The position numbers and the translations under genes were made by a program. Positions 1 to 64,000 of a stretch of DNA of 64,000 nt are shown here, one piece after another. This stretch comes from Acidovorax sp. GW101-3H11 (GTDB taxonomy: Bacteria; Pseudomonadota; Gammaproteobacteria; Burkholderiales; Burkholderiaceae_C): contig NZ_LUKZ01000014.1 of the NCBI RefSeq assembly GCF_001633105.1, forward strand, positions 28,420 through 92,419, read 5' to 3'. The number at the start of each line of letters is the position of its first letter. Within the stretch, counting starts at the first letter, position 1. The notes beneath the pieces are model-generated. The model had not been told where the DNA came from, searched no databases, and saw only the letters and a program-made list of their open reading frames with translations.

Positions 1-149
1 GTTCAACCACGTCCGACTGCTCACGCCGATTGGGGGCATCCCTCCGGCAGAGGCTGAGGCAAACTACTGGAGGCAACTCGCCAACATCAACGCCTCGACA
101 GAGGTGTCAACTTAAACCAATCGGCCTCCTTGAAACACGGGGCGGTTCA
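1..149 (+). mobile_element. Right end of an IS3-family insertion sequence
   Basis: The window opens inside an insertion sequence. The transposase reading frame ends at 115, and a terminal inverted repeat runs from about 125 to 149. Read inward from the right boundary it begins TGAACCGCCCCG, which starts with the TGA typical of IS3-family ends. The left end and any target duplication lie outside the window. The boundary at 149 is inferred from the TCA terminus. Confidence 0.75.
2..115 (+). CDS. IS3-family transposase (OrfB), C-terminal fragment cut by window edge
   Basis: Only the last 37 codons are visible. They contain the motif RLLTPIGGIPPAEAEANYW, the usual C-terminal tail of the DDE integrase subunit (OrfB) of the IS3 group. 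In the family this subunit is made by frameshifting with OrfA and cuts and joins the element's ends. The catalytic residues are upstream of the window, so whether the copy is intact cannot be judged. Confidence 0.8.
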   Translation, partial: FNHVRLLTPIGGIPPAEAEANYWRQLANINASTEVST

Positions 150-776
150 ATCTCTAAACTGAGGTTGAGTCAGCGCAACCTCTAAGAGAGAAGAAGTTGT
201 CGGAGTACAGACGCTAATCTGCCCGTCGGGGTATGGGCGCTCGGGCTTTCCAGATTTGTTCCATAGGAACAAATCTAGGTCGTCCTGGATTGAACTGTGT
301 ACTCTAGCTCCAGTAGGAATCCACCGGCTGCCGAACAGATCAAACCCGTCAAAAAGACGTGTCTTCCACTCCCTAAAGTGCTCGTAGACCGAAGTACTGA
401 TTTCGGCGACTTGATCAGGAAGAACATCGAACTGAAGCAGCGCGCGGCTTATCTCAGGAAGGCCACCAGGATATTGATTGACGAATCTGCGGCCCCACAA
501 CATTTGCCTATCCCCACTTTTCCACGTCTTGGCGCTGGCTGGGGGCACTAGAGGTTCGTGCAATGGGTCTGACGGACGGCCCGATTCGATGGGCAGGGAA
601 GGGAGCTCAAAGTGCCCTTGGGCTTGGCCGATGCGAATCTGAAAGACGCTACCGAGCGCCTCTGTTTGGCAGAGCAACGGCTGCTTAAATTCAACGATTC
701 CGTAGAGGCGACGAGTATTGCCACTCTCATCGGCTACGGCGTCTGAAGTTTTGTGCAGCACAGTGGAGTTGTTCAT
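147..776 (-). pseudogene. Hypothetical protein, probably truncated at its C-terminus by the IS
   Basis: A 209-residue frame starts at an ATG (774-776) and has no family I recognise. No signal peptide or membrane segment is obvious. The sequence is rich in Pro, Trp and Asp and its base composition is visibly less GC-rich than the neighbouring genes, which hints at acquired DNA. Its TGA stop (147-149) is exactly the first three bases of the IS3 terminal repeat, so the natural C-terminus was probably removed by the insertion. The remaining frame is open and could still be translated. It lies only 9 bases downstream of metY on the same strand, so read-through is possible. Confidence 0.55.
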
Positions 777-785
777 AGGCTGAGG

Positions 786-2114
786 CTAGGCGGATCCCCC
801 AGTGCGCCCCAGCGCCTGGTCGATGTCCCACAGGATGTCATCCAGGTCTTCAATGCCCACCGACAGCCGCACCATGTCCGCGCTCACCCCCGCGCGGGCC
901 AGTTCTTCTTCGTTCAGCTGGCGGTGCGTGGTCGATGCGGGGTGGATCACCAGCGTTTTTGCATCGCCGATGTTGGCGAGGTGGCTCAAAAACTCGCAGG
1001 CGTCGATGAACTTCTCGCCCGCCGTCGCGCCACCCTTCACGCCAAAGGTCAGGATGCCCGAGGCGCCCGGCGCGCCGTCCACGGCGCGGAACTGCTTTTG
1101 CGCCAGATCGAAATACGGCGAATCCGACAGCCCTGGATAGTTGACCCACGCCACCTGCGGGTGGCTTTGCAGAAACTTCGCCACGGCCAGCGCATTGCGG
1201 CAGTGCTCGCGCATGCGCAGGTGCAGCGTCTCGGCGCCCTGCAGCAGCTGCCACGCGTTCATGGGCGAGAGCACGCCGCCAAAGGTGCGGTTGACCTCCA
1301 TGCGCGCCTTCATGGTGTAGCCGAAGTCGCCAAACGTCTCGTAGAACTTCACGCCGTGGTACGCACGGCTGGGCTCGACCATCTCGGGGAATTTGCCGTT
1401 GTCCCACGGGAATTGGCCGCCCTCCACCACCACGCCGCCCATGGTGGTGCCATGGCCGCCGATGTATTTGGTGGCGCTGTGCACCACGATGTCTGCGCCC
1501 AGGGCCAGCGGGTTGCACAGGTAGGGGCTGGCCACGGTGTTGTCGATGATGAGCGGCACGCCGTGCGCATGCGCCACCTCGGCCACGGCCGCGATGTCGA
1601 GCACGTTGACCAGCGGGTTGCCGATGGTCTCGCCATACACGGCGCGGGTGTTGGGGCGCATGGCGCGCGCAAAGTTCTCGGGGTCGGCCGGGTCCACAAA
1701 CGTGGTCTCGATGCCCAGACGCGCAAAGCCCACGCCCAGCTGCCCCACCGTGCCGCCATAGAGCGTGCTGGCCGCCACGATGTGGTCGCCGGTTTTGAGG
1801 ATGGCCAGCAGCGCCGCCATCTGCGCGGCCATGCCGCTCGCGCAGGCCAGGGCGGCGCGGCCGTTTTCGAGGCTGGCGATGCGCTCCTCGAACACCGCCA
1901 CCGTGGGGTTGCTGATGCGGCTGTAGACATTGCCAAAGGTCTGCAGGTTGAACAGGCTGCTGGCGTGTTCGGCGTTGTCGAACACAAAGCTGGTGGTCTG
2001 GTGGATGGGCGTGGCGCGCGCGCCGGTCACCGGGTCGGGCTGCGCACCCGCGTGGATGGCGCGGGTGCCAAAGCCAAAGGCGCGGTCGGCGCCGGAGGGT
2101 GGGTTGGAGGACAT
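786..2114 (-). CDS. metY: O-acetylhomoserine sulfhydrylase (aminocarboxypropyltransferase)
   Basis: 442 residues, the usual length for the MetY branch of the Cys/Met-metabolism PLP enzymes. It converts O-acetylhomoserine and sulfide (or methanethiol) to homocysteine (or methionine) in the cytoplasm. The PLP lysine is K216 in the HSATKYIGGHG motif, and the N-terminal signature TRAIHAGAQPDP and the SRISNPT motif are typical of the family. The ATG start at 2112-2114 gives the expected N-terminus. It stands apart from other methionine genes here. The next gene on the same strand, a CoA-binding protein, lies upstream behind a 60-base gap filled by a dispersed repeat. MetY rather than MetZ is chosen from length and motif spacing. 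Confidence 0.88.
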   Translation of the reverse strand: MSSNPPSGADRAFGFGTRAIHAGAQPDPVTGARATPIHQTTSFVFDNAEHASSLFNLQTFGNVYSRISNPTVAVFEERIASLENGRAALACASGMAAQMAALLAILKTGDHIVAASTLYGGTVGQLGVGFARLGIETTFVDPADPENFARAMRPNTRAVYGETIGNPLVNVLDIAAVAEVAHAHGVPLIIDNTVASPYLCNPLALGADIVVHSATKYIGGHGTTMGGVVVEGGQFPWDNGKFPEMVEPSRAYHGVKFYETFGDFGYTMKARMEVNRTFGGVLSPMNAWQLLQGAETLHLRMREHCRNALAVAKFLQSHPQVAWVNYPGLSDSPYFDLAQKQFRAVDGAPGASGILTFGVKGGATAGEKFIDACEFLSHLANIGDAKTLVIHPASTTHRQLNEEELARAGVSADMVRLSVGIEDLDDILWDIDQALGRTGGSA

Positions 2115-2124
2115 GGTTTTGAAT

Positions 2125-2180
2125 AAAAAAGGCCGTTTGCGCGCGATGGGTAAGCGGTTATAGCTATCAAATTGCTAGTA
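2125..2180 (+). repeat. Dispersed AT-rich repeat, copy 1
   Basis: This copy begins with AAAAAAGGCC, passes through TTTGCGCGCGATGG and ends with TTATAGCTATCAAATTGCTA, an imperfect palindrome at its right side. It fills the gap between metY and the CoA-binding gene. Its right edge overlaps the last codon and TAG stop of the latter. Similar copies lie at about 6318, 13492, 18319, 33366, 47183, 50411, 52186 and 56352. Confidence 0.7.
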
Positions 2181-2690
2181 AGGCAGTTGCCGCAGGCGCT
2201 TGGCGCTGATGACCCGCGTGTTCACGCCCATCCAGCCCAGGCCCCCAAACAGCCGCGCATGTTCGATCTTCACGCAGCGGTTCTGGATCACCAGCAGCCC
2301 GGCGGCCTCGGCGCGTTGCCCGGCCACTTCGTTGAACACGCCCAGCTGCAGCCACAGGCATTGGGCGCCGATGGCGACGGCTTCGTCGGCCAGCGGCGGG
2401 ATGTCTTCGCTCTTGCGAAAGCAGTCCACCATGTCGATCTTCTGCCCCTGCGCCGCCAGCGCGGCCGCAGCCTCGGTCACGCTGGCGTAGGCGGCCTCAC
2501 CCAGGATCTGCCCGCCCTCCCGCGCCACCAGCGGGTTGACCGGCACGATGCGGTAGCCATGCGCCTGCATGTACTTGGCTGCAAAGTAGCTGGGGCGGTG
2601 CCACTGCGGCGAGAGGCCCACCACCGCGATGGTGCGGCAGGCGGTGAGCAGGTGGCGCAGGGTGCTGATGGTGTCGGGGGTGTGGAGCAT
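2175..2690 (-). CDS. CoA-binding domain protein (YccU-like)
   Basis: 171 residues starting at the ATG at 2688-2690 (MLHTPDT), which gives the normal size of this single-domain family. A longer in-frame extension exists but runs into the neighbouring gene. The Rossmann-like CoA-binding fold is seen as TIAVVGLSPQWHRPSY, then YRIVPVNP, then IDMVDCFRKSEDIPPLADEAV and the C-terminal VIQNRCVKIEH motif. Family members bind CoA or acyl-CoA but the physiological role is unknown. The stop codon lies inside a dispersed repeat. It probably shares a transcript with the zinc-ribbon gene upstream, only 11 bases away. Confidence 0.82.
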   Translation of the reverse strand: MLHTPDTISTLRHLLTACRTIAVVGLSPQWHRPSYFAAKYMQAHGYRIVPVNPLVAREGGQILGEAAYASVTEAAAALAAQGQKIDMVDCFRKSEDIPPLADEAVAIGAQCLWLQLGVFNEVAGQRAEAAGLLVIQNRCVKIEHARLFGGLGWMGVNTRVISAKRLRQLPY

Positions 2691-2701
2691 GGGGCGATGG
2701 G

Positions 2702-3415
2702 CTATGAAAGGCGGGTGGGGGACGGGGCTGCAGAGTCCGGCGTGTGCAAGCGCTGTTGCCGCTCCACCGAGCGTCGCCACACAACGGCGGCCAGGCAGCC
2801 TGCAGCAGCCAACCCGAGCCAGGCGCACCACAGGTATAGCTGGGCCGCCTGCGGGGCGATCCGTACGCTGGCCATGATGGCTATCCCGAAAATCAAGGAC
2901 GCCCAAAATTGGGGCTTCCGGTAAGGTTGGGGCTGTGCCAGTACAAAGCCGCCGACCCCTTGACCTGTGCGCGGTGTGTAGGGGCGAACAGCGATGAGGA
3001 ACATCGCTCCCAGTAGCAGCGGAATTAGGAGACCAAACCATCTGCCTAGATGTTCCTCGGCTCCTTCCAGGAGTGGAGTGGGGATGGTGAGCCAGAGCGC
3101 ATAAGCCATGCCCAATGCGGCGCCCTGAAAACCTGCAGAGAGTTGTGCAGGCTCCACCTCCCGCTTCCATTGCAAGGCTTCTTCGCACAGTGGGCAGGTT
3201 GCTAACTCACTCTGGGGCGTGTACCAGCGGGCGTTGCGGGGCACAAGGGTGGTGGCCCAGTGATCAAAGAATCCGTTGCATGCAGGGCAACGGTACCGAC
3301 CAGCGCCTAGGGCCTTGTTGGAGTTGCTGCTGGTGGGGTACGACAGTTCCTGGTTGCAGGCCTGGCAGATCTCGCGGGCATGCTGGAGCGGGCGGCGGCA
3401 TTGTTCGCAGTGCAT
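2702..3415 (-). CDS. Zinc-ribbon membrane protein of unknown function
   Basis: 237 residues. The N-terminal third has four CxxC pairs (C3/C6, C17/C20, C43/C46, C74/C77), as in paired zinc ribbons. After this come about four hydrophobic segments, around residues 95-110, 125-145, 170-188 and 192-212, that look membrane-spanning. A soluble, basic C-terminal tail follows. No named family is recognised. The combination suggests a cytoplasmic metal-binding head anchored in the inner membrane. The start ATG at 3413-3415 places the first CxxC right at the N-terminus. Confidence 0.6.
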   Translation of the reverse strand: MHCEQCRRPLQHAREICQACNQELSYPTSSNSNKALGAGRYRCPACNGFFDHWATTLVPRNARWYTPQSELATCPLCEEALQWKREVEPAQLSAGFQGAALGMAYALWLTIPTPLLEGAEEHLGRWFGLLIPLLLGAMFLIAVRPYTPRTGQGVGGFVLAQPQPYRKPQFWASLIFGIAIMASVRIAPQAAQLYLWCAWLGLAAAGCLAAVVWRRSVERQQRLHTPDSAAPSPTRLS

Positions 3416-3498
3416 GCCCGCATCTTAGTTGCGCTTGCCAAGGCGCAACAGGGCCGCCGCGCACAGTAGGTAGTGTGGGCGGCGGCGCAATCCCAGGC

Positions 3499-4107
3499 TC
3501 AGGACTTGTACTTGATGCTGCACCCATACGGCGCCGTCGTTGCCGCCGAGATCGGCTTACCCGCCAGCGCTTCGCCCAGCCCCACCGTCACGTAGTTGGT
3601 GGCCTTCTCGATGTCGGCCGGGCGGGCCGAGGGAATGCTGTCGATGCCACCCGCGTATACCAGCATGCCCTGCGGGTTGACGATGTACATGTGGGGCGTG
3701 GTGCGCGCGCCGTAGCTCTTGCCCACGGTGCCTTCCTCGTCCATCAGCACGGCGGTGGAGGCGGATTTGCGCTCGGTCTTCCAGGCTGCGAGCTTGGCGG
3801 GCTCCAGGTAGTCGCTGCTGGCTTTTTCGGTGGAGTTGATGGACAGCCAGACCACGCCCTTACTCGTGGCGTCCTTTTGCGTGGCGGGCATGTTGCCGCT
3901 GTCGTAGTGCTTGCGCACGAAGGGGCAGCCGGGGTTGGTCCATTCCAGCACCACGTGTTTGCCCTTGAAGTCCGACAGGCGCACGGTCTTGCCCGAGGTG
4001 TCCTTGAGCGTGAAGTCGGGCGCGGGCTGGCCCACGGCGGTGGCGGCCTGGGCGCCCAGTGCGACCAGGGTAGCAGTGGCGATCAACGTACGGCGAAGCA
4101 GCTTCAT
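3499..4107 (-). CDS. Secreted AhpC/TSA-type redoxin (thioredoxin family)
   Basis: 202 residues. A Sec signal peptide spans about residues 1-22 (MKLLRRTLIATATLVALGAQA). The mature domain begins VGQPAPDFTLKD and carries one reactive cysteine in WTNPGCPFVRKHY, where resistant peroxiredoxins have their peroxidatic Cys. It is a periplasmic redoxin that may reduce peroxides or act as a thiol carrier. It lies 46 bases downstream of a DsbD/ScsB-type electron transporter on the same strand, so that protein is the likely source of its electrons. A second, C-terminal cysteine is present in APYGCSIKYKS and could be the resolving residue. Confidence 0.8.
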   Translation of the reverse strand: MKLLRRTLIATATLVALGAQAATAVGQPAPDFTLKDTSGKTVRLSDFKGKHVVLEWTNPGCPFVRKHYDSGNMPATQKDATSKGVVWLSINSTEKASSDYLEPAKLAAWKTERKSASTAVLMDEEGTVGKSYGARTTPHMYIVNPQGMLVYAGGIDSIPSARPADIEKATNYVTVGLGEALAGKPISAATTAPYGCSIKYKS

Positions 4108-4153
4108 GGCAGGGTCTCCTGAAGGGTTGGCGGGTGGTCGAAAGCAGGGCGGG

Positions 4154-6406
4154 CTACAGCTGGGCGATGGTGGCGCGCACCTCGTCCACGCTGAGCACCT
4201 CGGTCAGCACCACCGGTGGTTTGCCGGGGCGGTAGAACACGTACACGGGCACGCCGCTGCGTCCCAGCGACGCCAGGGCCGCCGTGATGGCGGGGTCACG
4301 GCGCGTCCAGTCGGCGCGCAGCAGGGCGACGTTCTTGGTCTGCAGGTCGGCCAGCACATCGGCGTGGGCCAGCGTGGTCTTCTTGTTGTACTGGCAGGTC
4401 ACGCACCAGGCGGCGGTGAAGTCCACAAACACCGGACGGCCCCCGGCCACGATCTGCTCGGCCGCGCCGGGTGCCCAGGGCTGCCAGCCGGTGGCCGAAG
4501 CCTGCGTGGAGGGCGTGGCGGCCTGCGCGGTGGGTATGTGGGTGATGTGCGGCGCAAAGGCCCAGACCAGCAAGGCCATGGCCGCGATGGACACCGTGGC
4601 CATCCACACCCGTGCGCGGCCTGCGAGCGACAGTGCCCACACCACCAGCGACAGCCCCACCAGCAGGATCAGCAACGCGCCCGCGCCGTCGATGCCACTT
4701 TGCTGGCCCAGCACCCACACCAGCCAGACCACGGTGGCCAGCATGGGGAAGGCCATCAGCTTGCGGAAGGTGTCCATCCACGCGCCAGGGCGGGGCAGGG
4801 CACGGGCCACGGCGGGCACAAAGCTGGCCGCCAGGTACGGCAGCGCCAGCCCCAGCCCCAGTGCCGCAAACACGGCGAGCGCCTGGGGAGCGGGCAGCGT
4901 GGCGGTGAGGCCCAGGGACGCGCCCATGAACGGCGCGGTGCAGGGTGAGGCCACGGCCACGGCCAGCACGCCGGTGAGGAAGCTGTCGGCCACCGGGTGG
5001 CGCGCCTGCAGGCTGGCCACCGAGGACGGCAGGAAATGCCCGAACTCGAACACGCCCGCCAGGTTCAGCGCAATCAGCGTGAACAGCGCCGCCAGCGACG
5101 CGACCACGGCGGGCGACTGCAGCTGAAAGCCCCATCCCACCGCCTCGCCCGCCGCGCGCAGGCCCAGCATGAGGGCGCCCAGGGCGATGAACGACAGCAC
5201 CACGCCTGCTGTGTAGGCGATGCCGCTGATGCGGTGCGCGCGCCGGTCTTGCGCGTGCTGGGTAAAGCCCACCACTTTGATCGCCAGCACCGGGAACACG
5301 CAGGGCATGAGGTTAAGAATGAGCCCGCCGAGCAAGGCGCCCAGCAATGCGGCGGTGAGGGTGAGGGACGAGGCGCCGGAGCCCGCAGCCGACGTGACTG
5401 CGCCGCCTGCCTGCGCTGCATTCGCCTTGAGTGCGGCCTCCAGTGCGGGCGATACCGCCGTCATTGACGCAACCGGCGGCCAGGTGCCCAGCACCTTCAG
5501 CTCGGCACGGTAGCCGTTGCGGGTGTCGGGGCCGGTGGCATGTGCGGGCGACTGCTCGGCCAGCACCACGGGCATCAGGCTGGGGCTGGCGCTGCGCTGG
5601 GCTGACAAGGGAATCTGCGCGGTCCACACGCTGCCGTTCCAGCGCTGCTTCCAGCTGGCGGCGTTGTCGATGACCTCGGCGGTCTCGGGGAACAGGTCCA
5701 GCGTCTTGCCACGCAGTGCCACGGGCAGGCCCTGCACGCTGACGTTCAAGGTGTTGCCCTCGGCGGCGAGCTGCGCCTGGCTGTCAGGCACGATGCCGGT
5801 GGTGCCCGCCAGCACCGGCCGGGGGTGGGCCTGGGCGGAGGCCTCGAATGCGGCGCCGCTCAGTGCCGTGGTGCTCTGGATGGGCAGCTGCAGCGTGAAC
5901 TCGCCCTCTTCCGGGATGCATTCCTTGCGGCACACCAGCCACGAGGCGCGCAGCTGGATGGTGGCGTCCTTGACCAGCGGGCCGGGCGCAAAACTGCTGG
6001 CCACGGTGACGGGCACGGGCAGCAGCACCGTCCCTTCATAGCCATAGTTGGCCAGCGTGCCGATGGGGATCTTCTTGGGCAGGGGCCAGGCGATCTCGCC
6101 CGCGTCCAGCCCGGCGGGCAAGGTCCAGGCCAGGTCGGTGGGCAGGCCCGAGTCGCCGGGGTTTTTCCAGTAGGTGTGCCACTCGGGCTGGTGGGTGATC
6201 TGCAGGCCCAGCCACAGCGGCTGGCCGGGCGCCACGCCCTGGGGCGCATGGGCCAGCAGCTCGGCACGCACATAGGGTGTGGTGACCACGCTGGTGCCCT
6301 GGCCGCTGGTTTTGGGGCTAAATTGGGCGTTTGCGCCCGTCCATAAAGCGCTTGCAGCTATCAAAAACAGAGTAACTGCGAGGCGGTAAAGCGGGCGTGA
6401 AGGCAT
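4154..6406 (-). CDS. dsbD: Protein-disulfide reductase, DsbD/ScsB type
   Basis: 750 residues from the ATG at 6404-6406. The 46-residue upstream extension is low-complexity and not used. A signal peptide lies at residues 1-27, followed by a periplasmic N-terminal domain with C159 and C163 in WLVCRKEC. A membrane domain of about eight helices carries the paired cysteines C369 (LMPCVFP) and C489 (ASPCTAPF). The C-terminal thioredoxin domain has C668-V-T-C671. In the family, electrons pass from cytoplasmic thioredoxin through the membrane domain to periplasmic partners. The N-terminal domain resembles the ScsB/DipZ branch more than E. coli DsbD. The signal peptide is encoded by a dispersed repeat (6318-6375). 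Confidence 0.85.
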   Translation of the reverse strand: MPSRPLYRLAVTLFLIAASALWTGANAQFSPKTSGQGTSVVTTPYVRAELLAHAPQGVAPGQPLWLGLQITHQPEWHTYWKNPGDSGLPTDLAWTLPAGLDAGEIAWPLPKKIPIGTLANYGYEGTVLLPVPVTVASSFAPGPLVKDATIQLRASWLVCRKECIPEEGEFTLQLPIQSTTALSGAAFEASAQAHPRPVLAGTTGIVPDSQAQLAAEGNTLNVSVQGLPVALRGKTLDLFPETAEVIDNAASWKQRWNGSVWTAQIPLSAQRSASPSLMPVVLAEQSPAHATGPDTRNGYRAELKVLGTWPPVASMTAVSPALEAALKANAAQAGGAVTSAAGSGASSLTLTAALLGALLGGLILNLMPCVFPVLAIKVVGFTQHAQDRRAHRISGIAYTAGVVLSFIALGALMLGLRAAGEAVGWGFQLQSPAVVASLAALFTLIALNLAGVFEFGHFLPSSVASLQARHPVADSFLTGVLAVAVASPCTAPFMGASLGLTATLPAPQALAVFAALGLGLALPYLAASFVPAVARALPRPGAWMDTFRKLMAFPMLATVVWLVWVLGQQSGIDGAGALLILLVGLSLVVWALSLAGRARVWMATVSIAAMALLVWAFAPHITHIPTAQAATPSTQASATGWQPWAPGAAEQIVAGGRPVFVDFTAAWCVTCQYNKKTTLAHADVLADLQTKNVALLRADWTRRDPAITAALASLGRSGVPVYVFYRPGKPPVVLTEVLSVDEVRATIAQL
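6318..6375 (+). repeat. Dispersed AT-rich repeat, copy 2, inside dsbD
   Basis: The stretch reads through GTTTGCGCCCGTCC and AAGCGCTTGCAGCTATCAAA and aligns closely with the intergenic copy at 47183-47238 read in reverse. It lies wholly inside the dsbD coding sequence and encodes about residues 11-30, the hydrophobic core and cleavage region of the signal peptide. Confidence 0.65.
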
Positions 6407-6505
6407 GGTGCAGTGTGGGAGCGGGGCTGGCGATTTTGGTTCCGGCGCTGCCGTCGGTCCGATTCTCGATCCACCATTGTGCTTGGAGCCGTCCACGCCC
6501 GTGGA

Positions 6506-6648
6506 AACTGGCGGGCCAGTACCAGTACCAGTGCCCTCGCGCAAGGGCCGCCCCGTCGCGAAGGCGGCGTATCCAGCGCTTGCGCTGGGGGCGTCCCCCT
6601 CCCGCGCAGCGAGAGAGGGGGAAGGCGCCGCAGGCGACTCAGGGGGGG
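6506..6648. repeat. REP-like GC-rich hairpin repeat, copy 1
   Basis: The copy starts AACTGGCG, contains GCGCAAGGGCCGCCCCG and ends with a strong inverted repeat, CCCCCTCCCGCGCAGCG followed by AGAGAGGGGG, then GCGACTCAGGGGGG. It sits immediately after the stop codon of the DUF748 gene. Related copies follow flgI (31950-32061) and flgH (33476-33600), each directly downstream of a minus-strand stop codon. It may act as a terminator or as a 3'-end stabiliser. Confidence 0.65.
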
Positions 6649-6652
6649 TTGC

Positions 6653-9600
6653 TCACTGTGTCGCCAGGCTCAAATCCGCACGGGGGGTCCACTTTTCGGG
6701 CTGTTTTCCAGCCTTGGGGGCCGCTACAAACAACCGCTCTACTGGCAGCTTCTGCGCCACCAGATAGGCGCGGATCGCCTCGCCGCGCTGCGTGGCCAGT
6801 TCGGCGGCCATGGCCTCGGTGGCGGCCTGGTTGGCCAGAAGCAGGGCTTCCATCTCGGGCACGGTGAGCTCCTTGGCCAGGCCGACCAGGTTGCGCGGCT
6901 TGGGCATGTCGGCGCGGCGGTAAACCTCCTTGAGCAGGGCGGGGTATTCGGCGGCCGACACGGGGGCGGTGTCGCCCGGGTTGGCGCGGCGCTTTTCGGC
7001 CAGCACCCGCTGCTGCAGGCTTTCGCGCTGCAGGCCTTCACGCTCGTCGGCCAAGCTGGCGGTGCCGGTCACGGTGATCTTGAGCGTGGGGCGGTCGGCC
7101 AGGGCCTTGGCCACCTTGTCCAGGTTTTGCTGCGCCTCGGGCGTGAGGGTGGCGCTGCCGGGGGCAAAGGGCACGTGGCTCATCTCGTCGCCGCCGCCAA
7201 AAGCGCTGGCCAGCAGGCTGAAGGGCGAGGTCAGCGCCTTGCCGATGAGGTTGACGATGATCTTGAAGATCACGGGGCCGATGCGGAACTGCGGGTCGTT
7301 GAGCGAGCCGCTGATGGGCAGGTCCAGGTCGATCACGCCCTGGCGGTCGGCCAGCAGGGCCACGGCCAGCTTCACGGGCAGGCTGTTGGGGGCGCCCTCC
7401 ACGGCCTCGCCAAAGGTCAGCTGGTGCAGCACCAGGCGGTTGCTGGCGGTGAGCTGGCCACTGGGCAGCACCTTGTAGTTCACGTCCACGCTGAGCTTGC
7501 CGCGCTCGATGCCGTGGCCCGTGTATTTCACCGCGTAGGGCGTGAGCGGGGGCAGCTCGAGGTCGCGTACCTTGCCGGTGATGTCGAGCGCCAGAGGCTG
7601 GGCCAGGGGGTTGAGCTTGCCGGTGATTTCGAGCGAGGCCGAGCCTTCGGCGCGACCGCGCAGCTCCAGGTCGGCCAGCACAGGGTCGCCTCCGGGCGCC
7701 TGCGACGAAAACGCGCTGAGCTTGCCGGTCAGCTCGGAGAGGTTGGCCGCGTAGTTGGGCTTGATGAAAAAGTCCGAAAACGCCACCCGGCCATTGACCA
7801 GGCTCACCGGCCCGAACAACACCACGGGCGCGAGCGGGTTGGCCTGTGCGACGGCGGCCGGGGCAGAGGCTGCAGGCGCTGCTGCGGTGGCTGTGGGCGC
7901 AGCCGCTGTGCTGGCGGGGGGCGTATTGGCCGAAGCGCTGGCGGCATTGGCGGCGCGGGCTTCTTCCGGCGTCTTGGCGATGTCGCTCAGGTTGATGCGG
8001 CCGACCTCGTTCACGGTGACGCGCGCAAAAAAGTCCACCAGGCTGGTTTCCTTCACCTCCACGCGCGGCGCGGCGGCGGGGGCTATGGCCACGGCCAGGC
8101 CGCGCAGGTTCAGGCTCTTCCAGGCCAGCAGTTCCTCGCCCACCTGGGCCTCGGTCTTGGGGGTGAAGGCGGCCGTGCTGTTGGCCTGCAGGTCTTCGAC
8201 CACCGCATCGCCCGCCAGGCGCAGGCTGACGCCCTTGTCGGACTGTGCCAGCGCCACCTGGCCCCGGTAGCCCACGTTGGCGCGCAGCAGCTCCACCGAC
8301 AGCTGGCTGGCCAGGTAGCCGTCCAGCGCGTGCAGCGGCAGGCGCGTGGCCTCCAGCTGGCCCTGTGCCGCCAGGGGCTGCAGGGCCAGCGTGCCCTGGT
8401 AGTCGATCTTGCCGGGCGTGGCTTTGTTGCCGCCCTTGCCCGGCGCAGCGGCGCGGGCGGTGAGCGTCAAGGCCTCGGGCTTGCTGCCGTCGCTGGCCAG
8501 GTTGCGGGCGGTGATGCCCAGGGCCGTCACGTCCAGAGCCACGGGGCGTGGCTGGGCGTTGTCGGCCAGCGAGATCGTGCCGCCCTGCAGCGAGAAATCG
8601 GCCACGCGCAGTTTCCAGGGCGCGGTGTTGCTGGCGGGGGCTGCATCGGCTGTTGTCGTGGCGCTGCCTTGCGCAGTCGGAGGCGTCTTCAGCCAGCGCT
8701 CAAACATCCATCGCCCGTCTGCGCCGCGCTCCACCGCCAGTTGCGGCTGGCTGATGGCCAGGCGCTCCAGCGTGGCGGTGCGTGCGTCCAGGGGCACTTC
8801 GGCGCCCGCAATCTCCAGCTTGCCCAGGCTGGCCAAGGTGGTCTTGCCCTGCTTGACGGCCAGTTGCTCCAGCGCCAGGGGGCCCGCCTTGACCGTGACG
8901 CCCGTGGCGCCTGCCTGCGCGGCCGCTGCGGTGGGGGCTTGCCACAGCACACCCACATCGCCTGTGAGCTGGCCGGTTACCGTGGGCTCCAGCGACTGGG
9001 CCAGGTAGGGCGCGGCCAGTTGCAGTGCCAGGGCGTTCAGGGTGGTGTTGACCTGGGCTTTCTGGTCCGTGGCTTCGCCGGTGAAGCTGAGCGTGCTGCC
9101 CTGCAGGTTGAGCCCGCCCTTGAAGGTGACGGGCTTGGCGTTGTCTTTGGCAAAAGGCAGGGCGATGTCGGCGGCCTCCAGCGCGAACTCGGTGGCCTGC
9201 AAGGCGGCGGCGGGGCGCGTGGTGGCATCGGTCCAGCGCAGGGTGCCGCCGCGCACGGCGGCGGTGGCCACTTCCACCGCCCAGGCGGGGGCGGCTTGGG
9301 TCTTGGCCTTGGCTTGGCTTGCAGAGGCAGGTGCTGCACTGGCGCTGGCCGGCGGTGAAGAAGACGCAGGTTCTGCCGAAGATGCAGGCGCCGCAGGCGC
9401 GGTGGCCTTGCCCTTGGCCGCAGTGGGCTGCGGGGCGGGCGCTGCCAATTGCGCCAGGTTGATCAGCCCTGCCGCATCGCGCGTGGCGGTGACCACCGGG
9501 GCCGTCAGCTCCACATGCTGCAGGCGCACCACCTGCTCCAGCGGGCGTACATCGGCCATGTCGATCTTCAGGCGCTCGTAGCTCAGCAGGTCGGCGCCCT

Positions 9601-10483
9601 GGCGGTCGGCCATGCGCACACCGCTGGCTTGCACGGTGCCGGTCAGCTTCACGGCCATGCGCGGGTGCTGTTCAAAGGCCACTTTCACATCCGCGTCCAG
9701 CGTGGCGCCCAGCACCTTGACGGGCAGATTGGCGGGCAGATAGCCCAGGTAGGGTGCAAGGTTCAGCCCGTCCAGCCGGATTTGTGCATCGGCCTGGCCG
9801 GTCTGTGCAAACGGTGTGCCCTGGGCGGACGAGTCAAACCGGCTGCCATCGAGCGCAAACGCCAGGTGGGGCTCCACCTTCACTTCGCGCTGCGAGGGCA
9901 GGGTGCTGATGAAAGGCACCTTGAGGGCCAGGTCGCGCACCGTGTGGGTGGCGCCCACGCTGTTGTCAATGAAGTCGATGCTGCCGCCCGTGAGCGCCAG
10001 GTTGTACAGCGCCAGGCGCGCAGGGCCTTGGTCGGGCTCCGGTTCGCTTTGGGGCGCGGTGACCTTGGCGATGATGTCGTCCACGTCGTAGCGGCCGTCG
10101 CCCAGGTGGGTGATGCGCAGCACGGGGTTGTCGATGGTGAAGGCGTCCACCACAGGTGCCAGGCGCAGCAGCGACTGCAGCTCGCCATCGGCGTAGATGC
10201 GGCCAATGGTCAGCTGCGGGGGCGCGCCGTTGGCGCCCGCCACGGCCACGTCACGCAGGGCAAATTCCAGGCTCCAGGGCTGGAAGTCGATGCCGCCCAC
10301 GGTCACGGTGCGACCCAGTTGCTCGGACGCGATGCGCTCCAGCGGGCCCTTGAGCAGCGGCGGGACGGCCAGCCAGGTGAGCAGCCACAAACCGATCAAA
10401 CCCGCCAGCGCGCGGACGGCGGGGCGGAACCAGCGGTGCTGGCGCAGGGTGGCGAAAGAGATGGAGCGCAGGGAGATCGGCAT
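6653..10483 (-). CDS. DUF748 (AsmA-like) envelope protein, very large
   Basis: 1276 residues from the ATG at 10481-10483; a TTG four codons upstream is possible. One membrane anchor lies near residues 20-45 (VRALAGLIGLWLLTWLAV), and the rest is probably periplasmic. The DUF748 signature follows (ERIASEQLGRTVTVGGIDFQPWSLEF). Long beta-rich AsmA-like repeats are interrupted by Ala/Pro/Ser-rich linkers near residues 345-390 and 830-880. A C-terminal region around 1120-1270 resembles an OmpA-like fold (LKITVTGTASLADEREGLQRE). Relatives in the AsmA clan are thought to bridge the two membranes and move phospholipid; that role here is inference. No operon partner is apparent. Confidence 0.75.
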   Translation of the reverse strand: MPISLRSISFATLRQHRWFRPAVRALAGLIGLWLLTWLAVPPLLKGPLERIASEQLGRTVTVGGIDFQPWSLEFALRDVAVAGANGAPPQLTIGRIYADGELQSLLRLAPVVDAFTIDNPVLRITHLGDGRYDVDDIIAKVTAPQSEPEPDQGPARLALYNLALTGGSIDFIDNSVGATHTVRDLALKVPFISTLPSQREVKVEPHLAFALDGSRFDSSAQGTPFAQTGQADAQIRLDGLNLAPYLGYLPANLPVKVLGATLDADVKVAFEQHPRMAVKLTGTVQASGVRMADRQGADLLSYERLKIDMADVRPLEQVVRLQHVELTAPVVTATRDAAGLINLAQLAAPAPQPTAAKGKATAPAAPASSAEPASSSPPASASAAPASASQAKAKTQAAPAWAVEVATAAVRGGTLRWTDATTRPAAALQATEFALEAADIALPFAKDNAKPVTFKGGLNLQGSTLSFTGEATDQKAQVNTTLNALALQLAAPYLAQSLEPTVTGQLTGDVGVLWQAPTAAAAQAGATGVTVKAGPLALEQLAVKQGKTTLASLGKLEIAGAEVPLDARTATLERLAISQPQLAVERGADGRWMFERWLKTPPTAQGSATTTADAAPASNTAPWKLRVADFSLQGGTISLADNAQPRPVALDVTALGITARNLASDGSKPEALTLTARAAAPGKGGNKATPGKIDYQGTLALQPLAAQGQLEATRLPLHALDGYLASQLSVELLRANVGYRGQVALAQSDKGVSLRLAGDAVVEDLQANSTAAFTPKTEAQVGEELLAWKSLNLRGLAVAIAPAAAPRVEVKETSLVDFFARVTVNEVGRINLSDIAKTPEEARAANAASASANTPPASTAAAPTATAAAPAASAPAAVAQANPLAPVVLFGPVSLVNGRVAFSDFFIKPNYAANLSELTGKLSAFSSQAPGGDPVLADLELRGRAEGSASLEITGKLNPLAQPLALDITGKVRDLELPPLTPYAVKYTGHGIERGKLSVDVNYKVLPSGQLTASNRLVLHQLTFGEAVEGAPNSLPVKLAVALLADRQGVIDLDLPISGSLNDPQFRIGPVIFKIIVNLIGKALTSPFSLLASAFGGGDEMSHVPFAPGSATLTPEAQQNLDKVAKALADRPTLKITVTGTASLADEREGLQRESLQQRVLAEKRRANPGDTAPVSAAEYPALLKEVYRRADMPKPRNLVGLAKELTVPEMEALLLANQAATEAMAAELATQRGEAIRAYLVAQKLPVERLFVAAPKAGKQPEKWTPRADLSLATQ

Positions 10484-10658
10484 GGCGGCAGGCAAGGAGT
10501 GGGCGCTGCGCCCCGGGGAGGGCTGGCGAAAAACCAGAGGGGTCGCGCGCGAGCCGCTATTGTCCCCGTTGTGCGTCAGCCGGGGTAAGCCATTGCAACA
10601 GGTGGGGGGCTGTGGTTCAAGATTGTTGACAGTGGGGTGCGGCAGCTTTGCGCTGCGC

Positions 10659-11411
10659 TCACGGGGCGAAGCCCAGCACCACCCTGCGGGTGGTCGCGCT
10701 TTTCTTTTCGATTTTCGTCACCACGATGCCGCCAATCTCCGACGTGTTGGCCACATGCGTGCCGCCACAGGGCTGCAGGTCGATCAGCGGCGCGTCGCCC
10801 TCCCCGCCGATGCGGATGGTGCGGATGCGCCCCGTGCCACGCGGTGGCTGCACGCTCATGCTTTTGACCAGCGCGGGGTTGGCGTCCAGTTCTTCATCGC
10901 TGATCGAGGCCACGGTGAGCGGATGCGCAGCGGCCACAAGGGTGGCGATGGCGGCCGTGAGCTGCTCCTTGTCCAGCGGGTCGGTCATCGCAAAGTCCAG
11001 CCGCGCGTAGTCGGGTGTGATGGAGCAGCCGTTGACCAGCTGCGGCACCACATGGCACAGCAGGTGGCTGGTGGTGTGCAGCCGCATCATGCGGTGGCGG
11101 CGCTCCCAGTCAATGCGGGCGGTGACGGCCGCACCGGGTGTGAGCTGCGCCACGCGGTCTTCTTGCCCGGGGGCGGGGATGTGCACGATGTCGCTGGTGG
11201 GGTTGCCGTCGGCGTCCTTGCCCTTGCGGGTGTCGGCAATGGTGATCGTGGTGCCGTCTGCCAGCACCAGCACACCGCTGTCACCGGCCTGGCCGCCGCC
11301 CAGGGGGTAGAACACGGTCTGGTCCAGCACGATGCCGGCATCGGAGGTGGCGGTGATGTGGGCGCTGCATTCGCGCAGGTAGGCGTCTTGGCGGAAGAGG
11401 TCGTGGGTCAT
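10659..11411 (-). CDS. alaX: Alanyl-tRNA editing protein, AlaX type
   Basis: 250 residues from the ATG at 11409-11411; a longer upstream frame is unlikely because AlaX proteins start at this point. It is a free-standing homologue of the AlaRS editing domain that hydrolyses Ser- or Gly-tRNA(Ala). The zinc-binding and catalytic motifs are present: H112-TTS-H116, and C215-GGT-H219 in QPCGGTHV. It also has the N-terminal PLGGGQAGDSG loop shared with AlaRS. No other tRNA-related gene is nearby. Confidence 0.88.
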   Translation of the reverse strand: MTHDLFRQDAYLRECSAHITATSDAGIVLDQTVFYPLGGGQAGDSGVLVLADGTTITIADTRKGKDADGNPTSDIVHIPAPGQEDRVAQLTPGAAVTARIDWERRHRMMRLHTTSHLLCHVVPQLVNGCSITPDYARLDFAMTDPLDKEQLTAAIATLVAAAHPLTVASISDEELDANPALVKSMSVQPPRGTGRIRTIRIGGEGDAPLIDLQPCGGTHVANTSEIGGIVVTKIEKKSATTRRVVLGFAP

Positions 11412-11520
11412 GCGGTGATGGTAGCGGGATGGGCGGCAGCACGCGGGGCAGGGGCGGGCGCTATGCTGGGCTGCAGGGGTTCTGCCGCCCCATCCCACAC
11501 CACTCTGCCCACGGCTTGTT

Positions 11521-11889
11521 ATGGATACGCCTTTGCCTTCATCGCCGTTGTCGCCTTCTCCGGCACCGATCTCTCGCGCGGCCGTCTGGGTGTCGCGCAC
11601 GCTCGATGCGTTGCTGCTGGGCCTGTGCGCGCTGCTGGTGGTGCTGTCGCACTACAGCTTCATGCTGTATTGCGAGAACTTTGGCTGCCTGGGCAAAGGG
11701 CTGCTGTGGATGCTGTGGATGCCGTGGGCCGTGTTGGCCACCGTGGGCTGGTTGGTGGCGCTGGTGGTGCGCGCCTGGCAGCGCCGCCGTGGGCTGGGTA
11801 CGCGGGCCAGCGGGCTGGCGTTTGCACTGGTGTCGGTGATGGGCGCAGGGCACCTTCTGTTCTGGCTGGTTACCACGGTGCTTCGGTAG
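11521..11889 (+). CDS. Small membrane protein of unknown function
   Basis: 122 residues with three predicted membrane segments, about residues 28-47, 60-84 and 98-120. The N-terminus is Pro/Ser-rich. Two cysteines occur in the first loop (YCENFGC). No family is recognised. It precedes the creatininase-family gene by 48 bases on the same strand, so they may be cotranscribed. Confidence 0.55.
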   Translation: MDTPLPSSPLSPSPAPISRAAVWVSRTLDALLLGLCALLVVLSHYSFMLYCENFGCLGKGLLWMLWMPWAVLATVGWLVALVVRAWQRRRGLGTRASGLAFALVSVMGAGHLLFWLVTTVLR

Positions 11890-11937
11890 CCAGCCTGCGG
11901 CGTAGGCGGCCGCTGCCGCTGCGACTACCATCACGCC

Positions 11938-12801
11938 ATGACCGCCGCCCTTGCGCCCCCACCCGCCCGCCCCACCTTGCCCTCGCGTTTCTGGGCCGAC
12001 CTGTCCACCCGCGACTTTGCCGCGCTGCAAAGCGCGGGCCAGGCCGACCAGGTGGTGGCCGTGTTGCCCGTGGCGGCCATCGAGCAGCATGGCCCGCACC
12101 TGCCGCTCTCGGTGGATGCGACGCTGCTGCAGGGCGTGATTGACGCCACGCTGCCCCAACTGCCCGCCGACCTGCCCGTACTCTTTTTGCCCCCGCAGAA
12201 CGTGGGCCTGAGCCCGGAGCACATCCGCTTCCCCGGCACGCTCACGCTGTCACCCGCCACGGTGATCGCGCTGTGGACCGAGATCGGCGAATGTGTGGCC
12301 CGCGCGGGCGTCAAGAAACTGCTGCTGTTCAACGGCCATGGCGGCCAGGTGAGTGTGATGGACATCGTGGCGCGCGAGCTGCGCACGCGCTGCGACCTCA
12401 TCGTTTACAGCGCCAGCTGGTTCAGCCTGCCGCTGCCCGAGGCGGTGGCGGGGCAATTCAGCGCGCAGGAGCACCGCTTTGGCATCCACGCGGGCGAGAT
12501 CGAGACATCCATGATGCTGCACCTGGCGCCCGCCACGGTGCACATGGCGCATGCGCAGAACTTCCGCTCCACCTCGCAGGACCGGTCTGAGCGCTACGCC
12601 ATCCTGGGCAATGGCAAAACCGCCAAACTGGGCTGGCAGATGCAGGACTACCACCCGGCAGGCGCCGTGGGCGATGCCGCCGCCGCCACGGCCGACAAGG
12701 GGCAGGCGGTGGTGCAGGCCGCTGCGCAGCAACTGGTGGCGCTGCTGCAGGAGCTGCAGGCGCTGCCGCTCAGCACCTTGCGCGAACATCCCCTGCGCTG
12801 A
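11938..12801 (+). CDS. Creatininase-family amidohydrolase
   Basis: 287 residues. Metal-binding motifs of the creatininase family are visible: E49 and H51 in AAIEQHGPHLPLS with D60, the NGHGGQ loop near residue 135, and H184-AGEIE. Family members are dinuclear-metal amide hydrolases with substrates including creatinine, formamidopyrimidines and mycofactocin peptides. The substrate cannot be told from the sequence, and no creatine pathway genes are near. The first 15 residues are Pro-rich, so the true start could be a little downstream. A hairpin just after the stop is a probable terminator. Confidence 0.82.
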   Translation: MTAALAPPPARPTLPSRFWADLSTRDFAALQSAGQADQVVAVLPVAAIEQHGPHLPLSVDATLLQGVIDATLPQLPADLPVLFLPPQNVGLSPEHIRFPGTLTLSPATVIALWTEIGECVARAGVKKLLLFNGHGGQVSVMDIVARELRTRCDLIVYSASWFSLPLPEAVAGQFSAQEHRFGIHAGEIETSMMLHLAPATVHMAHAQNFRSTSQDRSERYAILGNGKTAKLGWQMQDYHPAGAVGDAAAATADKGQAVVQAAAQQLVALLQELQALPLSTLREHPLR

Positions 12802-12807
12802 GCGGAT

Positions 12808-12825
12808 CGCCCCTGACAAGGGGCG
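12808..12825 (+). terminator. Hairpin between convergent genes
   Basis: CGCCCCT, a GACA loop and AGGGGCG form a perfect 7-bp stem just after the creatininase stop codon, in the 48-base gap before a convergent gene. There is no clear T-run, so it is a weak candidate and could serve both strands. Confidence 0.4.
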
Positions 12826-12849
12826 GGGCCGCAGGCCAGTCAGCCGCAG

Positions 12850-13374
12850 TCAGTCGTAGTAGAAGCTCCACCGTACCCGGCGGATCGTCCCGGTAGCGAC
12901 GTGCACCAGAAATTGCACGCAGTTTTCCTTCTCGCAGTACGACAGCCCCTGGACCCCGTCCGGCCCCGGGCCCTCCATCGTGGGGGCGCCCAACACCTGG
13001 CGCACCCGCGCGGCGGCCGTGCCCACGCGCAAATCATGGGGCACAGGCCACGATGCCTGAGTGATCTCCAGCCCCACCACCTGCCGGTTGCGCAGCGACA
13101 TGGACAGGCCCGGGTACTCCACCGCCTGCAGGGTGATCTTGCCGCTGCCATCGGAGCGCTCCATCGTCTGGGGCCTGGATGCCTTGGCAACGCGCCCGGC
13201 CGGGCACTGCTGCGGGGCGGGGCGGGCGCCGACGCAGCCCGCCAGCACCGCGTCCATGCCTTTCCAAAGGAGGTTCTGCGCAGCCTTGGACGGAGGCTCG
13301 TCCTGCGCGGGTGCAGGAGCGGGCATCCAGAGGACTGCCAGCAGGGCGAGAACGGGTGGGGTGGTGCAGCGCAT
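12850..13374 (-). CDS. Secreted hypothetical protein
   Basis: 174 residues. A signal peptide spans about residues 1-23 (MRCTTPPVLALLAVLWMPAPAPAQ). The mature part has four cysteines, two in SYCEKENC and two earlier near residues 47-57, which could form disulfides in the periplasm. A stretch LRVGTAAARVRQVLGAP resembles the short helix-turn of BamE/SmpA-like proteins, but the match is too short for a family call. The product ends with an aromatic FYYD. It is convergent with the creatininase gene and upstream of no obvious partner. Confidence 0.55.
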   Translation of the reverse strand: MRCTTPPVLALLAVLWMPAPAPAQDEPPSKAAQNLLWKGMDAVLAGCVGARPAPQQCPAGRVAKASRPQTMERSDGSGKITLQAVEYPGLSMSLRNRQVVGLEITQASWPVPHDLRVGTAAARVRQVLGAPTMEGPGPDGVQGLSYCEKENCVQFLVHVATGTIRRVRWSFYYD

Positions 13375-13491
13375 GGGGTGGCAGTGAGCGGCTCAAAACA
13401 CCCACCATAGCGCACGGTGGGGCCACGCTACCAGCCGCCACGGCACCGGCGGCGACCCGTTCAGGCGGTGGCTGCACAGTGAATGGCTAGT

Positions 13492-13549
13492 TTGCTATTA
13501 AAAACATAGCTATAAACGCTTATCCATAGCGCGGCAACGGCCAAAAAAG
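13492..13549 (-). repeat. Dispersed AT-rich repeat, copy 3
   Basis: Read on the minus strand it starts TTTTTTGGCCGTTGCCGCGC, passes TATGGATAAGCG and ends TTTATAGCTATGTTTTTAAT. It matches copy 1 closely in order and spacing. It lies in the 184-base gap between a secreted protein gene and a histidine-phosphatase gene, both on the minus strand. Nothing else is recognised in that gap. Confidence 0.7.
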
Positions 13550-13558
13550 CTCAAAACT

Positions 13559-14230
13559 TCAGGCGTGTGTCACCCAATTCGCATGCTCCACCTCGTTCAG
13601 GTGCGGCAGCGTGTTGAAGGTCTGCAGCATCAGCCGTTTGGGCGAGATGGAGAACTCGGTCACTGCGCTGTTGCGGATGCGCATGTTCAGCGCAATTGTC
13701 ACCTCGGGCGCGGTGCCCAGCACCTCGCCCACGGCGGTGGAGATGGGGCCGCCGCTGCTCACCAGCAACACGTTCTGGCCCGCGTGGTGGTGGCGCACAT
13801 GGTCGAGCGCGCTGCGCACACCGGCGGAAAACTCGTTCCAGCTGGGCATGCCCTGGGGGCTGATGACACCGGCCATCCATTGCGCCAGCGCGTCGCACAG
13901 GATGCGAAAGTGCGCGCGGTAGCGCTCGGGTGTGTCGGCGGGGCCCAGCGGCTGGGGGTGGATGGCGGCGATCAGCGCGTGGCTGTCGTATTCATTGAGG
14001 CCGGGCAGGCGCAAAGCCTCGGGGGCGGAGCCCAGGCCTTCCACGATGCCGCCCAACGTCTGCACATGGCGCTGCAGCGTGCCGGTGATCACGGCGTCAA
14101 AGCGCTGGCCGCGTTCGCGCCAGAACTGACCCAGCCGCACCGCCTGCTGGTGGCCGACGGGGCTGAGCTGGTCGTAGTTTTCTGCGCCAAACGAGGCCTG
14201 GCCATGGCGCACGAGGTAGAGGGTTCCCAT
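13559..14230 (-). CDS. Histidine-phosphatase-superfamily protein, second His replaced
   Basis: 223 residues. The phosphoglycerate-mutase-like signature LVRHGQAS gives the nucleophile H9 with R8, and a Glu is seen at GLNE (E80). The C-terminal catalytic motif, normally SHGG, reads VSSGGPI with S159 in the place of the second histidine. Members with canonical motifs remove phosphate from small molecules or proteins through a phosphohistidine. The change may alter or reduce activity, although a SGG variant seems common in one subgroup. Substrate unknown. Confidence 0.75.
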   Translation of the reverse strand: MGTLYLVRHGQASFGAENYDQLSPVGHQQAVRLGQFWRERGQRFDAVITGTLQRHVQTLGGIVEGLGSAPEALRLPGLNEYDSHALIAAIHPQPLGPADTPERYRAHFRILCDALAQWMAGVISPQGMPSWNEFSAGVRSALDHVRHHHAGQNVLLVSSGGPISTAVGEVLGTAPEVTIALNMRIRNSAVTEFSISPKRLMLQTFNTLPHLNEVEHANWVTHA

Positions 14231-14338
14231 GCGCCGGATTGTGATGAACCCGGCGCAGCACGCTTGTCGCTAGTGCGACCGGTGCTATCAATTTGGGAGT
14301 TTTTGATGTTGCGCTGCAGCAGCGGAACGGTGTCCGGC

Positions 14339-16150
14339 TCAGAGCAGCGTCGTCAGCCACGCCGACAGTCCGCGCAGCACCAGCAGCCCCACCATCAGCC
14401 AGGCCAGCAGCGCACACAGGGCGCCGAACCCGATCACGATGGCGCGCCCCTGCCAGCCGCCATGTTTCCACCAGTGGCCCAGCAGCCCGGCGCTCCAGGG
14501 GCTGTTGTGCATTTGCATCTGGGGCAGGCGGTGGATGAAGTCGCGGCGCAGCAGTGCTTCGTCAAACAGGGCTTCGCCGTTGAGGCGCAGTGGCACCACC
14601 CCCAGGCCGATCAGCAGCTGCTGGCGCGTGCAGGTGACCTGGTGCGCCGGGGCCTGGTAGCGCTTGTTGCCCACCCGGGCCTGCACCTGCTGGCCATCGG
14701 TGCCGATGCGGATGGTTTCCAGCGCCTTCAGCCTGCGCCACAGAACCAGGGGCAGGATCATCGGCACCAGGGCCAGCACTGCCAGGCCATACGGCAGCCA
14801 CACCGGGCAGGCGGTGCCGGGGGCGCAGTCGTGCTGGTAGAACATGGGCCATATCCAGTACAGCAGGGCGCCCATGACCAAAAGCGCCAGGGCGCTGGTG
14901 GCCAGCAGCAGGCGCCGCCGCGTGCGGGTACTGCCAGGCAGCGCCTTGACCATGGTCACCCGGCCGGGCGGGATGGGGGTGGCGGCGCCTGCGAAAGCGG
15001 CGGCCGCAGCCTCTTTGGCTGCGGTGGTTGTCACGGGCGCAGGGCCCGTCTCGTCCTGCGGGCTGTCCTCGGGGTCGGCCCGCCATGCGGCGCCGCGCAG
15101 CTGCCGCAGCTCGCCCGCCTTCCAGGCCAGCCACAGGGCCACCAGCATCAGCACGGCCACGCTGCCCAGCAGCAGCGCGGGCATGCGCCGCGACCAGCTG
15201 GCCTGGTTGCGCGCCGTCGTCAGTTCAGCCTGGAAGGCCGCGTCACCAAACGGCCCCAGCACGCGGCCATGCAGGTCCAGCCTGCGCACCAGGAAGTTGC
15301 TCATGTCGGTGAGCAGCATGTGCTGCTGGAACAGCGCAATCGCGTTCGGGTCCTGCTTGGGGGCCAGGGGGATCACCCGCTCGGGCTGCAGCTGCGGGCC
15401 CATCATGAGCAGGTCGGCGTTCTGCATGTCCACGCTGGCCACCAGCACCCACAGCTGCCCGCGCGGGTCCTGTGCCATGGCAAACGGAAACGCGCGCCCG
15501 GGCCGCAGGTCGGGGTGGGCGATGGGGTGCTGCTGCCGCACGGTCTTGCCGTCCGGGCCGGTGCGCAGCTGCACGATCTGGTGGCGGTTGGTGTTGGCCA
15601 CCCACAGGGCGTCGCCCACCTGCAGGGTCTGGTTGGGGAAGCGCATGCCCTGCGCCTCGGTGCGCGCCAGCGTGTAGCGCGCGGTGATGGGGTCGCGCCG
15701 GTACACCAGCACGCGGTGCTCCGAGGCATCGGAGACGGTGATTTCCGACTCGTCCGCACTCACCCGCACCCAGCGGTAGCCCCGGCGGGTGTCCAGCCCC
15801 GCCAGCTCCACCGGCAGGCATTGGCGCTGCTGCAGGTCGCAGCGGACCACGCGGCTTTCGTCGTGCACCCAGGCCACCTGCTCTTGCGTGAACTGCAGGC
15901 TGGTGGGGCTGTCGGAAATCTTCAACTCGCGCAGGGGGATCTGCTGCAGCCGCTGGCCTGCGGCGTCGAACTGGTGGAGGGCGCCATGGCTTTCGAGCCA
16001 GAGCGTTTCTCCCTGCACGGCGGGCAGGCGGGGCCCGAAGAGGCCGGGGGCAGACAGCCCCCGGTAGATGAACGCGAGAATCAGCAGGCACTGCAACGCG
16101 ATGACTGCGCACAGGCCCCAGCGGTAGCCGGACGGTGCTTGGCTTGCCAT
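14339..16150 (-). CDS. Multi-pass membrane protein with periplasmic beta-propeller-like region
   Basis: 603 residues from the ATG at 16148-16150, which has GGGAG upstream. There is an N-terminal membrane segment (about residues 10-30). About 290 residues follow with repeating short beta motifs such as QLWVLVASVD and ALWVANTNRHQIVQL, reminiscent of NHL or similar propellers. Next are a hydrophobic segment near 325-345, an Ala/Pro linker, a pair of helices near 410-470 and a final helix near 565-590. No named family is recognised. It is monocistronic as far as spacing shows. Confidence 0.6.
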   Translation of the reverse strand: MASQAPSGYRWGLCAVIALQCLLILAFIYRGLSAPGLFGPRLPAVQGETLWLESHGALHQFDAAGQRLQQIPLRELKISDSPTSLQFTQEQVAWVHDESRVVRCDLQQRQCLPVELAGLDTRRGYRWVRVSADESEITVSDASEHRVLVYRRDPITARYTLARTEAQGMRFPNQTLQVGDALWVANTNRHQIVQLRTGPDGKTVRQQHPIAHPDLRPGRAFPFAMAQDPRGQLWVLVASVDMQNADLLMMGPQLQPERVIPLAPKQDPNAIALFQQHMLLTDMSNFLVRRLDLHGRVLGPFGDAAFQAELTTARNQASWSRRMPALLLGSVAVLMLVALWLAWKAGELRQLRGAAWRADPEDSPQDETGPAPVTTTAAKEAAAAAFAGAATPIPPGRVTMVKALPGSTRTRRRLLLATSALALLVMGALLYWIWPMFYQHDCAPGTACPVWLPYGLAVLALVPMILPLVLWRRLKALETIRIGTDGQQVQARVGNKRYQAPAHQVTCTRQQLLIGLGVVPLRLNGEALFDEALLRRDFIHRLPQMQMHNSPWSAGLLGHWWKHGGWQGRAIVIGFGALCALLAWLMVGLLVLRGLSAWLTTLL

Positions 16151-16221
16151 GGACACTCCCTCTCTTTTTATGTCACGCCACCGTGGTGGTGGCCGTGCGA
16201 GGGGCATTGTCCAGCAGACTG

Positions 16222-17208
16222 TCAGTGCTTGGCGAGCGTATTGGCAAACATCGGGGCATCCACGTTGCCGCCCGTCAACGCCAGGCCCACGTTCTGGCCC
16301 TGCAGGGCATCGCGCTCCTGCAGCGCCGCCGCCAGGGCCGCAGCGCCCGCACCCTCGGCCACGTTGTGGGTGTCGGTAAAGATGGCGCGCATGGCGGCGG
16401 CCACCTCATCGTCGCTCACCTGCACGATGTGGTCGATGTGCGGGGCCATCACGGCCAGCGCCTCGGCGTCGGCCACGCGGCAGGCCATGCCGTCGGCGAG
16501 CTGGGTGGTGACGGGTGCCTCCACCACATGGCCAGCGGCCAGCGAATCGGCATAGGTGGTAGCGTGGCTGCTGACCACGCCGACCACGCGCACGGGGTGC
16601 TGCAGCGCCAGCTTGGCGGCGATGGCCGAGCACGCGCCCGAGCCCTGTCCGATGGGCACGTACACCACATCCAGCTGCGGCACGGCGCGCAAAAACTCCC
16701 ACCAGTAGGTCGCCACGCCACGCAGCAGGCCGGGGTGGAAGCTGGGCACCATGTGCGCGCCGCGCTGGGCAGCCAATTGCATGGCGTGTTCGCGCGCTTC
16801 CTGAAAGTCGTCGCCATGTTCGATGAGCGTGACACCCAGGGCGCGCATGGCCGCGTTCTTCTCCAGCGAGTTGCCACGTGGCACGACGATGGTGCAGGCC
16901 ACGCCGTGGCGGCGCGCGGCCCAGCCCATGCTCTGGCCATGGTTGCCGCGTGTGGCGCTGATGACCTCTTGGGGCAGTGCGCCGCGTTGCGCAAGCTGGT
17001 CGAAGTAGGTCAGGCCGCCGCGAATCTTGAAGGCGCCCACGGGCGTGTGGTTCTCGTGCTTGAGCCAGCAGTCGGTGCCCAGGCGCTGGCTGAGCAGCGC
17101 CCAGCGGTACTGGGGCGTGGCGGCAAAGTCGCGGTAGACGACCTGGGCGGCGGCTTCGATGTCGGCCAGGGTGGGCAGCAGGGTGGTGGGGTCGAGGCGG
17201 GTGTTCAT
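16222..17208 (-). CDS. Threonine dehydratase-like PLP enzyme
   Basis: 328 residues, without the C-terminal regulatory domain of biosynthetic IlvA, so it is of the catabolic or serine-racemase-like type. The PLP lysine is K61 in HTPVGAFKIRGG, and the cofactor loops SATRGNHGQSMG and LTGGNVD are present. Such enzymes deaminate threonine or serine to a 2-oxo acid and ammonia. The ATG overlaps the stop of the upstream exporter gene by 4 bases (ATGA, 17205-17208), implying translational coupling. As the last gene of a long minus-strand block it may degrade an amino acid handled by the block. The substrate could also be a 3-hydroxyamino acid. Confidence 0.8.
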   Translation of the reverse strand: MNTRLDPTTLLPTLADIEAAAQVVYRDFAATPQYRWALLSQRLGTDCWLKHENHTPVGAFKIRGGLTYFDQLAQRGALPQEVISATRGNHGQSMGWAARRHGVACTIVVPRGNSLEKNAAMRALGVTLIEHGDDFQEAREHAMQLAAQRGAHMVPSFHPGLLRGVATYWWEFLRAVPQLDVVYVPIGQGSGACSAIAAKLALQHPVRVVGVVSSHATTYADSLAAGHVVEAPVTTQLADGMACRVADAEALAVMAPHIDHIVQVSDDEVAAAMRAIFTDTHNVAEGAGAAALAAALQERDALQGQNVGLALTGGNVDAPMFANTLAKH

Positions 17209-17846
17209 GCGGCGGCTTTCTTTTCGGTGAGGAGGCGCAGGGCGAGCAGGCCCAGCACGGTGCCCATGAAGTAGCGCTGGGCGCGCATCCATGCGGCGTT
17301 GCGGTTGAGGAACAGGGCCACGCGGGCGGCGCCCAGCACCAGCAGCGCGTTCACGGCGGCGCTGGTGCTGATCTGCACCGCGCCCAGCGTCAGGCTTTGT
17401 TGCAGCAGCTGGCCGCGCTCGGGGTGCAGAAACTGCGGGAAGAACGACAGGTAGAACATGGCCACCTTCGGGTTCAAGAGGTTGGTCATGAAGCCCATGA
17501 GGAACAGCGTGCGCGGGCTGTCGTGCGGCAGGTTGCGGGCCTCGAAGGGCGCGGCGCCACCGGGTTTGACGACCTGCCAGGCCATCCACAGCAGGTAAGC
17601 GGCCCCGGCGTAGCGGATGGCATCAAACGCCAGCGGCACGGCGGCCAGCAGCGCGGTGAGGCCCAGGGCCGCCGCCAGCAGGTGCACGACAAAACCCAGC
17701 ACCACGCCGGTCAGCGAGATGAGCCCTGCGCGCGGCCCTTGGGTGAGGCTGCGCGAGACGCAGTACACCATGTTGGGGCCGGGCGTGAGCACCAGCACCA
17801 GGGCGGCGAGGGCAAAGAGGAGCAGTTCTTGTGGTGAAAACAGCAT
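17205..17846 (-). CDS. LysE/RhtB-family amino-acid exporter (first of two)
   Basis: 213 residues with about six membrane segments. The family signature is at the N-terminus: LVLTPGPNMVYCVSRSLTQG. It also has the loop GFMTNLLNPKVAMFYLSFFPQF that marks RhtB-type members, which export homoserine, threonine or related amino acids. It is translationally coupled to the threonine-dehydratase-like gene and lies 5 bases downstream of a glyoxalase-like gene. A second LysE-type gene at 23887-24501 opens the same block. Confidence 0.85.
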   Translation of the reverse strand: MLFSPQELLLFALAALVLVLTPGPNMVYCVSRSLTQGPRAGLISLTGVVLGFVVHLLAAALGLTALLAAVPLAFDAIRYAGAAYLLWMAWQVVKPGGAAPFEARNLPHDSPRTLFLMGFMTNLLNPKVAMFYLSFFPQFLHPERGQLLQQSLTLGAVQISTSAAVNALLVLGAARVALFLNRNAAWMRAQRYFMGTVLGLLALRLLTEKKAAA

Positions 17847-17851
17847 GGTGT

Positions 17852-18562
17852 TTACTCCGGTGTGCGTGAGGCCAGGGTGACCGGGCCGAGGGGGGTGATG
17901 AGTTGTGCGGTGAGGTTGGGGGCATCGCGCGCCGCAATGACCACGTGGCCCGCCGTGCCGATGGCCTGGCACGCGGCCTGCAACGTGGCGGCCTGCGGGT
18001 GCTGCAGCGTGAGCCGCTGCAACTGCACGCCACTCGCGGGCAGGCTGTCGCAGGGGTGCACGGGGCCCCACTGGATGAGGGTGGGCAGGCAGCCGTCCAT
18101 CAGGCGCAGGCCGTCGCTGCGCACCGTGATCTGCCACTGCAGCAGGCCGTTCGGCGTGGGGCGGCTGGCGGTGATCACGGCGCCGCGCTCCACGTCCAGC
18201 GCCGCCAGGGCGGTGCAGCGCTCGGCCACATCGGGCACGCTGGCCACCCAGTGGATGAGCTGCGGCCCGTGCTGCACCACTTGCTGCTGCAGGGCCGCAT
18301 CATCCATGTCAAACCAGCGCCTTGCGCCTGCTGGTATTGCGGGAGTAGCTATTGAATTTATAGCGATTATCTCCAGGTAGGCGCGCGGGTGCGCGGGCCC
18401 GGAGATGTTGAAGATGCGGTTGTGTGTGCCCATCAGCGGGTGTTCGCCGCCTGCGGTGGGGGTCACACCCAGCGTGCGTTCGCACCAGGCCAGGCCGCTG
18501 GCCAGGTCGGCCGCGAGCACCACCAGGTGGTCCACGCAGGGGGCGTTGGCGATGGTCGTCAC
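17852..18562 (-). CDS. Glyoxalase-like (VOC superfamily) protein
   Basis: 236 residues from a GTG (18560-18562) that overlaps the stop of the upstream PhzF gene (GTGA). The start is supported by the normal VOC N-terminus CVDHLVVLAADL right after it. Further motifs are RTLGVTPTAGGEHPLMGTHN, RAYLEIIAINS and ALDVERGAVITASRPTPNG, as in the glyoxalase-like domain family of uncharacterised enzymes. Residues about 64-82 are encoded by a dispersed repeat. The reaction is unknown; the neighbours suggest processing of a small amino-acid-derived metabolite. Confidence 0.72.
   Translation of the reverse strand: MTTIANAPCVDHLVVLAADLASGLAWCERTLGVTPTAGGEHPLMGTHNRIFNISGPAHPRAYLEIIAINSIATPAIPAGARRWFDMDDAALQQQVVQHGPQLIHWVASVPDVAERCTALAALDVERGAVITASRPTPNGLLQWQITVRSDGLRLMDGCLPTLIQWGPVHPCDSLPASGVQLQRLTLQHPQAATLQAACQAIGTAGHVVIAARDAPNLTAQLITPLGPVTLASRTPE
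18319..18371 (+). repeat. Dispersed AT-rich repeat, copy 4, inside a glyoxalase-like gene
   Basis: The right part reads GTAGCTATTGAATTTATAGC, and the left part TTGCGCCTGCTGG resembles the copy at 50411. It lies inside the coding sequence on the opposite strand and encodes about residues 64-82. The similarity is weaker than for the intergenic copies. Confidence 0.5.
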
Positions 18563-19434
18563 AACAGCACCTCGCCCGCCATGCAGGTGACGCTGCTGCC
18601 GCCGACCCAGAGGGTGTCGCCGTCCTGCTCCACGTACACGCGCCCCGCGCGGCCCAGGCAGGTGCCCTGGCTGGCCACGTACTGCGTGGGGGCGAGGCCT
18701 GCGCCAATGAGCCACTGCGCCAGCGCGGCGTTCAGGCTGCCGGTCACGGGGTCTTCGGCCAGGCCGTTGTTGCCGGGGAAAAAGGCGCGCACTTCAAACG
18801 CAATGCCATCGGTATCGGTGCTGCCGATGACACCGACCTTGCCACGCGGGCCCACTACGCCCACGTCCAGCTGGCCGAGGATGCTGGCGTCGGGTTGGAG
18901 CGCCAGCACCTGCTCGCTGCTCGCCAGCATCACGCCGCGCCAGTTCGGGCCGTTGTCGCACCAGGCGTGGTGCAGGATGTCGCTGCGTGCCACGCCCAGG
19001 CCGCGTGCAATCAGCGCCACATCGTCTTCGGCCAGTGGGCCGCTCTTGATCAGGGGCGGCGCGGCAAAGGCCAGGCGCTCGCCGTCCTGGCGCAGCGGGA
19101 CCAGGCCCACGCCACATTCCTGCACCACCTGGCCTGCCACCTGCGGCTGGCCGCCTGCCTTCAGCCAGGCGTGGCAGCTGCCCAGGGTGGGGTGGCCGGC
19201 GAACGGAAACTCGCGCCCCGGGCTGAAGATGCGCACGCGGTAGTCGGCTCCGGCCGCGCGGCCTTCCGGGGTGGGGGGCAGCAGGAAGGTGGCTTCGGAC
19301 AGGTTGGTCCAGTTGGTGAACTCCTGCATGGCTTCGGTGCTGAGGCCGGAGCCGTCCAGCACCACGGCCAGGGGGTTGCCACGGTAGGGCGTGGCGGTGA
19401 AAACATCGACTTGCTGGAAGGGGCGTTGGTGCAT
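18559..19434 (-). CDS. PhzF-family isomerase/epimerase, paralogue 1
   Basis: 291 residues from the ATG at 19432-19434; longer in-frame sequence upstream is not conserved with the paralogue. PhzF fold motifs are QVDVFTATPYRGNPLAVVLD, TNLSEATF (the Glu is the family's general acid/base), FAGHPTLG and GNNGLAEDPVTGSLN. Members isomerise small metabolites such as trans-2,3-dihydro-3-hydroxyanthranilate, but most have unknown substrates. It is clearly a tandem paralogue of the gene at 19607-20470. Its stop overlaps the start of the glyoxalase-like gene. No other phenazine gene is present. Confidence 0.85.
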   Translation of the reverse strand: MHQRPFQQVDVFTATPYRGNPLAVVLDGSGLSTEAMQEFTNWTNLSEATFLLPPTPEGRAAGADYRVRIFSPGREFPFAGHPTLGSCHAWLKAGGQPQVAGQVVQECGVGLVPLRQDGERLAFAAPPLIKSGPLAEDDVALIARGLGVARSDILHHAWCDNGPNWRGVMLASSEQVLALQPDASILGQLDVGVVGPRGKVGVIGSTDTDGIAFEVRAFFPGNNGLAEDPVTGSLNAALAQWLIGAGLAPTQYVASQGTCLGRAGRVYVEQDGDTLWVGGSSVTCMAGEVLL

Positions 19435-19606
19435 GGTGGTCAGGTCCTTGGAAACAAAAAAGCAGTGAAGTGGGGTGGGCCGGGCACGCCGGGGGCTCAC
19501 CGGGTGTGCATTTCCGGTGGAGAAGAGTTGGTGGTGGCCCGGCCCGCGTTGCGCGCGGGGTCCAGATCGAATCAGCCGCTGGGGCGTGGGGCAGGGCGGC
19601 GCGGGC

Positions 19607-20470
19607 TCATAGCAGCACCGTGCCTTCGATGCAGGTGACGGCGCGGCCGCCCACCCACAGCTGGTGGTCGTCGTCCTGGCGGATGTGCACGCGGCCCGCG
19701 CGGCCCAGGCATTCGCCCTGGGCCACCAGGTAGCTGCGGGGGGCCAGGCCGTCGGCAATCAGCCATTCGGCCAGGCTGGCGTTGAGGGTGCCCGTCACCG
19801 GGTCTTCGGGGTTGCCCATGGGCGCGGCAAACGCGCGCACCACGGCACCCGGCTGGCTGGTGTTGCTGGCCGTGGGGCTGACATGGATCACGCCCACGTC
19901 CTGGCCCAGGTCCTTGAGGCGCGCATGGTCGGGCTGCAGGCCCAGCACGGTGTCGGCGCTGTCCAGCAGCAGGCCCAGCCACACGGGGCCGTTGTCGAGC
20001 AGCTGCGCGCCCAGAATCTGCTGCGGGCGCAGGCCCAGGGCGCTCGCGATCAGCGGCACCAGAGCGGGGCTGGGGGCGCTGCGCTTGAGCGGCGGCGCGG
20101 CAAAGGCCAGGGTGCCGTCGGCATGTGCAATGCGCACCAGGCCCAGCGCACATTCCTGGATCACCATGCCCCCTTGGCGGGGGGCGTTGCCCGCCTGCAG
20201 CCAGGCGTGGCAGGTGCCCAGCGTGGGGTGGCCTGCAAAAGGCAGCTCGCCATTGGGGCTGAAGATGCGCAGGCGGTAGTCGGCCCCGGCCGCGCGCCCT
20301 GCGTCGGTGGGCGGCATCAGGAAGGTGGTTTCCGACAGGTTGGTCCAGGCGGCAAAGCGGCGCATGTCGCTGTCGCTGAGGCCATCGGCATCGAGCACCA
20401 CGGCCACGGGGTTGCCGTAACCGGGGCGGTCGCTGAAGACGTCGATCTGCTTGAAGGGGCGCTGGTGCAT
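19607..20470 (-). CDS. PhzF-family isomerase/epimerase, paralogue 2
   Basis: 287 residues beginning MHQRPFKQIDVFSDRPGYGN, aligned over its full length with the downstream paralogue, which begins MHQRPFQQVDVF. The conserved TNLSETTF, FAGHPTLG and NPEDPVTGTLN motifs are present. A gap of 172 bases, with no recognised signal, separates the two copies; elsewhere in the block, spacings are under 10 bases. It starts 6 bases after the glutathione-S-transferase gene stops. Divergence between copies suggests an old duplication with distinct substrates rather than a recent one. Confidence 0.85.
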   Translation of the reverse strand: MHQRPFKQIDVFSDRPGYGNPVAVVLDADGLSDSDMRRFAAWTNLSETTFLMPPTDAGRAAGADYRLRIFSPNGELPFAGHPTLGTCHAWLQAGNAPRQGGMVIQECALGLVRIAHADGTLAFAAPPLKRSAPSPALVPLIASALGLRPQQILGAQLLDNGPVWLGLLLDSADTVLGLQPDHARLKDLGQDVGVIHVSPTASNTSQPGAVVRAFAAPMGNPEDPVTGTLNASLAEWLIADGLAPRSYLVAQGECLGRAGRVHIRQDDDHQLWVGGRAVTCIEGTVLL

Positions 20471-20476
20471 GGCTGC

Positions 20477-21103
20477 TTAGGAAAGGGGCTGGTCCAGTAC
20501 GCCCCGGGCGCCGGGGCGGGTGCTGACCATGTTGTACCACCGCTCCAGGTGCGGCCGTGCGGGGCGCACCTGGGGCAGGCCCCACCAGCGGTGGATTTCG
20601 CAGCCCACCGGGATGTCGGCCATGGTGAAGCGCTCGCCCGCCAAAAAGGGCTGGCGCGCCAGGTGCGCGTCCAGCATCGCCATCAGCGGCTCGGTCAGGG
20701 CGACCGACGCGGCGATGAGCGCGTCATTGCGCTGCGCGGCAGGCGTGCGGACCCACTGCAGGAACGCATCGCGCCCGGCGGGGTTCAGCGTGGTCTGCTG
20801 CCAGTCCATCCACTGCTCGGCGGCAAAACGCGTGGGCAGGTCTTCGGGGTAGAGGTTGCCCAGCGAATGCCGGGCGCACAGGTAGCGCACGATGGGGTTG
20901 GACTCCCACAGCGTCACGCCCGTGTCTTCATCCTCGATCAGCGGCACCAGGCCGTTGGGGTTGAGGCCCAGGAAGCGCGCCTCGCGCACGATGCCGTACT
21001 GGCCGCCCGCGTCGGTGCGCTGCAGCGTGATGCCCAGCTCCTGCGCGGCCCAGACGACCTTGCGCACGTTGATGGACGACAGGCGACCCCAGAGCCTCAG
21101 CAT
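20477..21103 (-). CDS. Glutathione S-transferase family protein
   Basis: 208 residues from the ATG at 21101-21103; the longer frame upstream only overlaps the aminotransferase gene. The N-terminal thioredoxin-like domain starts MLRLWGRLSSINVRKVVW, with the cis-Pro region NGLVPLIED and the glutathione-binding LWESNPIVRYL. A helical C-terminal domain includes FLAGERFTMADIPVG. It would conjugate or isomerise small electrophiles with glutathione. It lies 5 bases from the aminotransferase gene and 6 from a PhzF gene, so it belongs to the same transcript. Confidence 0.88.
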   Translation of the reverse strand: MLRLWGRLSSINVRKVVWAAQELGITLQRTDAGGQYGIVREARFLGLNPNGLVPLIEDEDTGVTLWESNPIVRYLCARHSLGNLYPEDLPTRFAAEQWMDWQQTTLNPAGRDAFLQWVRTPAAQRNDALIAASVALTEPLMAMLDAHLARQPFLAGERFTMADIPVGCEIHRWWGLPQVRPARPHLERWYNMVSTRPGARGVLDQPLS

Positions 21104-21108
21104 GCCTG

Positions 21109-22314
21109 TCAGCCCTTGTGGCTGCGAATGGCTGCAGCCAGCGCGGCGATGCCGGTGGCGATCTGCTCGACCGTCGAAGTGACGAACGACAGGCGCAGCG
21201 TGCGCGGGTCGGCGTTGTCGGCATAGAAGGCCGCGCCGGGCACGAAGGCCACGTTGCGTTCCACGGCCTGGGGCAGCAGCTCGATCGCGCTCATGCCTTC
21301 GGGCAGGCGCACCCACAGGAACATGCCGCCGTCGGGGCGGTTCCACTCGACGCCCAGGCCCGCCATTTCTTGGGTCAATGCGGCCAGCATGGCTTCGCAC
21401 TGCTGCTTGTACAGCGCGCGGATGGTGGGCACGTGGCGGTCCAGGAAGTTGCCCTTCATCACCTCGGCCACCAGGCGCTGGTTGTAGCCGGGGGTGTGCA
21501 GGTCGGCGGCCTGCTTGGCCTGCAGCAGCTTGGGGTACACGGCCTTGGGGGCCACCACGAAGCCCAGGCGCAGGCCGGGGGCCAGCACCTTGGAGAACGA
21601 GCCCATGTAGATGCAGCCTTCGGGGTTGCGGGCCGTGAGCGGTGCGGGCGGCGGGTTGTCAAACCACAGGTCGCCGTAGGGGTTGTCTTCCACCAGCGGC
21701 AGGTTCAGCTCGGCAGCGGCCTTCACCAGCGCGGCACGGCGGGCTTCGGTCATGGTGCGGCCCGTGGGGTTCTGGAAGTTGGGCAGCACGTACAGGAACC
21801 GTGCCTTGTCGGCGCCCGTGCCCACCTTGGCTTTCAGGTCGTCGATGAGCACACCTTCGTCGTCGCTGGCCACGGCCACCACGCTGGGTTCCATGGGGGT
21901 GAAGGCCTGCAGCGCGCCCAGGTAAGTGGGGGTTTCGACCAGCACGCGGCTGTTTTCGTCGATGAGCACCTTGGCGATCAGGTCCAGCGCCTGCTGCGAG
22001 CCGGTGGTGATCAGGATCTGGTCGGCATCCACATCCCAGGGCAGGAAGTCGGCAATCGCCTGGCGCAGCGGGGCGTAGCCTTCGCTCGCGGCGTACTGCA
22101 GGGCGGCGGGGCCGTCGTTGGCCAGCACGGCGGCCGAGGCGGCGGCGAAGGCCGACACGGGGAAGGTCTTGGGCGAGGGCAGGCCGCCCGCCAGGCTGAT
22201 GATGCCGGGCTTTTCGGTGACCTTGAGGATTTCGCGGATGACCGAGGGGTTCATGCGCTCGGCACGGCGTGCCAGGGTCCAGGTGCTGTTCTGTGGAAGG
22301 TCGTTCAGTTTCAC
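21109..22314 (-). CDS. PLP-dependent aminotransferase (class I/II, LysN-like)
   Basis: 401 residues from the GTG at 22312-22314. GGAGGAG lies 8 bases upstream and the GTG overlaps the stop of the cupin gene (GTGA), which decides the start over a longer frame. Fold type I motifs: SLAGGLPSPKTFP, TTGSQQALDLI, PNFQNPTGRTM and the PLP lysine in MGSFSKVLAPGLRLGF. Closest families by memory are 2-aminoadipate or broad-range amino-acid aminotransferases. It likely converts an amino acid to its 2-oxo acid; the block's transporters may handle substrate or product. Confidence 0.85.
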   Translation of the reverse strand: MKLNDLPQNSTWTLARRAERMNPSVIREILKVTEKPGIISLAGGLPSPKTFPVSAFAAASAAVLANDGPAALQYAASEGYAPLRQAIADFLPWDVDADQILITTGSQQALDLIAKVLIDENSRVLVETPTYLGALQAFTPMEPSVVAVASDDEGVLIDDLKAKVGTGADKARFLYVLPNFQNPTGRTMTEARRAALVKAAAELNLPLVEDNPYGDLWFDNPPPAPLTARNPEGCIYMGSFSKVLAPGLRLGFVVAPKAVYPKLLQAKQAADLHTPGYNQRLVAEVMKGNFLDRHVPTIRALYKQQCEAMLAALTQEMAGLGVEWNRPDGGMFLWVRLPEGMSAIELLPQAVERNVAFVPGAAFYADNADPRTLRLSFVTSTVEQIATGIAALAAAIRSHKG

Positions 22315-22634
22315 TCTCGTTCTCCTCCGGGTGGTCCCCAAAAGACCACCCACGTTACAAAATCGTCCGAAAAATGCTCAAAGCGGTGCACTTGCCCCGC
22401 TGGTACAAAAAAAGCGTCCCCCGCCTGAAAGCGGTGACGGGTGTCGCCCTGCACAAACTCGCCCTGGCCGCTCTGGACAAAATACAGCTCGTCCTGCGCA
22501 TGGGGCTGCTGCGGGTCCTGGCCGCGCGGCGCATACAGCTCGGTGCGCATGCTGCCATGCGCCATCAGCGCTGCAAAGCGTTCGCCGTTCGGGCCGGGCA
22601 ACTGCCGCAGTCCATGTCCCACAGAGGTGTGCAT
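22311..22634 (-). CDS. Cupin-domain protein
   Basis: 107 residues, a single small cupin barrel. The metal-site motif is seen as PHAQDELYFVQSGQGEF, and the second motif as GDAFFVPAGQVHRFEHF. It may be a dioxygenase, an isomerase or a ligand-binding protein; the small cupin fold alone does not tell. It is translationally coupled to the aminotransferase by a 4-base overlap and lies 9 bases after the next cupin gene. Confidence 0.8.
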   Translation of the reverse strand: MHTSVGHGLRQLPGPNGERFAALMAHGSMRTELYAPRGQDPQQPHAQDELYFVQSGQGEFVQGDTRHRFQAGDAFFVPAGQVHRFEHFSDDFVTWVVFWGPPGGERE

Positions 22635-22643
22635 GGTGTTCCT

Positions 22644-22973
22644 TCAGTCCACCACAAACAGGGTGGTGCCCTGTGGTGCTGTGGACCGGTGTGGTTCCGC
22701 ATTGTCCGCCACCTGGTAGCTCATGCCTGCCGTCAGGGTGAACTGGCGGCCGTCCTGCAGCTCGGTGTGCAGTTCGCCGCTCAGGCACAGCAGCACATGG
22801 CCTTTGACGCACCAGTGGTCGGACACATAGCCGGGGGTGTACTCGACCATGCGCACGCGCACATCGCCAAACTGCTGGGTGCGCCAGAACGCCTGGCCTG
22901 CCTGCGCGCTTTTTTCTTCGCGCGGCACGGCGGCCCAGTCGGTGGTGGCAAAGGGGATGTCGCTCATCTTCAT
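22644..22973 (-). CDS. DHCW-motif cupin-fold protein
   Basis: 109 residues. The region VSDHWCVKGHVLLCLSGEL matches the small cupin family named for its DHCW motif, although here the order reads D-H-W-C. Function is unknown in the family. The ATG at 22971-22973 overlaps the stop of the upstream transporter gene by 4 bases. Two adjacent small cupins with unlike sequences suggest that they act on different intermediates or as a pair. Confidence 0.75.
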   Translation of the reverse strand: MKMSDIPFATTDWAAVPREEKSAQAGQAFWRTQQFGDVRVRMVEYTPGYVSDHWCVKGHVLLCLSGELHTELQDGRQFTLTAGMSYQVADNAEPHRSTAPQGTTLFVVD

Positions 22974-23890
22974 GTGGCGGGTCTTTCTGCGGTGTGAACA
23001 GGCATGCGTTTGCCCACGAACACCGTGGCAATCACGGCCACGGCAAACACCAGGGTGACGGCATCCAGGTGCTCGCCCAGCAGCGGCACCGCAAACAGCA
23101 GGCTCAGGAAGGGCTGCACCAGCTGTATCTGGCTGACCCGCACGGCGCCCAGCGCCAGGGCGCGGTACCACGCGAAGAAGCCGATCCACATCGAGAACAG
23201 GGCCACGTAGAGGAAGCCCACCCAGCTCATGGCGCCAATGCTGGAAGGGATCGCCGGGGCAAACCACCAGGCCACGGGCAGGGTGAGCGGCAGGCTACAC
23301 ACCAGCACCCAGCAGATGACCTGCTCGGCCCCCAGGCGGGGCGTGAGGCGGGCGCCGCCGATGTAGCCCAGGGCGCCCGTGGTCATGGCGATCAGCAGGT
23401 AGATGTTGGCCGCACCCAGGTACAGGCCACCCGCACGCCACACCATGAAACCCAGCACCAGCCCGCTGCCCAGCACCGCGCAGGCCCAGAAGCCTGCCGA
23501 GGGCCGCTGCCGGTACCACAGCGCGCCGAGCAAAGCGGTGGACAGCGGCAGCAGGGCGGTGACCACGGCACCGTGGGTGCTGGGCACATGGCGCAATGCC
23601 AGCGCCAGGAACAGCGGGAAGCCCACGATCACCCCAAAGGCCGTGATGCCCAGCAGGGGCCATTCGGCCCGCGTGGGCCGGTTCAGGCGCCCTTGTGCGT
23701 GCTGCCACAGCAGGTAGCCGATGGACAGCAGCCCGGCCACGGCGGCCCGCCCGAAGGTGACAAACCAGGGGGACAGCTGCGGCGCGTCGGTGGAGCCCAC
23801 CGCCAGCCGTGTCATGGGCAGGGTGGCGGCAAACAGCGTGACGCCGACCAGGCCCCAGAGCAGGGCTTCTTTTTCCTGTGAGCGGTTCAT
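22970..23890 (-). CDS. EamA-family (DMT) transporter
   Basis: 306 residues with ten predicted membrane helices in two EamA repeats. Examples of the helices are VTLFAATLPMTRLAVG at the start and RVSQIQLVQPFLSLLFAVPLLGEHL near the end of the second repeat. Proteins of this family move amino acids or other small metabolites across the inner membrane, often outward. Both ends overlap neighbours by 4 bases, so it is coupled to the LysE gene before it and the cupin after it. Confidence 0.87.
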   Translation of the reverse strand: MNRSQEKEALLWGLVGVTLFAATLPMTRLAVGSTDAPQLSPWFVTFGRAAVAGLLSIGYLLWQHAQGRLNRPTRAEWPLLGITAFGVIVGFPLFLALALRHVPSTHGAVVTALLPLSTALLGALWYRQRPSAGFWACAVLGSGLVLGFMVWRAGGLYLGAANIYLLIAMTTGALGYIGGARLTPRLGAEQVICWVLVCSLPLTLPVAWWFAPAIPSSIGAMSWVGFLYVALFSMWIGFFAWYRALALGAVRVSQIQLVQPFLSLLFAVPLLGEHLDAVTLVFAVAVIATVFVGKRMPVHTAERPAT

Positions 23891-24501
23891 AGGGTGAGCA
23901 TCCAGGTTGCAGTGAGCACCAGCACGAGTGCCAGCGCGCGGTTGAACCACAGCAGGCGTGCGCCTTGCGCCAGCCACTGGCGCAACAGCGAGCCGACCAG
24001 CGCGTAGACGAAGTTGCTGGTGAAGGCAAACACCATCATCACGCCGCAGATGATGGCCAGGCGCTCGCCCGGGTTGGCAGCGGGCTGCCCGGCGGCATTG
24101 ACCACCCAGCCCGCGCTGAGCGTGAGTGCCAGCATCCAGGCCTTGATGTTCACGAACTGCAGGCCCACGCCCTGCCAGAAGGTCACGTTGAGGCGGTTGC
24201 TGTCCACTTCGGTCAGCTGCCCGGCGCGGCTGAGCTTGAAAGCCAGCCACAGCATGTAGGCCACGCCCAGCAACGTGACGGCCCAGCGCAGCGCAGGCAC
24301 GCCGGTGATGAGCGCCCCCAGGCCCAGGCCGCTGCCCAGCATGAGCAATGTCCAGCCAGCGGGCACGGCCAGGCAAAAGCGCAGCGCGCGCTTGAGGCCC
24401 AGGTTGGCCGCCAGTGCGGTGGACAAGGTGGTGTTGGGCCCCGGCGAAAAGCTCATGGCGGTGCAAAACAGCAGCAGGGCAGTGAGTTCGGCGGCGCTCA
24501 T
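23887..24501 (-). CDS. LysE-family amino-acid exporter (second of two)
   Basis: 204 residues, about six membrane segments. The N-terminal signature SFSPGPNTTLSTALAANLGLKRA and the loop FVNIKAWMLALTLSAGW are typical of LysE/RhtB exporters, but the protein is only distantly like the one at 17205-17846. It is the first gene of the minus-strand block, divergent from the MocR regulator, and so probably carries the block's promoter. Confidence 0.85.
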   Translation of the reverse strand: MSAAELTALLLFCTAMSFSPGPNTTLSTALAANLGLKRALRFCLAVPAGWTLLMLGSGLGLGALITGVPALRWAVTLLGVAYMLWLAFKLSRAGQLTEVDSNRLNVTFWQGVGLQFVNIKAWMLALTLSAGWVVNAAGQPAANPGERLAIICGVMMVFAFTSNFVYALVGSLLRQWLAQGARLLWFNRALALVLVLTATWMLTL

Positions 24502-24548
24502 GGGGATTTGCAGGGGGTTCTTGTCGGTGGTGTGGGTTCAATGTAATC

Positions 24549-24607
24549 TTGCGAACCAATACATCACCAGTACAGTCATTCAGCGCAGTGCTGAATCTGT
24601 ATTGGTT
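24549..24607. promoter_or_regulatory. Divergent promoter/operator with two perfect inverted repeats
   Basis: The 137-base gap between the exporter and the MocR regulator holds AACCAATACA at 24554-24563 and its exact reverse complement TGTATTGGTT at 24598-24607. Nested inside is ATTCAGC (24578-24584) with GCTGAAT (24590-24596). A possible -35 TTGCGA (24549) and -10 TACAGT (24571), 16 bases apart, point towards the regulator and overlap the left arm. The layout fits binding by the adjacent MocR protein, but that is inference. Confidence 0.55.
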
Positions 24608-24638
24608 GCGAAGACAGTACACCGCCCGGGGCCTTGCC

Positions 24639-26120
24639 ATGCTGATGAAATCATCCACCCAGTCGCTCACCGAGCAGTTGTCGGCCCGGATCTCCGAGCG
24701 CATCCGCAACCGCCTGCTGGCGCCGGGCGCGCGCCTGCCATCGGTGCGCCAGTGCGCGCAGCAGAACGGGGTGAGCCCGTCCACCGTGGTGGCGGCCTAC
24801 GACCAGCTGCTGGCCCAGGGGCTGGTGGAGGCGCGCAAGAACCGGGGCTTTTTTGTGCGCGAAAGTGGCCGCGCGGCCAGCGCGACCGAAGACGATGGCG
24901 CCCCTCCCGTGGACCCGGCGCTGGAGAGCGCCGCTGCCAACTGGAGCACGGCCCACTGGTTTGCCGCGCGGGCCGCAGGGCGCCGCGGGGTGTCACCCGT
25001 CAATGCCACGGCGCTGATCCGCGGCATGTTCCACAAGGTCAGCGACAAGCCGCAGCCCGGCATGGGCGTGTTTCCGCCGGACTGGCTGGAGTCCACCTTC
25101 ATGCCTGCGGCCGTGCGCAAGGTGACCAGTTCGCGCAGCCTGCAGGATTTTTCGCTGCAGTACGGCGAACCGCTGGGCGATGCGGGCCTGCGCCGCCTGC
25201 TGGCCAAGAAGCTGGCCACGCTCAATGTGCACACCGCGCCCGAACACATCATCACCACCGTGGGGGCCACGCATGCACTCGACATCGTGAGCCGTACCCT
25301 GCTGCGCCCGGGCGACCCGGTGATGGTGGAGGAGCCCGGCTGGGCCGTGGAGTTTGCGCGCCTGGCCGCCCTGGGCATGCACATCCTGCCCGTGCCGCGC
25401 CGCGCCGACGGGCCGGACCTGGAGGTGATGGCCAAATACTGCGAGGTGCACAAGCCCAAGCTGTATGTGAGCGTGAGCGTGTTCCACAACCCCACGGGCT
25501 ACTGCCTCACGCCGGGCAGCGCGCACCGGATTCTGCAACTGGCCAACCAGCACAACTTCCATGTGGTGGAGGACGACACCTACAGCCACATCGCGCCCGA
25601 GCACGCCACGCGCCTCACCGCGCTCGATGGCCTGCAGCGCACCATCTACGTGAGCGGCTTTGCCAAGATCCTCGCGCCCAACTGGCGCATCGGCTACCTG
25701 GCCGCGCCGCCCACGCTGGTGGAGCAGTTGCTCGACACCAAGCTGCTGGCCACACTCACCACCCCTGCGCTGCTCGAAAAGGCCCTGGCCCTGTGCATCG
25801 AGCAAGGCCAGCTGCGCCGCCACTCCGAGCGCATCCGCACCCGGCTGGATGCGGCGCGTGCGCGCAGCGTGAAGCTGGCGCTCAGCGCAGGCTGCAGCTT
25901 TGCGGCCGAGCCGGTGGGCCTGTTTGGCTGGGTGGAGACGGGGGTGGACACCGACGCCCTGTCACAGCGCATGCTGGACGAGGGCTACCTGCTCGCGCCC
26001 GGCGCTTTGTTCCATGCAGAGCGCAAGCCCAGCACGCTCATGCGCATCAACTTTGCGACCACGCAGGATGCGGCGTTCTGGCGCATCTTTGAGCGCGTGC
26101 GGGCTGAGAAGGGGCGGTGA
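24639..26120 (+). CDS. MocR-type transcriptional regulator (GntR domain plus aminotransferase domain)
   Basis: 493 residues from the ATG at 24639; an upstream in-frame ATG would lie inside the operator. The N-terminal winged helix of the GntR family spans about residues 10-75 (PGARLPSVRQCAQQNGVSPS). A linker leads to a fold type I aminotransferase domain with NPTGYC and the PLP lysine K343 in SGFAKILAP. MocR proteins sense an amino acid or PLP compound through the second domain and usually control a divergent gene. Here that is the eleven-gene block opened by a LysE exporter. Confidence 0.88.
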   Translation: MLMKSSTQSLTEQLSARISERIRNRLLAPGARLPSVRQCAQQNGVSPSTVVAAYDQLLAQGLVEARKNRGFFVRESGRAASATEDDGAPPVDPALESAAANWSTAHWFAARAAGRRGVSPVNATALIRGMFHKVSDKPQPGMGVFPPDWLESTFMPAAVRKVTSSRSLQDFSLQYGEPLGDAGLRRLLAKKLATLNVHTAPEHIITTVGATHALDIVSRTLLRPGDPVMVEEPGWAVEFARLAALGMHILPVPRRADGPDLEVMAKYCEVHKPKLYVSVSVFHNPTGYCLTPGSAHRILQLANQHNFHVVEDDTYSHIAPEHATRLTALDGLQRTIYVSGFAKILAPNWRIGYLAAPPTLVEQLLDTKLLATLTTPALLEKALALCIEQGQLRRHSERIRTRLDAARARSVKLALSAGCSFAAEPVGLFGWVETGVDTDALSQRMLDEGYLLAPGALFHAERKPSTLMRINFATTQDAAFWRIFERVRAEKGR

Positions 26121-26168
26121 GTGGGGCGCGCAGTTCGCGCTCGCTATTTCGTACGAAGCGCCGCGCAG

Positions 26169-26197
26169 AGCTTCGACAAGCTCAGCCCGAACGGTTC
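26169..26197. repeat. Short palindromic dispersed element
   Basis: The stretch AGCTTCGACAAGCTCAGC followed by CCGAACGG includes AGCTT-CGAC-AAGCT. It matches, from memory, a short repeat found between genes in many beta- and gammaproteobacteria. It lies in the 101-base gap between the convergent MocR and HDOD genes and may form a hairpin at their 3' ends. Confidence 0.5.
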
Positions 26198-26221
26198 CTG
26201 TCGATTCAGCGTGAGCGGGTG

Positions 26222-27466
26222 TCAGCGCCCGGCGGGAGGCCGTTCGACTTTCAGATCGGCCAAAACCCGCAACAGCGCGCGGTTGACCTCTTCCAGATCC
26301 ATCTCGTAGGTTTCGCAGAGCTGGCGGATCGCGCTGGCGTCGTCCGTCTCCAGCGCACAGGCCATCTGCAGGCCGCTGGTGTAGGGGCCGGTGCGCAGCA
26401 CCGTGGCATCGTAGATGCGCTCGGACAGCGGCAGGCGGCGCAGGATGGTGCCCAGGGGCTCGCCCAGCAGCTCGTCCAGCTGCGAGAACAGGCCACACAG
26501 GTAGATCTCGCGGCGCAGGTCGTTCTCGATGCCTGCGTCCAGCAGGTGGGCGGTGAGCTGCGCGCGGATCAGCATGGCGGCGCGCACGGGCAGCATGTTG
26601 GGGTCGGTGCTGGCGTGCGGCAGCTGGTCGGAGAGCCAGCGCTTGATGGAGCTGTAGCCCATCATCACCAGGCCCCTGCGCAGCGAGTCGATGCCGGTGC
26701 GCAGGCCCAATGCGGCCGAGTTGGTGTAGACCATGAAGCGGTAGGCCAGCAGCGGGTCTTCGCCCATGATGTCTTCGAAGGTCTCCAGCGACTGCTCGGC
26801 GTCGATGGCCTTCATGAGCTTGAAGATCACGGCGTGCGATGGCTGCTGCGGATGGTGGCGCAGGCTGTAGAGCACGTCTTCCGACGGCCAGCCCGCCAGG
26901 GCCATGGCGTTGCCCTGGTCCAGGCAATGCTCCATGAGCGCGCGGCTGGCCACGTTTTCGTACATCTGCCCGGCCAGCACCGGGCTGGAGGCCCGGGGGG
27001 CGGGCGCGGCCGGGGCGCCGGGGCGCGCAGGGGCCGTCTGCAGGGCCGCCACGGCGTCTTCGGGGCGCAGGGTCAGCAGGCTGTTGTCAAAACAGCGCGC
27101 AATCTCGGGCTCCGGGAGCTTGCGGGCATCGCCGCGCCACACCAGCTTGAGGCCACGCTGGTTGGCGGCCTTGACGCGTGAATAGATGGCCGAGTCCGAA
27201 AGCCAGTCGCCGCGCACCTCAATCCAGGGCGCGCCACGCGGTGCGTGTTCGAGCAGGTCGCACAGCAGCTGGCGCGTCTGGGCCGAGATCAGCAGGGGTG
27301 GGGAGCTGGCGGACCACAGCTCTTGCAGGGTGCGCAGCAGGTGGCCGGCATCGACCACAGCCGTCGCTTCGTTGTGCGCATACAGCTGGATGCCCGCGAG
27401 CTTGCGGGCCCGGTTCCACAAAGGGCGGTAGCCCAGAATCAGGCTACCAAGGACAGATTGGACCAT
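26222..27466 (-). CDS. HDOD-domain protein with degenerate EAL-like N-terminus
   Basis: 414 residues. The N-terminal 150 residues open with ILGYRPLWNRARKLAGIQLY, which resembles the start of EAL domains but lacks the E-x-L and metal-binding motifs, so no c-di-GMP hydrolysis is expected. After a Pro/Ala linker (about 145-165) the HDOD domain follows (SSIKRWLSDQL, CGLFSQLDELLG). Such YuxH-like proteins are thought to be signalling adaptors. Its place beside the flagellar block suggests a role in motility control, but this is only positional. The 234-base gap to flgL holds nothing I can name. Confidence 0.78.
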   Translation of the reverse strand: MVQSVLGSLILGYRPLWNRARKLAGIQLYAHNEATAVVDAGHLLRTLQELWSASSPPLLISAQTRQLLCDLLEHAPRGAPWIEVRGDWLSDSAIYSRVKAANQRGLKLVWRGDARKLPEPEIARCFDNSLLTLRPEDAVAALQTAPARPGAPAAPAPRASSPVLAGQMYENVASRALMEHCLDQGNAMALAGWPSEDVLYSLRHHPQQPSHAVIFKLMKAIDAEQSLETFEDIMGEDPLLAYRFMVYTNSAALGLRTGIDSLRRGLVMMGYSSIKRWLSDQLPHASTDPNMLPVRAAMLIRAQLTAHLLDAGIENDLRREIYLCGLFSQLDELLGEPLGTILRRLPLSERIYDATVLRTGPYTSGLQMACALETDDASAIRQLCETYEMDLEEVNRALLRVLADLKVERPPAGR

Positions 27467-27700
27467 GTGCTCTCAGAAGGTGTGAGTGAACCCGGCGTGC
27501 CCGAGCAGGCCGCCAAAACGCGGCCGGTCTAGGCGCCAAGCACAGCCATAGTGCGGGCTATGGCGAGCATTTGCAACGACGAGCGGGTGTGTTTTGGCGG
27601 GATGAGCGGGCATGGCGGATTCGTTCACACCTTCTCCTGCGTTGTCTCGTCGTTGGGGCCCGTCCCCTGCCCGGGGCTGTGCGGCGTGGGAAGACCCGCT

Positions 27701-28954
27701 TTAACTGATGAAATTGAACAGCGACAACTTCTGAACCTGGGCATAGGACTTGAGCGCTGCCTCGTAGCCCACCTGCTGGTTCTGGAAGTCCGAAATGCCC
27801 TTGATCATATCGAGATCCTCGGCGCGCGAGCGGTCGCCTTCGAGCTGGATGGAGCGCTTTTCCTGGTCGCCCGTGATGCGGTCGGCGCGGTTGAGCAGCT
27901 CACCGGCATAGCTGCGCATGTTGTGCACGCGCTCCAGCCCGGTGTCGATGTTGGCCAGCGCCTGCCCCACGGCCTGGATGGCGGCGTTGTTGTTGGGGGC
28001 ATTGCGGATACCGTTGATCGCGCTGTCCAGCGTGCTGAACATGCTGGCGCTGGGCTGCAGGGTGACGGTGTCCCCGTTGGCGGGGTTGCCCTTGATGTCG
28101 AAGGTCAGCCCCGGAATGCCCGGGACGGAAATGGTCACCGGCTTGTCGGTGGGGTAGTCGGGCACCACCACGGGGGCAGACACTGCGCCGGTGGTGGTGT
28201 TGGTGATGGTGTAGGTGGCCGTGCTGGTGCCGGTGGTGGCACCCGGACCCACGGCGCTGAAGGTGATGCTGTAGTTGTCGCCCGTCACCAGGGCCAGGTT
28301 GGCGGGGGTGATGGCGGTGGTGGTGAGCTGGCGGCCCACCGGGATGGCGCTCACACCGGCGGTGTAGACGCCGTCGCGGTTGGGGTCGAACATGAAGGCC
28401 GAATCGCCATCCAGCGCGCCGGGCACGGTCACGCCGGTGCTGGCGGTCTGGCCGGGCAGGCCCTGGAAGCTGTAGTCGGGCGAGCCGCTGAGCGGGCCCA
28501 GGAAGGGCGCCAGCGCGCTGCCCAGCGCACTCATCAGCGGAATGCCGTTGGTGTCCTTGCGGTTGGCCACCTCCAGCAATTGCTCGCGCAGGCCTTGCAG
28601 CTGGTTGGCCACCGTGACGCGGTCGTTGGGCGTCATGGCCGCGTCACCAGCGCTCACTACCAGCTCGCGGAATCGCTGGACCAGGTCCACCGCATCGCCC
28701 AGCGAGGACTCGCCCTGGACGATGGCATTGCGCTGGGTCTCCAGCGCGCGCTGTTCGGTCTGGATGCGCGCCAGGCGGTTGAGTGCCCGCTCGGCCTGCG
28801 CGGCCGACACGGGGTCGTCGCTGGCCCGCACCACGCGTTTGCCCGAGGTGAGGTTCTCCTGCAGGTTGGACAGGTTGGTCTGCCGCGCGCCCAGGTTGCG
28901 CAGGGCGTTGTCGTACATATTGGCAGTGCCAAGGCGGTAGATGCTGTTGCTCAT
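27701..28954 (-). CDS. flgL: Flagellar hook-filament junction protein FlgL (HAP3)
   Basis: 417 residues, longer than the about 317 of E. coli because of a larger variable middle (about residues 150-310, Thr/Gly-rich). Flagellin-like ends are conserved: SIYRLGTANMYDNALRNLGARQ at the N-terminus with LTSGKRVVRASDDPV, and a C-terminal coiled helix ending KLSLFNFIS. It joins the hook to the filament after export through the flagellar type III apparatus. It lies 27 bases after flgK and is the last gene of the flgB-to-flgL series. Confidence 0.93.
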   Translation of the reverse strand: MSNSIYRLGTANMYDNALRNLGARQTNLSNLQENLTSGKRVVRASDDPVSAAQAERALNRLARIQTEQRALETQRNAIVQGESSLGDAVDLVQRFRELVVSAGDAAMTPNDRVTVANQLQGLREQLLEVANRKDTNGIPLMSALGSALAPFLGPLSGSPDYSFQGLPGQTASTGVTVPGALDGDSAFMFDPNRDGVYTAGVSAIPVGRQLTTTAITPANLALVTGDNYSITFSAVGPGATTGTSTATYTITNTTTGAVSAPVVVPDYPTDKPVTISVPGIPGLTFDIKGNPANGDTVTLQPSASMFSTLDSAINGIRNAPNNNAAIQAVGQALANIDTGLERVHNMRSYAGELLNRADRITGDQEKRSIQLEGDRSRAEDLDMIKGISDFQNQQVGYEAALKSYAQVQKLSLFNFIS

Positions 28955-28981
28955 GTCGAACTCCTAGCTCCTGAACGGCGG

Positions 28982-30958
28982 TCAGCGGCCCATGCCCTGC
29001 AGCAGCGAGTCAAAGATATTCTGCGCAATCTGGATCATTTTGGACGATGCCTGGTAGGCCTGCTGGTATTGGATCAGCCGGGCGGCCTCTTCGTCCAGGT
29101 TCACGCCCGACACGGCCGTGCGGTCGCGCTCCAGGTTGGCGGCGATGGTGGTGGACATTTCGGCCGCAAACAGCGCACTCTGCGTGCGTGTGCCCACCTG
29201 GGCAATCGCGCTGGCATAGCCGTCGGAGAGCGTGGACTCGTCGAACATCTTCACATCGCGCAGGCTCATCAGCGCACTGGCGTTGCCCGCGTTGCGGGTG
29301 AAGGCGTCGCCGTACTGGGGGTCCAGCGCATTGCCGATGACCACGGTGTCGCCCGTCTTGGGGCTGCCCTGCAGCTTGATCTCCCACCCGTTGATGGAAA
29401 TCGGTGCACCCGAAGTGTAGGGCTGCGCGGCGGCCAGCACGGTGGGCGGGGCCGTGCCCCGGTCGAGCACGTCGTAGGTGGTGGGCGGGCCGGCGGTGAA
29501 CTGCAGCTGCACACCCCCCAGGATGGGCGGGAGGGCGGCGGGGTTGGCATTGGCGGGCAGCACCAGACCGGGCGGGTTGGGCAGGCCCGTGGCCTTGAGC
29601 CCCCCCAACTGCATGGTGCCGCCGTTGGCGGTGCCCATGGCCGCGTTGATGGGGTTGGCCACGGCCAGGTCGCGCGGCGAATACACCAGCGCCTGGATGT
29701 TGTTGGCGGCCGTGCTGAACGGCTTGAACAGCATGCGCTCGCCCGGGTTGCCGGGCGTGGTCAGGTTGAAGTTGAGCCCGTCGATCTGCAGCGTGGCCAG
29801 GTTGGCGGCGCTGGTGAAGGGGGTGGCCTTGCCATCGGACAGGCGCACGACCTGGCCCGCCGTGCCGGTGGTGAAGCGGATCTCGTAGTCAGACGCCGCA
29901 AACTGCGTGGGGCCCGTGAACGAGACGGTGCCCACGCCCGCGCCATTGGTGTAGCCCGGCATGCTGGCGGGCAGCGCAAACAGGTCCTTGCCCGGCAGGC
30001 CGTCGAGCGTCAGGCCCAGGTTCTGCTGGTCGTTCATGGTCATGCCAATGGCCATGGCCATGCGGCCGAGCAGGTTGCGCCCTTCGGTCAGGTCGTTGTT
30101 GTTGAAGCGCAGCAGGCCCGAGACCGAGCCACCGCCCAGCACGTTCTCGTCCATCTCGACCGGGGGCGCGCCGGTGCGGTTGAAGAACAGCTTGATCTGG
30201 CCGCTGGCAGGAAATTGGGTGGCGTCGTCTATGGACAGGCTGGAGGCCGTCGTGCCCAGCACCAGCGGCTGGCTGCCCGCCACGAACAGGCCCACCGTGC
30301 CATCGTCGGCCGGGATCTGCGTGGTCTGCACATACTGGTTGATGTCGCGAATGATCTGGTCTCGCTGGTCCAGCAGATCGTTGGGGCTCTGGCCGTTGCC
30401 GTTGGCGCGTGCAATTTGCTCGTTGATTCCGGCCATCTGCTTGGCCAGTGCGTTGATGGCCGTGACGCTGCTCTGCAGTTGCTCGGTGACGGTGTACTGA
30501 AGTTCGTTCAGGCGGTCAGAAGCAGTGCGCATGCGCGCGGCGGTTTCGTCAATGCGCGTAAGCACGACTGTGCGCGCAGTGATGTCGGTAGGTGCGCTCA
30601 CGACATCCGTGAACGCATTCATCATGTCGTTGATCGCCGCACCCAACCCGGCCGTGCCGCCGCTAAAGACCTCCTGCAGTTGCCGCAGGCGCTCGGACCG
30701 CACGATGTCTGCGGCCTGGGTCGAACCTGCTGCGGCCGACTGGCGCGTGAGCAGCTCGCTCTGGTTGCGCAGGATGGTCTGCACATCCACCCCCTGGCCG
30801 ATGTAGCCGCCGCCCGTGAACTGACCCTGCACAGTCTGCAGCACCACCGTCTGGCGCGAATAGCCGGGTGTGTTGACATTGGCAATGTTGTGACCTGCCG
30901 TCTGCAGGGCCACCTGGTTGGCCAGCAGGGCGCGGGCGCCGACGTTGAGAAGACTCAT
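28982..30958 (-). CDS. flgK: Flagellar hook-associated protein FlgK (HAP1)
   Basis: 658 residues, about 100 more than the enteric protein. The N-terminal rod/hook signature LLANQVALQTAGHNIANVNT, then TPGYSRQTVV, is clear. The C-terminus (SGVNLDEEAARLIQYQQAYQ and ASKMIQIAQNIFDSLL) is the family's terminal helix. The enlarged region lies between about residues 300 and 560 and is rich in Pro, Gly and Thr. It is exported and sits between hook and FlgL. It follows flgJ by 16 bases. Confidence 0.94.
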   Translation of the reverse strand: MSLLNVGARALLANQVALQTAGHNIANVNTPGYSRQTVVLQTVQGQFTGGGYIGQGVDVQTILRNQSELLTRQSAAAGSTQAADIVRSERLRQLQEVFSGGTAGLGAAINDMMNAFTDVVSAPTDITARTVVLTRIDETAARMRTASDRLNELQYTVTEQLQSSVTAINALAKQMAGINEQIARANGNGQSPNDLLDQRDQIIRDINQYVQTTQIPADDGTVGLFVAGSQPLVLGTTASSLSIDDATQFPASGQIKLFFNRTGAPPVEMDENVLGGGSVSGLLRFNNNDLTEGRNLLGRMAMAIGMTMNDQQNLGLTLDGLPGKDLFALPASMPGYTNGAGVGTVSFTGPTQFAASDYEIRFTTGTAGQVVRLSDGKATPFTSAANLATLQIDGLNFNLTTPGNPGERMLFKPFSTAANNIQALVYSPRDLAVANPINAAMGTANGGTMQLGGLKATGLPNPPGLVLPANANPAALPPILGGVQLQFTAGPPTTYDVLDRGTAPPTVLAAAQPYTSGAPISINGWEIKLQGSPKTGDTVVIGNALDPQYGDAFTRNAGNASALMSLRDVKMFDESTLSDGYASAIAQVGTRTQSALFAAEMSTTIAANLERDRTAVSGVNLDEEAARLIQYQQAYQASSKMIQIAQNIFDSLLQGMGR

Positions 30959-30974
30959 GGCTTACCTCGCGTTC

Positions 30975-31907
30975 TCAGGCTTGCGCACGCTGGGTGCGCA
31001 GCACGCTGTTGATGGCGCCACTGAGCTTCTTGGCGTATTCGGGGTCGGTGGCGTAGCCTGCCTTTTGCAGCGCGGAGGCATAGGCCATGGCCGATCCGGA
31101 CTGGGCGACGGACTCGGCCTTCTCGTAGCGCGGGCTTTCCTTGATGAGGCGGGCGTAGTCGCGGAACGAATCCTCGTAAGAGTCGTAGGCGCGGAACTTC
31201 GCCGTCACCTTCTGGGCCTTGCCATTGATGTACTCGGTGGTGGTGATCTCGGCCACCTTGCCCGTCCAGCCCTTGCCCGCCTTGATGCCGAACAGATTGA
31301 ACGAGTTGGAGCCGTCCTTGTGCTTGATCTCGCTCTTGCCCCAGCCGGTTTCGTGGCCGGCCTGGCCCAGCATGAAGCTGGCGGGGATGCCGCTCTCTTG
31401 CGCCACGCGTTCGGCGGTGCCGGAGAGGTGCTGCACAAAGCCGTCGCGGCCCTTGGGCGCCTGCATGGTGGCCTCGGCGGGCGTGTTGCCGCTGGCCGCC
31501 GGGGCCGCAGCGCGGGGCAGGGCGGACTGCAGGCTCAGGGTGGAGGGCACCGAGAAGGTGGTGTCCGCGCCGCCCATCTGGCGCGAGAGCTGGCGTGCAA
31601 TGGCTTCAGACAGCCCGCCCTGCTGGCCCGCCATGTTCACCGACAGCTGCTGGTCGAGCATGTCCTGCCCCAGGTTGGCCTGCTCGCCTTCCATGAGGCC
31701 GGATTTCATCGTGGCGTCGCGCATGCTCTTGATCAGCTCGCGCATGAACAGCGACTCGAACTGCTTGGCCACCTCGCGCGTGGTCTGCGCGTTGTTGGCC
31801 GTGCCCGCGTCGTACTTGAGCGAGTTGAGCGAGCGGATGTCCACCGCCAGCGCATTGGACGTGCTGTTGCTGGCGGTGCTGGAGGACGAGGGCAGAGTGA
31901 GCGCCAT
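30975..31907 (-). CDS. flgJ: Flagellar rod assembly protein / peptidoglycan hydrolase FlgJ
   Basis: 310 residues with both domains of the dual-domain beta/gamma type. The N-terminal rod-binding domain, about 25-110, shows KQFESLFMRELIKSMRDAT and GLMEGEQANLGQDMLDQQ. The C-terminal glucosaminidase domain, about 150-305, shows AQESGIPASFMLGQAGHETG and FNLFGIKAGKGW. The Glu in GHETGWG is the likely catalytic residue. It opens the murein so that the rod can pass. A REP-like hairpin repeat separates it from flgI. Confidence 0.94.
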   Translation of the reverse strand: MALTLPSSSSTASNSTSNALAVDIRSLNSLKYDAGTANNAQTTREVAKQFESLFMRELIKSMRDATMKSGLMEGEQANLGQDMLDQQLSVNMAGQQGGLSEAIARQLSRQMGGADTTFSVPSTLSLQSALPRAAAPAASGNTPAEATMQAPKGRDGFVQHLSGTAERVAQESGIPASFMLGQAGHETGWGKSEIKHKDGSNSFNLFGIKAGKGWTGKVAEITTTEYINGKAQKVTAKFRAYDSYEDSFRDYARLIKESPRYEKAESVAQSGSAMAYASALQKAGYATDPEYAKKLSGAINSVLRTQRAQA

Positions 31908-31949
31908 GGTCAGATCTCCTGATAGAACGTGCCTTGTTCGCTGCGTTCG

Positions 31950-32061
31950 AAACTGGCGCGCTCAAGGCCAGTACCCCCGCGCAAGGGCCGCCCCGCCGCG
32001 CTGGGGGTGTTCCCCTCCCGCGCAGCGAGAGAGGGGGAAGGCGCGAAGCGACTCAGGGGGT
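31950..32061. repeat. REP-like GC-rich hairpin repeat, copy 2
   Basis: AACTGGCG at the left, GCGCAAGGGCCGCCCCG in the middle and CCCCTCCCGCGCAGCGAGAG then AGGGGG at the right match the copy at 6506. It lies within the flg series, directly downstream of the flgI stop and upstream of flgJ. On the transcribed strand it would fold as a strong stem in the flgI-flgJ spacer. Confidence 0.65.
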
Positions 32062-32067
32062 GCTTCA

Positions 32068-33210
32068 TCAGATCACTTCCAGTTCGGCGTTGAGCGCGCC
32101 GGCGGCCTTGATGGCCTGCAGGATGGCCAGCAGGTCGCCCGGCGTGGCCCCCAGCGCGTTGAGCGCCTTGACCACGTCGGCCAGTTGGGGCGAAGGGGGC
32201 ACCTGGATGATGTTGCCCGGCTCCTGGTTGATGCGGATGTCGCTTTGCTGCGCCACCACCGTCTGCCCCTGCGAGAACGGCGCGGGCTGGCTGATGACGG
32301 GTGTGGAACTGATGGTGATGGACAGGTTGCCGTGCGCGATGGCGCAGGGGCCCAGCGTGACGGCCTGGTTCAGCACCACCGAGCCGGTGCGGGCGTTGAT
32401 GACCACCTTGGCGGCGGGCGTCATGGCGTCCAGCTGCAGCTCTTCCAGGTCGGCGATGAAGCCTACCCGGGCGCCGGGGTCGGTGGGGGCGCGCACCTGC
32501 ACGGTGCGGCCGTCCAGCGCGGTGGCCACGCCATTGCCCAGCTTGGTGTTGATGGCCTGCACCACGCGCCGCGCGGTCTGGAAGTCGGAGGCGTTCAGGC
32601 CCAGGCTGATGGTGTCGCCCTCGTTGAGCGGCGTGGGCACGGCACGCTCGACCTGTGCGCCCTGCGGAACGCGGCCTGCGCTCAGGTGGTTGATCTGCAC
32701 CTTGCTGCCGCCGGACGACGCGCCTGCGCCGCCCACCACCACATTGCCCTGGGCCAGTGCGTAGATCTCGCCATCGGCGCCGCGCAGCGGCGTGACGATG
32801 AGCGTGCCGCCCTTGAGCGACTTGGCGTTGCCCATGGAGGACACGTTCACATCGATCATCTGCCCGGGCTGGGCAAATGCGGGGAGCTGGGCGGTGACGA
32901 TCACCGCCGCCACGTTCTTGAGCTGCAACTGGTTCGCCGAGCCCGGCGGCAGGCTGATGCCCATCTGCTGCAGGTAGTTCGACATCGCCTGCGTGGTGTA
33001 GGGCATCTGCGTCGTCTGGTCGCCCGTGCCGTCCAGGCCCACGATCAGGCCATAGCCCGTCAGCTGGTTGCTGCGCACGCCCTGCACGGCCGCCACTTCC
33101 TTGATGCGCAGGGCCTGGGCAGGCCCGGCCAGGCAGGCGGCCCCCAGGGCCAGCAGCAGCCACAGTGCGCGCGCCATGCGCTGCAGGGGGGAGTGGGACA
33201 AGGCTTTCAT
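32068..33210 (-). CDS. flgI: Flagellar P-ring protein FlgI
   Basis: 380 residues. The signal peptide covers about residues 1-33 (MARALWLLLALGAACLAGPAQA), and the mature protein begins LRIKEVAAVQGVRSNQLTGY, the usual FlgI start. The region MGISLPPGSANQLQLKNVA and the C-terminal ALNALGATPGDLLAILQAI are family motifs. It forms the periplasmic P ring around the rod. Upstream is an unusually long 392-base gap with two repeats; downstream is another repeat. Confidence 0.95.
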   Translation of the reverse strand: MKALSHSPLQRMARALWLLLALGAACLAGPAQALRIKEVAAVQGVRSNQLTGYGLIVGLDGTGDQTTQMPYTTQAMSNYLQQMGISLPPGSANQLQLKNVAAVIVTAQLPAFAQPGQMIDVNVSSMGNAKSLKGGTLIVTPLRGADGEIYALAQGNVVVGGAGASSGGSKVQINHLSAGRVPQGAQVERAVPTPLNEGDTISLGLNASDFQTARRVVQAINTKLGNGVATALDGRTVQVRAPTDPGARVGFIADLEELQLDAMTPAAKVVINARTGSVVLNQAVTLGPCAIAHGNLSITISSTPVISQPAPFSQGQTVVAQQSDIRINQEPGNIIQVPPSPQLADVVKALNALGATPGDLLAILQAIKAAGALNAELEVI

Positions 33211-33365
33211 GGCACCGATTGTGGGCGGCCCCGCCGGAAACTAAAACCCGAAAAGCAGCCGGTTCACCGGCCTATTGCGTGGGTTTCGGGGCGGGGGGAA
33301 GGCGGTCGGCAGCCTGCAGCGCGCCGGGCTGGCGCCAAGGCTGTTCTGCTGCGAAAAATGTAAGC

Positions 33366-33427
33366 AAAAAAGGCCGTTACCGCACTATCGGTAAGTGTTT
33401 ATTGCTATAAATAATATAGCAATAAAT
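33366..33427 (+). repeat. Dispersed AT-rich repeat, copy 5
   Basis: AAAAAAGGCCGTTACCGC at the left, GGTAAGTGTTTATTGCTATA in the middle and ATATAGCAATAAATTC at the right match copy 1 in order. TTGCTAT and ATAGCAA form the palindrome. It lies in the flgH-flgI spacer. Confidence 0.7.
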
Positions 33428-33475
33428 TCAGGCTGGTACTGTAGCCACAGCCGTCCCAAAGCCCGGTGTCCGTCA

Positions 33476-33600
33476 AAACTGGCGCGGCCCCAGTGCGGGC
33501 CGCCGCGCAAGGGCCGCCAAGCCGCACATGCGGCGCTTCGCTTGCGTGCGCTGGCGGCGTCCCCCCTCAGGGGGGAAGGCGCGCAGCGCCTCAGGGGGGA
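33476..33600. repeat. REP-like GC-rich hairpin repeat, copy 3
   Basis: It shares the head AACTGGCG and CGCGCAAGGGCCGCC with the other two copies. The right-hand hairpin is a variant, TCCCCCCTCAGGGGGGA, followed by AGGCGCGCAGCGCCTCAG and GGGGG. It ends three bases from the flgH stop codon. Confidence 0.6.
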
Positions 33601-33602
33601 GC

Positions 33603-34280
33603 CTAGAACGGCGTGATGGTGTTGAAGAACCGGTTCATCCAGCCCATGACCTGGGCCTCGTTCTGGGCGCCCCGGCCCCGCGACTCGACCCGCACATTGG
33701 CGACTTGGGTGGAATTGACGATGCTGCCGGGCTGCATCACGCGTGGGTCGATGGTGCCCGAGAAGCGCAGCACGTCCACGTTCTGGTTCACGCCGATCTG
33801 CTTCTCGCCGGTCACGACCAGGTGGCCGTTGGGCAGAACATCGACCACGGTGGTGGTGATCGAGCCGGTGAAAGTGTTGGCGCTTTCGGTGCCGCCCTTG
33901 CCGGAGAAGGTGTTTTCCGAGCCCGCGCCCAGCGTGGTGACGTCGGTGAGCGATTTCTTCACGAAGGGCAGGTTGGTGATGCCTGCCTTGGCTTCGGAGG
34001 TGCGGTCCACCGTGGACGAGGACTTCTGGCTGGCCGTGACGTTCTCGACAATCATCACCGTCACGTTGTCGCCCACCATGCGCGCGCGGCGGTCTTCGAA
34101 CGCGGGGCGGTAGCTGGCGTTCTGAAACAGGCTGCCGGTGACCGGCGGCGGCGTGCGCGGCGCGGCGGCGGCAATGGGTGGCGGCGTGGTGGGCAGGATG
34201 TCCACGGGCGGCGGTGGCGACAGGGTGGCGCAGCCCGTGGCCAGCAAGGCCAGGGCGCTGGAGGCGATCAGGTGCTTCAT
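33603..34280 (-). CDS. flgH: Flagellar L-ring lipoprotein FlgH
   Basis: 225 residues from the ATG at 34278-34280, chosen because AGGAAGG lies 8 bases upstream and it gives a normal lipoprotein signal with the lipobox LALLATGC (Cys about residue 17). An ATG eight codons earlier overlaps the flgG stop and is the alternative. Family motifs: GSLFQNASYRPAFEDRRAR, GDNVTVMIVENVTASQKSS and DVLRFSGTIDPR. It forms the outer-membrane L ring. Confidence 0.93.
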   Translation of the reverse strand: MKHLIASSALALLATGCATLSPPPPVDILPTTPPPIAAAAPRTPPPVTGSLFQNASYRPAFEDRRARMVGDNVTVMIVENVTASQKSSSTVDRTSEAKAGITNLPFVKKSLTDVTTLGAGSENTFSGKGGTESANTFTGSITTTVVDVLPNGHLVVTGEKQIGVNQNVDVLRFSGTIDPRVMQPGSIVNSTQVANVRVESRGRGAQNEAQVMGWMNRFFNTITPF

Positions 34281-34300
34281 GGCGGTGTCCTTCCTGGCCA

Positions 34301-35083
34301 TCACAGCTGCGACAGCTTGGCCAGCATCTGGTCCGAGGTCTGGATGGCCTTGGAATTCATCTCGTAGGCGCGCTGGGTCTGGATCATGGTGACCAGCTCT
34401 TCCACCACGTTCACGTTCGAGGCTTCCAGAAAACCCTGCTTCAGGATGCCCAGGCCGTTGGTGCCGGGTGTGCCCTGCTGGGGCTGGCCCGAGGCGGCCG
34501 ATTCCTTGAACAGGTTCTGGCCGATGGGCTCCAGGCCCGCCGGGTTGATGAACGACGACATGGCCAGGTTGCCCAGCGGCTGGGGCTGGGTGTTGCCGGG
34601 CACGGTGGCCGACACCACGCCGTCGGCGCTGATGCTCACGCTGGTGGCGTTGGCGGGCACGGTGATGCCGTTGGCCACGGGCAGGCCGCTGGAGTTGACC
34701 AGGCGGCCCTGGGCATCGACCTGGAACGAGCCGTCGCGCGTGTAGCCGATGGTGCCGTCGGGCATGGTCACTTCCAGGAAACCGTTGCCGTTGATGGCCA
34801 CGTCCAGGTTGTTTTTGGACTCCTGCAGGCTGCCCTGCACAAAGTTGCGGCTGGTGGCCACGGTGCGCACGCCCAGGCCCAGGTGCAGGCCGGTGGGCAG
34901 CTGGTTCTGCTCGGTGGTGTTGGCGCCCACCTGGCGCAGGTTCTGGTAGATCAGGTCTTCAAACACCGCGTTGTTGCGCTTGTAGCCGGTGGTGGAGACG
35001 TTGGCCAGGTTGTGCGAGATGACGTCGAGCTGGGTCTGCTGGGCAGACATACCGGTCTTGGCGATCCAGAGGGAGTTGATCAT
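34301..35083 (-). CDS. flgG: Flagellar distal rod protein FlgG
   Basis: 260 residues, the family's standard length. The N-terminal signature SLWIAKTGMSAQQTQLDVIS with NLANVSTTGYKRN, and the C-terminal VNVVEELVTMIQTQRAYEMN with SKAIQTSDQML, are both intact. It builds the distal rod beneath the hook. It is 20 bases upstream of flgH and 37 bases downstream of flgF. Confidence 0.95.
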   Translation of the reverse strand: MINSLWIAKTGMSAQQTQLDVISHNLANVSTTGYKRNNAVFEDLIYQNLRQVGANTTEQNQLPTGLHLGLGVRTVATSRNFVQGSLQESKNNLDVAINGNGFLEVTMPDGTIGYTRDGSFQVDAQGRLVNSSGLPVANGITVPANATSVSISADGVVSATVPGNTQPQPLGNLAMSSFINPAGLEPIGQNLFKESAASGQPQQGTPGTNGLGILKQGFLEASNVNVVEELVTMIQTQRAYEMNSKAIQTSDQMLAKLSQL

Positions 35084-35120
35084 GGTGCTTCCTTTTGGCG
35101 TGGCAGCGTGGGGCGCGGCT

Positions 35121-35861
35121 TCAGCCGTTCATGCTCAGCAACTGGCTGGCGGTCTTGTCATTGGTCTCGGCGGTCTGCAGCAGGCGCATCTGCTGCTCGA
35201 ACTGGCGTGCTGCGGCAATCATCCCCACCATGCTTTCCACCGGGTTCACGTTGGAGCCTTCCTGCGCGCCCGACAGCATGCGGGCATTGGCGTCGTTGGG
35301 CATCGGGTCGCCCGATGCGGTGCGGAACAGGCCGTCGTCGCCGCGCTTGAGCGGGTCTTCGGCCGTGGGGGTGGCGAGCTTCAGGCGGCCAATCGCCTGC
35401 GCGGGCTGGCCTGCAGCCTTGGCAGTGATGGTGCCGTCGGAGCCCAGCGAGACCTCGGCCCCGGGGGGCACGTCAATGGGGGCGCCGCCATCGGACAACA
35501 CCGGCAGCCCGGTGGGCGTGAGCAGCTGGCCGCCCGCCGACACCTCGAAGCTGCCTGCGCGGGTGTAGGCCTCGATGCCGTCCAGGCCCTGCACGGCAAA
35601 CCAGGCGTTGCCTGCGGCCATCGCGTCGAGGTTGCGGCCGGTGCGCTGCACGGGGCCGGGGGTGTTGACGTAGCCCGAGGTGGCCTCCAGCGCAAACACG
35701 CGGGTCTTGGCGCCGTCGCCCTGCAGCGGCACCGACCGGAAGGTGGACATCTCGGCACGGAACCCGCCCGTGGACGCGTTGGCCAGGTTGTTGGACAGCA
35801 CGGCCTGCCGGTGGGCGGCGGCGTTTGCGCCCGTCATCGCGGTGTAGATGATGCGGTCCAT
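35121..35861 (-). CDS. flgF: Flagellar proximal rod protein FlgF
   Basis: 246 residues. It begins MDRIIYTAMTGANAAAHRQA with NNLANASTGGFRAEM, typical of FlgF rather than FlgG. The C-terminus holds SNVNPVESMVGMIAAARQFE and the terminal helix QMRLLQTAETND. It is a rod subunit exported by the type III system. The neighbours on each side are the hook gene flgE and the distal rod gene flgG. Confidence 0.94.
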   Translation of the reverse strand: MDRIIYTAMTGANAAAHRQAVLSNNLANASTGGFRAEMSTFRSVPLQGDGAKTRVFALEATSGYVNTPGPVQRTGRNLDAMAAGNAWFAVQGLDGIEAYTRAGSFEVSAGGQLLTPTGLPVLSDGGAPIDVPPGAEVSLGSDGTITAKAAGQPAQAIGRLKLATPTAEDPLKRGDDGLFRTASGDPMPNDANARMLSGAQEGSNVNPVESMVGMIAAARQFEQQMRLLQTAETNDKTASQLLSMNG

Positions 35862-35921
35862 GGGGGCTCTCCGGGGTCCTGGGTGGGGTCAGTGCAAGGT
35901 CAGCGGCCGGTTAGCGGACGG

Positions 35922-37202
35922 TCAGCGCAGGTTCACCAGGGTGGACATCACCTGGTCTTGCGTCTTGATGGTCTGGGCGTTGGCCTGGTAGGCGCGCTGG
36001 GCGGTCATCATGTTCACCAGCTCGGCCGTGAGGTCCACGTTGGAGTCTTCCAGCGCCCCCGAACGCAGCGAGCCGAAGTTGCCGTCGGTGGCGGTGCCCG
36101 CCACGGGCTGGCCCGATTCGAACGTGGCCACCCAGTTGTTGCTGCCCACCGAGGCCAGGCCCTGCGTGTTGCGGAAGCTCGACAGCGCCAGCTGGCCTTC
36201 GGCACGGGTCACGCCGTTGGAGTAACGGGTCATGATCATCCCGTTGTTCTCGATGTTGATGCCCGTGAGTTCGCCCGAGGTGTAGCCGTCCTGGCTCAGG
36301 TTGGACACGGCAAACTTGGTGCCGAACTGCGTCACCTTGTCCAGGCTCACGTCCACCGTGTAGGTGGGCAGGTTGTTGGGGTTGGGCGGCGTGGGGTTGA
36401 CGGTGAGCGGCAGCGAGAAGCCCGTGGCGGGCGGCGTGGCGACCGGGCCGGTGATGGCGCCGTTGTTGTCAAACGTGATCTGGCCGATGGGCGTGGCCAC
36501 CACGGGCGGCACGGCCGTAGGGTCGTCCAGCTGGTCGTACACGTCCCAGGTGTTGGCGGTGGCGGTCTTCTGGAAATACAGGCTCACGGGCTTGGCCACA
36601 CCCTGGCTGTCGAACACATTGATCGAGGTGCCATAGGTGGCGCGTGGCGTGGCCGGGATGGGCGGCGTGGCCGCCGGGTTGCCCGCCGCATCGGTGGCGC
36701 GTGCGTCCAGGTTGAAGGCGGCCGTGATGGTGGTGGTCTGCTTGGCGGGGATGGGCTCGGCCGTGGGGAACACCATGGGGATGGGGTCCGTACCCGAGCG
36801 CAGGCCGGTGACGGGGTCCACCGGGTAGCCCATCACCGAGGCGTTGTCGTTGGTGATCATGTTGCCTTCCTTGTCCAGCTTGAAGTTGCCGGAGCGGGTG
36901 TAGGCAGGCGTGCCATCGGGCAGCGTGAGCGTGAAGAAGCCGTTGCCGTTGATGGCCACGTCCAGGCTGTTGCCCGTGATCGTGAGGTTGCCCTGGGTGA
37001 ACTGCTGCGCCACCGCAGCCACTTCCACGCCGATACCGGCATTGGAGCCGCCCGCCGAGCCGATGGCCGAGGCCACCATCTCCGCAAACTCGGCTCGCGA
37101 GGCCTTGAACCCTACGGTGTTGGAGTTGGCAATGTTGTGCCCGATGACGTCGAGGTTCTTGCTGGCGGCGTTCAAGCCCGACAGGCCTTGCTGAAAACTC
37201 AT
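35922..37202 (-). CDS. flgE: Flagellar hook protein FlgE
   Basis: 426 residues from the ATG at 37200-37202 (MSFQQGLSGLNAASKNLDVI); a longer frame extends into flgD and is not used. The N-terminal HNIANSNTVGFKASRAEFAE motif, the central variable region (about 150-300) and the C-terminal NVDLTAELVNMMTAQRAYQA with NAQTIKTQDQVM identify the hook subunit. The spacing to flgD is 41 bases. Confidence 0.95.
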   Translation of the reverse strand: MSFQQGLSGLNAASKNLDVIGHNIANSNTVGFKASRAEFAEMVASAIGSAGGSNAGIGVEVAAVAQQFTQGNLTITGNSLDVAINGNGFFTLTLPDGTPAYTRSGNFKLDKEGNMITNDNASVMGYPVDPVTGLRSGTDPIPMVFPTAEPIPAKQTTTITAAFNLDARATDAAGNPAATPPIPATPRATYGTSINVFDSQGVAKPVSLYFQKTATANTWDVYDQLDDPTAVPPVVATPIGQITFDNNGAITGPVATPPATGFSLPLTVNPTPPNPNNLPTYTVDVSLDKVTQFGTKFAVSNLSQDGYTSGELTGINIENNGMIMTRYSNGVTRAEGQLALSSFRNTQGLASVGSNNWVATFESGQPVAGTATDGNFGSLRSGALEDSNVDLTAELVNMMTAQRAYQANAQTIKTQDQVMSTLVNLR

Positions 37203-37243
37203 GGTGTTCTCCTGATGGGGGCGGGAAAGGGGTTCGGGCCGGG

Positions 37244-37900
37244 TTAGACCAGGGCCTTGATCTGGCTGTAGGTGATGGTTTTGCCGTTGGCCAGCGTCAG
37301 CTTGAGCTGGCCGTCTTCGGCGCCTGCGGCCGTGACCTTGGACAGGGCCAGCGGTGTGCTCGACAGCTTGGTGGAGCCGTTGACGGCAGTGACGCGGAAC
37401 TGCAGCGCATCGGTGGTGCCGGTGTATTTGCTGGCGTCCCACTCGAAGGTGTGGCGGCCTGCGGCCTTGGCGCCCAGGTCGATGGTGTCCACCACCTGGC
37501 CGCCTGCGGTCGTGACCTCGATCTTCACGTTGGTGGCGGCCGAGGGAATCTCGAAGCCGCCCTTGCCCGCCTTGTCGGCCACGGCCAGGCTGGAACCGTC
37601 GGTCATCACGTTGCGCCCGATGAGTGCCGTGCCCTGCATGACCTGCAGCGAGTTGAACTGCTCGGCCATGCTCTGCATGGTCTGGTTGAGCTGCTGGATA
37701 CCGGTCACCGTGTTGATCTGCGCAATTTGCGAGGTCATCTGGGCGTTGTCCAGCGGGTTCATCGGGTCCTGGTTGTTGAGCTGCGCGACGAGCAGCTTCA
37801 GGAACCGGTCTTGCGCGGCGGCGGGGTCGGTGCCGGCATTGGCTTTGGTGCCGGTCGCGTCCGTGACCGTGGGGGCGCTGGTGGCGGAGTTGAGGATCAT
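37244..37900 (-). CDS. flgD: Flagellar hook cap/assembly protein FlgD
   Basis: 218 residues. The N-terminal export and capping part reads QDRFLKLLVAQLNNQDPMNP with LDNAQMTSQIAQINTVTGIQ, the strongest FlgD motif. The C-terminal beta domain carries AGRHTFEWDASKYTG. It caps the growing hook and is replaced by FlgK. It lies between flgC (19 bases) and flgE. Confidence 0.94.
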   Translation of the reverse strand: MILNSATSAPTVTDATGTKANAGTDPAAAQDRFLKLLVAQLNNQDPMNPLDNAQMTSQIAQINTVTGIQQLNQTMQSMAEQFNSLQVMQGTALIGRNVMTDGSSLAVADKAGKGGFEIPSAATNVKIEVTTAGGQVVDTIDLGAKAAGRHTFEWDASKYTGTTDALQFRVTAVNGSTKLSSTPLALSKVTAAGAEDGQLKLTLANGKTITYSQIKALV

Positions 37901-37919
37901 GGCGGAGTCCGTCCTGAAG

Positions 37920-38324
37920 TTATTGGCCCATCTGCAGGGTCTTGAGGAGCAGCGACTTGGCCGTGTTCATGACCTCGACGTTGTTCTGGTACGAGCGCGA
38001 GGCCGAGATCATGTTGACCATCTCCTCGACCGCGTTCACGTTGGAGTGCGTGACATAGCCCTGCTCGTCGGCCGAGGGGTGGGCGGGGTCGTGCACACGG
38101 CGGCCGGGCAGGTCGCTTTCGCTCATTCCGCTCACGCGTACACCGGCGGCGCTTTCCGCACCCATCTCGGCCGTCTGAAAAATCACCTGGCGGGCCTTGT
38201 AGGCCTTGCCGTCGGGGCCCGCCACGGCATCGACGTTGGCCAGGTTGCTGGCCACCACGTTGAGCCGCTGCGACTGCGCGCTGATGGCGCTGCCGGAGAC
38301 GTTGAAGATGGAGAACATGGACAT
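37920..38324 (-). CDS. flgC: Flagellar proximal rod protein FlgC
   Basis: 134 residues, the usual length. FNVSGSAISAQSQRLNVVAS with NLANVDAV at the N-terminus and SNVNAVEEMVNMISASRSYQ with NNVEVMNTAKSLLL at the C-terminus are the rod-protein signatures. It lies 33 bases after flgB. Confidence 0.95.
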   Translation of the reverse strand: MSMFSIFNVSGSAISAQSQRLNVVASNLANVDAVAGPDGKAYKARQVIFQTAEMGAESAAGVRVSGMSESDLPGRRVHDPAHPSADEQGYVTHSNVNAVEEMVNMISASRSYQNNVEVMNTAKSLLLKTLQMGQ

Positions 38325-38357
38325 GGTGTGGCTCGCTTTCTGTGCTGCGCTACTGGC

Positions 38358-38819
38358 TTACTGCCCCTGGATGGCGCTGAGCATGGTTTTGGCGCCGCCG
38401 TTGATGAAGCGCAGCGTGGCCTCATACCGCACGGAGTTGTCCACGAAGTTCGCGCGTTCGCGGTCCAGGTCCACCGAGTTGTTGTCCAGGCTGGGCTGCG
38501 TCTGCACCGTGTAGCCCAGGGCGCCCTGCCGGTCGATGCTGGCAGTGGTGGGCACGGTGGGCAAAGGCATGTGGCGCGGGTCGGTGGTGCCCGCCGTGCC
38601 ATGCGATCCGTTGGTGGCCAGGCGGGTGACACCCGAGCCCGTGCCCGAGGAGCCGATGCCCGTGGCTTCCCGCAGCGCGTCGCCAAACTTGAAGTCGCGC
38701 GCCACGTAGCCGGGGGTGTCGGCATTGGCAATGTTGCTGGCGATGGCGCGCTGACGTTCCGCACGCAGCACTAGGGCGTTGCTGTGAAAACTCAGCTGGT
38801 TGGTCATCTTGTCAAGCAT
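38358..38819 (-). CDS. flgB: Flagellar proximal rod protein FlgB
   Basis: 153 residues. The motif RQRAIASNIANADTPGYVAR with DFKFGDAL is diagnostic of FlgB. The ATG at 38817-38819 is used; an ATG four codons later is possible. It is the first gene of the minus-strand series, so a promoter should lie in the 213-base gap (38820-39032) shared with divergent flgA. That gap is locally AT-rich with T-runs near 38861 and 38896, but I could not assign a sigma-28 or sigma-54 site in it. Confidence 0.93.
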   Translation of the reverse strand: MLDKMTNQLSFHSNALVLRAERQRAIASNIANADTPGYVARDFKFGDALREATGIGSSGTGSGVTRLATNGSHGTAGTTDPRHMPLPTVPTTASIDRQGALGYTVQTQPSLDNNSVDLDRERANFVDNSVRYEATLRFINGGAKTMLSAIQGQ

Positions 38820-39032
38820 GTGTGCCTCACACCGTCGGTTGCAAAGTCGCCAGCCCCAGAGGCTTTTTTGGCGTTGCCTGATTATGGAAACCGCTGCTTT
38901 TTTCTAAAGCGCGAAGAGCGTGGAAATGGATGGGCAGTTCCGGGTTTTGGGCAGGCGCAGTCTGCCTATAGTTCCTGGTGTGAAATGGCCCCTGCCCCCG
39001 GTGGGCTGGCCACCCGATGCCCAGGAGGTCCC

Positions 39033-39830
39033 ATGTCCACTCCCCCCCGTTTTTTGTTTTCCCTCCCGGTTGTGTCGGGCCGCTCCTCCGCGCAGCGCCC
39101 CGCAGGTGCCGCTTGGCGGGCCCTGTGCCTGGTGGTGCTGGGCACGCTGGCCCTGGGCGCCGGTGGCGCTGCCCGCGCCCAGGCGGCGGGCGATCCCTCG
39201 GCGGACCTGGGCCCACTGACGCAGCGCTGGCTGGATGACACCCTGGCGCGCAGTGCGCCCACCGGGCTGCCCTTGCGCATGGAAGTGAGTGTTGGCTCAC
39301 TGGATTCGCGTCTGCGGCTGGCGCCTTGCGCGCGCGTGGAGCCCTATTTGCCCGTGGGCTCCCGCCTGTGGGGGCGTACCCGCCTTGGGTTGCGCTGTGT
39401 CGAGGGGGCCACCGCCTGGAATGTGTTCCTGCCGGTCACCATCAAGGCGTTTGGCCCGGCGTGGGTGCTGACGGGCAATGTGGCGCCCGGCGCTGTACTG
39501 ACCGCCAACGACGCCACCGAAGCCGAGGTGGACTGGGCCGCCGAAACCGCGCCGGTGATGGCGAACCCGGACCTCTGGGTGGGGCAGGTGGCCGCGCGCC
39601 AGCTGGTGGCGGGCCAGGCCTTGCGCCAGAGCATGGTGCGGGCCCCCATGCTGTTCCGCGCGGGGGCCCAGGTGAAGGTGGTGGCCCAGGGGCCCGGCTA
39701 CGCGGTCACGTCGGCAGGGCAGGCGCTGACAGCCGGGGCCGTGGGGCAAACTGTGCGCATCCGCATGGAGAATGGGCGCATCGTGAGCGGAATAGTGAAC
39801 GAAGGCGGGACAGTGGGCGTCACTCTTTGA
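39033..39830 (+). CDS. flgA: Flagellar P-ring assembly chaperone FlgA
   Basis: 265 residues from the ATG at 39033-39035, which has AGGAGG upstream. An internal signal-like hydrophobic segment lies around residues 28-50 (ALCLVVLGTLALGAGGAARA), somewhat far from the N-terminus, so the exported form may start at a later residue. The C-terminal SAF/ChapFlgA domain is seen as PGAVLTANDATEAEVDWA, VGQVAARQLVAGQALRQSMV and VRIRMENGRIVSGIV. It helps FlgI form the P ring in the periplasm. Confidence 0.92.
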   Translation: MSTPPRFLFSLPVVSGRSSAQRPAGAAWRALCLVVLGTLALGAGGAARAQAAGDPSADLGPLTQRWLDDTLARSAPTGLPLRMEVSVGSLDSRLRLAPCARVEPYLPVGSRLWGRTRLGLRCVEGATAWNVFLPVTIKAFGPAWVLTGNVAPGAVLTANDATEAEVDWAAETAPVMANPDLWVGQVAARQLVAGQALRQSMVRAPMLFRAGAQVKVVAQGPGYAVTSAGQALTAGAVGQTVRIRMENGRIVSGIVNEGGTVGVTL

Positions 39831-39852
39831 TGACGCCCCGGTGATAAATGGC

Positions 39853-39879
39853 TAAAGTCCGGGCCAAACGGGTCGAAAA
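39853..39879 (+). promoter_or_regulatory. Sigma-28 (FliA) promoter candidate for flgMN
   Basis: TAAAGTCC at 39853-39860, an 11-base spacer and GTCGAAAA at 39872-39879. Both boxes match six of eight positions of the enterobacterial FliA consensus (TAAAGTTT and GCCGATAA), with the consensus spacing. It lies 44 bases ahead of the flgM ATG. Confidence 0.65.
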
Positions 39880-39923
39880 CATTGCTACTGTGCCCCACAT
39901 CATGCGGGGTGGTGGAGAGAGCG

Positions 39924-40247
39924 ATGAAGATAGGTCAAAAACCGGAACTCCCGGGCGCATTGCCGCAGACGGGGCTTGCCAAGCAAGCCAAGACTCCTGC
40001 CAGCGCTGCTGAAGGAGCCACCAAAGACGCCCTGGCTGCAGCGTCAACCGCCGGTGTGCCCGTCACGGTTTCCATCGCTGCCCAAAGCCTGAACCCCGCC
40101 TCCCGCGTGGCCGGTGATTTTGATGCCGGCAAGGTCAAGGCAGTCCGCGCTGCCATCGAGAAGGGTGAGTTTTCTGTCGATGCCGAAGCCATCGCCGACA
40201 AGATGCTGTCCAACGCCCAGGAGATCCTGACCCGTTCGCGGGGTTGA
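39924..40247 (+). CDS. flgM: Anti-sigma-28 factor FlgM
   Basis: 107 residues from the ATG at 39924-39926. The N-terminal half is low-complexity and probably disordered, as in known FlgM proteins. The C-terminal sigma-binding segment has DFDAGKVKAVRAAIEKGEFS followed by VDAEAIADKMLS. It holds FliA inactive until the hook is complete and FlgM is exported. A sigma-28 promoter candidate directly upstream implies autoregulation through FliA. Confidence 0.92.
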   Translation: MKIGQKPELPGALPQTGLAKQAKTPASAAEGATKDALAAASTAGVPVTVSIAAQSLNPASRVAGDFDAGKVKAVRAAIEKGEFSVDAEAIADKMLSNAQEILTRSRG

Positions 40248-40288
40248 GCCCGCTTTGCAGACTGGCGCGATCCATCGCACAATGCGCC

Positions 40289-40663
40289 ATGTCGCTGGAA
40301 GAATCCCTCTCGGCTGTCGAGCAGCTGATCGATAAAGTCACCGCCGCCCTTCTCGCGGCAGACCCCCAATCCCTGGAACAACACAGTGTGGCCCTGCGTG
40401 ACGCAGCGGCCCTGTTTGCGCGCGCGCTGGAGCAATCCACGGCGCATGGGGTGCCGTTGCCTGCAGCGGTGCAAAAGCGGGTGGAAGTCATCAGCGGCAT
40501 GCTGGCGGTGCAGCGCGACAACCTCGCGCGCCTGTCGGCCGTGACGGACCGCCAGGCTGCGGGCCTTTTGCCTCCCTCCAATGCTGCATCGACCTATGGC
40601 GATGGGCTGTCAACGCGCGCGGCCAAGCCGGGCGTGGCGCGCATCTACCGTTCTGCAGGCTGA
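40289..40663 (+). CDS. flgN: FlgN-type flagellar export chaperone
   Basis: 124 residues from the ATG at 40289 (MSLEESLSAVEQL). It is almost entirely helical with the pattern of a FlgN chaperone, but sequence conservation is weak and the call rests partly on position, 41 bases after flgM. In the family it binds the C-termini of FlgK and FlgL and brings them to the export gate. It faces fliA convergently across a 77-base gap holding a weak GC hairpin. Confidence 0.75.
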   Translation: MSLEESLSAVEQLIDKVTAALLAADPQSLEQHSVALRDAAALFARALEQSTAHGVPLPAAVQKRVEVISGMLAVQRDNLARLSAVTDRQAAGLLPPSNAASTYGDGLSTRAAKPGVARIYRSAG

Positions 40664-40740
40664 TTGAGGGAGATGGACCTTGGCCCGGCGCGCCCTATGG
40701 GGCGGCGGGAAAATAAGGTCAATCCAAGGTAAATCCAAGT

Positions 40741-41457
40741 TCAATGCGCGCGCATCTTGGCGCGCAGGCGGGCGATGGACTGGCTGTGCAGCTGGCACAC
40801 CCGTGACTCCGTCACGCCCAGCACGGCTGCAATCTCCTTGAGATTCATGTCGTGCTCGTAGTACATGCCCATGATGTGCTGCTCGCGTTCGGGCAGGCTC
40901 TTGATGGCGTTGACCAGCGAGGTCTTGAGGCGCTGGTCGCGCAGCAGCTCGACCGGGTCGGCATCGGCGTCGGCGACATGGCGGTCCAGAAACCCGTCCT
41001 CGTCGTCGTTGCCGTGGGTCATGTCTTCCAGGTACACCAGCTGGGTGCCCCGGACCTTCCCCAGCAGGTTCTGGTAGTCGGGCAGGCTCATGCCCATTTC
41101 GCTGGCGATTTCCGATTCGAGCGGGCTGCGGCCCAGCTTCTGCTCCAGCCTGTGCACCGCGTGTTCGATGTCTTTCTGGCTCTTGCGCGAGCTGCGGCTC
41201 ATCCAGTCGCCCTCGCGCAGCTCGTCGAGCATGGCGCCCCGGATGCGCTGGGTGGCAAAGGTCTCAAACTGAACGCCCTGGGCGACTTCGTAGCGCGACA
41301 GCGCTTCGGCCAGGCCCATCATGCCGACTTGGATCAAGTCATCCAGCTCCACATTGGGCGGCAGCTTGGCGATCATGTGGTGCGCAATTCTCCGTACCAG
41401 CGGCACATGCTGGCGGATCATCGCGTCACGATCGAGCTGGCCTTTGGCGGTGTACAT
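40741..41457 (-). CDS. fliA: RNA polymerase sigma factor for flagellar operon, FliA (sigma-28)
   Basis: 238 residues. Region 2 shows QHVPLVRRIAHHMIAKLPPN and VELDDLIQVGMMGLAEAL. Region 3 follows from about 90 to 160. Region 4 shows LPEREQHIMGMYYEHDMNLK with EIAAVLGVTESRVCQLHSQS. It directs polymerase to late flagellar genes, for which candidate promoters occur upstream of flgM, both flagellins and fliS in this window. It is 27 bases after the FlhG-like gene. Confidence 0.95.
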   Translation of the reverse strand: MYTAKGQLDRDAMIRQHVPLVRRIAHHMIAKLPPNVELDDLIQVGMMGLAEALSRYEVAQGVQFETFATQRIRGAMLDELREGDWMSRSSRKSQKDIEHAVHRLEQKLGRSPLESEIASEMGMSLPDYQNLLGKVRGTQLVYLEDMTHGNDDEDGFLDRHVADADADPVELLRDQRLKTSLVNAIKSLPEREQHIMGMYYEHDMNLKEIAAVLGVTESRVCQLHSQSIARLRAKMRAH

Positions 41458-41484
41458 CAGATCAACTTCTCCGGAAAAATCAAC

Positions 41485-42282
41485 TCAATGGCTCCGGACA
41501 AAATGTGCAGGCATGTCTGCCAAGGTGCTGGAAGGCAGCGCAGTCAGCGATCCGTTCATGGTGCCCGCATTTTCCAGCAGTTGCAAGGCCAGGCGCTGAA
41601 GCTCCTGGGGGTTCTGTGTGGCGATGGTGGTGGTCCGTATGGGGCCCCCCAGGTGGCGCTCGGCGCAGGCCTGCAGCGTCATCAGCTGTGACTGGGCCTT
41701 GCGGCGCTCGGCGGCTGTGTTGCTGTGCAGCAAAGCGGCCACCATGCAGGGCAGCCCGGTGTGCAGGGCAATCTGCTTGAGGCTTTTGTAGCTGGTCATC
41801 ACGCCCGCCGAACCGCCGCCCATCACCACCAGTGGCACCGTGGCCGTGTGGGTCAGCAAGGGCCCCAGCGTGGAGGCGGGCGCGTGGATCACCATCAGGC
41901 CGTAGGTCCTGAAATAGGGCAGCAGGTCCTCCATGGGGGAGCGCGTGGTGTCGCCCGCCTTGCGGCTGAGATGCTGCAGGCCCTTGGCGGCCGGGATCAC
42001 CGCCAGCGAGGACGCGGTGGCCCCCAGGTTCAGCTGCGCGCCGTCGTTCCACGAGGCATGCTGCAGCAGGTGCAGCAGGCCCGGGCTGTTGTCTGTCTCC
42101 TGGGCCGTGCCGTCCAGCACCACCACGGGGTAGCCCAGCCGCTGCAGGCTGGCGCAGATCTGCCAGAGCGTTTCCAGCCCGCTTCCGGCGTTGCCCTGGC
42201 TGACCACTGCCAGCATGCGCAACTCGGCCTGCGGCGTGAAACTGTGCAGGCCGGCGGCCTGGTGAAAACCCAGATCAAGCAT
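41485..42282 (-). CDS. flhG: FlhG/MinD-like protein without a Walker A motif
   Basis: 265 residues in the position of flhG, overlapping flhF by 8 bases. The N-terminal strand and loop read LAVVSQGNAGSGLETLWQIC where true FlhG proteins have a deviant Walker A (KGGVGKS/T). Both lysines are missing. The following strand VVVLDGT keeps one acidic residue, while the Walker B-like strand reads LMVIHAPA, with His where Asp is expected. The fold appears kept but ATP binding and hydrolysis are doubtful. Normal FlhG controls flagellar number with FlhF. The gene symbol is by position and fold; the function may differ. Confidence 0.72.
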   Translation of the reverse strand: MLDLGFHQAAGLHSFTPQAELRMLAVVSQGNAGSGLETLWQICASLQRLGYPVVVLDGTAQETDNSPGLLHLLQHASWNDGAQLNLGATASSLAVIPAAKGLQHLSRKAGDTTRSPMEDLLPYFRTYGLMVIHAPASTLGPLLTHTATVPLVVMGGGSAGVMTSYKSLKQIALHTGLPCMVAALLHSNTAAERRKAQSQLMTLQACAERHLGGPIRTTTIATQNPQELQRLALQLLENAGTMNGSLTALPSSTLADMPAHFVRSH

Positions 42283-43798
42283 CGACCAGCCCCCCTTCGG
42301 TGATGGTGTCGGGAGAGTGCGAGAAGAAGAAGTTCAGGTCGGTGGCCTTGGGGTCGAACGCCGACTTGGCAGGGGCACGCATCGAGGTGCTGATGAGCTG
42401 GTGCGCGTTGGCGCGCTCCCAGTCCTCGGGCACGCGCTGGCCATTGGTCACGCCGCGCAGCACCATCTGGTGGCGGATCAGCGCGTCGATGGCGGGGCCG
42501 AGCTTCACGGCCTCGTCCACCTTGGACAGGATGGCCTGCTGCGAGCCGTCGGTCTTGAACGCGGTGAGCACGTCGTCCAGCGTGTCGCCATGGCAGCCGG
42601 CGTTGAGCACCAAGAGGCGGTTCACGTGGGGCAGGTCCAGCACGTCCAGCATGTCGCGCTTGCGCGGGTCGCGGGGCGCGACGCCGGTGGTGTCGATGAG
42701 CACCATCTTCTTGCCGGACAGCAGGCCCAGCAGGTCCTGCAGTGCGGCGCGGTCATGGGCCAGGTGGGCCACGATGCCCAGCATGCGGCCGTAGGTGCGC
42801 AGCTGTTCGTGGGCGCCCACGCGGTAGGTGTCGAGTGTGATCAGGCCCACGCTGCCGGGGCCGTGGATGCGCGCGCACATGGCGGCCAGCTTGGCCGTGG
42901 TGGTGGTCTTGCCCACGCCGGTGGAGCCCACCATGGCAAAGATGCCGCCTTGTTCGTACAGCGGGGGCTCGGCCTGGTCGGTCTTGAGGTTGCGCTCCAG
43001 CACCTCCATCAGCCAGCGCACCGATTCGGCGGCCGACAGATCTTCAGGCATGCGTTCGAGCACGGCGCGGGCCAGCGAAGGCGAGTAGCCTGCGCGGATC
43101 ATCTTGAGCATCAGGTTGGACTGGATCGGGTTCTGGCGCGCCTGGCCCAGCCAGGCCAGCGTGTTGAAGCGGTCTTCGATCAACTCCTTCATGGAGTGCA
43201 GCTCGTTCATCAGGCTTTGCTGGTTGTTCGACTGGATCAGGTGGGCGCTGGCCGCTTCCTGCCGACGGCGCGGGGGCTCGGGCGGGATGTCCATGGGGAT
43301 GGTGCGCAGCGGGTTGTGGCGCGCCACGGCCACGGCCGGGGCGGGCATGCGTTCGCGCTCCCGTTCAGGCTCCTGATCGCGGCTGCGCTCCGACAGCGTC
43401 GGGGCTTCCGCCGCGCCATGCAGGGCTTCGTGGCGGCGGCGCAGCATGCGCTCACGCACGTAGTCCTGGAAGGACAGCGTGCTCATCGCCAGCTGCTCGG
43501 TGTCTTCCTCCACCGGGTTGCGGCCCAGGCCTGCTGCCGCCGCCTGGCTGGCCAGGCTGGAGCGGGCGGGCTGCGTGCTGCTGCTGCGCGGCGCGCTGGG
43601 GGCCAGCAGCGGTGCGCTGGAGGTGTTGCCTGCACCACCACCGTCCAGCGCCGAGAGCGTGTCTTCGGCCGTCGCCACCACTTCGACGCCGTTGGCCGTC
43701 GGGCGGTTGGACAGGATCAGTGTGCCGTCGCCAAAGGCCATGCGCGCCTTGGCCAGAGCCTCCCGGGAGGTGGGGGCGGTAAAGCGTTTGATGTTCAT
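42275..43798 (-). CDS. flhF: Flagellar biosynthesis SRP-type GTPase FlhF
   Basis: 507 residues. It begins MNIKRFTAPTSREALAKARM, the FlhF B-domain start. A long, probably disordered region rich in Arg, Glu and Pro lies at about 60-190. The N domain follows, then the G domain with the P-loop GSTGVGKT at 291-298 and the TLDTYRVGAHEQLRTYG motif at 321-337. FlhF sets the polar site of flagellum assembly and recruits FliF. Its stop overlaps the start of the FlhG-like gene and its start overlaps the end of flhA by 4 bases. Confidence 0.93.
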   Translation of the reverse strand: MNIKRFTAPTSREALAKARMAFGDGTLILSNRPTANGVEVVATAEDTLSALDGGGAGNTSSAPLLAPSAPRSSSTQPARSSLASQAAAAGLGRNPVEEDTEQLAMSTLSFQDYVRERMLRRRHEALHGAAEAPTLSERSRDQEPERERERMPAPAVAVARHNPLRTIPMDIPPEPPRRRQEAASAHLIQSNNQQSLMNELHSMKELIEDRFNTLAWLGQARQNPIQSNLMLKMIRAGYSPSLARAVLERMPEDLSAAESVRWLMEVLERNLKTDQAEPPLYEQGGIFAMVGSTGVGKTTTTAKLAAMCARIHGPGSVGLITLDTYRVGAHEQLRTYGRMLGIVAHLAHDRAALQDLLGLLSGKKMVLIDTTGVAPRDPRKRDMLDVLDLPHVNRLLVLNAGCHGDTLDDVLTAFKTDGSQQAILSKVDEAVKLGPAIDALIRHQMVLRGVTNGQRVPEDWERANAHQLISTSMRAPAKSAFDPKATDLNFFFSHSPDTITEGGLVDA

Positions 43799-45876
43799 GC
43801 TGATGCACCTTTAAGGATCGGCCCAATGCGGATGGTGTGGGTCTCTGGGATTTCACTGTGCGCAAGCACCTGCAGGCGGGGTGCGACGCGGCGCACCAGG
43901 CGAGAGATGGCGTTGCGGATCTGGTCGGGAACCAGCAGGCAGGCGGGCAGGCCCATCTCTTCCTGCTTGAGGGCCACTTCGGCCGCCTTTTGCGTGAGGA
44001 TGTCGGCCACGCCGGGGTCGAGCGCGGGGCCTGCCGTGTTGCCCAGCGCCTGCACCAAAAGGCGCTCCAGGCCGGGTTCGATGGCAATGACGTTGAGTTC
44101 GCGGGTGGGGCCGTAGATCTGCTGCACGATGGCGGGCGACAGCGCAATGCGCACGCGGCGGGCCAGCTCGACGGGGTCGGAGACCGCACCGGCATGTTCG
44201 GCCAGCGTCTCGATGATGGTGCGGATATCGCGGATGTGCACAGACTCTTCCAGCAGCAGCTGGAGGACCTTCTGGAACGTTGCGATGGAGACCATTTTCG
44301 GGACCACTTCTTCGATGAGCTTGGGAGCCAGCTTGGCCACGTGTTCCACCAGTTGCTGCGTTTCGGTGCGACTGAGGAGCTTGGCTGCCTGCACTTGCAT
44401 CAAGTGTGACAAATGGGTGGCCATCACGGTTTCGGAATCAACGACCGTAAAACCCGCCATTTGTGCGGCTTCCTTCTGCCGGTCGTCGATCCAGTGTGCT
44501 GGCAGGCCAAATGCGGGGTCGGTGGTGGGTGTGCCGATCAGGGGCGTCGTGATGCCGCCGGGATTGATGGCCAGGAACATGCCGGGGAAAGCCTCGCCTT
44601 CGCCCACCACCACGCCACGCAGCGTGATGCGGTAGCCGCTGGGCTTGAGTTCGAGGTTGTCGCGCACATGCACGGCGGGGGGCAGAAAGCCTACCTCCTG
44701 CGCAAACTTGCGGCGTACGCCCTTGATGCGGGTCAGCAGGTCGCCCTGGCGGCTCTTGTCCACCAGGCTGATGAGGCGGTAACCCAGCTCCAGGCCCAGC
44801 AGGTCCACGGGCTGCAGGTCGTCCCAGGTGGCCTCGCCGTCGCCCACGGGGGCAGGCGGTGCCTCGACTTCTGGTGGCACTTTCTGGCGTTCGTGCAGCA
44901 CCCATGCGCCATAGCCCAGCAGGCCGCCCATGCTCAGGAACACCAGGTGGGGCATGCCGGGGATGAGGCCCAGCAGCACCAGGATGCCAGCGGTCACGCC
45001 CAGCACGCGGGGCGACATGAACAGCTGCTGCACGATCTGGCGGCCCATGTCCTGTTCCTTGCCCACGCGCGAGATCACCATGGCGGCCGCCACCGAGATC
45101 AAGAGGCCGGGGATCTGTGCCACCAGCGCATCGCCCACAGCCAGCAGGATGTAGCTGTCGGCCGCCTTGCTGGCCGACAGGCCGTGCTGCAGCATGCCGA
45201 TGGCAAAGCCGCCCACGATGTTGATGATCAGAATCAAGATGCCGGCGATCGCATCGCCGCGCACGAACTTGGAGGCACCATCCATCGAGCCGAAGAAGTT
45301 CGCTTCTTCCGACACTTCGGCACGGCGGCGCTTGGCTTCCTTCTCGTCGATCAGGCCGGCATTCAGGTCGGCGTCCACCGCCATCTGCTTGCCGGGCATG
45401 GCGTCCAGGGTGAAGCGGGCCGACACCTCGGCAATGCGCTCGGCGCCCTTGGTGATCACCACAAAGTTGATCACCACCAGGATGGCGAACACGATCAGGC
45501 CCACGGCAAAGTTGCCACCGATCAGGAAGTGGCCGAAGGCCTCGATCACCGCACCCGCAGCGCCCGGGCCGGTGTGGCCTTCCAGCAGCACCACGCGGGT
45601 GGAGGCCACGTTCAGCGACAGGCGCATCAGCGTGGTGAGCAGCAGCACCGAAGGGAACGCCGCGAAGTCCAGCGGACGCAGCATGTAGGCCGCGACCATC
45701 ATCACCATCAGCGCCACCGCGATGTTGAGCGTGAAGAACGCGTCCAGCATCCAGGGCGGGATGGGCAGCACCATCAGCGCCAGGATGGCCACCACCAGCA
45801 ACGGGGCCGACAGCCCCTGGAGTGCGCTGGCGTTGGAGCCCGCCCATTGCTGCAAAGACTTTACGGAGGTGTTCAT
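43795..45876 (-). CDS. flhA: Flagellar type III export gate protein FlhA
   Basis: 693 residues, full length. Eight membrane helices fill the first 330 residues, with the FHIPEP-type conserved loop (GAERIAEVSARFTLDAMPGK, then QMAVDADLNAGLID) between helices 4 and 5. A linker near 330-350 leads to the cytoplasmic domain that docks chaperone-substrate complexes. FlhA forms the nonameric ring of the export gate and conducts protons. It overlaps both flhB and flhF by 4 bases. Confidence 0.96.
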   Translation of the reverse strand: MNTSVKSLQQWAGSNASALQGLSAPLLVVAILALMVLPIPPWMLDAFFTLNIAVALMVMMVAAYMLRPLDFAAFPSVLLLTTLMRLSLNVASTRVVLLEGHTGPGAAGAVIEAFGHFLIGGNFAVGLIVFAILVVINFVVITKGAERIAEVSARFTLDAMPGKQMAVDADLNAGLIDEKEAKRRRAEVSEEANFFGSMDGASKFVRGDAIAGILILIINIVGGFAIGMLQHGLSASKAADSYILLAVGDALVAQIPGLLISVAAAMVISRVGKEQDMGRQIVQQLFMSPRVLGVTAGILVLLGLIPGMPHLVFLSMGGLLGYGAWVLHERQKVPPEVEAPPAPVGDGEATWDDLQPVDLLGLELGYRLISLVDKSRQGDLLTRIKGVRRKFAQEVGFLPPAVHVRDNLELKPSGYRITLRGVVVGEGEAFPGMFLAINPGGITTPLIGTPTTDPAFGLPAHWIDDRQKEAAQMAGFTVVDSETVMATHLSHLMQVQAAKLLSRTETQQLVEHVAKLAPKLIEEVVPKMVSIATFQKVLQLLLEESVHIRDIRTIIETLAEHAGAVSDPVELARRVRIALSPAIVQQIYGPTRELNVIAIEPGLERLLVQALGNTAGPALDPGVADILTQKAAEVALKQEEMGLPACLLVPDQIRNAISRLVRRVAPRLQVLAHSEIPETHTIRIGPILKGASA

Positions 45877-47027
45877 ACGGCAGCACCTTGCACGGGAGTG
45901 CGGTTCAGCGGATCGAGTTCAGGCGGCACATAGGGCTCCACCAGGCTGTCGGGCATGCGGCCTTCGCCGCGCAGTGCTGCCTTCAGGCGGTACACATAGG
46001 CCAGCACCTGGGCCACGGCGGTGTAGAGCGTGGCGGGGATGGCCTGGTCCAGCTCGGCGTGGGCATAGAGCGCGCGGGCCAGCATGGGCGACTGCAGCAC
46101 GGGCACGCTGTGTTCCTTGGCCACGTCGCGGATCTTCATGGCGACGAGGTCGGTGCCCCGTGCGATCACCTGGGGGGCGCTCATGGTCTTGTCGTCGTAC
46201 TTCAGTGCCACCGCATAGTGGGTGGGGTTCATGACCACAAAGTCGGCCTTGGGCACGGCAGCCACGCTGGCGCGGTCGGCAATCTCGCGCTGCTTCTGGC
46301 GGATGCGGCCCTTGGTGTGGGGGTTGCCGTCCGATTCCTTGTGTTCCTGCTTGACCTCTTCGTGCGACATCTTCAGGCGGTCCTTGAAGAAGAACGCCTG
46401 CAGGGGCACGTCCACCAGTGCGGCCAGGAACACCACCAGCAGCAAGAGGCTCATGCCCGAAGTCAGCCAGTCGGCCACCTGCCGCAGCGCCAGGGGCGAG
46501 GGTTGCAGCACCAGCATGGCCACGGCCTCGATGCTATTGCCGATGAACTTCCAGGCCACCCAGGTCAGGATCGCGCTCATGAGCACCATCTTGGCCACGT
46601 TGGCCATCTGCTGCTTGGAGAACAGGTTGGCCAGGCCCGAAATGGGGTTCAGGCGGTTGAACTGGGGAGCGATGGGTTTGGTGCTGAGGATCCAGCCGCC
46701 CGCGCCGATGGCGCTGAGGAGTGCGGCGGCGCTGGTGAGCAGTGCAAACGCCAAGCTGGCCACCGTGCCCACCACCACCATGCTCTGCAGGCGCTGGAGC
46801 ATGGTGCCCGGCGCCATCACGGTGGCGGAGTCAAAAGCCAGCTGCTGGCTCATGGCCTTTTGCAGGTGGTCCATGAGCTGGGGGGTCAGCAGCAGCATGC
46901 AGGCCGCGCCCGCCCCCAGGATGGCCAGGTGCGACAGGTCGCGCGAGCGTGCCCCTTGGCCGTCTTCGCGCGCTTTCTGCAGCTTGCGCTCTGACGCGGG
47001 GAGGCTTTTTTCTTGGCTGGATTCCAT
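45873..47027 (-). CDS. flhB: Flagellar type III export switch protein FlhB
   Basis: 384 residues. Four membrane helices fill about residues 33-205. The cytoplasmic domain has the autocleavage site N267-P-T-H270 in VVMNPTHYAVALKYD, where family members cut themselves to switch export from hook to filament substrates. The N-terminal amphipathic segment ESSQEKSLPASERKLQKARE is conserved. It is coupled to flhA by a 4-base overlap. A 264-base gap with hairpins separates it from cheZ. Confidence 0.96.
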   Translation of the reverse strand: MESSQEKSLPASERKLQKAREDGQGARSRDLSHLAILGAGAACMLLLTPQLMDHLQKAMSQQLAFDSATVMAPGTMLQRLQSMVVVGTVASLAFALLTSAAALLSAIGAGGWILSTKPIAPQFNRLNPISGLANLFSKQQMANVAKMVLMSAILTWVAWKFIGNSIEAVAMLVLQPSPLALRQVADWLTSGMSLLLLVVFLAALVDVPLQAFFFKDRLKMSHEEVKQEHKESDGNPHTKGRIRQKQREIADRASVAAVPKADFVVMNPTHYAVALKYDDKTMSAPQVIARGTDLVAMKIRDVAKEHSVPVLQSPMLARALYAHAELDQAIPATLYTAVAQVLAYVYRLKAALRGEGRMPDSLVEPYVPPELDPLNRTPVQGAAV

Positions 47028-47291
47028 GGTGGCATGACGGCGCTGGTGTCATGCCATTGTCGTGAGCGACCCGGAAATCTAAAGCTGGATAAGGGGGCTG
47101 CGGCCCCCTCTTTTCCCTGCTGCCGCCAGCGTTTTCGGCGGCGCACTGGCACCCGCAAGGGGGTGCTCAAGCAAGAAAGGTGTTTTCAAAAATGATAGCT
47201 AAAAGCGCTTGATGGACGCGCGCAAATGGCCATTTTGAGCATGTAAGCCCGGTGAAAAGCCCACAGACGGTCAGCAAAAGCCCGCAGGCGG
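47028..47291. other. 264-base spacer between cheZ and flhB with hairpins
   Basis: No gene is supported. The spacer contains AGGGGGC-TGCG-GCCCCCT (about 47092-47109), GCCGCC with GGCGGC (about 47122-47142), GCACCC with GGGTGC (about 47145-47166) and an AT-rich dispersed repeat (47183-47238). It may separate the cheYZ transcript from the flhBAFG-fliA transcript. Confidence 0.5.
47183..47238 (-). repeat. Dispersed AT-rich repeat, copy 6
   Basis: On the minus strand it runs AAAATGGCCATTTGCGCGCG, then TCCATCAAGCGCTTTTAGCT and ATCATTTTTG. It aligns base for base over most of its length with the copy inside dsbD (6318-6375). Confidence 0.7.
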
Positions 47292-47912
47292 TCAGAACCC
47301 CAGGCTGGCCAGCAGGTCGTCCACCTGGGACTGGTCGGTGACCACGTCGGGTGTGTTCTCGGGATCCACCACAGGGCCTTGCAGATGAACCGGCTTGGCC
47401 TCAGCCACAGGTACCTGGGCGGTGGGTGGTGCGGTCTGAATAAGCAACTGCACCAGCTGCTCTTCGATGGTGGCCGCCAGGTTCACCACACGCGCAATCA
47501 CCTGGCCGGTGAGGTCGTGGAAGTCCTGCGCCATCATGATCTCGGTGAGGTGCGTGTCGGCTTCTTTGGTCACGCGCTCCACGTCGGTCAGGAAGTTGAA
47601 GATTTCACCCTTGGCCACGGCAGCCACTGGGTCGGCCACCAGCGAGCCGACGACCCGCCGCGTCTCGGCCGCGATGAAGTCGTGCTGGGCCTTGGCCTGC
47701 TCCACGCGACTGAGCACTTTTTCGGCTGCTTCGCCGGTCAGGCGGGCGATGTAGGACAGGCGGCTCTGCGCATCTGGCAGTTGGCCCATGGAGCCGCGCA
47801 GCTTGTCGGCGTAGCCGAGTTCGTTGAGCGAATCGTGCAGCTGGCGGGTCAGCAGGCCAATCTTGTGGTGTACATCGGCAGGCGGCTGGCTGTGGTCCGG
47901 TGTGGCATCCAT
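47292..47912 (-). CDS. cheZ: CheY-P phosphatase CheZ
   Basis: 206 residues forming the long CheZ helical hairpin. The catalytic glutamine is Q137 in AQDFHDLTGQVIARV, and the C-terminal CheY-binding helix VDDLLASLGF is present after a flexible linker. It speeds the dephosphorylation of CheY-P and so resets motor direction. The spacing from cheY is only 4 bases. Confidence 0.94.
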   Translation of the reverse strand: MDATPDHSQPPADVHHKIGLLTRQLHDSLNELGYADKLRGSMGQLPDAQSRLSYIARLTGEAAEKVLSRVEQAKAQHDFIAAETRRVVGSLVADPVAAVAKGEIFNFLTDVERVTKEADTHLTEIMMAQDFHDLTGQVIARVVNLAATIEEQLVQLLIQTAPPTAQVPVAEAKPVHLQGPVVDPENTPDVVTDQSQVDDLLASLGF

Positions 47913-47916
47913 GGTG

Positions 47917-48303
47917 TCATAACCCCATCTTCTTCAGAATCAAGGTCACCTTTTCCTCGAGGGTTGCCTTGGTAAAGGGTTTGACGATGTAGCCCGCGGC
48001 GCCCCCTTGGGCGGCGGCAACGATGTCTTCCTTGCGGGCCTCGGCGGTCACCATCAGCACGGGCAGGTGCTTGAGCTTGTCGTCCTTCTTGATCTCGGCC
48101 AGCAACTGGAACCCGTTCATGTTGGGCATGTTGATGTCGGTCACCACGAAGTCGAACTTGCTGTTGCGCAGCTTGTTGAGGGCTGCCACGCCATCCTCGG
48201 CCTCGTCGGCATCGGAGAACCCGCTTTCTTTGAGCAGGTTGCGCACGATGCGTCGCATGGTGGAGAAGTCGTCAACGATCAGAAAACGAAGGGCTGTGGT
48301 CAC
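47917..48303 (-). CDS. cheY: Chemotaxis response regulator CheY
   Basis: 128 residues, a single receiver domain beginning at a GTG (48301-48303) with AAAGGG a few bases upstream. The active site is complete: D11 and D12, the phosphorylated D56, T86 and K108 in IVKPF. CheY-P binds FliM and changes the motor's sense of rotation. The kinase, receptors and adaptation enzymes are not in this window. Confidence 0.95.
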
Positions 48304-48375
48304 TTGGGACCCTTTCGGTCGAGAATTACTGTAGGCATTGTCATGGGTGGCAGGTTAGGTGACAAGTCGTAACTG

Positions 48376-49308
48376 TTACCTGCTTGGGGGGGGATTTTCC
48401 CGCTTTTCATTCAGCAGTTCTGTGGAAGTGATTTCAGGGATCCCTTTGCCCATGAGACGTTCTTCGGCTTCGCGGGTCAACACCGTGATGGTGATGCGCC
48501 GGTTGGCAGGTGCGCGCGGGTTGTTTGGCTCCAGCAGGTCGCTGGCCGCCAGGCCCACCACGCGGCCCAGTTTAGCGTCTGGCATGCCGGCCGAAACCAG
48601 CTCGCGCCGCGTGGCGTTGGCGCGGTCGGCCGACAGCTCCCAGTTGCTATAGCCGCGCTCGCTGTTGCCATAGGGCACGGCATCGGTGTGGCCTGCCAGG
48701 CTGATGCGGTTTTCCACCCCGCCCAGGGCGGCGCCGATTTCGCGCAGGATGTCGCGCATGTAGGGTTTTACCAACGCGCTGCCACTGTCGAACATGGGGC
48801 GGTTCTGGTCATCGATGATTTGGATCTGCAGACCGTCGGGCGTGATGTCGATGCGGATTTGAGACTTGTACTCATTCAGGCGCGGGTTTTCGGTGATGAG
48901 TGCATCGATCTTGGCCTCCAGGGCCTTGATGCGGTCCAGATCCTGCTTGGCGCGCTCGGCCCGGGCTGCGTCGATGCTCATGCGGCGCTGCTTGGCCTCC
49001 TCTACGTCGGAGCGCCGCACCTGCCCGTGCACCTTGGCCAGGTCGTTGCCCCCGCCCGGGATCACGCTGGAACTGTTGCCCGAGCCGTCGCCGCCGGTCA
49101 TCGCCACCTTGAGCGGCGACGCGAAATACGCCGCAATCCCCTGCAGCTCGCCCTTGGCCGTGGAGCCCAGCAGCCACATCAGCAGGAAGAACGCCATCAT
49201 GGCCGTCACGAAGTCGGCATACGCGATCTTCCAGGCGCCACCGTGCACGGCATGGCCGCCTTTCTTGATGCGCTTGATGATGATGGGCTGGAGTTTCTTT
49301 TCTGCCAT
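48376..49308 (-). CDS. motB: Flagellar motor stator protein MotB
   Basis: 310 residues. One membrane helix lies at about 28-48, with the proton-carrying D32 in WKIAYADFVTAMMAFFLLMW. A coiled linker follows, then the OmpA-like peptidoglycan-binding domain at about 150-290 (SLAGHTDAVPYGNSERGYSN and WELSADRANATRRELV). It anchors the stator to the cell wall. It lies 30 bases after motA. Confidence 0.95.
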   Translation of the reverse strand: MAEKKLQPIIIKRIKKGGHAVHGGAWKIAYADFVTAMMAFFLLMWLLGSTAKGELQGIAAYFASPLKVAMTGGDGSGNSSSVIPGGGNDLAKVHGQVRRSDVEEAKQRRMSIDAARAERAKQDLDRIKALEAKIDALITENPRLNEYKSQIRIDITPDGLQIQIIDDQNRPMFDSGSALVKPYMRDILREIGAALGGVENRISLAGHTDAVPYGNSERGYSNWELSADRANATRRELVSAGMPDAKLGRVVGLAASDLLEPNNPRAPANRRITITVLTREAEERLMGKGIPEITSTELLNEKRENPPPSR

Positions 49309-49338
49309 GGTGTTGCGGGCCCAGGGGCGCTGGCTGCG

Positions 49339-50199
49339 CTACTTCTTGCCTTTCACATGCCCCTCCAGCTCGGTGAAGCTGGGGCGGACATCGGAGAAAA
49401 GCACCTTGCGGCCAAATTCGATGGCGGTGGCCGGGTTGTAGCCCTGCATGCTGGCCAGCAGGGTGGACTTGATGCACTGCAGTTCCTTGGCGGCGTCCTC
49501 GGTCTTTTGCTCGACCAGTCCGCCCAGGGGTTCCACCACGCCATAGGCCAGCAAGATCCCGAGGAACGTTCCCACCAGCGCCGAGCCGATCATGCCGCCC
49601 AGCACCGAGGGCGGCTGGCCCACCGAGCCCATGGTGTTCACCACGCCCAGCACGGCGGCCACGATGCCGAACGCAGGCAGGGCGCCCGCCAGCCGGGCCA
49701 GCGCGGCCACGGGGGCGTGGGCCTCCTGGTGGTGGGTGTCGATCTCGCTGTCCATCAGCGCTTCGATCTCGTGGGAGTTGAGGTTGCCCGACACCATCAT
49801 GCGCAGGTAGTCGGTGGTGAACTCGATCACATGGTGGTCGCTGCCCACCGTGGGGTATTTCTTGAAGATCTCGGACTCGTGGGGCGTCTCGACATCCTTT
49901 TCGATCGCCATCAGCCCTTCCTTGCGGGCCTTCTGCAGGATGTCATAGAGCATGGCCATCAGCTCCATGTAGCGGTCCTTGGTGTATTTGGACCCCTTGA
50001 GCGCCATGGGCAGCGCGGCCAGGGTGGCCTTGATCACCTTGGGCTGGTTGTTCACCACAAAGGCGCCCAGGGCGCCGCCCAGAATGGTGATGATCTCGAA
50101 GGGCAGGGCCTTCAGGATCACAGTGATGTTTCCACCGTGCACGATGTACACGCCGAAGATGCAGCCTAAACAGACGACGTAACCAATGATGACGAACAT
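49339..50199 (-). CDS. motA: Flagellar motor stator protein MotA
   Basis: 286 residues with four membrane helices. Helices 1-2 are at the N-terminus (MFVIIGYVVCLGCIFGVYIV), and helices 3-4 lie around 165-225 (GSALVGTFLGILLAYGVVEP). The cytoplasmic loop between them has KDRYMELMAMLYDILQKARK, whose charged residues contact FliG in relatives. With MotB it conducts protons to drive rotation. It is the first gene on its transcript. Confidence 0.95.
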   Translation of the reverse strand: MFVIIGYVVCLGCIFGVYIVHGGNITVILKALPFEIITILGGALGAFVVNNQPKVIKATLAALPMALKGSKYTKDRYMELMAMLYDILQKARKEGLMAIEKDVETPHESEIFKKYPTVGSDHHVIEFTTDYLRMMVSGNLNSHEIEALMDSEIDTHHQEAHAPVAALARLAGALPAFGIVAAVLGVVNTMGSVGQPPSVLGGMIGSALVGTFLGILLAYGVVEPLGGLVEQKTEDAAKELQCIKSTLLASMQGYNPATAIEFGRKVLFSDVRPSFTELEGHVKGKK

Positions 50200-50587
50200 G
50201 TTTTAGACGTATTGGGCGGCTTCGCAGCGGGGGCGGTCGCGGCAGAGGCGTGAGAGCCGCAGTCGCGGGTTTACCGAAGGTTACTGCAAATGTATCGGAT
50301 TGCTGAGCGCGAAATGCCACAAGAGAGCTGCCAAACCAGGGCTTCTTGGAGGAATGGCTTGGGCACCGTCATCGCTGGGGGAAAGGCGTGTCATGCCATC
50401 AAATTCGGCATCAAACAGGCCGTTTGCGCCTGATGGAAAAGGATTTATTGCTATCTAATGTGTAGCAATCTGGTGTGGGCACGCTGCATCCACCGCGCGG
50501 CGCAGCCGGGGCAATCTCTGCATTTGGCCCATTTTTCCGCAGCCACAGGGCCTTTTGGCGGCACGGGGGCTGGACTATGCTGCGGGC
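50200..50587. other. 388-base divergent spacer between motA and the sugar operon
   Basis: No gene is supported. It should hold the motAB promoter (minus strand) and the rfbF operon promoter (plus strand), but I could not assign clear boxes; no sigma-28 consensus stands out on the motA side. A dispersed AT-rich repeat lies at 50411-50468. Confidence 0.5.
50411..50468 (+). repeat. Dispersed AT-rich repeat, copy 7
   Basis: It reads AGGCCGTTTGCGCCTGATGG, then ATTTATTGCTATCTAATGTG and TAGCAA; TTGCTA and TAGCAA form its palindrome. It ends about 120 bases before the start of rfbF and may lie in that operon's leader. Confidence 0.65.
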
Positions 50588-51358
50588 ATGAAAGCCGTAC
50601 TGCTCGCGGGGGGGCTGGGAACCCGCATCTCGGAAGAGTCGCACCTGCGTCCCAAGCCCATGATCGAGATCGGTGGGCGGCCCATTCTTTGGCACATCAT
50701 GAAGATGTACGCCGCCCATGGCGTGAACGACTTCATCATCTGCCTGGGCTACAAGGGCTACGTCATCAAGGAATACTTCGCCAACTACTTCCTGCACATG
50801 TCGGACGTGACCTTTGACATGGCCAACAACCGCATGGAAGTGCACCACCGCCACGCCGAGCCCTGGCGCGTGACGCTGGTGGACACCGGCGAAAGCACCA
50901 TGACCGGCGGGCGCCTGCGCCGGGTGCAGGAGTACCTGCCTGCGGGCGAGCCGTTCTGCTTTACCTATGGCGACGGTGTGGCCGACCTGGACATGACCGC
51001 CCAGTTTGCCTTTCACCGCGCCCACGGCTGCCAGGCCACGGTGACGGCCGTGCTGCCCCCGGGCCGCTATGGCGCCCTGATGCGCGACGGCGACCGGGTG
51101 GACGGTTTTGTGGAAAAACCGCGCGGCGACGGCGGCTGGATCAACGGCGGCTTTTTTGTGCTGCAGCCCGAGGTCATTGACCACATCGACAGCGACGCCA
51201 CCAGCTGGGAGCTGGAGCCCATGGCCCGCCTGGCCAGCAGCGGCCAGCTGCGCGCCTTCGAGCACACCGGCTTCTGGCAGCCCATGGACACGCTGCGCGA
51301 GAAGAACCTGCTCGAAGACCTGTGGCAATCGGGCCGCGCGCCTTGGAAATGCTGGTAA
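50588..51358 (+). CDS. rfbF: Glucose-1-phosphate cytidylyltransferase
   Basis: 256 residues from the ATG at 50588-50590 ([17 protein letters not shown]). The nucleotidyltransferase signature is followed by [20 protein letters not shown], specific to RfbF-type CTP enzymes rather than RmlA. Further motifs are [13 protein letters not shown] and [13 protein letters not shown]. It makes CDP-glucose from CTP and glucose-1-phosphate, the first step of CDP-deoxysugar synthesis. It opens a seven-gene plus-strand operon whose later members overlap or nearly touch. Confidence 0.93.
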
Positions 51359-51363
51359 GAACG

Positions 51364-52431
51364 ATGCGCCCTGATCCCGACTTCTGGCGCGGCAAGCGCG
51401 TGTTGCTCACCGGCCACACCGGCTTCAAGGGCGCGTGGCTGGCCCTGTGGCTGCAGCGCCTGGGCGCGCAGGTCACCGGCGTGGCGCTGCCGCCCGCCAC
51501 CGGGCCCAACCTGTTCACCCTGGCCCAGCTGGGGCAGGGCGGCCCGGGCATCGAAAGCCATTTCTGCGACATCCGCAGCCCCCAGGCCCTGGCCATGCGC
51601 GTGCGCGCCGCCCGGCCCGAGGTGGTGCTGCACCTGGCCGCACAGGCGCTGGTGCGGCCCGGCTATGCGGCGCCGCTCGATACCTTTGCCACCAACGTCA
51701 TGGGCACGGCCCATGTGCTCGATGCGCTGCGCGGCCTGCCCGAGGCGCGGGTGGCCCTGGTGGTCACCACCGACAAGGTCTACCGCAACCGCGAATGGGC
51801 CTACCCCTACCGCGAAGACGACCCGCTGGGCGGGCACGACCCCTACAGTGCCAGCAAGGCCGCCACCGAGCTGGTCACGGCCAGCTACCGCGATTCCTTT
51901 TTAGCCGCCCAGGGCGTGGCCGTGGCCACTGCGCGCGCGGGCAACGTGATCGGCGGCGGCGACTGGGCGCAAGACCGCCTGCTGCCCGACGCCGTGCGCG
52001 CCTGGGAAAAGGGCGAGACCCTGCACATCCGCCGCCCCCGGGCCACGCGCCCCTGGCAGCATGTGCTGGAGCCGCTGGCCGCCTACCTGCGCCTGGCCCA
52101 GCGCCTGTGGGAGACGCCCGCGCTGGCCGGTGCCTACAACTTTGGCCCGCTGCCGCACGAGGCGGCCACGGTCAAAAATGTCATCGAATTGGCCTCTGCC
52201 GCCTATCCAGCAAGCGCTATCAGCTATGAAAATGAGAGTGATGGCCCACACGAAGCCGGTTGGCTTGCGCTGGAGACCGCCCACGCCCGCCAGGTGCTGG
52301 GTGTGGCCCCCCACTGGTCGCTGAACACTGCCGTGGCCCGCACCATGAACTGGTACCGCCAGCAACATGGCGGCGCCGACGCCCGGGCGCTGTGCCTGGC
52401 CGACATCGACGCCTGGGAGGCGCGCCCATGA
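51364..52431 (+). CDS. rfbG: CDP-glucose 4,6-dehydratase
   Basis: 355 residues from the ATG at 51364, 5 bases after rfbF. It is an extended SDR with the NAD-binding GHTGFKG at 17-23 and the catalytic Y161-SAS-K165. Other typical motifs are ALVVTTDKVYRN and RAGNVIGGGDWAQDRLLPD. It converts CDP-glucose to CDP-4-keto-6-deoxyglucose. Residues about 275-291 (IELASAAYPASAISYEN) are encoded by a copy of the dispersed AT-rich repeat. The stop overlaps the next start (ATGA). Confidence 0.93.
   Translation: MRPDPDFWRGKRVLLTGHTGFKGAWLALWLQRLGAQVTGVALPPATGPNLFTLAQLGQGGPGIESHFCDIRSPQALAMRVRAARPEVVLHLAAQALVRPGYAAPLDTFATNVMGTAHVLDALRGLPEARVALVVTTDKVYRNREWAYPYREDDPLGGHDPYSASKAATELVTASYRDSFLAAQGVAVATARAGNVIGGGDWAQDRLLPDAVRAWEKGETLHIRRPRATRPWQHVLEPLAAYLRLAQRLWETPALAGAYNFGPLPHEAATVKNVIELASAAYPASAISYENESDGPHEAGWLALETAHARQVLGVAPHWSLNTAVARTMNWYRQQHGGADARALCLADIDAWEARP
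52186..52236 (+). repeat. Dispersed AT-rich repeat, copy 8, inside rfbG
   Basis: GGCCTCTGCCGCCTATCCAG then CAAGCGCTATCAGCTATGAA align with the intergenic copies (for example GGCC, then TCCATCAAGCGC, then AGCTAT at 47183-47238). It is read in frame by rfbG. Confidence 0.6.
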
Positions 52432-52988
52432 GCCGACTGGCCCTGGCGCCTCTGCCGCTGGCGGGGCTTTTTCGTGTGCAGCGCCAGCCGCTGGTGGACG
52501 AGCGCGGCTTTTTTGCGCGCCTGTTCTGCTCCGACGAGCTGGCGGGCGCGGGCTGGACGGGCACCATCGCCCAGGTCAACCAGAGCTACACCGCCTTGAA
52601 GGGCACCGTGCGCGGCATGCACTACCAACAGCCGCCACACGCCGAGATGAAGCTCGTGAGCTGCCTGCGCGGCGAGGTCTGGGACGTGGCCGTGGACTTG
52701 CGCCCCGGCTCGCCCTCCTTTTTGCACTGGCACGCCGAGCACCTGTCGGCTGACAACGGCAGCGCGGTGCTCATCCCGCCCGGTTTTGCGCACGGCTTCC
52801 AGGCGCTGACCGACCATGCCGAGCTGCTGTATTGCCACTCTGCGGCCTATGCACCTGCGGCCGAAGCGGGCCTGAACCCGCTGGACCCGCGCCTGGCCAT
52901 TGCCTGGCCGCTGCCGATGGGGCAAATGTCGCCCCGCGACGCGGGCCAGCCCGGGATGACCGAAGAATTCGAAGGAGTGCGCCTGTGA
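52428..52988 (+). CDS. RmlC-like NDP-4-keto-6-deoxyhexose 3- or 3,5-epimerase
   Basis: 186 residues. The RmlC fold is plain: DERGFFARLFCSDEL, then VRGMHYQQPPHAEMKLVSCL with the family's catalytic His, then GEVWDVAVDLRPGSPSF and IPPGFAHGFQAL. The later region reads YCHSAAYAPAAEAG, where RmlC proteins usually have two adjacent tyrosines before the AP, so it may epimerise only C3. In this operon the substrate is expected to be CDP-linked rather than dTDP-linked. It overlaps both neighbours by 4 bases. Confidence 0.85.
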   Translation: MSRLALAPLPLAGLFRVQRQPLVDERGFFARLFCSDELAGAGWTGTIAQVNQSYTALKGTVRGMHYQQPPHAEMKLVSCLRGEVWDVAVDLRPGSPSFLHWHAEHLSADNGSAVLIPPGFAHGFQALTDHAELLYCHSAAYAPAAEAGLNPLDPRLAIAWPLPMGQMSPRDAGQPGMTEEFEGVRL

Positions 52989-54226
52989 AGTGCCGACACT
53001 GCGGCAGCCCGCTGCAACTCACGTTCCTGGACCTGGGCAGCGCGCCCCCGTCCAACGCCTACCTCAGCGCGGCCGCGCTGCGTGCGCCCGAAACCTGGTT
53101 TCCGCTGCGCCTCTTGGTCTGCGAAACCTGCTGGCTGGTGCAGACCGAAGACCACGCGGGGCGCGAGGCGCTGTTCACCGACGACTACGCGTACTTCAGC
53201 TCGTTCTCATCGTCGTGGCTCGCCCATGCCCAGGCCTATGTCGAGGCAATGCGTGAGCGCCTGGGCCTCACCGCCGACAGCCGCGTGGTCGAGGTCGCAT
53301 CGAACGACGGCTACCTGCTGCAATACGTGCAGGCCGCCGGCATCCCCTGTTACGGCGTGGAGCCCACCGCCAGCACGGCGGCCGCCGCCCGCGCCAAAGG
53401 CATCGCGGTGGTGGATCGCTTCTTTGGCGTGGCCCTGGCCGACGAGCTGGCCGCCGCCGACCGGCAGGCCGACCTGATCGCCGCCAACAACGTGCTGGCC
53501 CATGTGCCCGACATCAACGACTTTGTGGGCGGCTTCACGCGCCTGCTCAAGCCCCACGGTGTGGCCACTTTCGAGTTCCCACACCTGCTGCGCATGGTGG
53601 AAGGTTGCCAGTTCGACACGGCGTACCACGAGCACTATTCCTATTTGTCGCTCACGGCGGTGCAGCGCATCTTTGCGGCCAATGGCCTCGTGGTGATCGA
53701 CGTGCAGGAGCTGCCCACGCATGGCGGCAGCCTGCGCGTGTTTGCCGCCCGCGCAGATACCGTGGGCCACCCCCAGGCCACGCCCGAAGGCGCTGCGCGA
53801 GTGCAGCAACTGCTGGCCACCGAGGCGGTGGCGGGTTTGCTGGGCGCCGGTTTTTACAGCGATTTCCAGGCCCAGGCCATACGGGTCAAGCGCGAGCTGC
53901 TCGCCTTTTTGCTGCAATGCCAGGCCGATGGCATCACCGTGGGCGCGTACGGCGCCGCGGCCAAGGGCAACACCCTGCTCAACTTTGCGGGCGTGCGGCC
54001 TGACCTGCTGCCCTACGTGGTGGACAAGAACCCGGCCAAACAGGATCAATATCTGCCCGGCAGCCATATCCCGGTGGTGAGCGAAGCGCACCTGCGCGCC
54101 CACCAGCCGCAGCGCATCCTCATCCTGCCCTGGAACCTGCGCAGCGAGGTGGCCGACCAGCTGGACTACACGCGCAGCTGGGGCGCGCAGATGGTGGTGG
54201 CCGTGCCGCGCCTGGAGGTGTTTTAG
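52985..54226 (+). CDS. NDP-hexose C-methyltransferase (TylCIII/NovU class)
   Basis: 413 residues from a GTG that overlaps the epimerase stop. The start is supported by the zinc-binding C3-x-x-C6 right at the N-terminus and C46-x-x-C49. The SAM-binding motif EVASNDGYLLQYV spans about 103-115. A C-terminal Rossmann-like domain typical of this class includes YGAAAKGNTLLNFAG. The family adds a methyl carbon to C3 or C5 of 4-keto-6-deoxysugars. It points to a branched-chain sugar as the operon's product. Confidence 0.88.
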   Translation: MKCRHCGSPLQLTFLDLGSAPPSNAYLSAAALRAPETWFPLRLLVCETCWLVQTEDHAGREALFTDDYAYFSSFSSSWLAHAQAYVEAMRERLGLTADSRVVEVASNDGYLLQYVQAAGIPCYGVEPTASTAAAARAKGIAVVDRFFGVALADELAAADRQADLIAANNVLAHVPDINDFVGGFTRLLKPHGVATFEFPHLLRMVEGCQFDTAYHEHYSYLSLTAVQRIFAANGLVVIDVQELPTHGGSLRVFAARADTVGHPQATPEGAARVQQLLATEAVAGLLGAGFYSDFQAQAIRVKRELLAFLLQCQADGITVGAYGAAAKGNTLLNFAGVRPDLLPYVVDKNPAKQDQYLPGSHIPVVSEAHLRAHQPQRILILPWNLRSEVADQLDYTRSWGAQMVVAVPRLEVF

Positions 54227-54715
54227 GTGATCGAGCTGCACCCCACTGCCAAGGTCTCGCACCTGGCCGACATTGAAGACTCGGTGCGTGGCACGCGCAT
54301 CGTGGTGGGCGCGCATTCGGTGATCGACAGCTTCGTCAAGGTCAAGCCTGCGGGCGGCAGTGGCGACCTGGTGGTGGGCGAGCATGTGGTGATCAACGCG
54401 GGCTGTGTGCTCTACACCGGCAACGGCATCCATATCGGTAATTACGTGGCCATTGCCGCCAACTGCACCTTTGCGCCGGTCAACCACGCCTATGCCGACC
54501 GCAGCCGCTTGATCCGTGAGCAGGGCTTTCTGCCCAGCAAGGGCGGCATCGTGATCGAGGACGACGTGTGGATCGGCGCCAACTGCGTGCTGCTGGATGG
54601 CGCCGTGCTGCGGCGCGGTTGCGTGGTGGGCGCGGGCTCCATCGTGCGCGGTGAGCTGCTGGCGTACACCGTATATGCGGGCCAGCCGCTGGCGGCCGTG
54701 GGGGAGCGCCGGTGA
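54227..54715 (+). CDS. Hexapeptide-repeat acyltransferase
   Basis: 162 residues from a GTG directly after the methyltransferase stop. The left-handed beta helix is shown by repeats such as VVGEHVVINAGCVLYTGNGI, HIGNYVAIAANC and IEDDVWIGANCVLLDGAVLR, with a likely catalytic His in PVNHAY. It probably O-acetylates the sugar, as similar enzymes do in surface-glycan clusters. The acceptor and position are unknown. It overlaps the reductase gene by 4 bases (GTGA). Confidence 0.82.
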   Translation: MIELHPTAKVSHLADIEDSVRGTRIVVGAHSVIDSFVKVKPAGGSGDLVVGEHVVINAGCVLYTGNGIHIGNYVAIAANCTFAPVNHAYADRSRLIREQGFLPSKGGIVIEDDVWIGANCVLLDGAVLRRGCVVGAGSIVRGELLAYTVYAGQPLAAVGERR

Positions 54716-55527
54716 CGGGCCTGCCCCCTTCGACGTTTACCGTGCTGGGCGCCTCGGGCTACATCGGCAGTCGCCTGGTGGCGCACCTGCAGGCCCAGGG
54801 CCACACCGTGTGGGCGCCCACGCGTGGCGCTGCCGAGGTGTTCACCCGCCCGCTGGGCCATGTGATCTATTGCGTGGGGCTCACTGCCGACTTCCGCACG
54901 CGCCCGTTCGACACCGTGGACGCCCATGTGGGCCTGCTGGCCGAGGTGCTGCGGCGCGCGCAGTTCGACTCGCTGTTGTACCTGTCGTCCACCCGGGTCT
55001 ACATGGGCGCCACCCGCACTGACGAAGACGCGCCCCTGTCCGTGCTGCCGGGCGACCCGTCGTACCTCTACAACCTCACCAAGCTCACCGGCGAATCGCT
55101 GTGCCACGCCAGCGGCCGCACCGGTGTGCGCGTGGCGCGGCTCTCGAACGTGGTGGGGCCGGGGTTGGACGCCGCATCGGGCAACCTGGTGGCCGACCTG
55201 CTGCACCAGGCGCGGCAGGGCCGGGTGGTGCTGCGTTCCGATCCGCAGTCTGCCAAGGACTACGTGCAGGTGGCCGATGTTCTGGACTGGTTGCCGCGCA
55301 TTGCGCTGCAAGGCCGTGCCACGGTCTACAACCTGGCCAGTGGCTGCCAGACCTCCCATGCACAGTGGCTGGACTGGCTGCAGGCCCGCACCGGCTGCGC
55401 GGTAGAGGTGCTGCCCGGCGCGCCGCTGCAGCCGTTTTCCCCGATTGCCGTGTCGCGCCTGCAGGGCGAGTGGGGCGTTGTGCCCCGCCCTCTCTGGGAC
55501 GACAGCTTGCTTGCTGCGATTGAATGA
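54712..55527 (+). CDS. NAD(P)-dependent sugar epimerase/ketoreductase (extended SDR)
   Basis: 271 residues from a GTG. The cofactor motif is GASGYIG at 13-19, the catalytic pair Y120-NLT-K124, and a Ser/Thr lies in LSSTRVYMGA. Short SDRs of this kind in deoxysugar operons reduce the 4-keto group as the last step before transfer. That is the proposed role here, on a CDP-4-keto-6-deoxy C-methyl hexose. Epimerase activity cannot be excluded. Confidence 0.83.
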   Translation: MTGLPPSTFTVLGASGYIGSRLVAHLQAQGHTVWAPTRGAAEVFTRPLGHVIYCVGLTADFRTRPFDTVDAHVGLLAEVLRRAQFDSLLYLSSTRVYMGATRTDEDAPLSVLPGDPSYLYNLTKLTGESLCHASGRTGVRVARLSNVVGPGLDAASGNLVADLLHQARQGRVVLRSDPQSAKDYVQVADVLDWLPRIALQGRATVYNLASGCQTSHAQWLDWLQARTGCAVEVLPGAPLQPFSPIAVSRLQGEWGVVPRPLWDDSLLAAIE

Positions 55528-55553
55528 ATGACGACCCCGTTGGAGTACCTGCC

Positions 55554-56333
55554 ATGAACCCCGTTGACCAATTCGCCCAGGAGCGCCGCGACCGCCTCGC
55601 GGGCTATGCCCAGGACACCGCCTTCCAGACCCTGTCGCGCGACTGGCTGCAGGCCTCGATGCAGCGGCAGTATGTCTACAACTTCGACTGGATGGGACGG
55701 CCCATCATCCAGTACCCGCAGGACATGGTGGCCATGCAGGAGCTGGTGTGGCGCGTGCGGCCAGACCTGATCATCGAGACCGGCATTGCCCACGGCGGCT
55801 CGCTGGTGCTCAGCGCCTCGCTGCTGGCGCTGCTGGACATGAGCGACGCCATCGAGGCGGGCACCACGCTCGACCCGCGCACCTCGCGCCGCAAGGTGCT
55901 GGGTGTGGACATCGATATCCGCGCACACAATCGCGCCGCCATCGAAGCCCACCCCATGGCCAGCCGCATCGCGATGATCCAGGGCTCGGCCGTGGCGCCC
56001 GAGGTGGTGCAGCAGGTGCACGCATTTGCCCAGGGTTACCAGCGTGTGTTGGTGTGCCTGGATTCCATGCACACGCACGACCATGTGCTGGGCGAGCTCG
56101 ATGCCTATGCGCCGCTGGTCACGCCCGGCAGCTACTGCGTGGTGTTCGACACCTTTGTGGAAGACATGCCACCCAAGTTCTTTGCCGACCGCCCCTGGGA
56201 CGTGGGCAACAACCCCAAGACGGCGGTGCACCAGTGGCTGGCCGGGCACGCCGAGTTCGAGATCGACGCCGAGATGGAGCAGCGCCTGCAGGTCACAGTG
56301 GCGCCACACGGGTTTCTGCGGCGCAAGGGGTGA
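55554..56333 (+). CDS. CmcI/rhamnosyl O-methyltransferase family protein
   Basis: 259 residues from the ATG at 55554, which has GGAG 8 bases upstream; an ATG at 55524 that overlaps the previous stop would add ten residues. The SAM-like motif is LIIETGIAHGGSLVL, followed by GVDIDIRAHN and the metal-site region CLDSMHTHDHVLGELDAYA. The family is often labelled cephalosporin hydroxylase, but includes sugar O-methyltransferases and has a methyltransferase fold. In this operon it most likely O-methylates the deoxysugar. It is the last gene of the operon. Confidence 0.82.
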   Translation: MNPVDQFAQERRDRLAGYAQDTAFQTLSRDWLQASMQRQYVYNFDWMGRPIIQYPQDMVAMQELVWRVRPDLIIETGIAHGGSLVLSASLLALLDMSDAIEAGTTLDPRTSRRKVLGVDIDIRAHNRAAIEAHPMASRIAMIQGSAVAPEVVQQVHAFAQGYQRVLVCLDSMHTHDHVLGELDAYAPLVTPGSYCVVFDTFVEDMPPKFFADRPWDVGNNPKTAVHQWLAGHAEFEIDAEMEQRLQVTVAPHGFLRRKG

Positions 56334-56351
56334 TGGGTGCAGGAAATATAG

Positions 56352-56410
56352 AAAAAAATGCTGCCTTCCGCGCGGTAGGTTTGCATTTATAGCTATAATT
56401 TTTATAGCAA
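56352..56410 (+). repeat. Dispersed AT-rich repeat, copy 9
   Basis: AAAAAAATGCTGCCTTCCGC at the left, GGTAGGTTTGCATTTATAGC in the middle and TATAATTTTTATAGCAAATG at the right. It lies between the sugar operon and the convergent GT41 gene and, with its palindrome, may mark both 3' ends. Confidence 0.7.
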
Positions 56411-56447
56411 ATGACGCAGTGCAGCCCGATAGCTGCACACCAAGGCA

Positions 56448-58667
56448 TCACGCGGCGGGGCTGGCTCCCATGTCCAGGCCCATCGCCTGCGTGGCATGCC
56501 GCAAATAGGTCACGGCAAATTCGGTGTGGCCGTGGGCATGTTCCACCTCGGCCAGGCAGGCCAGGGCCACCGGGTCGTTGGGCATGGCGCTGAGCACGGT
56601 TTCGGCCAGTTCGGTCACGGCGATCCAGTGGCGGTCCTTGAGGGCCGGGCCCGCGCTGGTGTCTGAGTCGGTGGCGAGTGTGGGCGGCGGGGCGGCCTTG
56701 GCCTTGTCCACCAGGTCCTGCAGGCGCTGGTGGGCCTCGTGCAGGCTCACGCGCTGGCCGGGTTTCAGGCCCACGCCGGGCACGGGCGGCTGGGTCCAGG
56801 CCTCGGGCAGCTGGGGCAGCCAGTCCTGGATCGCCAGGGCCTGGGCGGCGGGGTCGTCCGGGTGTTCAGCGCGGGCCAGCCACTGCAGCCACATCACGCG
56901 GAGGCCTTCGGCAAAGTGGTGGTTGAAGATGTCCTCGCGCATCAGGGCAGAGGCCTCTACCTCGGCGCGCAGCCCCTGCCGCAGGGTGTTCAGCGCCTGT
57001 GCGTCGGCCGCCAGGCTGGTGGCGATGCGCACATAGTCCTCGGGCGTCTCGGCCAGCCATTCGGTGCGGCCCAGGTAGGCCAGCAGGCCCACGCCCATGC
57101 GGCTCTTGAAGCTTTCGCCCACCATCGACACGATGGGCAGGCCCATCCACAGCACGTCGAAGGTGGTGGTGCCGCCCGTGAGCGGGAAGGGGTCCAGCGC
57201 AATGTCGATGCGGTGGTAGGTGAGGTACTGGTTGTCGGTGCGCTGCGCCACCAGGTCCAGCTGTGCCGGGGGCAGGCCCAGGCGCTCGCAGCGCTCTCGG
57301 TAGGCCTGCGCAAAATCGGGTCGGTCGAAGTTCTTGCCTTCGATCAGCAGGCGAGACCCTGGCACGGCGGCCAGCACCTGGCCCCACAGGGCCAGCACCT
57401 CGTCGGTGAGTTTGCCCAGGTTGTTGCACGAGCCGAAGGTGATGAAACCATTGGCGAGTGCGGGCGCCGGGCGCACCTGGTAGCGCGGCTGGTAGCGCCA
57501 CAGCGGGTTGCGGCTCATGGGGCGGTAGCACGCAAACAGCGTGGGCAGGCGGTAGAGCTGTTCGGTGTACTGCGCCTCGGCACCGGGCGGGTCGGTGATC
57601 TCGTCGGTGAACTTGTAGTCCACGGCCGTGAGCCCGGTGGTGGCCGGGAACCCCAGCCACGACACCTGCACGGGCGCCGCCTTGTGCGCTAGGGCCAGCA
57701 GGCCGTTGTTGCCGGTGTGGCCCGCCAGGTCGATCAGGATGTCGATGCCTTCGGCGCGAATGGCCTCGGCCTGGTGCTGGGGGCTGAAGCCTGCCAGGGG
57801 CACAAAGTGGTCGGCGTGGCGCTGCACGCGCTCGGTCACATGGTCGTCGCGGGGGAAGAGGTAGAACGCAAACACCTCGAACTGCCGCCGGTCCAGCTGC
57901 GCCAGCAGCCCTTCGACAAAGTACATGACCGAATGCACGCGAAAGTCGGGCGAGAGGAAACCGATCTTCAGGCGCTTCCAGGGCGATCCCCGGTGGTCGG
58001 CAAAACTCGGCCATTCGGGCTGCAGCGGGGGCTCGAACGTGGCGCCGTACTGCCGTGCGGCGGCCGACAGCTGGGCGGCGTCCACCTCGGGGTCGGCCAG
58101 CATGAACAGCAGCTTGTTGGTGTAGTTGCCCGGGTCGTTGGGGCGAAGGCCGATGGCGGTTTCGCAGTCCTTGACCGCCTCGCGCACCTGGCCCAGCTCG
58201 CGCCGGTGGATGGAGCTTTGCATGAGCGCAGCCACGCGGTCGTGCAGGGTCTCGGCCAGGGCGGCGGCCTTCTGGCTGGCCTCAAACCCCTTGTCGTGCA
58301 GGCTCAGCAGGTAGCAGCACTCGGCCAGCTTGATCCAGCCAATGGCCTGCTGGGGGCGCAGCTCGCACACTTTTTCCAGCAGGGGCAGGGCGTCGATGTT
58401 GCGCGCCTGCTCGATCAGCACGTTGGCGTAGTTGACCAGCAGCTCGGCGTCGCCCGGCCAATACACATAGGCTTGTCGGTAGGCCTGGAGCGCTGCATCG
58501 AACTCGCGCTGTTTGTTCAGCGAGAAGCCCAGCAGCCGGTGGGCGCTGAGGTGGCGGCCGTTCTTGCGCAGCACCTGGCGGCACAGGCGGGTGAGAAGGG
58601 GCCAGTCGGCAGCGGCCAGCGCTGCCTGCAGGCGGGGCGTGTCCTGTTCGGTGTGTTTGGATTGCAC
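56448..58667 (-). CDS. TPR protein with GT41 O-GlcNAc-transferase-like domain, probable flagellin glycosyltransferase
   Basis: 739 residues from a GTG (58665-58667); no better start is seen. TPR-like helices fill about residues 1-200. The SPINDLY/OGT domain follows at 230-630: H245 in GFLSPDFRVHS corresponds to the conserved active-site His of OGT, K419 in CNNLGKL to the nucleotide-binding Lys, and G498-GTTTFD504 to the nucleotide loop. A further TPR-like segment lies at the C-terminus. Family members transfer sugars to Ser or Thr of proteins. Position between a sugar-nucleotide operon and a flagellin gene makes flagellin the likely acceptor; this is inferred. Confidence 0.85.
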   Translation of the reverse strand: MQSKHTEQDTPRLQAALAAADWPLLTRLCRQVLRKNGRHLSAHRLLGFSLNKQREFDAALQAYRQAYVYWPGDAELLVNYANVLIEQARNIDALPLLEKVCELRPQQAIGWIKLAECCYLLSLHDKGFEASQKAAALAETLHDRVAALMQSSIHRRELGQVREAVKDCETAIGLRPNDPGNYTNKLLFMLADPEVDAAQLSAAARQYGATFEPPLQPEWPSFADHRGSPWKRLKIGFLSPDFRVHSVMYFVEGLLAQLDRRQFEVFAFYLFPRDDHVTERVQRHADHFVPLAGFSPQHQAEAIRAEGIDILIDLAGHTGNNGLLALAHKAAPVQVSWLGFPATTGLTAVDYKFTDEITDPPGAEAQYTEQLYRLPTLFACYRPMSRNPLWRYQPRYQVRPAPALANGFITFGSCNNLGKLTDEVLALWGQVLAAVPGSRLLIEGKNFDRPDFAQAYRERCERLGLPPAQLDLVAQRTDNQYLTYHRIDIALDPFPLTGGTTTFDVLWMGLPIVSMVGESFKSRMGVGLLAYLGRTEWLAETPEDYVRIATSLAADAQALNTLRQGLRAEVEASALMREDIFNHHFAEGLRVMWLQWLARAEHPDDPAAQALAIQDWLPQLPEAWTQPPVPGVGLKPGQRVSLHEAHQRLQDLVDKAKAAPPPTLATDSDTSAGPALKDRHWIAVTELAETVLSAMPNDPVALACLAEVEHAHGHTEFAVTYLRHATQAMGLDMGASPAA

Positions 58668-58723
58668 GTTGGCGCCGATCTACGAGCAAAAGAGGGCAGG
58701 GTGTGGTGGCAGTGTGCCATGTG

Positions 58724-58748
58724 CAAAGGGGCCCGATGGGCCCCTTTG
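58724..58748 (-). terminator. Perfect hairpin downstream of the left flagellin gene
   Basis: CAAAGGGGCCC, a 3-base loop and GGGCCCCTTTG form an 11-bp perfect stem about 40 bases after the flagellin stop and before the GT41 gene. No long T-run follows on the minus strand, so termination may rely on the stem itself. Confidence 0.6.
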
Positions 58749-58789
58749 TCTTGCTGTTCCACTGCGCAGCGGTGGGCCGGGCAGATGGT

Positions 58790-60274
58790 TTACTTGAGCA
58801 GCGACAGCACGCCCTGCGGGATCTGGTTGGCCTGGGCCACCATCGCCGTGCCAGCCTGCTGCAGGATCTGGGCGCGCGACAGGTTGGCGGTTTCGGCCGC
58901 GAAGTCGGCGTCCTGGATGCGCGAGCGCGATGCGGACAGGTTTTCGGAGGTGATCTGCAGGCTGGAGATGCTGGTCTCGAAGCGCGATTGCAAGGCGCCC
59001 AGCTTGGCGCGCTCGCCATTGATGAAGGCCAGGGCCGAGTCCACGGTTTTCAGCGCGTCAGTGGCGTTGGTGAAGGTGGTCACATCCAGGTTGGCCACGG
59101 TGTGCAGCGAGGAGCCCCCGTTGTCCAGCTGGTTGCTGGCCGAGGTCACTGCGAACGACTTTTCGGAGTCCAGCGTGATGTAGCCGCCGGTGTTGATGAA
59201 TTCCACGTTGGCATCGGCCGCCAGCGTCCGGGTGGTGCCGTTGCTGGCACCTGCCGCGTCATAGCCGGTGACGGTGACCGCGCCCGCATTGGCGTTCACG
59301 GTGTCGCCGATCACGATGTTGTTGCCGGTGGCGTTGGTCAGGATGATCTGCGTGCCGTCGGAGTTGAGCGAGGCGTTGATGCCCGTCTTAGCCGATTGTT
59401 CATTGATGGCCGACACAGCGGGGGAGAGGCGGTCGGTGCCGGTACCCGCTACCAGCGTGAAGGAAATGGTGCGGGGGTTGGCGACGTTGTCGCCTTCCAG
59501 CGTCAGTGAGTACGAGCCCGCTGCCGCCATGCCACCCAGACGAACTTCGGTGCGTGCCGATGCCGTAACGCCCGTAGTGGCTTGTAGGGCGTTGATCTGA
59601 TCGGCCGTGGCCTTGGCATTGGCGCTGGCTGCGACCGTCAGGGTTCCGGTGCCCAGGTAGCCGCTGATGGCCACCGTACCGGTGGTCACACCGTTGGTGC
59701 CAGTGGTGGCCTGGGTGGCCGATGCGCCGATGCCCGAGCCGTTGGACGCGATGTTCTGGTTGTTGCCATAGACATTGGTGCGCAGGTTGGCCGTGGCCGC
59801 CACGATGGTCTGGTTGGCGTTGGCGCCCACCTGGAACTGTTGCGTACCGAACGTGCCGTCCAGCAGCTTGGAGCCGTTGAATTCCGTGGTTTGCGAGATG
59901 CGGTCCAGTTCGGACACCAGCTGGCCCACTTCCTGTTGCAGGGCTTGGCGGTCGCCGGCGCTGTTGGAGGCGTTGGCCGACTGCACCGCCAGTTCACGCA
60001 CCCGCTGCAGGATATTGCCCGCCGACCCCATCGCACCTTCAGCCACCTGGGCCAGCGAAATCCCGTCGTTCGCATTGCGAACAGCCTGGTTCAGGCCCCG
60101 GATCTGGCTGGTGAAGCGCTCGGAGATCGCCAGGCCAGCCGCATCGTCCTTGGCGCTGTTGATGCGCAGGCCCGACGACAGGCGCTGGATGGCTGAGTTG
60201 AGCGACATCTGGCTGGTGCCCAGGTTGCGCTGCGCGGTCAGCGAGCTGATATTGGTATTGATGGTTGCTGCCAT
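58790..60274 (-). CDS. fliC: Flagellin, left copy
   Basis: 494 residues. The conserved D0/D1 ends are present: [40 protein letters not shown] and, at the C-terminus, [20 protein letters not shown] with [12 protein letters not shown]. The middle, about 180-400, is the surface-exposed variable part, rich in Ser, Thr and Asn, and includes a flagellin hook-IN-like stretch ([20 protein letters not shown]). AAGGAG precedes the ATG. It is divergent from a very similar copy at 60595. A weak sigma-28 candidate lies at 60394-60421. Ser/Thr-rich loops are the usual glycosylation sites. Confidence 0.94.
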
Positions 60275-60393
60275 GGCGAAACTCCTTAACGTCGCGAGAC
60301 GGATCTGTTTGCCGGTTCAAGCGCACCCGTCCGGCTGTCAATGAGGGAACGATGGGTGAATTGTGGGGATGCCACTTTTGTGTGTTAGCCCGA

Positions 60394-60421
60394 TAAGCGG
60401 CCAAAAAGTCCCACAACTTGT
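60394..60421 (-). promoter_or_regulatory. Possible sigma-28 promoter for the left flagellin gene
   Basis: On the minus strand: ACAAGTTG, a 12-base spacer and GCCGCTTA. Matches are five and six of eight with the FliA consensus, with one base more than the usual spacer. It is weaker than the site for the right copy, suggesting unequal expression. Confidence 0.4.
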
Positions 60422-60432
60422 GCGTTTGACCC

Positions 60433-60459
60433 TCAAGTTTTCCGGCGGCCACCCGAAAA
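60433..60459 (+). promoter_or_regulatory. Sigma-28 promoter for the right flagellin gene
   Basis: TCAAGTTT at 60433-60440, an 11-base spacer and CCCGAAAA at 60452-60459. The first box matches seven of eight and the second six of eight of the FliA consensus. It lies about 135 bases before the ATG, leaving a long leader. Confidence 0.7.
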
Positions 60460-60594
60460 CACTTTCAACGGACCATGAGTGGCCCGCCGTTCACCAGACG
60501 CCCCAGGCGCTGGGAACCCAGGAGGCCAGCACGGTGCTGGCGCCCCGGCTGGCGGCAACGCCATATTCAGTCAGTTCTTTTCTGGAGATTTGCA

Positions 60595-62082
60595 ATGGCT
60601 TCCACCATCAACACCAACGTGGCTTCGCTCACCGCTCAGCGCAATCTGGGCATGAGCCAGACTTCGCTGAACACTTCCATCCAACGCCTGTCGTCGGGTC
60701 TGCGCATCAATAGCGCCAAGGACGATGCGGCTGGCTTGGCCATTTCTGAGCGTTTCTCCAGCCAGATCCGCGGCCTGAACCAGGCGGTTCGCAATGCGAA
60801 CGACGGTATCTCCCTGGCGCAGACGGCTGAAGGCGCCTTGAAGGCCTCCGGCGACATCCTGCAACGTGTGCGTGAACTGGCTGTGCAGTCGGCCAACGCC
60901 TCCAACAGCGCTGGCGACCGCCAGGCCCTGCAACAGGAAGTGGGCCAGCTGGTGTCCGAACTGGACCGCATCTCGCAAACCACGGAATTCAACGGCTCCA
61001 AGCTGCTGGACGGCACGTTCGGTACGCAACAGTTCCAAGTGGGCGCCAACGCCAACCAGACCATCGTGGCGGCCACCGCCAACCTGCGCACCAGCGTGTA
61101 CGGCAACAACCAGAACGTGGCCTCCAACGGCTCGGGTATCGGCGCATCGGCCACCCAGGCCACCGCTGGCACCAACGGCGTGACCACGGGCTCCGTGGCC
61201 ATTGCTGGCTACCTGGGCACCGGCACCCTGACGGTGGCTGTGAGCGCCACGGCCAAGGCCACGGCCGACCAGATCAACGCGCTGAAGGCTGACACCGGCG
61301 TGACCGCCACGGCCCGCACCGAAGTGCGCCTGGGTGGCATGGCAGCGGCGGGTTCGTACTCGCTGACGCTGGAAGGCGACAACGTGGGCTCCGCCCGCAC
61401 CGTGTCCTTCACGCTGACCTCTGCCACCGGCACGGACCGCCTGTCGGCCGCCGTGTCCGCCATCAACGACCAGTCTGCCAAGACCGGTATCAATGCCTCG
61501 CTCAGCTCGGACGGTAGCCAGATCATTCTGAGCAACGCCACCGGCAACAACATCGTGGTGGGCGACACCGCCAATGCCAACGCGGCCAACGTGACGGTGA
61601 CGGGCTACGACGCAGCCGGTGCAGCCAACGGTGCCACGACCACGCTGAGTTCTGCCGCAGCCTCGGTGGAGTTCGTCAACACGGGTGGCTACATCACGCT
61701 GGACTCCGAAAAGTCCTTTGCTGTGTCCTCGGCCAGCAACCAGCTGGATGCTGGCGGCTCGGCCCTGCAAACGGTGGCCAACCTGGACGTGACCACGTTC
61801 AGCAACGCGACCAACGCGCTGAAGACTGTGGACTCGGCCCTGGCCTTCATCAACGGTGAGCGTGCCAAGCTCGGTGCTTTGCAATCGCGCTTTGAAACCT
61901 CGATCAGCAACCTGCAAGTGACGTCGGAAAACCTGTCCTCCTCGCGTTCGCGTATTCTGGACGCCGACTTCGCCGCAGAAACTGCCAACCTGTCGCGCTC
62001 GCAGATCCTGCAACAGGCTGGTACGGCGATGGTGGCCCAGGCCAACCAGCTGCCGCAAGGTGTGTTGGCCCTGCTGCGTTAA
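60595..62082 (+). CDS. fliC: Flagellin, right copy
   Basis: 495 residues from the ATG at 60595-60597; in-frame sequence before it is the leader. It aligns end to end with the left copy, with the same D0/D1 motifs ([32 protein letters not shown] at the C-terminus) and the same layout of the variable region. A 113-base stretch (60925-61037) is identical in DNA to 59832-59944 of the left copy. Differences cluster in the variable middle. It has a strong sigma-28 promoter candidate and a clear terminator, so it is likely the main filament gene. Confidence 0.94.
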
Positions 62083-62101
62083 CAAGCGGCGGGCAAGGCA
62101 G

Positions 62102-62172
62102 TCAGGGCGTTGCAGCGCCCTGAAGTGGCCCAGGCGGCGGCAGATTTCTGTCGCCGCCCTTTGGCTTTTTGG
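62102..62172 (+). terminator. Double hairpin terminator after the right flagellin gene
   Basis: A first stem TCAGGGCG/CGCCCTGA (62102-62123) is followed by a second, GGCGGCGGCAG-ATTT-CTGTCGCCGCC (62133-62158, one G-U pair), then CTTTGGCTTTTT. The second stem plus T-rich tail is a good intrinsic terminator. Confidence 0.75.
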
Positions 62173-62283
62173 AGCAGCGGGTGCCAGGACCGCTGGATAA
62201 GACGGGTTTCCTGGCGTGTTTACGGACGTTCTTGATCGCCGTTCGGCGCCATAATTTCCGTTGAACCAGTTCAGGAGGTTGGT

Positions 62284-63717
62284 ATGGCCACGATTTCATC
62301 CGTAGGTGTCGGCACAAACGGGCTTGATGTCAAAAACATCATTGCCAAGTTGGTCGAGCTGGAAAAAGAGCCGCTGAACAAGCTCACGGTGCAGGCCGCG
62401 ACGGTCAAAACCAAGATATCTGCCTTTGGGCAGATCAAATCGCTGGTGTCCACCCTGCAGGACGCCGCCAGCAAGCTGACCAGCGTGACCGGCTGGAACG
62501 GGGTCAGCACCACCTCCTCGGATTCCAAATTTGTGTCCGCCACCGCCGTGGGTGGCACCCTGCCCACCACCTTCAGTGTGGAGGTGCAAGGCCTGGCAAA
62601 GGCGCAGGCTACCGCGTCGGCGGCCCTGTTGCCTGTGGGCGGTGCGCTGGGCGCCGGGACGCTGCGGCTGGAGCTGGGCAAGTGGAGTGTGGCTCCCTCG
62701 TCCTTCACGCCCGGCAGCGGCCAGCCGGTGGACATCACGATCAGCGCGAGTGACAAGCTCTCGGACGTGGCCAGCAAGATCAATGGCTCCAATGCCGGGG
62801 TGACCGCCTCGATCCTGTCGGATGCTTCCGGTGAGCGTTTGTTGCTGCGCAGCAAGAGCACCGGCGAGGAGTTCGGCTTCCGGCTGAGCGTGATGGAGGA
62901 CGGCGACACCGATCCCCAGAGCGCAGGCAACACCGATGCCACGGGCCTGTCGCGCCTGGTCAATGGCACCACGGTCACGCAGGCGGCTGCCGATGCCAAG
63001 GCCACGGTCAACGGGATTGCCGTGTCTTCGGCCACCAACACCTTTGCCTCCACGATCTCGGGCGTGACCTTCAAAGCGGAGCAAATCACCACGGCGCCGA
63101 TCGAAATCACCGTGGGCAAGGACGAGTCGGCCATCAAGTCCAACATCGATGGGTTCGTGAAGGCCTACAACGCCATCAACGAACTGCTGCAGGAGGCGAC
63201 CAAATACGACGCAAAGACCGGTTCGGCGGGTCTTCTGCAGGGGGACTCGACCGCTGTGGCGCTGCAGAACTCGCTGCGCAACGCGATCCAGTCGATCTCG
63301 ACCGGTGGCGGGGGCTTTCAGCGCCTGGCAGATGTTGGCATCACGCAGCAGCTGGGCGGTAACCTGGCCGTGGACTCCACCAAGCTGAACAAGGCCCTGA
63401 CGGAAAAGCCCGACGACGTGAAGAACCTGTTCCGCAATACCGGAGGCGGATCGGCCGATGGCATTGCGGTGCAACTGAAGGCGCTGACCACCAATTTGCT
63501 GGCCAACGATGGTTTCTTCAAATCCAAGGACGACACCCTGCAGCTGAGCCTCAAGCGCAATTCCCAGGACCAAACCCGCGTGAACGAAAAGGTTGACGCA
63601 TTTGAAAAACGCATCACGCGGCGCTATAACGCGCTGGACACCCAGTTGAGCAGCCTGAACGGCCTGAACGCCTATATCTCGCAGCAGGTGGTGGCCTGGA
63701 ACAAATCGACGGGCTAA
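62284..63717 (+). CDS. fliD: Flagellar filament cap protein FliD
   Basis: 477 residues, starting at the ATG at 62284, which has AGGAGG upstream. It begins ATISSVGVGTNGLDVKNIIA with KLVELEKEPLNKL, the FliD N-terminal domain. The C-terminal domain includes SAIKSNIDGFVKAYNAINEL and the coiled end RRYNALDTQLSSLNGLNAYI. It caps the filament and helps flagellin fold. A terminator separates it from the flagellin gene, so a promoter of its own is expected in 62173-62283, but no convincing site was found. Confidence 0.94.
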   Translation: MATISSVGVGTNGLDVKNIIAKLVELEKEPLNKLTVQAATVKTKISAFGQIKSLVSTLQDAASKLTSVTGWNGVSTTSSDSKFVSATAVGGTLPTTFSVEVQGLAKAQATASAALLPVGGALGAGTLRLELGKWSVAPSSFTPGSGQPVDITISASDKLSDVASKINGSNAGVTASILSDASGERLLLRSKSTGEEFGFRLSVMEDGDTDPQSAGNTDATGLSRLVNGTTVTQAAADAKATVNGIAVSSATNTFASTISGVTFKAEQITTAPIEITVGKDESAIKSNIDGFVKAYNAINELLQEATKYDAKTGSAGLLQGDSTAVALQNSLRNAIQSISTGGGGFQRLADVGITQQLGGNLAVDSTKLNKALTEKPDDVKNLFRNTGGGSADGIAVQLKALTTNLLANDGFFKSKDDTLQLSLKRNSQDQTRVNEKVDAFEKRITRRYNALDTQLSSLNGLNAYISQQVVAWNKSTG

Positions 63718-63729
63718 ATAAACAGAGGC

Positions 63730-63756
63730 TTCAGTTTTCTTGGCGCTCGCCGATAA
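63730..63756 (+). promoter_or_regulatory. Sigma-28 promoter candidate for fliS
   Basis: TTCAGTTT at 63730-63737, an 11-base spacer and GCCGATAA at 63749-63756. The second box is a perfect match to the FliA consensus and the first matches six of eight. It lies 30 bases before the fliS ATG. Confidence 0.65.
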
Positions 63757-63786
63757 CTTAAGTAATACCTCGGAAGGATTGTCAGC

Positions 63787-64000
63787 ATGTTCAGCGCCTA
63801 CAGCCCCCGTGCAGCCAACGCTTACCAGCGCATCAATGTAGAGACCAGCATGCACACGATCGACCAGCACCAGCTGGTCAGCCTGTTGTATGAGGGCGTT
63901 CTGAACTCCATCGCCACGGCGCGTGGCGCCATGGCACGGGGCGACGTGCTGGGCAAGGTCAACGCCATCGCCAAGGCGGTGCGCATTCTCGAAGAAGGCC
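63787..64000 (+). CDS. fliS: Flagellin export chaperone FliS, cut by window end
   Basis: The first 71 codons are visible from the ATG at 63787-63789. The sequence begins MFSAYSPRAANAYQRINVET, continues with HQLVSLLYEGVLNSIATARG and reaches KAVRILEEG, all typical of FliS. In the family it binds the C-terminus of flagellin and prevents early polymerisation. It has its own sigma-28 promoter candidate between fliD and its start. Confidence 0.92.
   Translation, partial: MFSAYSPRAANAYQRINVETSMHTIDQHQLVSLLYEGVLNSIATARGAMARGDVLGKVNAIAKAVRILEEG

Follow-up and report, generated by a model that had tools for sequence, protein, structure and literature searches.

FlhG of other bacteria uses ATP to limit flagellar number, and a small helix of the protein switches FlhF off. 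The accessible sections of PMC12826062 describe two jobs, in which a glutamine of the helix triggers GTP hydrolysis by FlhF and an ATP-cycling body reaches the membrane, the C-ring and FleQ/FlrA. In the accessible sections of reviews, FlhG is regarded as an ATPase (PMC12826062, from December 2025; PMC7226244). A natural loss of Walker A is notable because, according to the accessible part of PMC7226244, the Walker A mutant K31A of Vibrio alginolyticus FlhG is non-functional and hyperflagellated and a hydrolysis mutant barely matters. From excerpts of the respective papers, flhBAFG and fliA are co-transcribed in Burkholderia glumae, with flhF dependent on FlhDC (PMC3885665), and flhG has been scored as present by its position (PMC7064773). 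Within the accessible sections of the open-licence literature, we found no description of an FlhG without an ATP site in Burkholderiales (cf. PMC8036289, PMC4905959, PMC10241942, PMC2963123).

The window analysed here, a stretch of 64,000 nucleotides from Acidovorax sp. GW101-3H11, carries such a gene next to flhF. We read its product as an FlhG orthologue that has turned into a pseudo-ATPase and would most likely act as an ATP-independent activator of FlhF, an interpretation to which we assign a probability of roughly two in three (0.68).

The flhG locus and its neighbors

The gene occupies positions 41485..42282 on the minus strand and encodes a 265-residue, FlhG-derived protein with an ATG start and no ATP-binding motif, as assigned from the open reading frame, 11 Acidovorax rows, a profile match to canonical FlhG and dN/dS; the plus-strand reading of the same positions contains a stop. 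An earlier note had placed the gene in the flhG position and called FlhF normal, and both statements hold. The gene sits on the minus strand directly downstream of flhF, as in FlhG/FleN, and is followed by fliA, which encodes sigma-28 (40741..41457, minus strand; family search). The end of flhF (42275..43798, minus strand; open reading frame and family model) overlaps the start of flhG by 8 nt, and its product is an ordinary FlhF with GSTGVGKTTTTAKLA that matches TIGR03499 at 254.6 bits (cut-off 174.15).

Near-identical relatives of the window include A. kalamii (98 %; Comamonadaceae, Burkholderiales). The frame is intact in 11/11 relatives, with 265 residues each and no stops, and the dN/dS of flhG relative to the window ranges from 0.047 to 0.227, compared with 0.018–0.161 for flhF and 0–0.075 for fliA; flhG evolves faster than both. 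It is a real gene under purifying selection, less constrained than its neighbors. A frameshift or sequencing error in the loop, which the earlier note had named as an objection to its reading, is excluded by the 11 intact frames and these dN/dS values. One family relative (L027, genome G012) has a single TAG codon in its matched flhG stretch.

Descent from FlhG and predicted fold

Searches of Pfam, NCBIfam and PDB sequences with the window protein returned weak or chance matches only. Profile–profile comparison of 40 rows of the lineage with canonical FlhG from outside the order aligned 213 columns at E 1.9e-12, and with the N-terminal helix cut from both sides the match remained at E 9.3e-9; the reversed canonical FlhG profile, used as a control, gave E 0.25–0.26. 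On this comparison of sequences the window protein descends from FlhG, with common descent along the body. Replacement of flhG at this site by an unrelated gene would fit the lack of a direct family match in Pfam and NCBIfam, but the contrast between the body-only match and the reversed control, together with the existence of intermediates inside the order, makes it scarcely credible.

The AlphaFold model of the window protein, built from 11 near-identical rows, is poor (pLDDT 46.8, pTM 0.44). Foldseek with this model found nothing at E<=0.001, FleN ranking first at 0.035, and VIA-align placed FleN/FlhG structures, which again speak against an unrelated protein, at seven of its nine highest-ranking rows (Z 7.5–8.6, rmsd 3.9–4.4), which is weak support because Z is near the value reached by models without a clear match. 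The MinD-like fold proposed in the earlier note is probably kept, on the basis of the profile comparison and helped by the low-confidence model; the Pfam, NCBIfam and PDB sequence searches gave no direct match for it.

Motifs of the window protein

The former Walker A loop (residues 28–38, SQGNAGSGLET; 42169..42201, minus strand; sequence and alignment columns) contains no lysine, as the earlier note had read from QGNAGSGLET: both Walker A lysines are gone, and the deviant Walker A motif KGGxGK[ST] is absent from the protein. In the former DxD of switch I (residues 57–59, DGT; 42106..42114, minus strand; alignment) the second Asp is lost. At the Walker-B-like Asp column stands H133, in VIHAPA compared with LIDTAAG (41884..41886, minus strand; alignment). 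The exchange of a key Asp for His, noted earlier, is real in the alignment and affects two positions, H133 and H7, the latter replacing the D of the N-terminal FlhF-activating (enhancer) helix motif DQAxxLR. This motif reads HQAAGLH in the window protein (residues 7–13; 42244..42264, minus strand; alignment), which departs from the full consensus and keeps the glutamine, Gln8, whose role is taken from the accessible part of PMC12826062. H133 and Q8 are invariant in the 11 Acidovorax rows.

A C-terminal helix is predicted at residues 225–239 (41566..41610, minus strand) from the low-confidence model, without the aromatic F-h-x-R-L pattern found near the end of canonical FlhG. That pattern occurs in 45/47 canonical genes outside the order and in 0/96 family genes, and is an imperfect proxy for a membrane helix because the canonical genes of the family also lack it (0/3). 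We file the protein as an FlhG-derived pseudo-ATPase because it is FlhG by descent and lacks the P-loop that distinguishes MinD/ParA ATPases.

Loss of the P-loop lysine across Burkholderiales

We surveyed the gene after flhF in three groups: the family of the window genome, its order (Burkholderiales), and the same class beyond the order. The family model detected flhF in 106/150 family genomes, 81/120 order genomes (over the cut-off) and 67/143 class genomes, and the following gene was read at 230 places: 106 in the family, 77 in the order outside the family and 47 outside the order. The family places represent 105 of the 106 FlhF-positive genomes (G016, whose place ends its contig, was left out, and G067 counts twice). 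The order places come from 77 non-family genomes out of 78 that passed the cut-off (G239, which is cut, was left out). Outside the order, 65 genomes passed it and 47 were read, mainly those with better-scoring FlhF. A protein matching the full FlhG profile follows flhF at 220/230 places, and at three more it is partial or shortened; the ten where no full protein had been read (seven in the family, three in the order) were reread.

Of the 173 flhF-adjacent FlhG genes fully read in the order, 151 are without the P-loop lysine and four have both Walker lysines, compared with 47/47 outside genes that are canonical at every Walker residue checked. By motif reading, 96 of the 99 family genes lack the P-loop lysine and three are canonical; the 74 genes of the order outside the family divide into one with both lysines, 55 with neither and 18 with the P-loop lysine alone, a few of which (e.g., L251) may be patterns that arose by chance. 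Counted by alignment column instead, 4/99 family genes and 22/74 of the other order genes have the P-loop lysine. When mapped onto a 100-row FlhF tree (74 from the order, 20 of the 96 from the family and 6 of the 47 from outside), the P-loop lysine label requires nine changes, at least four of them forced by well-supported branches; as regain is unlikely, this implies repeated loss. Judged from these alignments, loss of the P-loop is spread through most of the order sampled and is neither a local oddity nor a peculiarity of Acidovorax.

The former P-loop sequence varies between subclades. In a second subclade of the family (L214, L146, L141 and others), a new sequence type, SNPHVAFGGVLLERL, recurs where the Walker loop used to be, and this recurrence hints at a new function for the former P-loop. 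Such differences among subclades, and the absence from the window protein of both lysines, the second DxD Asp and the Walker-B Asp, weigh against a remodeled site that still binds nucleotide. The first DxD Asp (D57) is present in 94/99 family rows and the fold is probably kept, as a remodeled site would require, and overall we consider continued binding quite improbable.

A single order gene outside the family has both Walker lysines (L230, genome G186; SSKAGLGKT), with no DxD pair. Three family genomes (G025, G032 and G049) carry a fully canonical FlhG after flhF (L182, L219 and L220). The nearest relative of these three proteins is one outside gene, L285, at 59–64 % identity, and G025 stands apart from G032 and G049 on the rpoB tree; on these two grounds horizontal gain of canonical FlhG is likely, and a horizontal replacement of flhFG in these genomes is possible. 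All three lack FlhC and the second FlhG-like ATPase described below.

Conservation of the FlhF-activating helix

The helix glutamine is present in 74/74 order genes outside the family and in 97/99 family genes as aligned, or 99/99 after correction, the two misses (L129 and L140) being mis-trimmed rows whose raw reads show Gln; outside the order it is found in 43/47 as aligned. Where order genes have no P-loop lysine, conservation is highest at five columns, which hold the D, Q, A, L and R of the helix, although the rows were chosen and trimmed with the helix motif as a guide, which favors conservation of that motif. Within the Acidovorax subclade, H mostly stands in place of D (20 family rows), and R frequently gives way to another residue. 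Drift of the motif from D to H and from R to H, as in Acidovorax, might weaken FlhF activation. In L140 (genome G135), flhG encodes an insertion of about 60 residues that separates the N-terminal helix from the body.

An order genome from another family (G169) has a natural mini-FlhG of 109 residues from the helix on (L263:1147-1498), in which DQAEGLRRL is fused straight to the C-terminal half (DAYARIK) and the whole ATP half is missing. Its frame is open, fliA is next, and it matches the FlhG profile at E 5.9e-24 in two pieces. This mini-FlhG, from one genome, is what an ATP-free reading predicts. Two further stretches cover FlhG only partly (L155 and L249), with the helix present and the P-loop lysine absent, and no full FlhG was read at L191, which ends with its contig, or at L254.

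At 5/106 family flhF places there is no flhG (L135, L174, L177, L180 and L221, in G061, G071, G105, G082 and G022), and fliA begins 19–123 nt past the flhF stop. These five losses beside a kept flhF imply that FlhG is dispensable in some lineages, and the flhG-less places speak for a need that is weak or lineage-dependent. They could also be taken to mean that flhG as a whole is a decaying relic that does little, as could its faster evolution relative to flhF and fliA, the TAG in L027 and the absence of a recognizable family match for the window protein. A relic is nevertheless improbable given the 11 intact relatives with dN/dS well below 1, the persistence of flhG behind flhF at 220 of 230 places and in partial or shortened form at three, and the conservation of the helix and other columns.

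Transcriptional context

FleQ and FlhC were compared in 80 genomes, 32 from the family, 28 from elsewhere in the order and 20 from outside. FleQ-domain matches of 34–72 bits in frames of 477–518 aa were found in 19/20 outside genomes, and the 20th has a match of 33.3 bits in a 228-aa frame only; inside the order 37/60 genomes have weak matches, none above 31.6 bits, so that the gap is narrow at its edge, and the dividing line was set after the scores were known. Strong FlhC matches (E<1e-70) occur in 28/32 family genomes, 11/28 other order genomes and 0/20 outside genomes, with weak FlhC matches in two outside genomes and one order genome. FlhDC alone is insufficient to explain the loss, because strong FlhC is missing from 17/28 non-family order genomes and canonical FlhG occurs in none of the 28. 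By these profile scores, the ATP-dependent transcription client FleQ/FlrA seems to be missing where the ATP site decays, the two being correlated along one common branch.

A second FlhG-like ATPase

The earlier note had also named a second, canonical FlhG elsewhere in the genome as an objection to its reading, and this objection holds in part. Among 15 CbiA-type matches in the window genome, the best against the canonical FlhG profile is a 285-aa protein at C1:404090-404944 (233 bits; the next scores 82), on another contig, with complete ATPase motifs (GKGGVGKT and DADLGLANLD). Its best solved relatives are FleN (6.2e-52), then FlhG (1.5e-40) and then MinD (2.9e-31). The gene sits behind a GGDEF gene (Pfam 4.7e-46), and together they form a two-gene unit (L286:6310-7948, contig C1 of the window genome); a GGDEF neighbor is present at 32/32 of the best-scoring second-ATPase loci. 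The DQAxxLR helix is absent from this protein and its relatives (32 sequences, with one chance regular-expression match), no flagellar genes lie within 15 kb, and flhF is not a neighbor. Thus, by sequence and gene order, a FlhG-like ATPase with canonical motifs does exist elsewhere, but it is FlhG-like only, without the DQAxxLR helix and the flhF neighborhood.

The second ATPase forms a clade separate from flhG and is no recent copy of it. Within the family it is found in 90/106 genomes with FlhF and 2/44 without (Fisher p 1.8e-21, which ignores kinship). A kinship-aware test on rpoB with eight well-supported independent pairs gave about 5.5 pairs in the same direction, 0.1 in the opposite direction and 2.4 undecided, with a median p of 0.0625. 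The 69 genomes of the rpoB set include 15/16 of the FlhF-positive genomes without the second ATPase and only 20/90 with it, a sampling that works against the association. On the rpoB tree G093 sits on an exceptionally long branch, and G131 gave three matches to rpoB; with six poor genomes dropped the median p is still 0.0625.

These observations bear on the idea of a split FlhG, in which the ATPase role has passed within the family to the helix-less second protein and the flhF-operon copy keeps FlhF activation only. The canonical motifs of the second protein, its score to the FlhG profile with FleN as best solved match, its constant GGDEF neighbor among the loci compared, its lack of the helix and its co-occurrence with FlhF all fit a split, as does its absence from G025, G032 and G049, the family genomes whose flhF-operon FlhG is canonical. 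Against it stand 13 other FlhF-positive family genomes that lack the second ATPase, 10 of them with an FlhG lacking the P-loop lysine (one partial) and three without flhG, and two genomes (G061 and G082) in which the second ATPase is present and flhG absent. The separate clade, the position outside the flagellar cluster and the median p for independent pairs also count against a split. Close relatives of it are rare elsewhere in the order (2 of 117 genomes outside the family, at 53 and 72 % identity), where the P-loop lysine has nonetheless been lost on a wide scale, so the second ATPase cannot explain the order-wide loss. It may be a partner in the family, and a split of this kind is a possible but rather unlikely account. 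We likewise regard as unlikely a two-protein FlhG in which the flhF operon supplies an ATP-dead activator and a two-gene unit shared with a diguanylate cyclase supplies a free, helix-less ATPase, tying flagellar number to c-di-GMP via a separate ATP switch.

Proposed function

The reading we prefer is that of an ATP-independent FlhF activator. The N-terminal helix of the window FlhG would still insert into the FlhF GTP dimer, its Gln would trigger GTP hydrolysis, and FlhF would come off, so that FlhG would remain the off-switch of FlhF. This switching would proceed without the ATP-gated monomer–dimer–membrane cycle, which could have been dropped, likely because the client FleQ/FlrA is not clearly found in the order, many members of which have FlhDC. 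The earlier note had suggested a nucleotide-free scaffold or regulator. The loss of the ATP motif from a gene under selection agrees with that suggestion, in which "nucleotide-free" is deduced from motifs, but the kept helix Gln favors FlhF activation over a bare scaffold. Since the K31A mutant of V. alginolyticus is non-functional, the loss of Walker A must have been compensated somehow.

An FlhG without an ATP site in most of the order would amount to a natural experiment separating FlhF activation from ATP cycling. One prediction is that, in bacteria lacking FleQ, activating FlhF can by itself suffice to control flagella. Attention is also drawn to an uncharacterized FlhG-like ATPase partnered with a diguanylate cyclase.

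Comparison with known systems

The window protein resembles FlhG/FleN/YlxH (PDB entries 4RZ2, 5J1J and 5JVF) in its place after flhF, its body profile, its helix with Gln and, probably, its fold. Unlike them, it lacks the Walker A lysines and the second DxD Asp, has His for the Walker-B Asp, is without the C-terminal aromatic pattern and reads HQAxxLH for DQAxxLR. With canonical FlhG from members of the class beyond the order it shares operon place and body homology, whereas all 47 of those genes keep every Walker residue, and 19 of 20 genomes there have a clear full-length FleQ match, a level reached by 0/60 order genomes. The superfamily fold is common to MinD and, as predicted, to the window protein, which has no deviant Walker A; conversely, MinD/ParA proteins have no FlhF-activating N-terminal region, according to the accessible part of PMC7226244. 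The FlhG-like ATPase with its GGDEF partner is of FlhG/FleN-type sequence and occurs with FlhF in the family, but differs from the window protein in its full ATPase motifs, its lack of an FlhF-activating helix and its separate locus.
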